Shown: positions 1 through 64,000 of the stretch, piece by piece
Layout of the letters: each line of letters opens with the position of its first letter
Numbering within the stretch: position 1 is the stretch's first letter
Assembly: GCF_020382885.2 (NCBI RefSeq)
Contig: NC_058493.1
Coordinates: 22,255,499-22,319,498, forward strand
Source: Scatophagus argus
Taxonomy: Eukaryota > Chordata > Actinopteri > Scatophagidae
Direction of reading: 5' to 3'
Length of the DNA: 64,000 nucleotides
Made by a program: the position numbers and the translations under genes
Notes under the pieces: generated by a model
Seen by the model: only the letters and a program-made list of their open reading frames with translations
What the model was told of the DNA's origin: nothing
The model's database searches: none

Positions 1-2945
1 TTCAACAAATGCACCATCTACTCCTGTTTTGGTAGTATTTACTCTTAACTACAGTGCCCAGTAGTTAGGTATGTAAGTAAGGTATGATTTATAAACTTTA
101 GAAGACTAACTAGAATCAAAGTATTTTCTGACTAAAATTAAACTACATCTGTTTTGTTTTTGAAGATATACATCTTCAGTAGGATCACACTGGTCTTGGG
201 ACTGATTGCCACCGACAGGCTGAGGTAATCAGAGGCCATGTAGTGGGGGTGCCAATGCAGGGGTTTCTGGCAAAGCACTGCATGATCATGATCATCAATG
301 CATGATGATGATGATGTCACTCAAGCACACATTACTGGTAGATTACATGTTGTGTGTAACGTTAACGCTGTATTCCTTCTGTTTAGCTCACAATTGGCAT
401 GATGAAAGCTAAAACAGCCGCCGCAGTGATAACTTTTCATGGGATTTGTTGTCAATAAGAAATACATGGACAGACAGATTTTTATGCTTCACTGCGAGTT
501 TGCATTTTTCCGTGTGCTTTCTAGAAGCTTGTGTCACAGTTTTCGTAAATTCCTTCCATAAATGTGAATTTGGTTTTGCTGCTTCATTCTCATTACAACT
601 TTTATTTTTGATGTCAACAGTCATAATCAGGGATGATTTACCCAATTAGGGTATTCACAAAAGCATTTACTTGTTGTTCACTGAGTTGTATACAACAATA
701 CACTATTTGTGGCCTGGGCAACATATACAGCATAGTTTCTCTTTTCAGTATAACTTTTATCCGTCATTCCTTCCTCTTCTTCTGTGGTTTGAAGTGAAAA
801 GAAAAGTTTGATATCACAGAAGGGGGGAACTAAAGGGGGGAAAAAGCTGGATGCATTTGTGCAAAATTAGACAACCTTCTGTGGACTAAAGAGAAAGAGA
901 GTTTGGGAGAATTTTATGTTTTCTTTCTCGTCTGTCGAAAAGATGAAAGTACTCAAGTGAAAACAAAGGGCAAAAAAAAAAGAAAAGGAATGAACCAATT
1001 GACTACATGGCTGACTGAAAGCAATAATATACAGAAAGAGACTCAGACATGATGCAGATTGTACTTGCTAAATAAGTGGCTATTTAGATTGGAGCCAAAT
1101 ATAGCACGAAAAAATGATTTCCAGGAGACTGTGATTAAAGCAAAGTGTCCATAATATCAAGGCATCACTCTGCAATACATTTCTTGTTTTCAATTTGTCC
1201 TCGACTGTAAACGAGGACATGTAAAACTGCCCCACGTCACGTGTTACAGAAAGTCCTGATTGCTAATGATTGTAAGTGACTGTTGACTTTGTCTATATCA
1301 GTGGCTTTCAAAGCAGGATCCGGAGACCCCCAGGGGGGCCTTGAGGGGGTTTCTAGGGGTCCCCAGCAAAATGGGGGAAAAAAATGTATTTTCAATGTAA
1401 TAACATAAGTAACACAATGGCAGAATGTAGGACTACTGTGGTAACAAAACACCTGAAAGCAAACTTCAAATGAGAATGATGACAGCGTTTGCCTTGCCGG
1501 TTTCCCGAAGCCTTATGTTAGCCTACTGACTCAACACTTCAGACGGAGACGAAGGCTTCAGCCGCCAGTTAAGTCACATACACCGAGAACTGAGATGAGG
1601 AGAAGAATTTTTGTTCACAAAATATGAATGTGTTTCCTAAAACATGTTTTTGTTTTGTTTCGTTTTTGTTTGTTTTTTTCATTCAGCTGTTTCCCACTTC
1701 TTACAGGGTGTAAATAGAAATAATAGAGTGTATCTATACTGACCATTCTACTTTAAAAATGATAGAGTCTCATAATAAAAGCCAACTGTACATTTTTGAA
1801 CAACTTGTATGTTTTTGGGGTTTTTTTGTAGCACAGATAGACACATATTCATTTAATCAAGGAAATAGTTCAAAGATACAATAAAGAACACATTCAGGGT
1901 AAGTAAAACTCTGTGTTCCCAAAGCACCATGGGAAATTGAACTGAAATGTAACAGAAAAAGTATAACCACAATACAAAACCACATCTGAAAGGTAAATTT
2001 TCCATCACTTGATATTTACATAGCATTAAAGTGTGATCTTTGTCAAGAATTGCCCGAGATACAAAATTATCAGTGTTTACAAATCAAATAGAGAAAACAG
2101 GAAACCACATGCATGTTTTAAGAAAAGTTTTCTAAACTATCCAAACAAATCTCATGACAAAACATGTTTATCTAATTCTGCCTCTCTGTTCTGTCTGTCA
2201 GCCCTAAGATTGCTGACTCATACTGAAGATGAATTTTAAATTTAAGGAGAGGCTTGGTACTTTCTGTTCTTGCAAACATTACTCAAACGGGAGGAAATAG
2301 TGCATTCTTTTGGGACTATTGTCATCTGCAGATCAACAAACACTTAACACTTAATGACCGCCAGTATTTTTAAAGTGGCAGGATGGTGACTCAAGGTAAA
2401 CCACAGTGCCCAGATTCATTGTAATGAAATATTTTTAGTGGCCTTTGCTCGGACTAAAAATGAATATATTCAAAATAAAGGAATAAGATCCACCAGGCTT
2501 TGACCATACAAACAAATACCTGTTTGTGAACATTGAACATTGTTGGATTTGATTCTTTTCATTAGATTTGTTGTCAGGAAAATTTAAAATGTAGAATATC
2601 AGCAACCTTATCCTTAAAAAACAAAAAAGCAAAAACAGAGACTGACTGGCAGGTGTGGAAGTGTAAGTTCCCTGCTTGCCATTAAATATCCAGAGAAGTG
2701 GACATAATTCATAGACCTGTCACACGAAGACGAGAGCTTGTCTCCTATAGGTGGATACCACCTCCATAGCAACGCTGCGTCTCCCTCTCAGTGCCTAATT
2801 ATTGCTTTGAATTTATGCCATTTCACTGCAAATGGAACAATCTGTTGAGAACTCACCAAATTAAAGGCTATAGAGTGAGACTGGTTCAACACACACAATG
2901 GAGGGAGGAGTGAATGAAAGCTCATTGGGCATATCAAACAAATAT
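1..2945. other. 3' flank of RS1, no gene seen
   Basis: No coding exon or RNA gene could be supported here. The open frames are short and show neither family resemblance nor linked splice sites. The stretch is AT-rich and lies downstream of the RS1 stop codon. One short dispersed-repeat fragment is listed separately at 1299-1385. Confidence 0.6.
1299..1385. repeat. dispersed repeat fragment, class uncertain
   Basis: A G/C-rich block of alternating runs (cccccagggggg, gagggggtttctaggggtcc) ends in gcaaaatgggggaaaa. From memory it resembles a short dispersed repeat that is common in teleost genomes. The class cannot be assigned by eye. Confidence 0.35.
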
Positions 2946-2951
2946 TTTAAT
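2946..2951 (-). promoter_or_regulatory. RS1: candidate poly(A) signal of RS1 (ATTAAA)
   Basis: The minus strand reads ATTAAA about 190 nt after the RS1 stop codon, a plausible distance for a short 3' UTR. No transcript evidence is available. Confidence 0.35.
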
Positions 2952-3139
2952 GAAATCGCACAAGTCAAACTGTTTTGCTCATATTTCAAAGCTCAGCTTG
3001 TGGTTTTACACATGTAGCAGTAAGGGGCCAAATCTGTGGATAAATCAGCGGAGCACACGCTCTGACGATGCGGGCTTTAGGTGTAGGCGAAGGTTTGGGA
3101 GTTTTGGGACAAGATGTTGGGGACAGCGGGAAAAGACGT

Positions 3140-6100
3140 TCAGGTGCACTTGTTCATGCAGAGCAGCAGCTCCATGCGCAGGGCGATGCGTGTGTGCCAC
3201 CCGAGGGGGAGGATGCGGATGTAACGAGCCACGATGGGCGGCCGCAGGAGGTTCTGCACGGACGAAGAGCGGTCCGAGTTTCCGTAAAACACCTGAGGAG
3301 AGAGGAGTGGGAGGGCAGGACGGATTAGTTCAGACTGGCATTAATACTGCTGCTTTTTAACCGGTCAGTGAGTTGTTCACTCTGTGACATCAAAAACAGT
3401 GAAAAGTGCCTATCAGAGTTAGAGAAGGAAATGAACTGATGAATTGTTTGTTTTGAGGAGACAACCAAAGATAAGTTTAAAACCAGTATTTTTTTTCTTT
3501 CTTTTGCTTGTTAAATGACAACAATTAGACAATTAGCAAAATTGTTGGTGACCAGATTTTCTGTATGTGAACTAATTAATCCATACATGAGAACATCTTA
3601 TGTGAAACATCAAAAATAAAAGACCTTTTCCAATAACAAATACTCAGAATTTTTCAAATCTGTGTATGCTGTAAGTGTATGTTAAAAAAAAAGTTAGAGA
3701 TGTGAACAAATCTTCATCAATGATTGATTTATTGACTATGGCATCACCATTGGGTCAGTGTAATGTTAATGTTGTCAGATGACTGAAACATTTGAAAGGA
3801 CACGTCATCCTGTCAGTTTTTATCACAATAAGACCGTTTGTGTCACATTTATCCGACAGTGTTTTTGTTTCTGTGTTTCGACTGGGTTCGACTGACCCTG
3901 TTGTTTCCAGTCTGGTCTTTGTAATAGATCCAGTTGAGTTTTTCATCTGTGCGGTACTGAACGCTGTACTTGGTGACCCACTCGTCAGCGTCACAGCGGC
4001 CCTGACTGAGGATCCCCGACACCACCATCACGTCCCTCAGATCAATCTGCAGCCACTGACTGTTGTCCTGAAACTTAGACAGCCAGGCACACCTGGAGGA
4101 CGAACGCAAACAGCTGCTGAGTCAGCGCCAGAAAACAAAGCAACTCAATGAAGTTCATTAGTTTTATTACTGTCACATTTAAGAACATCTCACATAAAAA
4201 GACCCCTTAGGTTGGCAATGATGCCAAACCTGTACTTTTCAGGGGCAGTCGTGGATCAGCGGTTAGGGTGTCGGACCCGTAACCGGTGGATCGCTGGTTC
4301 GATTCCCCGTCCCGGTGTCCATGGCTGAGGTACCCTTGAGCAAGGTACCTAACCGCGGTCGCCCACTGCCCCGGGTTTGCTGTGTGTGTGTGCACGTCAC
4401 TTGGGTGGGTTAAATGCAGAGCACAAATTTCGTTGGAGTGAGTTCCCTCCAATGACAAAATATGTCACTTTAATCTTTAACTTTATTTGATCATAGAATA
4501 CATCAGCCTGAGGACCTTTGCTCCATGTCATCTTTAGCATTGTGGTTCGGTTCCTTTCATAATGAATAAAGTCTTCAGAGTCAGCAGTTTCATTTAACAT
4601 ACTGCATATTTCTCTGCTATATTCTTGAATTTCCTGTCTTATTTATGTTTGCCTGTTTTGAAGCGAGAACATATTGCATGTTAACCTTACCAGATGCACC
4701 TCACATCATCACAGGTTGCATTTACTCTGGGAGCATTTTTTTTCCTAATGCTGCTCCTCACAGATGGCAGGTGCACGGGCATTCGTTTATTAGGGTCTTT
4801 TCATGAAGACAAGACACAGAGCAACAGTTTGTTTGTTAAAATTAAAGGAACAGTCCACCCGAAACTTAAAATTCTATCAATATCTACTCACCCCCCAACA
4901 CCCTTTGGGATGAGCGTTATGGAACCATTTTAGGTTTATTTTTCAGTTTGGAAGAATGCTGCGATGCTGTGTGGCTGTGATGATCCAGAATTGTTTGGTG
5001 GAAGAAGAAATCTGATTTTCCATCGGCATAAGGATGACATTATGATAATGACTGAATTTTCACTTTTGGGTGAACTGTTCCTTTAAAACAAACCTCACTG
5101 CAGCTGTATAATCATGCAGATGTTTTGCTAGTATCCGAAAACATGTTGGGCTGTACCTACCCGAAGCCCTGGCTGTTGAGCCTGGCCTTGCTCGGGACCC
5201 ATGAGGAGAACCAGCCGGTGTACTGGTCCTGGTTGGAACAGGTGATCTGGTCTGGACTCACTGATCCGGCCTCAAAGCCCAGAGGCCTGTGGTATGGACA
5301 CTCTGCCAGAGGATCAGAGACAAAATTGTAATAATGGTCTTGACTTGCATGTCTTTTGTTATATCAGTTATTGTTTTTCACTCAAAGACCTCCTGCAACA
5401 TGAATTTCAAGGTCACCAGACCTGTCGGCTGCTAAGCAGTAAAGCACTGCACTGTGACTGGCAAATGATCGTCACTAAGTCTTTCTACAATCATGTTCTC
5501 ATCTCTCTATTCTTTGCCCTCTGTCCATATTCACCCCTGCCGACTCCCATCCTTACATCCTCTCGCTCCCCCCCGGTCCCCTGCCGTTAGCAGCATCGGT
5601 GTGACCCATATCCCATCCTAAAAGCCTGCGGTTTAATTCTCCTCAACGAGAGATCAGTGATGTCCATTAGGGCGGCAGGAGGACAGATGGCCACGTTCTG
5701 CTCTCCACAGCTTTAGCTCCATGTTGCTCCCATGTTTTGATCCGTCGATCTGCCCTCTCACTTTTCACTAAAATCACATGAGAGGAAGTCCTATAATGAC
5801 TTAGTAGATAAACGTTAAGAAAAAATATGTGAATGGGAGTAATGAAAAAAGTCCTTTGCATGAATGAAACTTCAGCACAAAAAAAAAAAGCTGTAGATAC
5901 ATGGAGCACAAACCTGCTGTGCTTTTGTTTACTACCGTCTTAATCTGGCACAGGGTCACTTCCTGGCTAATCCCAGTATTACAACGACTACAGCAGCAGC
6001 AGCGCCTGTGTGAGTCAGGAGATAAGTGTTTACATAACAGCAACGCGAGTGACTCCGTAGTCCTCCCCGACGTATTTCACGACTAAAATAAAACATACTC

Positions 6101-8448
6101 GGATGGCTGAATTATAAAAACAAGAGGTGAAACACGAGGAACTGAGGTGGAATCAAGTCTGATGCCGAGCAGGAAAGTCTGTCTCACTCGTCATTTATCA
6201 TCACCAGGCCCTCGTAGAGGTAATTACTGGTTTCTGTGCAATCGGCACAGTCTATTAAGAGGCCCATAATCTGAGCGTCATGTGCTGAAGCAATGATTAT
6301 CTGCTGAACTTCTTTCTCCTCTCTGTCACCGGTTCCCATGTGATTTGTGGCTCAGTTGACACACAAACAAAACCCTTTCACTGTACATCAACTTCTTCCT
6401 CTCTTCTAGTCTGATATGATCCAAGCCATGATCTTTCTGTCTCTGGCCCAGTGAGGCTGTTTGCTTGTTTGATCCCAAAAACAGATTTAAAGCATGAGAT
6501 TTGGTGGAAAGTTAAACCTCAGGCCAAGTCGAAGGGAGATTTCCATCTGCTGACAAATATGATCAAAAGCTAATGGGTGCTGTTGCAGGATTATTTTGTC
6601 AACTGTTGTTTGCACGGTCAAGAACGAACTTTTTTCAGTCAAATGAACAGTTTTCAGTCTGTTTCTGGATTTATGTAAAGGTCCAAAGCCAACACTGTGA
6701 GAGAGAGAACATCTCTGAGCAAAACAAGAAACAAAACAAAAGTGCCACCTGTATCCTATAATTGTCTACATATCTGTCTGCACTGTGTGTATTTTGATGC
6801 AGATTAAGATCCAGATGCAGACCACATTTTCTATTACTGAAATAGCACATTTGGAGGATAGTGCAGCCTTGGCGGAGCTTTTGCGTTTCTTTTCCTGGCT
6901 CCATCTGCATCATTTTCTCTGGAGATGACCAGTGAAGCATGTCCACCCTGTGGCGTCAAATCTGGAGTCTAATGCACTCATGCATGTGCATGTACATATA
7001 GAGATTTTCTTTCTGTGTCACGCTCACACACACACAGGGTGAAACTGTGGAGCGTGGCAAATTTATTGATCAATCGATTAGGCAATTGGCAAGAATTCAA
7101 CCAGGAACATGAGATTTGTTTAAATAATTTCTTCAAGCAAAACGCCCAAACATTTTTAATTTTTAGGTTTTAGCATCTCAAATGTGAAGATTTGCAGGTT
7201 TGTTTTGTCTTATGTTATTGTAATGTCACTTTCTTTGGATTTCAGAACAAAAGCTTCAATCCAAAATGAGAAGATATTTAGAAGATTAACTGATAAAAAA
7301 TAATCCGTAGCTCCAGATCTGTTTACTCCTCGTTACAAGTATCATCATTAGTTCAGTGATTACATTTGATCATCTAATGAGCAGAAGTTAGTTAATTAGT
7401 AAGTCAAAGAGTGGCCTTTTTAGAGGTTACACAATGTGTGATAAAACATCATCGTTTCAGATTTTGCCAAATGGAAACCATGCATACAGTAATTAATGAG
7501 TATATTTTCAAGAAGGTCACAGGTAACTCCGACACAACAAACAGTTTTGCTTTTATGATTTGTATTTGATGGTTCCTACTGTACCGGGCATGCAGTCCAC
7601 TCCTCGCACCATGGAAGAGCCCGTCCCAGTGGAGGAAAACTCAGTCGGGGTTTCCCCTCCTTCGCAGTCACATTTGCAAGACCTGCTGGTCCACGCTTCA
7701 GACACTCCCGCCTCAGGTAAACACACACAAACAACAAGAAATGGATACAAATCCAAAACAGGCGAAAAAAATCATTATTTTAAAGTACAGCTGGTATCAC
7801 AGGTGACTGAAAAGACGGTCCAGCAAAGGGAGATCCTCAGCTGACACCCAATGTTTTTTCAGGATCGACCACAGAGGGCTTGATAAGGTGAGCTACGACT
7901 CATCTGAAAGTGTTCAAGAAACCCTCTGAATTTTGCTTTGTGCAAACACTGCTGGTTTTAACGCCATAAGAGTTAAATCATGTCTGACATCGTTAGGCTG
8001 ATGTTTCTTCGTACCTCTTGAGCACGAATGCTGATGAACTCTTTTCAGGCAGATGGAAGGAAATCCAAAACAAATGTCAACCAGCCAACGAAGCATGGAG
8101 GAAAAAAAATAAAGACTGTTAGGATGCAGTAGCCATTGTAGCAAACAAAATCTGTGCATCGATCTGACAGGTTAATCATTTTACTTCTTAGTAATGGATA
8201 AATAAACACAACAGACTAGCAAGTGTGATGTCACCAAACAAAAAACCCGGATGATAATCTCAAGGATTAATGAGGAAATATCTGCTAGTTGTCAAATTTT
8301 CCTCAAAGTGTTGTCCAGTTTGAGGTAACTTTTTCAAAGATTTTCACATCTTATGGGTTCTGAAGGAGCGGCTTATAAAAACTGAAATCGTACCGTTAGC
8401 TCCCAGCAGAAGCAGGGCCAGCAGGAAACGCTGCACGTTGAGAGCCAT
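3140..8448 (-). CDS. RS1: retinoschisin, secreted discoidin-domain protein, 6 exons
   Basis: Seen: minus-strand coding exons 8448-8394, 8040-8015, 7711-7585, 5302-5161, 4092-3897 and 3292-3140 (stop) join in phase to 699 nt, or 232 residues. Exons 4 (142 nt) and 5 (196 nt) match the human exon lengths, and the 26-nt second exon matches the human micro-exon. The first exon encodes a signal peptide ([18 protein letters not shown]). Next comes the Cys-rich RS1 segment (CKCDCEGG), then the discoidin (F5/8 type C) domain with [42 protein letters not shown] and a C-terminal MNKCT. Known for the family: RS1 is secreted by photoreceptors and bipolar cells, forms disulfide-linked octamers and keeps retinal layers adherent; its loss causes X-linked retinoschisis. 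The least certain part is exon 2, placed only by length, phase and splice sites. In humans RS1 lies beside PPEF1, as it does here. Confidence 0.95.
4242..4490 (+). repeat. tRNA-derived SINE in RS1 intron 4
   Basis: The 5' end carries a tRNA-like head with an A-box-like tggatcagcgg and a B-box ggttcgattcc about 45 nt further on. It is followed by a tRNA-unrelated body containing gggttaaatgcagagcac. This is the normal layout of a tRNA-derived SINE. It lies between RS1 exons 4 and 5. Confidence 0.8.
4846..5082. mobile_element. MITE with TTAA target duplication
   Basis: A 237-bp element begins aggaacagtccaccc and ends gggtgaactgttcct, which are near-perfect inverted repeats. It is flanked on both sides by TTAA (4842-4845 and 5083-5086). 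A TTAA duplication is typical of piggyBac-type elements. There is no coding capacity, so it is a non-autonomous copy, inserted in RS1 intron 4. Confidence 0.75.
7055..7320 (+). repeat. degraded dispersed repeat, family A, copy 1
   Basis: The copy shares tctcaaatgtgaagat and surrounding AT-rich words with three other stretches of this window (near 12955, 42940 and 49010). It starts near an atcgatta motif. It resembles a very common old teleost element of hAT-like type; the assignment is from memory. Lies in RS1 intron 3. Confidence 0.5.
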
Positions 8449-9950
8449 CTTCCAACCTGCTCCAAACCAGACGACACCGACTGTAGACTGAGCAACCAAG
8501 CCAGCAGTGATAGAGGGGCTGGATTACAATAATCCACAGGACACTAATGGCCTTACCTAATGCCGTCCTTATCTGACAAAGCCCCTCCTACAGCTGTTCA
8601 CCCATCAGTACCAACAACCCCTTAGCTCCACCACTCATTCTGGAAATCACTGGGGTCAAGTCAAAAATCCTGCAGGAAAAAACAAACAAACAAAAAAAAA
8701 CTGTGTGTGTGTGTGTGTGTGTGCATGAGAGTGAGAGAGAAGGGGCTGGAGGGTGGTGATGGTTTACACTGGGCCTTGTGATCCATATAATTGAACAGAA
8801 GGGTTTATGGCTCTCCTCGTATGTCTGCTGCATTTGCCATCTACATCATCCTGTTAATATGAAAATGTAAAGAAGAAATAAAGAAAACAAATAGCCTAAA
8901 TAAATAAGGTAGAAATGAAAAATAAACAAGGTTTCCAAATAGCTCAAGTTTGATAAATAAATTATTTCTAAAAAGGTTTCTCGGTAGTCAAGCTGCAACA
9001 CAAAGATGGCTAAAAAAAGTGACAAAAGGAAGGGAAAAAATGTGAAGTACTCTACTCAGAGTAGTAGTACTCAAGTGATGAATCAGCTTCTCACAAATAC
9101 AACAGTAAGAAACAAGAAATGGCTGCCAAAGATACAGTATGTCTCAGGTAATTTAGAAACACCTTCGTAGCCAAATTTAAAGAATTCTTATCAGAAAAAA
9201 AAGAGACAATTTTAACATTTTCCCTTTACACTAGTGTGAATGTACAGGTTCCCACAGCTAAAATGTGATGTGAAATGTGAAAAAAAAAAAAAAAATCAAG
9301 AATAAATCCTCAGTTCTGCTTCTCTGTGAGCTTATTTCTCTTCTGAAATGATGGAGGAAATGCCTATACAATTTGTTTTGTTTGTTTTTGGTAAGATGCC
9401 ATCATGATCAGCTTTCTACAACTTTTATTTTCTAAACAATAAGATCAGATAAAAGTTAGAAACAAGTGAAAAAAAAAATCTTTCAATCTCTAACATCATA
9501 GTTAAGCTGTCTGAAATCAACTTGACTTTTTGGCCACACCAAAACCTCACATGGAGAACAACTGACAGACAACTGACAGACAACTGACAGACATCCTTCC
9601 AGGCCTGTGAAATTCTTTTTTAAAACTGTTAATGATCAAAGAGTATAAAGTGGGATTTTAAAAAACACAGATGACATAATGGATTAAGCAAAATAACAGA
9701 CAGTCGTGTTCCTGTTCATGTTTTACTCAGACTGAAGACATCTGAACTCACTCTGAAGGTTTCAAAGCCTGGTGGGTGAACGTAATCAAGCCTAATTAAG
9801 GCAAAGCTGTTTTCAATTTGTGTTCATCAAAACATTTTTTTTTCACTCCTCAGACTCCTGTTGCTCTCCTGCTTTCAGTCATGGTGGCCTTCTGAGAAAA
9901 ACTGTTCCACCAGCTGATTTGTTTTTTTGCGAGTGTGTGTTTTTGACTAA
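8449..9950. other. spacer between RS1 and the H2B-like gene
   Basis: This holds the RS1 upstream region on the minus strand and the upstream region of the H2B-like gene on the plus strand. It contains a (TG)n microsatellite at about 8701-8722 and three direct copies of an 11-bp actgacagaca unit at 9558-9594. No exon is supported. Confidence 0.6.
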
Positions 9951-9964
9951 ACAGATGCAGGAAA

Positions 9965-10455
9965 ATGAAAGCTCCTGTCCGAGAGACACGCAGAGCTCCT
10001 TCACAAACCAAGAAGAGGAGGATCCGAGCCCACTCCGCTCTGATCTACAGAGCTCATAAAGAGGTTAGAACCACAGCAGAAGCAGCAGCTTCCATGGACG
10101 TGTGGTGCTTAAAACTCCTAATACTTCTTGTTCTTCATCGGTTGATTGTGCTACAGTGTTTCACAAGTCTTTCCAAGTGGTCTGCAGGTCACACACACAC
10201 ACACACTCAATACAAATGAAGGAGTCCTAATGTGCAACCTTCTCATCTCTCCTGCAGATCGCCTCTGCTGGAATGAGGAGTCCAGATTTCCTGGCCAGTC
10301 GGCTCGGTTTTCCCAAACCGGTCCTGCTCAGGCTGGTGAGCTCAGAAGCTTCCCGGCTGTCAAAAACCAACAGACAAAAAGCCATCACTCTGCGAGAGAT
10401 CAATGCTGCTGTCTCACTTGTAAGACGGAGGATTTGTACGAGACCTGCTGCATGA
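9965..10455 (+). CDS. divergent, intron-containing histone H2B-like protein
   Basis: Seen: exon 9965-10063 (33 codons) ends at gag|gttaga. A second exon, 10258-10455, begins after a good acceptor (ctctcctgcag). Both are phase 0 and together encode 98 residues. The protein has a short basic tail (TKKRRIR) followed by a region that aligns with the H2B histone fold almost without gaps. The clearest match is EASRLSKTNRQKAITLREIN, against [20 protein letters not shown] in canonical H2B (helix 2 end, loop 2, helix 3 start). The upstream IYRAHKE stands where H2B has IYVYKVLKQ. The C-terminal alpha-C helix is missing: the frame stops about 13 residues after the REI match. A consensus donor (ctt|gtaaga) after AAVSL could allow an alternative third exon, but none was found. 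A poly(A) signal follows at 10498. Canonical H2B genes lack introns and poly(A) signals, so this would be a variant histone, perhaps germline, or a decaying gene. No ortholog name is claimed. Confidence 0.6.
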
Positions 10456-10497
10456 AGAGCTGGACTCAACGCTGCGAGAATTTTATTAACTTTAATC

Positions 10498-10503
10498 ATT
10501 AAA
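10498..10503 (+). promoter_or_regulatory. candidate poly(A) signal of the H2B-like gene (ATTAAA)
   Basis: ATTAAA lies 43 nt after the H2B-like stop codon. No histone stem-loop was seen after the stop, which fits a replication-independent, polyadenylated transcript. Confidence 0.45.
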
Positions 10504-10795
10504 GAGCTTTTAATCTGTTTACTTTATACCTGATTCAAGTCTGATAAGTCAGTAAGTCAAATAACATCACTCAGCCTGAGCAGGAAGTCACAGCTGAGTA
10601 TCCAAGATTATTAATGACAAACTGTGTTTAAGTTCTGGATGACAGTTCCTGGCAGCTTCTTGGCTAAAATCTTTTCTCTGGTTGCAGTTTCTCAGATGTT
10701 TGTCCAGTTCTCTGTGAATGTGCTTCAGCAGAGCACACCTCATCAGGCTAGAAAGTCTGCTCTGATTTCCAGGTGAAATCCAGCACGCTCTGCAA

Positions 10796-10798
10796 CCC

Positions 10799-10829
<31 letters not shown>

Positions 10830-10830
10830 A
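10796..10830. repeat. homopolymer junction C24-A11
   Basis: A run of 24 C is followed directly by 11 A. On the minus strand the long G run could form G-quadruplex structures. Its length is also prone to sequencing error. Confidence 0.9.
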
Positions 10831-11879
10831 TCTCTGCTTTCTTCACATGAATGCAAACTCAAACAGCAGTCGAGTTCACGTCTCGCTCACATTTCAGGCT
10901 CTAGTTTGTTAGTTGTAAATTAAATATGCATAAGTAGACAACGTAATTATGTTGCCCATACGCGCGCATACGTTTGGATGTGTGTGCGTATCTGTATTAT
11001 TTAATAAGACTAAAGGTCTCGAGAACCCGCTGGCAGCTGATAAAACGCTTCTCTCAGGCCGGAAAACTGGTTTAATAAACGTCTGAAAGGTCGCCACATG
11101 GGACACAGAAGTGATCAGGAAATTACCTGTGACATATTTTAAGGAGGAACAGACGGTGGAGCAGCGGGTCCTCCCCGCTGTGTTGTGGTTTCATCCCACC
11201 TCGTGTTGCCTCCACCTCCCCTCTGTGCGTCCCCGTCTCCTCCTGCTTCACCACCGTCACCGCCTTTCACTGTCAAACCTTCTCCGAACAGCCATGTACA
11301 GGACGTGAAGCGCAACCTTCTCGAGATGCAATTTGATTGATTAATTAATCCCCCCCCCCTCCAATTTATTTTTGGTGCATCACAGGAAATGTGTGTCCCG
11401 CTCCTGATTTCCTGATCGCTCGGATTCAAGCTGCAGGTAGGAACCACAGCAAAGAAACACATTCGCGCAACAAGTCGTTTTGAATGCGCGTCTGGGTGAC
11501 GGTGTGACGGGAGGGGGTGCGCATTGAGAGGTTATTCCGTCTTATTTTGATTTGTTCTGTACAGTTTATGGGGTGTGAAAAGCGCGGGCCGTTTGGGAGC
11601 GTTGAAGCGTGAGGAGCGTCGTCGTCGCGGCGCAGGCTTTGTGTCGGTCAGGTGTCACGATGAACTCGAGCCTGATTTTAACGCGCTTTTGGACGGTGGA
11701 TGGAGTGAGATAAGAAGGATGACCGCATCGAGCCTTGACCCCCCCCAAACATTTTCCCACTAGTTTGATCAGTCCAGCTTTATTACATGCATGTGGATAA
11801 ACTCCGACCCCCTACAGCAGAAAAGTTCAACATCAAGTCGGTATTTGATTTAAGTTGTAACAGTGCTGAAAAATATAAT

Positions 11880-12300
11880 TCCAAATAAAAAGGTTACTTT
11901 GGCATGGAAGTATGGCCTGAAAGTATCGGTATTAAAACACTCCTTTTACATGATCATTTCAGAGTAGCCTAATGGGTATTATAATACTGGGTGATGATTA
12001 CTGATGCAGTAATGTGTATGTATATCACTTTAATGTTACTTTATAGCGGTGGATAACTTGTGAATTTGCCCCCGTGCAGGCGTCGGTTAAGTCTTAACAG
12101 GTAAAAACGAAACAACAGGTAATGTATCTATTGATTGATTATATTTTGTAGTATTTATCTTATTCTGCTGTGTAACCTATCACATAAATATCTTTCCTCT
12201 CGAATGCAGTACAAAGCAGCTGAAAATGCAAATAAAGTTTCAGTGCCTCAAAACTGTACTTAAGTACACTGAGTAAATGTACTTTTCACCACTACTACTG
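11880..12300 (-). repeat. dispersed repeat, family B, copy 1 (degraded)
   Basis: The right end reads gtacttaagtacactgagta and atgtacttttcaccact, the reverse of a common teleost repeat end (agtggtgaaaagtacat...). A second, opposite-strand copy is near 45665. The left boundary is approximate. Confidence 0.45.
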
Positions 12301-12553
12301 TCAAAGCTGCAAATACTTCAGCAGGCAACCTGACAAAAGACAGTTTTCTTCCTCGTGTTTTAGAGACATCTGAGTCAAAGAGTCAAACGAAGGAGGCTCA
12401 GGTCTCCAGCAGCTGATGCAGCCAAACGCCAGAGGTTTTCTTACTTCTCAGGTGTCACCGCCGCAGTCACATGCCACCAGCCAGATGTGACCCACAGCTG
12501 CCCACCTGTGAAAAACTGACTGATGTGAGCCCAGGACGTCCTCGCCGGTCATC

Positions 12554-15131
12554 ATGGGATGTGGCACCTCCGTTGCTACAGAGACGCAAGGCAAAAGAGT
12601 CGAGACGGGTGATTATGGCATCTTGGTCTTTTCAGTCCTTCCAGGACTGTCTCATGTCTTTCTTTTTTCTTTTTTGTCCTTGACATTTGGACTTGTTGTC
12701 CCTGAGGAAAGGTGTGAATAAAACACATCAGCACACCTGGCCTGTGGGTAGACAAGCTCAGATATGCCATAAGTGTTGGATGCTAATTGGAGTGCAACCA
12801 CAGAAATAATTTAAATGATGCTGTTAGGGTGAATGATGTAAGGGAGCAAAGAGTAATTGATTGTCTATACGCAGATTTGAATTATTATTGACTTTCCAGC
12901 TTTCAGTATAGACGCTCTAATACTCGTTGTCCTCTTCTCAGGCCCCATTAAGACAAACAGTCCATTAATAGATTTGTCAATAATGTCAAACATTCTCAAA
13001 TGTGAAGATGTGACACTTTTTACTGTTCATTAGTTGTTTAGTAATTTGTTTGGTTTTGGACAAAATGACACATTTAAAGACGTCACCTCAGACTAAGAAA
13101 TTGTTGTTTTTTTACATTTCTAGACAGAATTAATTAATTGAGAAAGCATTTGGCAGATTTATCAGTACTGAAAGTGATGGTTGTATGACTGCTATCAGGC
13201 TGAACTGATCTTGAATCTGTTTTAGCACTGGACATTTGTCTGTTCTCATTTAAGTAGATTTCTTATCATTTATTTATCGCTCTGTCTTGCTCTGTTTATC
13301 TCTTGCTGTCTCCTCTGTGAATCATTTCATGGCATTATTTGGGAAGGGCTCCATTAACGGTGTGTTATTAGCTGTAGTCATGGCGGTAGTATTTTACGCT
13401 TCTCAGTGTCACACTGTGTAGTGAATCTGTGGATCTGATGGTAATTAATTTGTGCAGTAATGAATTTTCCTCACACTTGTTGCACAAACACCCCAGATGT
13501 TTGACAGACGGTGCTTTGCTTTTCTTCACAGTCTGTCTTTTCTCTTTAATGAGGTCTGTTTCTCCTGAAAGCTTTTTTAATTTGCTTAGTTTCTCCAGGC
13601 CCACTGTTGCTCATGAGCTCCCCTGTGTCTTGTTATCTCCCTCCATACATGTGTGTGTGTGTGTGTCTTGCCTTGCAAATCGTTTTGTTCAATCACCACC
13701 TCCTTTTGCTGAATTGTGGTTTTTCTTCTCACAGATGACACGCTTAAGACTCCCAGCCCGGCTCTGAGTAAGACCCTCCTCAACATACATGACGTATACG
13801 CATTTGCATTCATTTTTTTATAGACTCCGTTGTCACCTGATGATGTCTTTCATAGCGCTATAAAAGATGCAGTAGAATTGGCTTCAGCTTGTGGATCAGA
13901 AGGTGAAAAAGTGCCAGGCTGTATTAGGATGCTGAAGAGTCTCACGTGTTACCTTCGTCTTACTGTATGTGTGTGACTCCAGATATTCAAACGTGTTTCC
14001 CAGTGAAATGTAACACCTGGTGTTTTGTCATAGCTATGAAGGCAGCCGTTCTGATCCAGCGATGGTACCGGCGTTACATGGCCCGTTTGGAGATGAGGCG
14101 CAGGTACACCTGGAACATCTTTCAGTCCATCGAATACGCCGGCGAGCAGGACCAGCTACAGGTGACTCTCAGAACAAAAACTCAGGTGCACGTGTATGGT
14201 CGTTTTGTGAAGCAGCTTAAACATGTTTTGTTTTTTTGTTTTTTTCTGCCTTCAGCTCTCCAGTTTCTTCAGTTTTATGCTCGACAACTTCACTCAGCTG
14301 AATGGAAACGGGCCAGGTTAGGAGCCAACTTACTTTTATCCACAGATTAGACCGATTAGGCCTGTGTATAGTCTGATTTCATCCTTGTTATTTTGAAAAT
14401 GCACATTTTGAGAGTAAAATAACATTTTGTAACAGTGCCACCATATGGATGTATTGTAATGCATTCTATTTTATTATTTGGCGCTGTGCATGAGAAGCTT
14501 TCTCACCTAATTGGATCCTCAGGTCTGCCTGTGACTCACCCGTACTGAACCTCAAAGTTTATTTGTTATTCTGAGCCACTTTTATTCGTGTATAGCTTTA
14601 AGTGTGATTTTGTTAGGTTCACCTCATGATGGTGTGTGATTGTGTGAAACTGAAAGGTTAAAAAAAGGGTGTTTCAGCTATTTCTTTGGTGAAGCAGATT
14701 GTTAGAGATTAAATTCCAATAGGACGTTAATTTGAGCTTGCTTATTAGTAGATCAGTTGGTGTTAAATAACTGTTGATGTAAACGTGTTTGAACACAGGA
14801 AAATTAGATTTGGACGCATTTATCACCTCCATCAAATTAACACCGGTTTTATTAGTCATGCCTCTGTATTTTGGTCTGGATTAGAAAACCCATTGCGTAT
14901 ACCCTGTTGCTTAGCAACTCCTGTGAATGTGGAGGCCACTGTGTTGGTGTGCTGCACTGACACAGCTGTGGTTTAAGTATGAATTGACCCACTCATCCAG
15001 CTAAAAAGCATAATGTTCCATTGATAAGCTAATCTTTAGGTCAGCCCTTAATGCTGAACATCCACAGTACATCCTCTTCATGGGTTTTACGTTCAGTCGA
15101 CATAAGTGATGTGGAGAGGCCAGACTCTCTG

Positions 15132-15178
<47 letters not shown>

Positions 15179-18100
15179 CGGGGGGGAGGGTTAGACAAAG
15201 GAGAAATAGGCCTGTAGGTAGATGTCTGCTTCTACTTTGTTTGTTTGCATAAATTAGAGTCCATCAGTTTTCATTAGCATATTAGAGTGGTATTTTAATA
15301 CACCAGTGTGGTCACACGGAGCAGGGTGTTGTACTGTGTCGAGCTGTTTATTACAAGGAACTAGAAATTAAAATCTGTATACAGGATGTGTTTTAGTTTA
15401 AAGGGTTTAACGGGTAAACCCTTTGTTTTTTTACTCCTCCAAGAAAGATTTTACTTCCATGTTACTTAAAGACACAATCCGAATGCTGTTCGGCGCCTTA
15501 TCACAAAGACAAAGAAACCATAAATGTGATTTTTTTTTTTGTTCCACATATCCTTCCTTGTCAAAAATCTGGCACCTGCATTCTGGTAAAACACAACAAT
15601 TCATATGTGTTTTATGGTGGCTGACGTAGTTACGTTTTCAGTGCTGGTTTGTGGACCTCTAGCTATTTTTTCTTTTTTTTCTGTCAAGTTCAGAAGCCGT
15701 CAGTGAGAATGAGTCTTGAGCTTAGTAGTGCGTTCACTGCTCCTCACACTGTGTCCTCCAGACTTGATCTCCCAGCTGATGGACCCAGTGGTCGACCCCT
15801 GGTTGGACAGAGAAACCTGCTACAACTTGATCCCCGTTCCAGAGTCGTACTCCGGGCCCCGACTGTCGTTTCCTCTCTCTGTTTCGGATACTAATGCTCT
15901 CCTCAGTGCATTTAAGGAGCAGCAGGTCGAGAATGTGGATATTTTGGTCTTTCTCGCTCTTACTTTTGATTGTCCAGTTTAGATTTTTGGCTGCTTGTAT
16001 GGACTCATTATTTTTCTTCCACACAGACTCTACACGCCCGATACGTAATGCAGCTGCTGTATGAGACTAAAAAGCTCCTCAAACAGATGCCCAACATCAT
16101 CCATGTGTCAACATCCTATGCCAAGGAGATCACTATATGTGGTGAGTGACCAGGGCCTCAGTTTCACTTGTTAATTTTTCAGTACACATGTGAAAATGTG
16201 AACAAAAAAAGTTAAACTGCGTAAGCCTCATGCATAAGCCTCAATCCCTGGTTACATAGGACAGCACAGTCTGCCACTGAATTAACTGAATGATCTCTTT
16301 ACCGGATAAATGATCGCAGATGTTTGTTCATGTGCTTTAAATACAGTTAACTGTATCTCAATGGCAGCTTTCCAAGAAAGGAGGTGTTGTTTATTTGCAC
16401 ACTGATCAGGCACTTGACTCCTCTTCCACGGCTGCCTCCTCCCGCACATTCGCATCTCATTAAACTCAAGAATACTTGTGGCTAAAACAAAAAAATACGC
16501 ACCGTTTTGTTGTAGGTGATCTGCATGGGAGGCTCGATGACTTACTTCTCATATTTTATAAGGTAAAGCTCTATTTTTTCTATACAGCAGTTTTCTCTCT
16601 AGTATCAAATAACGTTTCAGTGTGCAAAAGATTTGAACAAACAAACAAACAAGATTTAAACAAACTCAAGACTTTGTTGTTTGAAGATGTCTGTATGTTT
16701 CTTGTGTTACTATTGCTCAGAATGGCCTTCCCTCTGGTGAGACTCCATATGTGTTTAATGGAGATTTTGTGGACCGAGGGAAAAAGTCAGTCGAAGTGGT
16801 TTTGCTCCTGTTCGCCTACCTTCTGCTTTATCCTGACCACATGCACCTGAACCGAGGGAACCATGAAGACCACATAATGAACCTCAGGTGGGCGAGAAGA
16901 AGCGTAGAAATGAAATAAAAAGTTTATCCATCGAGGTTTAATGCAAACAAGATGGTCGTAAAATTGCACTATCTTTGTGTTTTTACGTTATTATTACAGA
17001 TATGGGTTCACAAAAGAAGTCATGCAGAAATACAAGGTATGGTAAAGTCCACATACACTTTGTTATTCTGCTTTTGTTGTGTGCAGAACTCAGCTGTACA
17101 TTCAGTACGTTGTAGCATGTGACGGCTAACTGTGGCTCACAGGTAACTGCCTTCCTTTTTCACTGTGTCTGACTGTGTGCAGACTCACGGCTGTGAGATC
17201 TTACAGCTGTTTCAGGATGTTTTCAGCCTTCTCCCCGTCGCGACAGTCATTGACGGAAAGATCTTGATTGTTCACGGAGGGATTTCAGACCAGACTGACC
17301 TGGACTACCTCAACACCATAGAGAGGCACAAGGTCAGCAGAAACAAGCAGCCGACCTTCATTCAGACTATTTCAACTATGATAATCAATTTTAGCCACTG
17401 GAGGCCAGAAAAACATGTTTAAAAGTCCAGTAAATTGGAAGTAAGACAATATCAGCATTACATTAGTGGCTCAAGATGAGCCATGTTTTAGTGGAAATGT
17501 AGTCTAGCAGACTTGTGTTTATTAACTTAAATCAAATCATATCAAATGACTCTGCTTCCACTTGATTAAAATGAAAAAATAGCCACTTGAATGAATAAAG
17601 TCTGAATGACTACATACATACAGCGAAGCTGAAGACAGTTATTATTCCAGCATAGAAAAACTGTACACAGTCCAGAGGTTTGGAGCAACAGGATGTTAAT
17701 AGCGATCCAGGGACCTTCGGCACGTTATTCTGGCACCGTGCTGTTTGGTGCTTTGTTGATATACCAATTCGAGTTAGCGTTCTGTGATTTTTACGCCATT
17801 AGAAACATTTACGGTACATTACAGCTATTTGATTCAGCGTTAATATCGAAAATATTCCTTAATGTAGGTTTTAAGAAACTTGATAAATGCTTTAAAGAAA
17901 AAAGAAACACGCTCAAGGCACTGTCAGACGCTGAATTCATTCATGAATTCACGCAAAACTAATGGATTTCTTCTCTGACGGCAGTCTCATTGGATTATAA
18001 TTTAGTCCAATTATTAAAAGCAATTCTGGGAAATCCAACACATTAGTGCCTGAAGGAGAGAAGGACGTGGGTGCCAGGAAATGTCCAATTATTCATCATA

Positions 18101-20906
18101 AATTAACTCATGAAATGAAATGAATCATCTGTAATGTAGTAGTTATGTACCTTTTTAATCTTCTACTGTCCATGTTTACGTCATCGGTGCTTGCTGAGAA
18201 TTGAATCAGTTCTGTTTTATTTATGTAGCCCAAAATCACAAATCACCAATTTGCCCCGAAGGATTTTCTAATCTGTACAACACACGACTGTACATGCTGC
18301 ATGTCAGTTTGAACTTCAGTTTCAAAACAAATGACATTTGTTCTCGCTTATTTCTGCCTCTGCTTCTCTGCTCTTCTAGGTGAAATCTGCCTTGAGGTTT
18401 CCCAGACGCAGCTTGGAGCAGCTGGACCTCGGTCAGTCCTGCAGACAGGTGAAAAGAATGAGATCGACAGACGGCTCTCGTCCCTGCAGCAGCCACAGCC
18501 ACGTCAAGAACCACAGAACGCCGAACCAGAGGTTTGACGATCTCAGGTGTTTCGTAGTTTTTATGAAGTTCAGTGTGCAATAATAGTTTTTGATAAAAGG
18601 TTGAAATCCTTTCATCTGCCCCTTTTTCTGTAGAAAGCGACGCTGCAGGCTTACCCGGCAAGACAGTGCCGTTTCTACTTCTTCGTCCTCCTCATCGTCC
18701 TCATCTTCCTCTTCGCTCTGCTCTCCTCGAACTCCGTCCTGCCTCACGCCTCGTCCGTGCCCGTCTTCACCCAGCGTGCCTTACGCTATGAGTGTCCTCC
18801 AAGTGCCTTTCCTGGACTCTCTGTCTTCTGTCCCCCCTCCTTCACCTCCCCAACACGAACAAGAATGGAAACAGGTCACGGGAGGGGATTCAGTGGAAAA
18901 CAAATGAATATTGTTCGATTCTGCACTATTGTGATGTGATGTGAGCACTATAATCTGCTTTCTTCTCTACTGTAGGTTGTGGATATATTGTGGAGTGACC
19001 CTAAAACCCACGAAGGCTGCAGTCCCAACACATTCAGAGGAGGAGGCTGCTACTTCGGCCCTGACGTCACACGGGGACTGCTGCTCCAGCACGGGCTCCA
19101 GCTGCTCATCAGATCCCATGAGTGCAAACAGGAAGGATATGAGCTCTGCCACGGTGGACAGGTAGACAAGATGCAATAAATTAACTTCCAAAAGTCTGAA
19201 AAGTTCTTAGAAGAAGAAGAATCAGCTTTATTGACATTATATATATTTTTACATACACATGCTGAATTCATCTTTTGCATTTGACCCATCCTTAGTTGAA
19301 CACACACATGCAACACCTGGCAAATTACATGCAGTGAACCACACACCTTGCTCAAGGGCACATCAGCCGGCTAATGGAGGGAGGGAGGGAGCATTTTTCG
19401 CATTAATCACTCCACCACACCCAAATTCTTCCTTGCCGTCTGGTGGGGGAATCGAACCAGAGACCCTCCGATCACAAGCCGCTTCTCCAACCTCTAGGCC
19501 ACGGCTGCCTCCGTGAGGCAGGAGAAATAAAAGTGTGCATGTTTGTTCTTTAGGTGATCACCATTTTCTCAGCATCAAACTATTACGAGGAGGGAAGCAA
19601 CCGTGGTGCCTACATCAAAGTGGGAGGAGAACTGGTTCCCCGCTTTTACCAGTACCAAGTCAGCCGCACAACACGCAAACTGACCCTGACTCAAAGGTAC
19701 GACAAATGTCTGTTTTAACTTCTGTGAGTATCTGTGAGTTATGCAAGAAAGATCAATCTTGTTTACGTGTCTGTGCCTGCAGAGTTCGAGCTGCTGAAGG
19801 CTCTGCTCTCAGGGCCCTGAAGGAGAAGCTGTTCACCCATCGCTCTGAGCTGATGTCAGGTTTCCAGCAGTACGACCAGAATAACACCGGTGCTCCTTTC
19901 CCACTCAGTTTGCCTCATTTATAATACGTATTAACCCACACAGATGTGTGTAGTTGTTATATGTAAGCATATCTTTCTTCAGGTAGCGTGTCAGTCAGCG
20001 AATGGGCTCAGGTGTTAGAGACAGTACTGAGACTGGACTTACCTTGGAGGACGCTGCGTCCACATTTAGCACATCTAGCACCAGATGGCAGTGTGGAGTA
20101 TCAGTCTTGCTTCAAGGATATGGAACCAGGGATTCCTCTGTCTCAGGTCAGAGGAGTGACGGGGTGGCAACCAAGCACATTTACACAAGGATATTTTGAG
20201 TTTTCTGGATGTTGATTTTAATCACCTGACAGCAACAAGATGACGCCTTGCTGTATCATAAACTTCACGAAGAAACGAAGGAAAATAAATGGAAACATTT
20301 AATGCATAAAAGTGAAAGAAACAGCACCAAGCTTGAAACATGTTACAATCTTCATTAAGTAAGATGGACCTAATGCCATCTCACTGCTGATACTTTTACT
20401 TGTAAAGGAGAGTTTCACTTGTACTTTAAAGGTATTAATATTCATTCTATCACTGTTTAGTTGTTCACTCTTTTTTGCACTTTTTTCTTTTTCTCTTAGG
20501 TCACTCCAAACCTGGCTGAAACTTTGTTCAGATACAGGACAGACATTGAGATAATATTCAACATTATAGACAAAGACCATTCAGGTAAAAAAAAAAAAAG
20601 AAAGTTCTGAATCTCTTTGTACACAGTGAGTCGATAAAGTTCAGTAATGTGTGTGTGCTGTATGTGTTTTTACATTTAGGTCTGATCTCCATCGAGGAGT
20701 TTCGTCACACCTGGCGTCTCTTCAGTGCCCACCTGGGGGTTGACATTGACGACACAGCGATCGACGATCTAGCCCGAAGTATTGACTTCAACAAGGATGG
20801 CAGTATAGACTTCAATGAGTTCCTGGAGGCCTTCAGAGTGGTACACAAACTGGACAACAAGGATCAGCCACTCAATGGAAAGGTGGAAGGAGAGAAATAT
20901 TCATGA
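12554..20906 (+). CDS. PPEF1: serine/threonine phosphatase with EF hands, 18 exons
   Basis: Exons: 12554-12608; 13735-13767; 14034-14161; 14256-14316; 15762-15925; 16027-16141; 16516-16562; 16721-16887; 17000-17036; 17183-17332; 18380-18546; 18634-18874; 18976-19161; 19554-19696; 19783-19889; 19983-20146; 20500-20584; 20680-20906. All phases agree, giving 758 residues. The N-terminus MGCGTS fits myristoylation at Gly2 and palmitoylation at Cys3. An IQ motif ([10 protein letters not shown], from residue 35) binds calmodulin in this family. The catalytic PPP motifs are GDLHG (186), GDFVDRG (215), GNHED (247), HGGIS (300) and RSHE (501). The phosphatase domain is interrupted by a Ser-rich linker (about 320-455). 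Three EF-hand loops follow: DQNNTGSVSVSE, D679-E690 and D719-E730. Known: PPEF proteins are Ca2+/calmodulin-responsive phosphatases of sensory neurons and retina. The N-terminal half resembles PPEF2 about as much as PPEF1; the name PPEF1 rests on position between RS1 and PHKA2. The start is supported by the MGC motif and exact phase. Confidence 0.93.
12955..13190 (+). repeat. degraded dispersed repeat, family A, copy 2
   Basis: It contains tctcaaatgtgaagat and ttggttttggacaaaatgac, shared with the copy at 7055 and, reversed, with those near 42940 and 49010. Lies in PPEF1 intron 1. Confidence 0.5.
15132..15176. repeat. (GT)n microsatellite in a PPEF1 intron
   Basis: About 22 uninterrupted GT units lie in PPEF1 intron 4, followed by a short G-rich run. 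Confidence 0.95.
18205..18300 (-). repeat. non-LTR retroelement 3' tail fragment
   Basis: The stretch ttttatttatgtagcccaaa followed by atcacaaatcaccaatttgc matches, from memory, the reversed 3' tail of a common teleost L2-type SINE/LINE family. It lies just upstream of PPEF1 exon 11. Confidence 0.5.
19200..19512 (-). repeat. tRNA-derived SINE in PPEF1 intron 13
   Basis: Read on the minus strand, the element starts ggcagccgtggcctagaggt (A box) and has ggttcgattccc (B box) about 45 nt on. It ends in a tail of atatatat and ctttattgat/tcttcttctt words. The tail also occurs at 51550-51680. It nearly fills the intron between PPEF1 exons 13 and 14. Confidence 0.8.
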
Positions 20907-22521
20907 AGGGAAGAATTTGAATGTTAAATTATGGAAGTCCCGCTTGATCAGCAGAGAAATTAACGGAGGAAGGAGAGTACTAATGTTAATGTTAATGGGA
21001 AAATCCACCTTTAAACACTTACTATAAGCATTAAGAAATAGCAGTGATATCATAGTCTACCTATTATTGATGCATTTTGTCATTTGTTGGTGTATTTTTA
21101 GCCACTGTATCAGCATGACTCTAGGGATTGCAATCTGTAGGTTTCTTTTGGTCCCAAAGTGCAATGAAACTTGATCCCCATAGGATTAACCCTTAAGAAT
21201 TTGGTGATCCATCACTACCAGCAGGCCAAAGTTTTTAATACAGTGAAATATCTCCCTGTTAACTAAATGAATTGGGATACATTTTGGTAGAAACATTCAT
21301 GGTTGCCAGACAATGAATCCTAATGACTTTGGCAATCCATTGGCTTTCATTTAGTGCTGCCAGCAGGCTGGCATTTTTAAGCAATTCAGTGTGAAGAGTC
21401 TTGACAAGTGTTGGATTGCATTTGCATTTGTACTTTGGTTTTTAACCAGTGGACTTTACAGTTTGCCTCTCGTTCATGCATTCACACGCACACTCACACC
21501 ATTGGCAGCAAGCTACCATGCAAGGTGCTGACCAAAGTATTGGGACCAGTTTGAGATTCAGTATCATGTGGACAGGAGGAGTTGTTAATTAGCAGACAAC
21601 CAACTTTTCTTCCTGGGCCACAGCCACCCCAAGTTGTGAGATAAGAAGTCCTGGGCATTAAGTTGAACAGGTAAGACACCAAGAACCCAAACAAATCAAA
21701 AAATATTTCTAGAAAAGTCTGAAGCAGGTTCTGGTGGAGTACGATTTAGTACATGTGACACCTCTGACCTGGTTGCAGACTTGAGAAACCAATACATCAC
21801 CAATTAGAAAAAACGCAAAAATGCAAACGCAATGCCGCTGATGTTAGGGTTTTAGCTGGTGTGTGTTCAGCTGTTTAGCAAAAGGGAATAAAATGGCTTT
21901 TTTGGAACCTGATCATTGTATTTCATGTGTATTTTTAGTGTGTTTTGGTGTGTATGTGTGTGTTCCTCTGCTCCTTCACTCTGGCATCCTGGCTGCTATA
22001 ATTACCAAATGGTGAGAGCAGTTAAACAGGCCCAGGCGTTCTGTCAGCCTGAGTAAATGACGGGTTCAGATTTTACTGTTGGCGTCTACTTGAGCAGCAG
22101 ACACAGTAAGAGGCCACAGAAGTGAAGGCTGAGAGAAAAACTAAGAGGTATGGAGACTAATTATTTTTAAACTGATTGTTTCAGTGCCAGGGTTCTTTGA
22201 TGTTACGTTCTTTTTTGTTAAAAACTGCTTATTTATGAGTGCATGCTATCACTTTATATATTCAGACAAGTAAAATTGTTATTTACTATCGCGCAGATAA
22301 AAAGAGCATCTCCCTTGATGCCTCTCTATCCATCTGTCAGAGTGTTTTGTGTGTGCACCATCTTACCCCTCGTTCCCCCCCTCACTTCCTCACATCTGCT
22401 CATCCTGTGGTAGTCCAACTCCACTTCTCTCCTCCCCTGAAGCTTCAGCTTCTCTTTAAACTCTCCCACCCTCCAAATAGTATGAGTTTCTCAGTTCAGT
22501 GAACACGCATTCAGAGTTCAG
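20907..22521. other. PPEF1 3' UTR and spacer before the sushi/EGF gene
   Basis: A candidate AATAAA at 21887-21892 would give PPEF1 a 3' UTR of about 1 kb. The remaining 600 bp upstream of the sushi/EGF gene is probably its promoter and 5' UTR. No exon is supported. Confidence 0.5.
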
Positions 22522-25500
22522 ATGAAGCTCCGGGCAGCACTGGTCGCTCTGCTGTGCATCTACACTCAAGGTACTTCTTTAAATTAATTTTTATTTTTGT
22601 GTGTTGTTGTATGCAGCGATTTCAGACGAGATGACAGGGATTCATTGTGAAACTGTCCACAGTGTGCGGAGCTGACAGATGCAATGGGTTCAGACACCTG
22701 GAGAACGGGCAGACATTTTTCCGCTATGGAGGACTGCTGGTGATCTTCCGCTGTCATCCTGGTTACAAGCTCCATGGATACAAAACCAACAGCTGTGTGT
22801 CTGGACACTGGTCCCGGGACATCCCAGTCTGCGTTGGTGAGGAGCTTCGTTCATGAGTGTGTTCTTTTAAACCTTTTTACTTTAAGATTTCAGTTTTGGT
22901 CAGTAGATGCATTTAGAGGGTAATGTGAACTCATTTGCTTCAACTTTGGCCCACAAGTATTTTAACTTGTAGTTAGCTGTGAGGGGCAACAACAAAGGTA
23001 ATTGATTACCTCAAACTTTTAATCACGTTCTATGATCCCTTCAGGCTCTGGCTGCTCCAATCCGGGACCACTCACTCACGGGACGAGCAGAATGAATGGG
23101 GATGGCTCCTGGGCCATGTTCAGCTGTAATAGCGGCTTTCGGCTACACGGGTCCTCGATGTTATACTGTAAGGGCCACACCTGGAATGGCACGACACCTG
23201 TGTGCAAAGGTGAGCGTGGAAAACTCTCAGCGACTAAAGCAGTAATTTGAAATGTTAGAATTAAGCTTGAGAAGTTGGTACCATTTTCAGATTTCAGAGT
23301 TGTGTCCATCTTCTCAGCTAACTCTCATTAAGAAAGTGAATGAGCGCAAAATGTCCTTTCCTGTCTTTTAATCATGTAATAATAACTTGATTTATATCAC
23401 ACTGTGTTAATTCTACCATATTCACTAATCTCAAACCACTAGAACACTGCACTATACCTGAAACTTTATTAATGACTCTTTTTTAGTCACGTTTGAAAGC
23501 TGCTGCACAAATAATTTTGCTTTGCCTGACACTCTTGTTTGCTCTGTTCTCTTTGTTAGAGTTCGACATGATGAGCTCGGTTTCAGGCTTCAGTGTGCAA
23601 AAGCCAGACATACACCAGAACCTCCAGGCTGCTGTAGCTCTTAAGTCTGCACAGCAATCCCACTATGACACCCTTGCTAATACTGCTTCCAAAGAAGCGA
23701 ACCACAAATTTGATGTGTTTCCTCAGATGCAATCCCAAATGTCCAGCAGCGAGAGGATTAAAGTGACTAACACAAAAGTCCAACTGCAGCAGCATATTCA
23801 GTTTTCCAGGTGTAAAGTCAAAGATGGAAGAAGATCTCATCATGAAGCTGAGGAGCAAAAGGAAGGTCAAGGAGCAGAAACAGGAAGTGCGAGGGATGAC
23901 TCAGAGGTGGAAGCTTCATGGGAGGAAGCAGAAAAGGTTGACAAAGTTACACAAATGTTTGCCTCTAAGTTACAGCTATCTGCTCCCGTTTCGTCTACTT
24001 TATCGTTAATGTCAGGAACGGAGCAATCAACACCTTCACCACCGTCATTTTCGACAGCCCATACGCCAAGTGGCACTGCTGTCGCAAATATTGCTGTCAA
24101 GGAAAAGGATGATGTGTCTCCCTCTGAATCACTAATGGGCTCCTCACCAATTGCAGATGAAGACCAACTGGCTGAAACTACCCTAAAGTTCTATCCGTCT
24201 TTGTCTCAGCAGGGGTCTGTAGATGAAGAGGAGCCCACAGAGACTTCAACACAAAGTGTATCTTCTTCTGCTCATTTCATTTTTACCAGTCTTTCCTCCA
24301 CTTCATCGCCTGCTTCCTCTGCTCTCCCCTTATCACTCCCCCTTCCGTCCTTTTCTGCCTCAACTTCCTCAAGTCCCAGCTCCACCCAGTCCAGTATGGA
24401 AACACAACTCCCTAATGTCACTTCTCCTTCAAACATGTCCACCACCAGTAAGCACAGATCTCACTGGACTAAATACCACAACCTCACACTGAACGTCACC
24501 TCAAAACCGTCTCTGCCGTCTCTGAGCCTCAGCAGACGTCCTGTGTGTCCATATCCACCTGTGCCTGCCCATGGGACCTTCTACTTTCGTAATGTGGAGA
24601 ATCCAGGTCCTAGAGAATACAGACATTACATACAGTATGCCTGCTACTCAGGGTATACACTGGCTCATGGAGACATTCATAGCTACTGCCAGCAGGGGGG
24701 CACCTGGAGTGGAATCACACCTGTTTGTCTGGGTAGGTGATGTTGCTGGCTCAGGGATGGCTCAAGATATTGATTGCCAATACAAGTCATATTTTGGCCA
24801 ATAAATTTTGAATTGAAAAAACTTTTTTTCCTGGGATTCTGGTTGTCTAAGCAAATCTATTATCAGATAAGCCATGCTCAGCTGAGCCTGGAAAGATTTT
24901 CCAGGAATGTAGAATTTTGTCCACCTCCATTTAATTTTAAGCAATCAGCATTCAAATCACTTAACAACTTAAAAAAAAAATTGACTAATCATTTCAGCTA
25001 AAGTCACACTTTCAGTCTGTTTCATTTGAGAAGCTTTGTGTTGATTTTCTGATTTAAAAATAATTACACAAATTCTTCTGCTGCATAGATAATCTCATTC
25101 TGAAATCATACTGTCAAAGATAATTTTGAACAGTACAAGTGAGTCCTGAACCTCTGTCTGATAGTGTTCTACCAGCTGAAAGGACCCTGAAAGTCAGCTC
25201 ATATTCACTTCTCTTTCTATAACCGATCCCTATACTTGAACTGATCCATTCTCCATCCTGGCTGTTTGTCTCCAGAGTTGACACCATGTTCTCTTAACAA
25301 TGGAGGTTGTTCCCAGCTGTGCTCTCACTCCCCACACTACAACCAGAGCTCCAATCAGACTCAGACCAGAACTCAGTGCCACTGCAGACCGGGATTTACT
25401 CTGCTTGATGATGGACGAACGTGTCGTGGTGAGGATATTAATGTTTTTTGTTTGTTTTCTTCCATCAGAGCTCTCACTGTGTGTAATATTCTTTCTGAAT

Positions 25501-28140
25501 CCTCTGTGGAAGCCCCAGGCTCCTTCTGACGACAACAAAACATGCACCGAGGCGTGTTACAGCACAACAGGGAATCTCCTTTGCGTGTTTTATGCATTGG
25601 ATGTTTCATGGCTCACAGACAAGCATAAGTGAGCTGTGAAATTTATGGCAACATGATCACCTTAAAGCACTTAGAAGGGTGACATTTACTTTATGTAATG
25701 TCTCGAGTTACAGCTGCCTGCCCACGGACACCCTATCATTTGTGAGGGCCATCAGTGGATGGTGTTGATAATGTTTTTGTAACAGTGTCATCATCAGTGT
25801 ACACTTTGACAGATAGTCTTGTCCAGAAAAGTATAGTTTAGTTTTGACCTGAAAATTCCACTGTGATTAAATAAGGCTTGTAAACATTCCTGTCTGACAG
25901 ACAGCACAGTAAAGATGAAAGGTAAAAATGAGCATATATTTTGGTCCTCATTTCAAAGTGAAAAAGGATCAGGATTTGTCCACATGGTCCTCTGTATGTA
26001 GAAATGTGTCAGAAAATGGAAAGATGGCAGGAGAACAAGGGCAGAGCTGATTCACAAGCTTGCTGAGTCCTTGTTTCCTGTATTTCAAGAACAGGAAGTC
26101 AGAAAACATCTGCATTATGGTTTGCTCATCACAGGCCAAAACGGCAAGCAGAACATGGAGACACATCAGTGAGGTTTCAGATTCAACCTTGACTCAAAAT
26201 GGCAGGGGAGATGACCACCGTTGATCTGCTGCTCTTTGTCTTTCATCCCAGTGCAGTCCGGGCTGTGTGTTTTTGTCAGGTTGACTGTGCACAGAGTGAA
26301 GAAAAGAGTGTGTTTTATAAAATCAGTGTCAGTGTGTATGTAATATTTACTATTTTCCCTGTGTGCAGATTTAGATGAGTGTGTGGAGGGGAAGCATCAA
26401 TGTCAGCAGAGATGCATCAACACATTTGGTTCCTTTAAGTGTGGCTGTGATGATGGCTATCAGCTAGCTCATGACCGGACCTCCTGCACAGGTGTGTGTA
26501 GCTGTGCATTTATACAAGTGCCTATTTATATGATTTACATTTATGAACAAAGCCTTTTTCTACATTAATCTCCATCTCTCCAGATGTGGATGAGTGCCTA
26601 CAGCCTGCAGCCGTAACAGGCTGTTTGTTCGGTTGTGTTAACACTCCCGGTAGCTTCCACTGCCAGTGTCCGGTGGGCTACAGCCTTCTTTCTCCAGACA
26701 GCCACTGCCAAGGTTAGGTTTTTAGCCATGCTAGCAGCAAGGCTAGCATGCAGCATGTCTCTATCCACCATTTCTACTGAAATCAGCTTGCTTTACATCT
26801 AGCTCTGGCCTGGCCTTGTAATTCCACTTTGTACCTCTAGAGGCAGTAGTCCAATAGCCCACCCATAGTTTCACTTAAAAGAAGTATACAAGCTTAAGGT
26901 TTGTTAAGTTTCACAAGCCCTCTTAGCATTTAAGCTAAGTAAAGAAAACAAACAAGTAAAGAACTACCTAACTTAATATCAGCTAACACTGTCATTGTTA
27001 GCATGTTAGCATTAGCTTAAAGCACTGCTGTACCTACAGCCTGAGCCCTCATAGAGCTGCTTGTGTGGCTGTTAATTTGTTTTTTAGGTCTTTATTTTTG
27101 GTCACTTAAGATAATATGACAATTAAATAGAATGAAAAAGTCTGGTTGTCATCTTCTCCTAAACTTCCTTTAATATCCAGACATAGATGAGTGTGCTGTT
27201 AATCAGGGGCTCGGGCCATGTATGGAGCAGTGCCACAACTCACCAGGATCCTACCGATGCTCCTGCAGATATGGTCACATATTAGCTGGAAATGGGCACA
27301 GCTGCATCGCTGAGTGTCCACCTGGCTACAGGAAGCAACCAGTAACAACACCTGAGAACTCAACTGCTCAGGCTCCTAGGGAGGAGTGTGTAGGTAAGGA
27401 GAAAAAATTTATAGATTGCTAATAGATTGCCAATTTATGTCAATAGTCTGAGATCCTCGGTTGTGTCCACACAGATATAAATGAGTGCGAGGAGGAAAAG
27501 TGTGAGTGGCAGTGTGTTAATCTGCCAGGCTCTCACCGATGCATCTGCCCCAGAGGATACACACTCCTAAAAGATGGGCGAAACTGCAAGGGTCAGTGGT
27601 GTCTTGACTCATACACACACATCTGTAACAGCATGGTGTCTGGCATGTGGGACATTTTCACATTACTGTGTCTGTGGGAAGACAATTACAATAACAATAA
27701 CACATTGTAGCAACTGATTACTTGACACTATTTTCCCCAAAAGTTGGAGATAACTTGCAGGACTTTGCTGTACAAAATTAATATTAATGGAAAACTACTA
27801 AATGTTGGTACAGTAACATCTTGATTTCAGATATTGTTCATTTATATATGATCATAATCATATAGTCACTTATATATATATAATGGAAAAACACTTTTAT
27901 TTCCCTCCCTCTCCTCTAGACATTAATGAGTGCAGTCGAAAGAATGGAGGGTGTTCCCACTTGTGTGTCAACCAAAAAGGTGGGTACAAATGTGCCTGCC
28001 CAGCCTCCCATCGCCTTTCTCCTTATAGCTGGAAGAAATGTCTACCAAGGACGACAACGAACACTGCTGGTCGAGATGAAAAACAGTTCAAAATAAAATT
28101 AAATGAAGTCCAACCCATGGAGCAACAGCTGGAGCACTGA
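22522..28140 (+). CDS. secreted sushi/EGF multidomain protein, 10 exons, unnamed
   Basis: Exons: 22522-22570; 22663-22836; 23045-23209; 23560-24732; 25276-25428; 26369-26491; 26584-26712; 27181-27393; 27475-27591; 27920-28140. All nine introns are phase 1, the signature of shuffled extracellular modules. The product is 838 residues. Order: signal peptide ([17 protein letters not shown]), sushi 1 (17-74), sushi 2 (75-129), a long Ser/Thr/Pro-rich mucin-like segment with several N-glycosylation sequons (about 130-450), sushi 3 (about 453-520), then six EGF-like modules. EGFs 2-6 begin with the Ca2+-binding pattern D-[LVI]-[DN]-E-C. There is no transmembrane segment, GPI signal or fibulin-type C-terminal domain, so it should be a matrix or plasma protein. 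I know of no counterpart between PPEF1 and PHKA2 in humans and do not recognise an established name. Fibulin-7 and SVEP1 share parts of the architecture. Confidence 0.85.
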
Positions 28141-28289
28141 TTGGTTAGTTGCTCTGTGTTGGCAGAAGCTCCTGCTGCTGCTGGTATACAGTGGGACGTG
28201 TTGCAAACAGTAAAAAGATAAATGAGAGGTTACCATTATTAGTCAGATAATTTTATTATTGTATGAATATGTTTGTATGAAAATGTCAT

Positions 28290-28295
28290 AATAAA
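28290..28295 (+). promoter_or_regulatory. candidate poly(A) signal of the sushi/EGF gene (AATAAA)
   Basis: AATAAA lies 150 nt downstream of the stop codon at 28140, a typical spacing for a short 3' UTR. Confidence 0.5.
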
Positions 28296-29600
28296 CATAC
28301 TTTTCTGATGGAAATGAGCAACGACTGCATTATCAAAATAATCGAACAGGTCTATAAACGTTAAATAGGCGAACTGCATAATGTATGTAAGGTTAACAAA
28401 ATAATTATAAGAATTATATAATTCTTTTAAGTTACTCTTTTGACATATTATATTTACGTAAATGCAAATGTTTCAAGGTTAGGGTTCACATTTAAATATA
28501 TCAACATTTTACTATTCCCTGCTGTTTTTCTCTCCGTGTTCTGTGCACAAAATTTGGACAGTCAAATACAAGAAAACGCTCTTCCCAAACTTACAAAGAC
28601 CCTGTTCAACATACTCTGGACCTCTCTGATACTTTACCAATATCTGGCTGTACTGCCAGATATTGGTAATGTATGCATATATACATACTGTATGCAGATA
28701 AAACATTAAGTTATGCATTAAAGCAGAATTCAACTCCAACATACCAGATACATCTTCTCTCAACTGTACGGAAATTGAGAAATCCTCAACATGTTCAGGT
28801 TCATGCAAAATGTTGATTCGCCATGTTAGTAGCAAAAGCTGGGGGTGACATTCATATGCAGACAGATTAGTTCATTTTCATTCGTTGTACAAATCACACA
28901 ACACATACACAAAGACGAAAACATCAAGAAAGCATGATTCTTGTTTACATTAATGCAAGACTACAACAAGTAAGTACCAACACTGAATTATGCAGAGCTC
29001 GGATGCTATCAGAGGTAACACTTCTATGAAACCATACGCACAATTAGTTATTTGTGGGTATACATTTTTTTTTATATATACTTTCAATTTTATTTCTCCC
29101 ATGTTTAAATCATCTATTGCAGCAGAACAATAAATTAGTCATTTATTTGTGATTAAATGATCAAAATATTAACTCTGATAAAATTTCCTCTGATAGAATT
29201 TTAACATGACAGTCAATCACAAGACAGATAGCTGTTGAGATCATTTTCTCACACTTAACATCAAGAGCACAGACATGTAGTTTCTTTGCAAATATGAAAT
29301 TTCCATAAAGTCCAATAAACATATATCTGCGCATGTTTAAATAATAAATAAGTTCACAGTTGAGACTCATAAAGAAAAAATATGTTCGTATATAGTGGTT
29401 TTGAATCAGCTGCCATGCTATGGATATCACATCAGTATATGAGAGCTACAGATTTTACTCAGAGGAGTAAATACTAAGAAGCACCACATCAATTGTATGA
29501 GCTGATTATGAAAAACTTGCTACCTTTGCCTTTTGTTATAAACTGTCACTCCAGGCATTTCAAGTCCATCAGGAGCCGCGAGACACAACACCCTGCTTTT
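28296..29600. other. spacer between convergent 3' ends
   Basis: The sushi/EGF gene (plus) and PHKA2 (minus) end towards each other here. A candidate PHKA2 poly(A) signal (AATAAA on the minus strand) lies at 29089-29094. A perfect 15-bp-arm hairpin is listed separately. The rest is AT-rich with no supported gene. Confidence 0.5.
28634..28669. repeat. perfect inverted repeat, 15-bp arms, 6-nt loop
   Basis: The arm ttaccaatatctggc is followed by loop tgtact and the exact reverse complement gccagatattggtaa. It lies in the convergent intergenic region, about 340 nt past the sushi/EGF poly(A) signal. Confidence 0.9.
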
Positions 29601-43870
<14,270 letters not shown>

Positions 43871-44424
43871 CCTCACAGATCACTGCACACACACACACAC
43901 ATACACACACAAGTTACTGTATGTGTCAACAAGTACTCAAAGCCGGGTTATTTGCCGGTCTGTAAATATGGCTGTAGGATAAACACAACGACTAAATCAA
44001 GCTTTATCACTGAAGAACCTTACCGCGCAGTGACCCATCTCCACAGTCCTGCAGAGCGGATTTTAATCAAGAACACTTTCTGCAGAGCCCGCTCTGCTGT
44101 AGCTTGCTAGCCTAGCAGCATCCAGCTGTTAATGACGACAAAAACATGTAACGCTAAATCGCCTCCCGCAATCACACACACACACACACACACAGAGACA
44201 CACACAGTCCGCGGTCAAACTGCTTCAGATGAGGAGCCAGGCCTTAAAGATGACAGCACATGACGATTCGTGAGGACCGAGATCCATGAGCGGAGTACAT
44301 GTGTAAAGAACTGTACATCCGTATATCTACTGTGTGAAAATACATGATGTTCCTGTTGTTCAATGTTGCGACGAAAGGGGGCGCCAAATTGCCACTGTTA
44401 TTCCAACGAGTCCAGGAAAACGTA
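43871..44424. other. PHKA2: PHKA2 5' UTR and promoter region
   Basis: This covers sequence upstream of the PHKA2 start codon on the minus strand. Two CA microsatellites lie at about 43884-43911 and 44174-44194. A CCGCG-containing, CpG-richer block near 44020-44270 may hold the promoter. No coding exon is supported. Confidence 0.4.
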
Positions 44425-45640
44425 AACGTTCATCAGGGCCAAAACTTTCACTGAATAGAAAGAAAGATTTGAACTTGAAAGTTGAAGTTTCGATTTTGAA
44501 AAATACTAGACTGGACTCAAACTAAAAATAAGTGTAGAAATTGTTGTTTTTCAGTTTAAATGTATTTTTATTCAGTTCTGAAATTCTTTTGAAAAAAATA
44601 ATCTATTTTCAGTTTTCACTTTGATATACATTTCAGTCTCTGAGGTCTTATTTTTTCAGTTGCAGATTTTGTGTTTTCAGGTTCAATCTTTTTTCTTTTT
44701 TTACTGTTTCATTTTTTTTACTTGCAATCATAAGTGACAGCATGGCAAAGAAGGATGATCAATACACCCATCATTATAATACTTGGCATAATTTCTCAGA
44801 GTATCTATTCAAAAAATAGCCGACATTTCAACCTGCCGGCTGTCCTGGGGGCGCAGACCACCGCTAGCCAGTACGTCGTGGCGTTCTCTGTTGCATGTGG
44901 AAAGTGGGAAACGTCAAATGCTGAAGTGTTGCTGTTGAACTGCACAATCAGGTATAGTTTATTGCTCTTAAACTGCGATTGGTGCCAAGTAAGTTCGGTT
45001 TAAAACGGCTTGCTAAACAGAACTTTATCAATGGTGTCCGTTTTTTCACTGCTCATAATGTGAATATGGTGTGGAGAAGTGTAGAAAGTGTGGAGTCATA
45101 CTTCTCACAGTACCGATGTTCCCTGAAGGCAACGTGATAGAGGAAGGCCTTTAGCCTTCTTAGTTATGCTGTCACTCATGACGCCAGGCTGATGCCACGC
45201 ACCACACGCCAGATCCCTGTGGAATTATATTCATAGATCCGGTCCAAAAGTTTGAACCTGAAAAGGTGAGAACAAAAAATCTGAAAGCGAAAAAATGATC
45301 TGAAACCTGAAAAAATAAGATTTGAAACTGTAAAAAAATAATAATAATAAAAAAAAAAAAAAAAAAATCTGAAACACGAATCACGAAATCTGCAACTGAA
45401 AAAATAAGACCTTAAAGACTGAAATATATATGAAAGTGACAACTTAAAATATACATTTTTTTCAAAAGAATTTCAGAACTGAATAAAAATTATATTTAAA
45501 CTATACGAACTATACTTATTTTTAGTTCTAGTACAATGTTGTATTTTTCAAAGTTCAAAATCGAAATTTCAGCTTTCAAGTTCAAATCTTTCTTTCAAAT
45601 TAATGAAACTTTTGGTCTTGATTTGGCCCCACAAACGTTC
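44425..45640. mobile_element. large inverted-repeat (foldback-like) element, about 1.2 kb
   Basis: The left arm (about 44425-44700) and right arm (about 45250-45640) are imperfect reverse complements. For example, gaaagaaagatttgaacttg at the left is matched by caagttcaaatctttctttc at the right, and tgcagttgaaaaaataag-type words pair on the inner side. Arm edges carry aacgtt on both sides. Both arms are built from repeating ttcag-T-rich words. The inner 550 bp is not AT-rich and shows no recognisable protein. It looks like a non-autonomous DNA element; no superfamily is assigned. It sits between the divergent PHKA2 and AP1S2 genes. Confidence 0.7.
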
Positions 45641-45664
45641 AGCCACTTTTTCAAAGATGTGTTC

Positions 45665-45805
45665 AGTGGTAGACTGTAGCAGAGTCCACTTACTCAAGAA
45701 CTGCACTCGAATACAATTTTGAGGTACTGAATGTAGGAATTTTGTTTGTAATCGAGTATTTCCGCCTTTATATTTATACTTCCATAAAGATTTTTTTTTT
45801 GCTTG
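45665..45805 (+). repeat. dispersed repeat, family B, copy 2
   Basis: It begins cagtggtagactgtagcaga and has tacttactcaagaactgcact-like and attttgaggtactgaatgt words. This is a degraded plus-strand copy of the family seen reversed at 11880-12300. It directly follows the inverted-repeat element. Confidence 0.45.
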
Positions 45806-46099
45806 ATTTTTAAAATCTTTACAAAGTATCTAGTTGTCTAGTTATCTAGTATGTTGAACTGCAGTTAGTTGTAGTGTGGTGTCATAGTTTGACTCGTGTA
45901 TTGACACAGTGGCCTGTGGTGTTCAAGTGCTTATTTTCACCCACTTGCCTGAACATAATATCTGGACCTGTTGTGTTTGTTTAGTTGTAAACAAACTAAA
46001 CAACGCAACCATAACTATATACTATACTACAAAGTTTTATATAGTAGCACATACTGTGATTTTCTGTTTTACAACTGTGGCAAACCAAACTTTCAGCGA

Positions 46100-46373
46100 C
46101 AGGAAGCCATAGTTGCACGCTAGGAACAACGTCACGAATAACGGAATCTTTAAGCCAATCAAATTCCATGGCTGCGGCTTTTTCGACAAATCGCAGCACC
46201 GCCGTCTTGATCGCTGCCTCACCAGCAACCACCGTCAGTTTAGCATCCAGCTGGCTAAGAAGCTAACCTACAGAAACACAGAAATATCTGTTCAGCTTTT
46301 TGGTTATGTGTTTCGTTTGAATTCGCTGAAGTTACCAGTCGTCCAAGCGATTAAATCGAAGGTCCGGTCGAAG
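46100..46373 (+). other. AP1S2: possible non-coding first exon of AP1S2
   Basis: A GC-richer block ends with a good donor (tcgaag|gtaaag, exon end 46373). The first coding exon of AP1S2 is preceded by an acceptor-like sequence (ccttcctccctcag), so an upstream non-coding exon is expected. This block is the best candidate. The 5' boundary is unknown. Confidence 0.4.
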
Positions 46374-46865
46374 GTAAAGAGTGGTGTTTAATTCTCGTGT
46401 CTGCTGTAGCTAGTTAAGCGTCGCAGGAGGGGGCGCAAATTACACATAACGTGTTGTTGATGTCAATATGTGGCAATTTAGCAAGGTTAGCTAACATCAG
46501 CTAATTAAACTTTGTGCAAAGGCCTCTTGGATGTACATTTTACATCCAAGACAAAATGAATTTGACAAGATGGATAAGTCGTGCGATCCCCTAAAATAAT
46601 GCATGTATTTCTCTTCCGGGCGTTTCTTACTGGAGTTGTTATTCCATTAGATGTACCCATTTAACTTTCTTGTAATGGAAAAATAATAGTCACCACAAAT
46701 GTCACATGACTGATGAGTCCTTAGAGACGACCCAAACGTCCCTTCGCTTATGTCGTCTTATGTTCGCTTGCTTTTAATGGACTCTCATCTCTAAAGGCTG
46801 TACGTTAATGTGATTCTCATCCTAACCGTGAAAAACTATAAAGTGAACTTCCCTTCCTCCCTCAG

Positions 46866-49653
46866 ATGCAGTTCATGCTGTTGTTCAGCCGGCAGGGAAA
46901 GCTGCGGTTACAGAAATGGTATGTGCCTCTGTCTGACAAAGAGAGGAAGAAGATCTCCAGAGACCTGGTCCAGACCATACTGGCCAGAAAGCCCAAGATG
47001 TGCAGCTTCTTGGAGTGGAGGGACCTCAAGATTGTGTATAAAAGGCAAGTGGAAAAGAGAAGTTTAAACACTGGCTGTGATACCCTTGCACTCCAGTTCA
47101 TCTTATAAGATATGCTTTACTATTTACATATAAACACTCACTCAAGCACTTTTTTGGTCTTCTGAATGAGACTTTCAACACAAGTTTGATTCTCTGGTTG
47201 TTTTCTGTGTTGTTACTCCACTCATCTGTGACTTGTTATGAAACTTACTTCTTGACAGCAGCAGACTTAATTTAAATCAGTCAGTCATTTCAAACCAAAT
47301 CATCATGAGATGATCAGCTACCTCTAACATGCTGGGTGGTTCATTCAAAAGTAATCTAACATGACAGCCTTTACTCCACTGGCTTCTTCCCAGGGATTTC
47401 ATCTGCAACTCATGACCTCCATCAGCGGATGTAGTTTCCTCAGCTGTCACAGAGATGGTTTAGTTGTTGTATTGGGGCCTAAGTAAGTATGGAGCTTCGA
47501 TCACATGATAATATGTGGTTGCATATGAGGGAGGGTGGAGGAGGAGTCTCTCTGTTGATGAAGACTGTGAGATGTGTCTGAAATCCCTGCAAGTGATCAG
47601 TGAGTGGACCTTGAGATAATTTTGCTAATCCTTCAAGTCTCAAAAGGCCGTACTCTGATTTTTATGGCAAAATATATTATGCCCAGCATTTCAGAAAAAA
47701 ATCTTAGCATTGTGTTAATATTGTTTTTTGTTACATCACTTGTGTGGCTGTAGAAGCTTGCTGAGCTTGTTTATTAAAAACCAGTGATTCAGTGATTATT
47801 TTGTCAAGCACTGAGATTTCTGGCATTTAGATCTCACCTTCTGGTGTGTTATGAAAGCCAGAAACACCCCCTCCCTAACGGCAACCGCCAAACAATGGAG
47901 GACAGTGATACAAATATATACGGAGTGCCTGATTTCTCATAGCTAATGAGTGCAGTATCAGAAATACAAAGGACATGTTTTCATGTGTTCAATAAAACAC
48001 AATACTAATAAACAAAGACACTAATAATAAGCAATACTAATAAACAAAGACACACAACAAAACAGCCAGGAGACAGTGACGCAGCGCTGCAGTACTGGGA
48101 GACGGGTTTTCTCCCATCATGTGGCAGGATTCTGTTAAAAATTGTGGGTTTATTGGTTTACTAATGCCATAGTTCATAATGATGTAGCAATAAAAGCAAA
48201 GCCATAAAACATTAAAGATACACTTGTTATTCAGAAAGTTTCGGTCTTTCAGTGTGCTGTACTTGTGCAGAACTGAGCGTGGAGTGAACTCAGCTTGATT
48301 ACCACTCGTGTTACCAACACTAATATGTTAAATTTCTGCTGAGAGAGCAAAAGCACTATGTACACATCACCAGCGTGTTATTCTGCCTGCTGACTTTTAT
48401 TTCCTCATGTTGTGTTTTTAGATATGCAAGCCTGTATTTCTGCTGTGCAGTAGAGGATCAGGACAATGAGCTGATTACCCTGGAGATCATCCATAGATAT
48501 GTGGAGCTACTGGATAAATATTTTGGAAGTGTGAGTCTCATAAACATCTGACATAAATGATAGTCTGCTGATTGATATTGTGGGGCAAAAAAACAGTACA
48601 ACATTAGCTGCGAGAATCCAAGTTTTTCAGTTAGGACACGGTCTCCTCTGACCTGCTGCTGTGTGTGATGTTGCGGTCCCACAGGTGTGTGAGTTGGACA
48701 TTATCTTCAACTTTGAGAAGGCCTACTTCATCCTGGATGAGTTCCTCCTGGGTGGAGAGGCCCAGGAGACGTCCAAGAAGAACGTGCTGAAGGCTATCGA
48801 GCAGGCTGACCTGCTGCAGGAGGTACGTGCAGTTCGTTATCAACAGATCACTGAAGCAGTCAGACAGGCCGACTACAATCTCAGTAGATCAGTACTCGGA
48901 AAAGGGCGGCAACTAATTCATGTTTCCACGGCTGAATAACCTGCTGATGACTGTTAGGTCTGAATTGTCATTTGGGAATAATGCACATCAAAGTTGGTGT
49001 CTCTGACAGTCCAAACCCCAAAGATATTTACTTTACTATCATTTGAGTCAAAGAAAAGCAGCAAATTCTGACATTTAAGAAACACGTTTATGGCATAGTT
49101 TCTTAGAATCAGTTATCAAAATTGTCGTTTAAGTTTCTGTCAATTGTCTCAGCTCTAATTTGGTGCAAATATAGAATTAATTTCACTGATCAGTGGTATT
49201 GTCAAACCAGACAGAAGGGTTAACCAGAGAGGTTCATGTATTTTTTTTTTCACCTCTTGTGTCCCTTTAGACCACTCATCACCTGTTTATTTTAAGCCTG
49301 CAGCACTTGATTAATACCTGCCTCTCCCTTGTGCCAGTGCTGTCTAGCTGTAGTCACTTGCAGTGAACAGAATCAGCGCTCGGTGATGTATTTATAGCCA
49401 AGTATGCAGCACTATTGTAATAACAACATGGCTGACTGCGGAGGTTTAACTCACTTGAAAGGCCTCCTGTTCCTGTCACGCATTTAGTAACTCGCAATTA
49501 TGACTCATGTACTATTAATTATAATTGAGAGGGGGTACTTTGACAGATGAACAAATCTACGGTACAACAAGAAGAAACATTTATCTTTCTTTTGTCCACC
49601 TGCAGGAGGCTGAAGCACCACGGAGTGTTTTAGAAGAAATTGGACTGACATAA
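46866..49653 (+). CDS. AP1S2: AP-1 clathrin adaptor small subunit sigma-1B
   Basis: Coding exons 46866-47044, 48422-48530, 48685-48822 and 49606-49653 join to 474 nt, or 157 residues, the same length as human AP1S2. The sequence starts [20 protein letters not shown] and ends [13 protein letters not shown], the form with the sigma-1B tail. It is a longin-fold small chain. Known: it forms AP-1 with gamma, beta-1 and mu-1 and sorts cargo in clathrin vesicles between the trans-Golgi network and endosomes. The first coding intron starts with GC (aaaag|gcaagt) rather than GT; the reading frame (K-R-Y-A-S-L) requires this. AP1S2 is next to ZRSR2 in human Xp22.2, as here. Confidence 0.95.
49010..49165 (-). 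repeat. degraded dispersed repeat, family A, copy 4
   Basis: It contains gtccaaaccccaaagatatt followed by tactttactatcatttgag, shared with the stretch near 43090. Lies in the last AP1S2 intron. Confidence 0.5.
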
Positions 49654-51452
49654 ATCATCAGGCCGCTGCCTCGCAGATCTGGAAAACTCCCCGTCTCTAT
49701 CCTGTCTTTTCCTAGTCACGGTGTCAGTGTTGTATGTATATAATCACCATCTATGTACTGTATTATTCTGTACTGTACTATCCTGTAATGTCCTTTCAAT
49801 GTGGTGCCAACTGTGGTTTTAATGTGTCTCCTATGTACAAGCTCCCACACTGTATTCTGCAGTACTATCAGCAAACTTCACTCCCCTAACTTCTTAAAAA
49901 CTCCACAGAGTACAATGTAGCGACGACATGAAAACTTCAGCATCATGTTAAGATCATCCATCATCGCTGGTTTCAGAGTTCTGTATGTGCTGTTTGGCTT
50001 AAAACGACTTTCTGTGGTGCTGTTGAAGCTCCATTTGGCGTATTACCATAACATCAAGTCACAGAGCTAAGTGTACGATTTCAAGACACGTGAGTATTCA
50101 GTGATCACTGAAAAACCCAGAAGACCTTTGTTCTGAATTCGTTTCCACAATCCTCTTGGACTTTTCTATCCATCTGAATGGAAAAAAAAAAAAAGTTTTG
50201 TCCACTGTGCTAACCCAGGAAGGTGGAAAGAACACATATCCTCTTACAAGTCCGGTTCACACACAAATTGAGAAAGGAGGTATGTAATTTTTGGGCTATT
50301 ATGTTTGGATTACAAAACAGGTACAACTTTGGATGCGGGTTAAAAAAAAATCAGTATTTTCATGCAATGGACAGAATATTTGTTTCATCCATATGGTTAG
50401 AGGAGACTTTGAAGACTTCAGATCAGCCCTAAGTGTTGCCAAATGACCTGACCTGAGGTATTTATTTTTCATCTGATGTCCAGCTCTGTGACTCAAAAGT
50501 AATGGTAACTCATGAGCGGCTGCAACTGGGGCTGGTGCTGTTATGGGAACCACTGATACTGTTACAATCATTTATACTCGGGTTAATTTATACGACAAAT
50601 TCAGTGAAATTAAACAAGACCTGTAATCGGTGTCAGTGTACACCTCAAGTCGGTTTATGTTTGGTGATTCTTCTCCAGGAATTAACCATTTCGTATTTCT
50701 TTTTAAAGACCAGTTGTTTGTCTTTGGTAAATATTTTGTGTAGTTAGTGTCTTGTTTGTTTAAACTGTCATTCTGTTCTTTGTTTTTCTGCCAATTGACT
50801 AATTTTCCTGACGTTTAACACTTAAGTTTGTAATGGCCTCCAGAGATAAATCTCAGGTCAGTCTATTAGTCTTAGGTCAGGATAGGATGGTAAACCCAAA
50901 TAAAAGAGACACTTATTTTATGTAATATGATAGTTTGGCTTACTCTTTAAGACTAACATATGACCAAAGAACACTGTGTTTTACCTTCTCAGTGGTGTCT
51001 GTGGAAGGCTAGCATGACATTAAAAGGGATTTGGAACTGCAGGGTGTGTGATGAAACGGAGATTGTTTGGCCACAATACACCAGTATTATGTAATTATTT
51101 CAATGCAGGTCAGTACCGAGTTTCTTTATGGGGTAGGAACGGACGAAGATGAACTGCACATATCAGGGTAAACCATTCATATTCATCACTGTCAGCTTGT
51201 TCACTTGTCATTAGAATGCAAGAAAACAAGCCAACAGGTAAAGAACTGATTCTTATCCCAAATTGTATGGCAGTCACATTTTTTTATCTGCTGTCTTAAA
51301 TCTTCAAAGTGTTTTTGTTGAACATTCATAACTAATTATTTAAGTTCATCTTTGATTTGAGCAAAAAAAAAAAAACAACAAATGACTTTTGTATTGAACA
51401 CTGCCAACGCATATGCCAACATTTTTTCTTATATTTGAAAGTTAACAATAAA
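49654..51452 (+). other. AP1S2: AP1S2 3' UTR, candidate poly(A) signals
   Basis: About 1.8 kb follows the stop codon. AATAAA occurs near 50899 and at 51447-51452. The long AT-rich 3' region with no other gene fits a long 3' UTR. No exon is supported. Confidence 0.45.
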
Positions 51453-51549
51453 TGTACTGAAAAAGAAAACCCATTTGTTTCTCTTTTGTTTTATATTATT
51501 TTTACTTGGCAACAACAAACATGTAGTTTCAGTTCAGCATTCAGTAATT

Positions 51550-51680
51550 AAAGAAGAAGAAGAAGAAGAAGAATCAACTTTATTGGCAGTATATATATTT
51601 TTACATACACACACTGAATTCGTCTTCTGCATTTGACCCATCCTTAGTTGAACACACACATGCAACACCCGGCAAGCAAC
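51550..51680 (-). repeat. truncated SINE tail, same family as 19200-19512
   Basis: The stretch with aagaagaagaagaatcaact, ttattggcagtatatatatt and catttgacccatccttagtt is nearly the same as the tail of the SINE in PPEF1 intron 13. The tRNA-like head is absent. It lies between the convergent ends of AP1S2 and ZRSR2. Confidence 0.75.
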
Positions 51681-51760
51681 ATTAACCATTTTTTCCAAAA
51701 GCAAAATATTCACAAATGTATTGAGTGGTGACTTGCTGTTATCATGGCTGAAAATTTTCA

Positions 51761-51766
51761 TTTATT
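51761..51766 (-). promoter_or_regulatory. ZRSR2: candidate poly(A) signal of ZRSR2 (AATAAA)
   Basis: AATAAA on the minus strand, 60 nt after the ZRSR2 stop codon at 51826. The AP1S2 signal on the opposite strand is only about 310 bp away. Confidence 0.5.
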
Positions 51767-51825
51767 CCTTCCTATTCATTCACACCACTGAGGCCAAATG
51801 TATGGATTTTCAAATGCAGGAGCTG

Positions 51826-54800
51826 TTAACATGTACTCGTGTCACCTTGTGTAGTCGGCTCACTTTCTATTTCTACTTCTGTGTTAGACTGTTCAATTTT
51901 CACCTCAGGACTAAAAGCCTTCTCACTGACAACACACTGACTCTCATCCAGATCATTACTTTTCTGGATTAGCTCCGTTTCATTTATATCCTGACTGGGA
52001 TTCTCCACTGTCTCTTCCTTTGACTCTTTGTCGTTGTCTGACTCTCCGGAGGAGGTCACCTCCTCAGGCAAATGGCTCTTCTTCTTCTTATGCTTCTTCT
52101 TACTCTTTTTCTTGCTTTTTTTGGACTGTTTATGGTGGCGGCGTGTGCTGGTGTCATCATTTGAGGTTTTCTCATTTTTATCTGGTTCCTTGGGGCTCCT
52201 TTCTCTGCTGTGCTTGCTTGTTTCCTCCTCTCTGCTTGAGCTTCTTGACCTTTTTCTTGCTTTTCTGTCAGAGTCTATATCTTTGCTTCTACCGTTTCTG
52301 TCTTCACTTCCACTCCTACACCTGTCTTTATCTCTACTCCGGTTTCTCAGCCTGTCTGGCTCTCTGTCTCTACTTCTACTCCTCGATCTGTCTCTACTTC
52401 TGCTCGGATACCAATAGGTCCTCCTTTCACTGTGTCTGGATCTGGATGACCACTTGTCCTCTTTATGCTGGTGGTAGGAGGCTCTCCTCTCTCGACTCCG
52501 GCTCCTGCTCCTCCGCCGGTCGCCCTCTCGTCTGCTGTGGGATCTCTCAGATCTCGGCGGGCTTCGGCTGCAGAGACGCTGTCTCCGCGATCTGTCTCCA
52601 TATCGCTCTGAACTCCATCCGTCTCTGCGACTCCCTCTGACACTACGGTCTGGTGACATGTGCAGGTCCCTGTCGGCCTCCCAGAATTCATTGCCAGGGT
52701 TTCGAAATACATGCAGGAAGTTGCAGTGCTTTCCTTTGGGGCACTTTTGTCTGTCAAATAATCCTGAGAGAGGAGAAGCAAACACAATTTAGGCAGTAAA
52801 TACAGTGAACTGAATCTTATATTTCTGTAGTACTGTAATCAAGAACAAAACGCTCTCATGTCAAAATAACTAACCACATATAGCATTCCTCCACCGTGTA
52901 ACAGGACACATCTCACAATGAAGCTGTCGGCCTGCGTACCACCTCCCATTGAACTTGATAAAGGCCTCCTTACACTGCTCCTCTCTGGACAGTCAACAGA
53001 GGGGCAAAAGGACAAAAAGGAAGAGAAGAAGGAAGAATTTGTTTATTCACAGTGCATTTTTTTTGTTCTTAAGTAAAGTTGTAGAGCAGTTGTGTGATGG
53101 CTTACGTGTCAAACTGAATGTAAACATTTCCTCTCAGGTGTGGTTCATAATTGCAGCTGACCTAAAAGGAAAAAAAGGGAAACATATCACCAAATTCATT
53201 CATTCCCTTCTCTCATGCCCCACCCCCCTCTTCCTCTCCCTCTCCCTCTCTTTATCTGTCTATCTTTCTCTCTCAACCCAATCGGTCAAGGCAGAGGGCC
53301 GGCCATCTTGACCCGGGGTCTGCTTTGAGGTTTCTGTCTTCTAAAAGGCAGTTTTTCCTTGCCACTGTCGTCAAGTGCTTGCTCAAGGGGGAATGTTGGG
53401 TTCTCTATATTACAGTTTAATTACGAGTTTGATCTAGACCTGCTCTAATTGGAAAGTGTCATGAGATAATTTTTGTTGTGAATTGGCGCTCTATAAATAA
53501 ACTGAATTGAATTAAAATTCAATGTTCTCCTGAACAGTAAAGTCTTAGACTGGTTTTTAAATGTTTAGAAAAGTCCTGAGGAATTACATCTTCAATTCTT
53601 CCTGACATCAGCACTGATTCAGTGACATCCGATATTTTGTTGACTACTGATAAAGCATCTTAAATGAGAGATGAAAGCTCCTCGAGACATACGTGTTCAG
53701 TTGCCCTTGACTTAGTACTTCAAGACACACTTGACACGGAGTACATTTATCTGCATTTGATTATTTGGAGAAATCAAATTTCACCAAAAAACAAAACAAA
53801 ACAAAAAAGGATAGACACAACTGGTTACTGCAGACTGCTGTTAAGGTAATGAAAGCACCGTTTTAAAAAATACTGATATAATAGCAACACATTCCTTGGG
53901 TGGTGTCTTGCATGTAATGTAAGGCTGTGTTCATGTGCTCATATACATGACGAGAATATGTCAAAGAAATGAGATTACATTACAAAGCTTACTGTAATTT
54001 GGGTGGTTTAGTGCATGTGCACCAACTGTCCCCATCTCATCTCACCTTGAACTGCACCACCTTGCCGACTCTCTTGAGCTCTGGCAGGACATCATGGTAG
54101 AACTCCAGGAAAGACTCCTGCAGCTCCTCCTCGCTGTGTTCCAACCAAGCGTCGACGTCATAATCATCTCGTCGTGTCTCCTCCATGCCAAATGTTGTAA
54201 ACATGCCACGGATCATCAGAGTCGGGCTGGCTGTGGGGTAAGCGTGCTTACGAGAACATCTGGACTCACAAAGACAGAAGAACATGTAAAGATATTCTTA
54301 AATCAGTATGTCCATCTATTGAACACTCAAACAGTAAGAATTTCACGCAGGAAGTCACATCAAAAGAGAAACAAATAGTACCTGTCTCCAAATCGACATG
54401 CCCCGGTCTTCAGGAAGAACGGACAGTTGGCTACATCGCGCTCTGTCCCAAAGTTCTCAGAGTTCTCCGTCACAGGAGCTTCAGGATTCATCCATGCTCC
54501 TCCATTTTCAAGCTGAAGTGAGAACATGGACAACAGCGCATGTGTACACTGCATAGCTAAACTTGAAACTAGAATGGGATACTGCAAATTATAAATTTCA
54601 CAAAGTTCTTCGCTTTTGTTCTGTTAGGTCGGTCACAAGATTTAGAGTCCAGACCCCTAAAGCCTTTTACAAGCTTTTTCCATACTTTCAGTAAACCTGA
54701 CAATTAGCAATATTCTGGTGTTACAGTCATAGTCACTCTTGATAAGAGTAAACAGAACTGGTAAAATCAGGATAAATACAAACAATGTACAGACTGGGAA

Positions 54801-57139
54801 AAACAACATCATTGGATATTTTCATAGCTGATCAGTGCCAAATCACCTTTAAAACCTAACTACACGTTTTTGATGACAATATTATTGGTTATTAAAGAAT
54901 CGTGATTAAAAAATGTACTGAGCAGGACATTTTACAGTTTAAAACTCAAAATTGCTAGCAATGTCAAGTGCAAGAACTACGTAACAGGGACACTATTTTG
55001 AAATAAGTACAAAAATATCCTTGGCATTTCTGATAAGTAACAAGAAACGCGTAATTTATCGTTGCAGATTTGTACACCGATCATCATAAAACATATCTGA
55101 TTTATTCATCAGGCTCTAAATACATACAAATAATGCTTACTGGCAGTTTATATCAAGAAGATAAAATGATTAATACTGAGTTATGTGTGTAATGTGATTT
55201 CATGTGCATGTATACCTGATTTTCAGCTTCATCCAACATTTTCTGAACAGCCTCCTACAAATGGTGTAAAGACAGGCTGGTGAAAATGTGTTGAGATCAA
55301 CATACTGCAGCATATCTGCTACTGTCTGTTAAGACCACATTCACAAGAATTTGAAAATTTTGGGAATTCTGAAAAGCAATTTCACAGACAGTTTTCACAC
55401 AAAGTAAAAGATACATCCTTGTTGTGAGAGCTGAAGGGTTTTTCTTTCTGTGTGTAATCTTAGTTAAGGAGTTGCTTGTTAGGATGGTTGCTTGTGCCAC
55501 TTAGTCAAGGAAAAATTCCAAAAGAACCATGTGCAAAGCAAAAACACATTTAAAAAAGAAAAACTCAACTGGTGAGATATGTTAAACTATGTGGTTGTCT
55601 GAATCTTCCAGTCTGGGTGGATAATACGAATACTCATGATTCAGTAGAAGAGGATATATTTCTCTTTGTTTCTATCCTCCAGGGGTCCGTTTCACCTCTC
55701 TGCCTCGTTTCTCCTGCTGCTTCTGCTCGTTTTCTTCTTGTTCTCTTCTCTGCTGGGCCTCCCATTCCTCCTTTATCATCAGCTGTGAACACAGCATAAA
55801 GCATACAGCCAATGGACATCGGTCAAACAGGTAAAGGTGCACTCGTCCATTAGAACTGAATTGTATGCGCATCATATGATTGTCTCGCAATTTAATCTGT
55901 CTTTAACCTGTAAACAGTGTACTGTAATGTGCTCTTTTAAGCAACATCTAGCACAAGAATTTCTTTCAGGAATGATAAAGTTCTGTCTTATCTTAATATA
56001 AACCACAGATTACCTCCTCTTCCTCTTTTCTTTTACGTGCAGCCTCCTCCCTCTCACATCTCAGCCTGAATTCCTCCTGGGCAAGCCTCTCTTTTTCCAA
56101 CCACTCTTCATGTAACCGCAGTCTGAGAAAACAAGTTAGATACAACGAAAACACAATCAAGATGACTGAAAACTGCACAACAGAGGTGTCTGTGCTGTCT
56201 TTCACTGAATGTGCTCCTGTAGGACAGCAGAGAGATATTGACCTACCTTTCGACTTCAGCAATATCATTACTCTCGTCATCTTCATCATTTATTTCCTCT
56301 TCTTCAAGAGTATGGCTTGCTCCATTTTTCAAATCTGCAACAGAGCAAAAGTTGTGGGCAGTCTAGCTAATGGTGCTGCTACAAATGCAAAAATCAAATG
56401 CCATCATGTTGGACAACAACACCAACATGACAGCTATCTTCATACCACATTCTCTGGCTTGGGCAAGAGCCTGGCGTTTACGTTTCCTTCTCTCCTTCCT
56501 CAGGGCAGCCCTGCGTTGCTTTAGACTAAAAAGAAAAAGACGACATATGAAACAATATTCAGATGAAAGGGTTAGAGAATAATGGCTAAATCATGTTTTC
56601 CTTGGAGGTGCAAAGGCATTGCAGAGAGGTACAGATGTGAAAAATGTGTTGTGAGACTAAAGTTTAAAGTTAACAGACCTTTGATCACAGCAGACATTTT
56701 GGCCTGTTGAACACAGATGTTAACTATTTTCACTATCAATTTTTGCACTCCCATCAGCTATGCTATGCCAGACAAACCTTGGGAACCAGTCGTCTAATAA
56801 TGCCGCGTACCATTAAAAACCTAAGAGGTAAGTATAAACTAATTATTTTAAGGGGAGTTTATTCAGCTCTGCAACGATGTAATCTCATCAGAACACAGCA
56901 ACGTTAAATACTTAAACTTTAACGTTAACGCTAAACGCTTTTTAGCACTTACGCCGAAAAGTTAACAAAGGCAGGACTATTACACTGATTTTGTAACAGT
57001 GTAATGGCATTTGTAACGTTACTGTATCTAATGTAGCTGTGGACCACCCACACTTTAATAGATTATCAACGTATGATTTAAAGTGAGACACAAACCTTAA
57101 CACAGGAGCAGAAATCTGTGGAGGTGTTGGTGCTGCCAT
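51826..57139 (-). CDS. ZRSR2: U2AF35-related minor-spliceosome factor ZRSR2, 11 exons
   Basis: Exons on the minus strand: 57139-57096; 56525-56446; 56334-56247; 56122-56014; 55782-55696; 55254-55216; 54512-54382; 54259-54046; 53161-53106; 52984-52875; 52763-51826. Phases agree, giving 631 residues (human 482). A basic/acidic coiled region (RRAALRKERRKRKRQ, LRLHEEWLEKERLAQEEF) is followed by a first CCCH zinc finger (CPFFLKTGACRFGDRCSRKH) and a UHM-type RRM (TLMIRGMFTTFGMEE to VVQFK, then NGRWYAGRQLHCE). The second CCCH finger (CGLFDRQKCPKGKHCNFLH) comes next. The last exon encodes a long RS/RD-repeat tail with a Lys run and an acidic end; this accounts for the extra length. Known: ZRSR2 recognises the 3' splice site of U12-type introns and also takes part in U2-type splicing. 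It ends tail-to-tail with AP1S2. Confidence 0.95.
53260..53516 (+). repeat. SINE/L2-type retroelement copy in ZRSR2 intron 8
   Basis: The stretch has ggcagtttttccttgccact, gtgcttgctcaagggggaat, gtgtcatgagataatttttg and ends ggcgctctataaataaactg with a (ttgaat)-type tail. From memory this is a very common teleost non-LTR family. Opposite orientation to ZRSR2. Confidence 0.7.
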
Positions 57140-58256
57140 CACAGCTAACGATACACAACGATAGCTAGTTGCATAGCATGCTCAGCTAACGTTAGGATGC
57201 CAGCGCATTTTATTTTTTCTCATCCACGTTGAAAAAACATTACACCAAGTGTTTTCTTACTGGTCGAAGTGGATTTAGTTTGTCAGACTAGTGAGAAAAC
57301 TGAGCTGTTTATGCTAAGTTGCATGCCGAGCTGTTTTGCTAATAACCGAGAGCGGAAGAGGTGGAGTGAACATATGTACTTCCGGTTTAAAACCCGTGAG
57401 GAACCGATTCAAAATCAACTAACTTTATTGAAAATTAGCGTTTGGTTTTTGGTTTTTGAAGTTAATTTAATTACTAATAAAATTAAGAATTTTTAAGTCA
57501 AGCCAAATACATGAAAAACATAGCCAGTGTCAAAATAGTGTCCTACTGATAAAATAAAGTGAAAGTAAAAGAATAAATTGCAAATACTAAATGAAATGTA
57601 TATATCTCCTGAATCATTCCACTCCTTGTTTTATATAGTAAATTTATTGTAATAATTAGTACCTTACAAATGCAGCAAAGGTTGGTTGCCTTGAAAAACA
57701 GTCTCATCTTCTTTCAGCGTAACTTTAAATTTTACAAGTAATTCTGAGTATGACAGTAACGATGTTTGTTTGCCAAATACCCTTGTATGGTTAAATATCT
57801 ATCAGCATTTTTATTGTTTATATTACACTGTTACTTAGAAAATACACAGACACGCGTGAATGGTTTCTTTATTTACCAATCACCTGCCAAAAAGGCACCG
57901 CACAGAAACTTCATTGTCAGCAAGAAAGCAGCTTACCAAAAATATAAGAACAGTAAGCAATGTCAAGCAGACTGAATCCCATACACAAGCCTCGCAGCAC
58001 CAAAGCAGCTGTACTGTGACACTGTGCGTGCCTTCCTTGCTTGCTGTTCCTAACATAAACACACTTTCATGTATTTAAAATTTATGCTCACGTTTTCCAA
58101 ACAAGCAGCAGAACATAAATGACACAAACTGTGTTTGACACTGGTATTTAGTCATGTTTCTAATACCTCCAGTGCCCTCATAACAGCCCCAGCTCCAAAA
58201 ATAGCAACTGCTAATAACAGCAAACACAGAGCAGCACTTTGCAAGTACTTCAGTCT
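57140..58256. other. ZRSR2 promoter and spacer to TM6SF1
   Basis: Upstream of the ZRSR2 start, the minus strand has an ETS-type core (accggaagta) near 57378. The rest, up to the TM6SF1 poly(A) signal, is AT-rich with no supported exon. This is the spacer in which the human Xp22-like block meets the human 15q25-like block. Confidence 0.45.
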
Positions 58257-58262
58257 TTTATT
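58257..58262 (-). promoter_or_regulatory. TM6SF1: candidate poly(A) signal of TM6SF1 (AATAAA)
   Basis: AATAAA on the minus strand, 41 nt after the TM6SF1 stop codon. Confidence 0.5.
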
Positions 58263-58302
58263 CAGGGGTCCTTGGCATCCCTAGAACTCTCTCTCCACTC
58301 TC

Positions 58303-62679
<4,377 letters not shown>

Positions 62680-62942
62680 CGCGGAGCAGATTCTTGCGCG
62701 AGAATTGAGAATTTAAAATAATTCAGCCACAGAAAACTCTTATGTTTAGCCTGCAAGTCATATTTCAAAGAGTGGAGGGAAAGGAGAAAAGTTCAGGGTG
62801 AGTCAGAAAAAATGTAAACAAGCCACAAACTCGTAAGCTCATCTCCCTCATGTTCTGTCTTGCTCTGCTGGTCTTTCTTGCCTGCACTCCCTTTCTTCCT
62901 CTTTCCAACACACCTCACTGCTTCTCTGTTTACCACCTACTT

Positions 62943-63013
<71 letters not shown>
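62943..63013. repeat. (TC)n-(AC)n compound microsatellite upstream of TM6SF1
   Basis: Eight TC units run into about 27 AC units interrupted by two TC steps. It lies about 270 bp upstream of the TM6SF1 start codon. The peptide frames it creates are not genes. Confidence 0.95.
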
Positions 63014-63014
<1 letters not shown>

Positions 63015-63059
63015 GCACACACTGACACCTAGTGGTCAATTTGGAAACTTGCTATAACG

Positions 63060-63800
63060 CATTCTTCAAGATTAACCAACAAACTTAATAATGTGCATTA
63101 TACTGGGCAATACATGCGATATAAACACAAAATATATAAATAAATACATACACGTGTTTATGTTTAGAAATGTATACAGCATGAACAGTTATACAAGTAT
63201 AGGCTAAATATGCTTACGTCTGTGTTTACTCTGTGGTTATTTATTTATTTACATTTCTTATCTACTGAGGTCAAAGGAGGTTCTTTTAAGGTGATTCCTA
63301 AATTTTATCCAGTGTGATTTGCTACTCATTTGTAAAGTTCAAAAATGATACTGATGTGATGTATTCTTTTTCTAAAACGCAAATGCAACATATACACACA
63401 CGCTTAACAAAAATCCAATAAAACTACCATCGTTTAAAACGTTTTCATTTTCTCTCAAAGATACGATTCTGTTTATACGATCATAAAGAAAATGGTACTT
63501 TTTTCCTTGGAAATTAAATTCTTGTTATGGCACAACTATACACTCAGAAATTTAATTTAATTACGTATTTATTTCCTTGCGTCTTACTTACTTTTTTCCT
63601 TTTATTTTTGTCTATCTATGTATTAATTTATGTTTTTAGTCTTTCGGGTTTTGTATACATCGCTCTTCCGCGCCCTGTTTGTTTGCTGTTCTTGATTCCG
63701 CAATAAAGTTAAATGGGGGAAAAAAAATGTTTTGAAGGCAGAGTGCGCCTGCGTCATTCCTGGTGGAACGCAAGCTAGCAGGTAACCAGTTAGCTGAGCA
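63060..63800. other. AT-rich part of a divergent intergenic region
   Basis: No exon is supported. The region separates the minus-strand TM6SF1 from the plus-strand gene starting at 63908. CpG density rises after about 63730, consistent with the promoter of the rightward gene. Confidence 0.5.
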
Positions 63801-63810
63801 TAGAACAGCG

Positions 63811-63864
63811 ATGGCGACCGACCAACGCGTACGTTACGGTCGGTTTATGTCTGCGCGTCATTGA
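63811..63864 (+). promoter_or_regulatory. upstream ORF in a 5' leader
   Basis: A 17-codon frame (MATDQRVRYGRFMSARH) with a stop at 63862-63864 precedes the main start by 43 nt. Its start context, gcgatggcgaccg, is nearly the same as that of the main start. If transcribed, it could lower translation of the downstream frame. Confidence 0.4.
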
Positions 63865-63907
63865 CAGTTCTTTGTAGAAGTACAATACAAAACAAAGGCG
63901 TGTCGTT

Positions 63908-64000
63908 ATGGCGACCGGAGGTGGCGGCAGCAGCGGCAGCGGCTTAGCGTCAAACCATGACCCTCAGGAAGCAGCATCCAACTCGGCTCAGTCTGGAGCC
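63908..64000 (+). CDS. 5' end of a gene cut by the window edge, possibly BTBD1
   Basis: An open frame of 31 codons starts MATGGGGSSGSGLASNHDPQ and runs to the window end. The setting is CpG-rich and follows the divergent TM6SF1 gene. The Gly/Ser-rich start is not diagnostic. In humans BTBD1 lies head-to-head with TM6SF1 on 15q25, and BTBD1/2 proteins have low-complexity N-termini before the BTB domain, so BTBD1 is a reasonable guess from position only. The ATG at 63908 is chosen because the earlier ATG at 63811 closes after 17 codons. Confidence 0.5.
   Translation, partial: MATGGGGSSGSGLASNHDPQEAASNSAQSGA

Follow-up and report, generated by a model that had tools for sequence, protein, structure and literature searches.

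A predicted two-exon, H2B-like gene without an alpha-C helix between RS1 and PPEF1 in Scatophagus argus

A two-exon gene model lies between RS1 and PPEF1

The stretch of DNA analyzed here (the window) is 64 kb of the Scatophagus argus genome (C1:22255499-22319498), which was searched as an assembly of 570.7 Mb in 48 contigs. A two-exon gene model in the window encodes a predicted protein of 98 residues, with the exons joined in phase 0 (Table 1). The two phase-0 exons proposed in the earlier note on this DNA held up, and a start codon, two open frames, GT..AG borders, and a stop codon were all present; the C-terminal end encoded by exon 2 is the short, basic RRRICTRPAA. Judged by eye, the acceptor (CTTCTCATCTCTCCTGCAG) is strong, whereas position +3 of the donor (GAG/GTTAGA, the slash marking the junction) is a T, which is unusual. 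The exon 1 ATG is preceded, 10 bases upstream, by an ATG in another frame. With a G+C content of 0.525 for exon 1 and 0.530 for exon 2, both exons lie above the window mean of 0.413 and above their flanks (0.376 and 0.418). This exon-level G+C was reached by 11% of 99-base windows and 4.6% of 198-base windows, and it lends mild support to a coding gene.

The location between RS1 and PPEF1 claimed in the earlier note was supported by Pfam, which identified two F5/8C pieces of RS1 on the 5' side and an IQ exon of PPEF1 on the 3' side. The GDLHG and EF-hand-like pieces of PPEF1 had no Pfam match and were named by eye. Elsewhere, the window contains a Ser/Pro-rich open stretch of 417 residues with a terminal Sushi domain (Pfam, 40.6 bits) and a CCCH-finger, Arg/Ser-rich exon that is ZRSR2-like by eye and matched Pfam CCCH below the cutoffs.

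Table 1. Features of the window and of the C13 gene used for comparison (window positions unless another contig is given)
Feature	Position	Strand	Description
RS1, 5' neighbor	3143-3340; 3852-4121	-	Two F5/8C exon pieces
Upstream out-of-frame ATG and 34-codon frame	9955..10061	+	ATG at 9955; overlaps exon 1; weak start context
Coding exon 1	9965..10063	+	ATG (9965) to GAG (10063); basic N-terminal tail, H2B alpha-1 equivalent; 33 codons, open frame
Phase-0 intron	10064..10257	+	194 bases, GT..AG; predicted from sequence
Coding exon 2	10258..10455	+	Loop 1, alpha-2, loop 2, and alpha-3 equivalents, TGA; 65 codons plus TGA
GFPKP codons	10306..10320	+	Two prolines; break the alpha-2 equivalent in the exon 2 model
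Donor-like GTAAGA	10420..10425	+	Within the coding frame, after AAVSL
ATTAAA	10498..10503	+	Candidate poly(A) signal, 43 bases past the stop
PPEF1, 3' neighbor	within 13928-14350	+	IQ exon
Sushi-domain open stretch	23487-24740	+	417 residues
CCCH-finger exon	51826-52788	-	ZRSR2-like by eye
C13 two-exon H2B	L024:5713-5826, 5911-6147 (G000:C13)		84-base intron; split KVLKQ/VHPDTG, phase 0

The predicted protein matches H2B above background

An H2B profile was built from sequences of the Scatophagus argus genome: five distinct canonical H2Bs, recovered from 6 of 16 loci with one strand read, and a two-exon H2B encoded on contig C13. The 98-residue protein scored 26.4 bits on this profile, compared with 14.9 bits for the best shuffle (19,733 scored of 20,000 made). 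This comparison with background bore out the H2B-fold likeness proposed in the earlier note, as did the PDB matches, which were dominated by H2B. In a phmmer search of the PDB, the best single H2B matched at 6.2e-5 over residues 4-88, and a tandem H2B chain matched at 9.9e-9. Distinct sequences matching at E up to 1 numbered 174, and 59 of the best 60 of these were labelled H2B; the remaining one, 6kw3_T, is labelled H4 and aligns like the H2Bs. Exon 2 alone matched the best single chain at 0.01 and tandem H2B at 9.8e-7, while exon 1 alone had no PDB match at E 10.

Among open reading frames of the window (797 scored of 983), that of exon 2 ranked first on the H2B profile with 21.6 bits, and the next scored 9.4 bits. 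Exon 1 was weak on the profile (4.1 bits alone; its reading frame, 4.5 bits, ranked eighth). An ungapped alignment of the exon 1 end with the alpha-1 end of H2B gave p values of 2.4e-4 to 2.9e-3 against shuffles across eight length and reference variants, and the exon 1 end was tied for first place with two others among 1,877 open phase-0 GT sites on the + strand of the window.

As expected, the two exons of the C13 gene were the top-scoring of 637 scored control reading frames (180.0 and 40.8 bits). The next two, at 26.8 and 24.6 bits, were non-H2B histone folds of what we take to be ABTB2/BTBD11-like proteins, encoded on C7 and C1. Since these controls also score in the twenties, such a profile score indicates an H2B-like fold and not H2B proper. 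Direct comparison separated the two: the window protein scored 23.0-25.8 bits against eight distinct canonical H2Bs and 22.7 bits against the C13 H2B, versus 7.0 and 3.6 bits against the two ABTB2/BTBD11-like domains. In a tree, the protein grouped with the H2Bs and apart from the ABTB2/BTBD11-like domains; its branch length was 10 with unsettled bootstrap, and its placement among the H2Bs was left open. Assignment to the ABTB2/BTBD11-like domains was rejected on these scores and this branching. By its sequence, the window protein is an H2B in the broad sense, in that its match to H2B, spanning alpha-1 to alpha-3, is stronger than chance and stronger than its match to other histone-fold families. 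The exons at L020 (C7:16956959-16957162, - strand) and L021 (C1:28735514-28735717, - strand), which we presume to be ABTB2/BTBD11-like, contain an H2B-like segment that extends into the alpha-C region.

Neither Pfam nor NCBIfam produced a match to the window protein, in which 20 of 69 fold residues are identical to H2B, a count obtained for each of four H2Bs compared. In a genome search at E up to 0.001, the 98-residue protein matched its own locus twice and no other: one match was to exon 1 and one to exon 2, the latter aligned with read-through of the intron including one stop. Searched by itself at E up to 10, exon 2 matched itself and five H2B loci at E 0.85-1.9, namely, four canonical loci and the C13 gene. 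As expected, no relatives were found in viral contigs (107 pattern-matching stretches, none confirmed) or in bacterial and archaeal contigs (591 stretches, none confirmed).

The alpha-C helix is absent and alpha-2 is altered

The protein contains 24 basic and 5 acidic residues, for a charge of about +19 at pH 7. Residues identical in all five alignment rows made up 13 of 28 positions from alpha-2C to alpha-3 versus 6 of 41 before them (Fisher p 0.006, with region borders picked after the alignment was viewed). In what we take to be H2B numbering, E76, R79, N84, R92, and E93 are kept, and Y83, R86, and R99 are changed. The truncation before alpha-C described earlier held up: the alignment contains no alpha-C, and the reading frame stops 10 residues past alpha-3. 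Consequently, the acidic-patch residues of alpha-C and K120 are missing.

The alpha-2 region carries one extra residue and the motif GFPKP. A single-sequence structural model of exon 2 (mean pLDDT 72.3, pTM 0.53) contained helices at residues 9-16, 20-34, and 45-60, with alpha-2 broken and the last helix extending into RRRIC. Structural comparison of this model gave low and mixed Z scores (best 5.2); the top rows were not H2B, and histone chains ranked 17 and below. The extra residue and the two prolines call a normal histone fold into question, and because the model breaks alpha-2 at these prolines, incorporation into nucleosomes is uncertain.

The earlier note had also suggested that splicing after AAVSL could alter the C terminus. 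The donor-like GTAAGA is present, yet no alpha-C-like exon follows it as far as position 14400. A scan of open stretches at least 10 residues long in 10416-14400 detected no alpha-C-like peptide (best, 1.2 bits), and none of the four acceptor-like sites found there under a strict rule led to an H2B-like peptide. An alternative C terminus formed by a third, alpha-C-like exon within this interval was rejected; the suggested splicing thus found no support, although the GTAAGA may still serve as a donor.

The 3' end lacks the histone stem-loop pattern

The consensus pattern of the histone stem-loop occurred on neither strand of the window and nowhere in the 4 kb around the C13 gene, but it stood directly after the stop codon at 15 of 16 canonical H2B loci. 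The poly(A) signal claimed previously could be specified as the hexamer ATTAAA. The C13 gene has no AATAAA and no ATTAAA up to 350 bases from its stop, so a poly(A) hexamer is no marker of class in this genome. The one canonical-looking locus without the stem-loop pattern, L003 (G000:C14:1390137-1390511), encodes a protein 98% identical to a typed vertebrate H2B and may be a replication-independent copy.

The intron occupies the same column as that of a second H2B gene

A canonical H2B query produced at least 21 matches in the genome (E up to 10), comprising at least 16 single-frame H2Bs, the two exons of the C13 gene, two ABTB2/BTBD11-like domains, and one weak row on C15. The C13 protein has a near-canonical fold with an intact alpha-C and scores 86.7 bits against the Pfam histone model. 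Among reading frames of 70-85 residues or more in the 65 kb around this gene, Pfam identified an exon of an ASC-family channel, exons with ankyrin and SOCS-box domains, and a homeodomain; by eye, these neighbors were read as ASIC, ASB10, and GBX1, together with an AGAP-like ankyrin end. We take the human order near H2BK1 to be AGAP3, GBX1, ASB10, IQCA1L, ABCF2, and H2BK1. ABCF2 was not seen among the same reading frames. With neighbors that match in part and ABCF2 not seen, the C13 gene is probably H2B.K.

The window gene is split in phase 0 at YRAHKE/IASAG, and in the alignment this intron shares its column with that of the C13 gene. The earlier view of a divergent H2B variant with an intron was borne out, but the intron is no novelty in itself, since H2B.K, H2B.N, and the C13 gene have one. 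What is new here is that an intron-bearing H2B and the window gene share an intron column in one genome. This intron place is the link between the window gene and the C13 gene or H2B.K; residues give none, and a residue-based link is unsupported because the C13 H2B scores no higher than the canonical H2Bs in direct comparison.

A working, H2B.N-like gene is the favored reading

Judged from its sequence, the locus very likely holds an H2B-derived, intron-bearing gene without alpha-C. With moderate confidence, we favor a working protein-coding gene for a divergent, replication-independent, short H2B.N-like H2B variant, derived most likely from an intron-bearing H2B of the kind to which H2B.K belongs. 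According to PMC8857922, H2B.K and H2B.N are the sole intron-bearing variants of the set studied, their introns lie at the same place in the fold, and mammalian H2B.N lacks most of alpha-C; together with the column shared with the C13 gene, these features suggest the H2B.N-like reading. The match to H2B above shuffles, above all other scored frames of the window, and in the PDB counts in its favor, as do the missing stem-loop pattern, the crowding of identical residues into alpha-2C to alpha-3, the grouping with H2Bs and not with ABTB2/BTBD11-like domains, and an intact frame at about 29% identity to H2B. Weighing against it are the lack of a Pfam match, residues no nearer the C13 H2B than the canonical H2Bs, the open place in the tree, the altered alpha-2, the nonideal donor, the upstream ATG, and the lack of either hexamer at the C13 gene.

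A recently dead or dying H2B variant, one that changed under selection and fell out of use too late for stops to have accrued, is an unlikely alternative. It would fit the extra residue and GFPKP in alpha-2, the T at +3 of the donor, and the out-of-frame upstream ATG, but start, stop, frame, and GT..AG borders are all intact. A neutral simulation started from 93 codons taken from the C13 gene and applied 0.6 changes per site, which brought the mean identity to 31%. Of the resulting copies, 4.1% were stop-free, and with indels (assumed at 0.1 per change, 70% of them frame-breaking) about 8e-6 stayed in frame. Neutral decay to such identity usually brings stops or frameshifts, and the intact frame therefore makes long neutral decay unlikely; the simulation bears on long decay and is silent on recent death.

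We consider it rather improbable that an intronless canonical H2B copy gained its own intron and lost alpha-C on its own, with the likeness to H2B.N reflecting convergence. At the intron place, every one of the 16 canonical H2B coding sequences has CAG/GT, as one of 7-10 strict proto-splice sites per sequence (21-25 loose), which puts the chance of an independent gain here closer to one in ten than to one in 300. Such a gain is therefore not very unlikely, which counts against the favored reading, and both the residues and the N-terminal tail are slightly nearer the canonical H2Bs than the C13 H2B. However, copying an intron-bearing H2B requires no new intron, and this genome does contain a gene, that on C13, whose intron lies at the same place.

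That the frame belongs to another histone-fold protein, such as an ABTB2/BTBD11-like gene fragment, or arose by chance is very improbable: the missing Pfam match, the weakness of exon 1 by itself, the profile scores of the ABTB2/BTBD11-like domains, and the non-H2B top rows at low Z of the predicted exon 2 model would agree with it, but the direct scores to the eight canonical H2Bs, the margin over shuffles, and an intron in the H2B.K column speak against it.

If the window gene is a working H2B.N-like variant, its mRNA would be polyadenylated and made outside S phase, and by analogy with mammalian H2B.K and H2B.N, it would be expressed mostly in germ cells, above all in oocytes. The protein may pair with H2A and dock on H4 by way of the better conserved part of its fold, from the latter half of alpha-2 through loop 2 to alpha-3. 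Nucleosomes formed with it would have neither the H2B side of the acidic patch nor K120 as a ubiquitylation site, and they would be loose and poorly readable by acidic-patch binders. Alternatively, the protein could have a role outside nucleosomes, as is thought for H2B.L.

It is doubtful, though conceivable, that this fish gene belongs to the H2B.N lineage, with its intron and missing alpha-C, and is an orthologue of mammalian H2B.N. Were this the case, the short H2B would have arisen not in early mammals but in an ancestor common to all bony vertebrates, and nucleosomes missing the H2B side of the acidic patch would have persisted for >400 million years, probably in eggs. PMC8857922 dates the origin of H2B.N to early mammals, about 177 Ma, and describes a search outside mammals with H2B.K as the query, plus chicken for variants generally; by this design, so divergent a fish gene could have been missed. 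With a fish gene built in the same way, the age and role of alpha-C-less H2B could be tested in animals whose eggs are accessible, and such a gene would offer a natural experiment on a nucleosome without half its acidic patch and without the H2B K120 site.

Comparison with known H2B variants

The window gene was compared with four kinds of H2B. It shares with the canonical, replication-coupled H2Bs of the same genome (16 loci) the fold residues from alpha-2C to alpha-3. However, these genes have a single exon, an alpha-C, and, at all but one locus, the stem-loop pattern; the window gene has none of the three and was rejected as a canonical H2B.

Divergence, replication independence, a poly(A) signal in most cases, and a possible extranucleosomal role liken H2B.L (subH2B; mammals) to the window gene, but H2B.L is described as intronless in PMC8857922, and the two exons of the window gene rule out this assignment. 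A genomic place for H2B.L was sought and not found in the literature consulted.

With H2B.K (H2BK1; human 7q36.1), represented here by the C13 gene, the window gene shares two exons, a phase-0 intron in the same column, and no stem-loop nearby. As described in PMC8857922, H2B.K reaches back to bony fishes, and both H2B.K and H2B.N are expressed in oocytes. Unlike the C13 protein, the window protein has neither a near-canonical fold nor alpha-C. Its gene lies by RS1 and PPEF1 and not in a 7q36-type neighborhood, a role filled by the C13 gene. It was rejected as H2B.K proper on the absent alpha-C, the low identity, and these neighbors.

The closest likeness by architecture is to H2B.N (H2BN1; human 17q11.2). 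As described in PMC8857922, PMC9526256, and PMC11742582, H2B.N has an intron at the H2B.K place, lacks most of alpha-C, has a strongly diverged fold, and in most genes carries a poly(A) signal. It differs in that H2BN1 is reported only from mammals and lies next to MYO1D-DT (PMC9526256), whereas the window gene is in a fish and has RS1 and PPEF1, not MYO1D, as its neighbors. The window protein is also further diverged (20/69, versus an identity of 42.4% given for human H2B.N in PMC11742582), with likenesses and differences drawn from published descriptions. In the literature searched, with subscription papers and preprints outside its scope, no report of a fish H2B.N-like gene was found. As the neighborhood differs and the likeness is by description, the window gene is not filed as H2B.N, although it may work like it; on its sequence, the most fitting reading is one more H2B.N-like variant with an intron, at a different locus.
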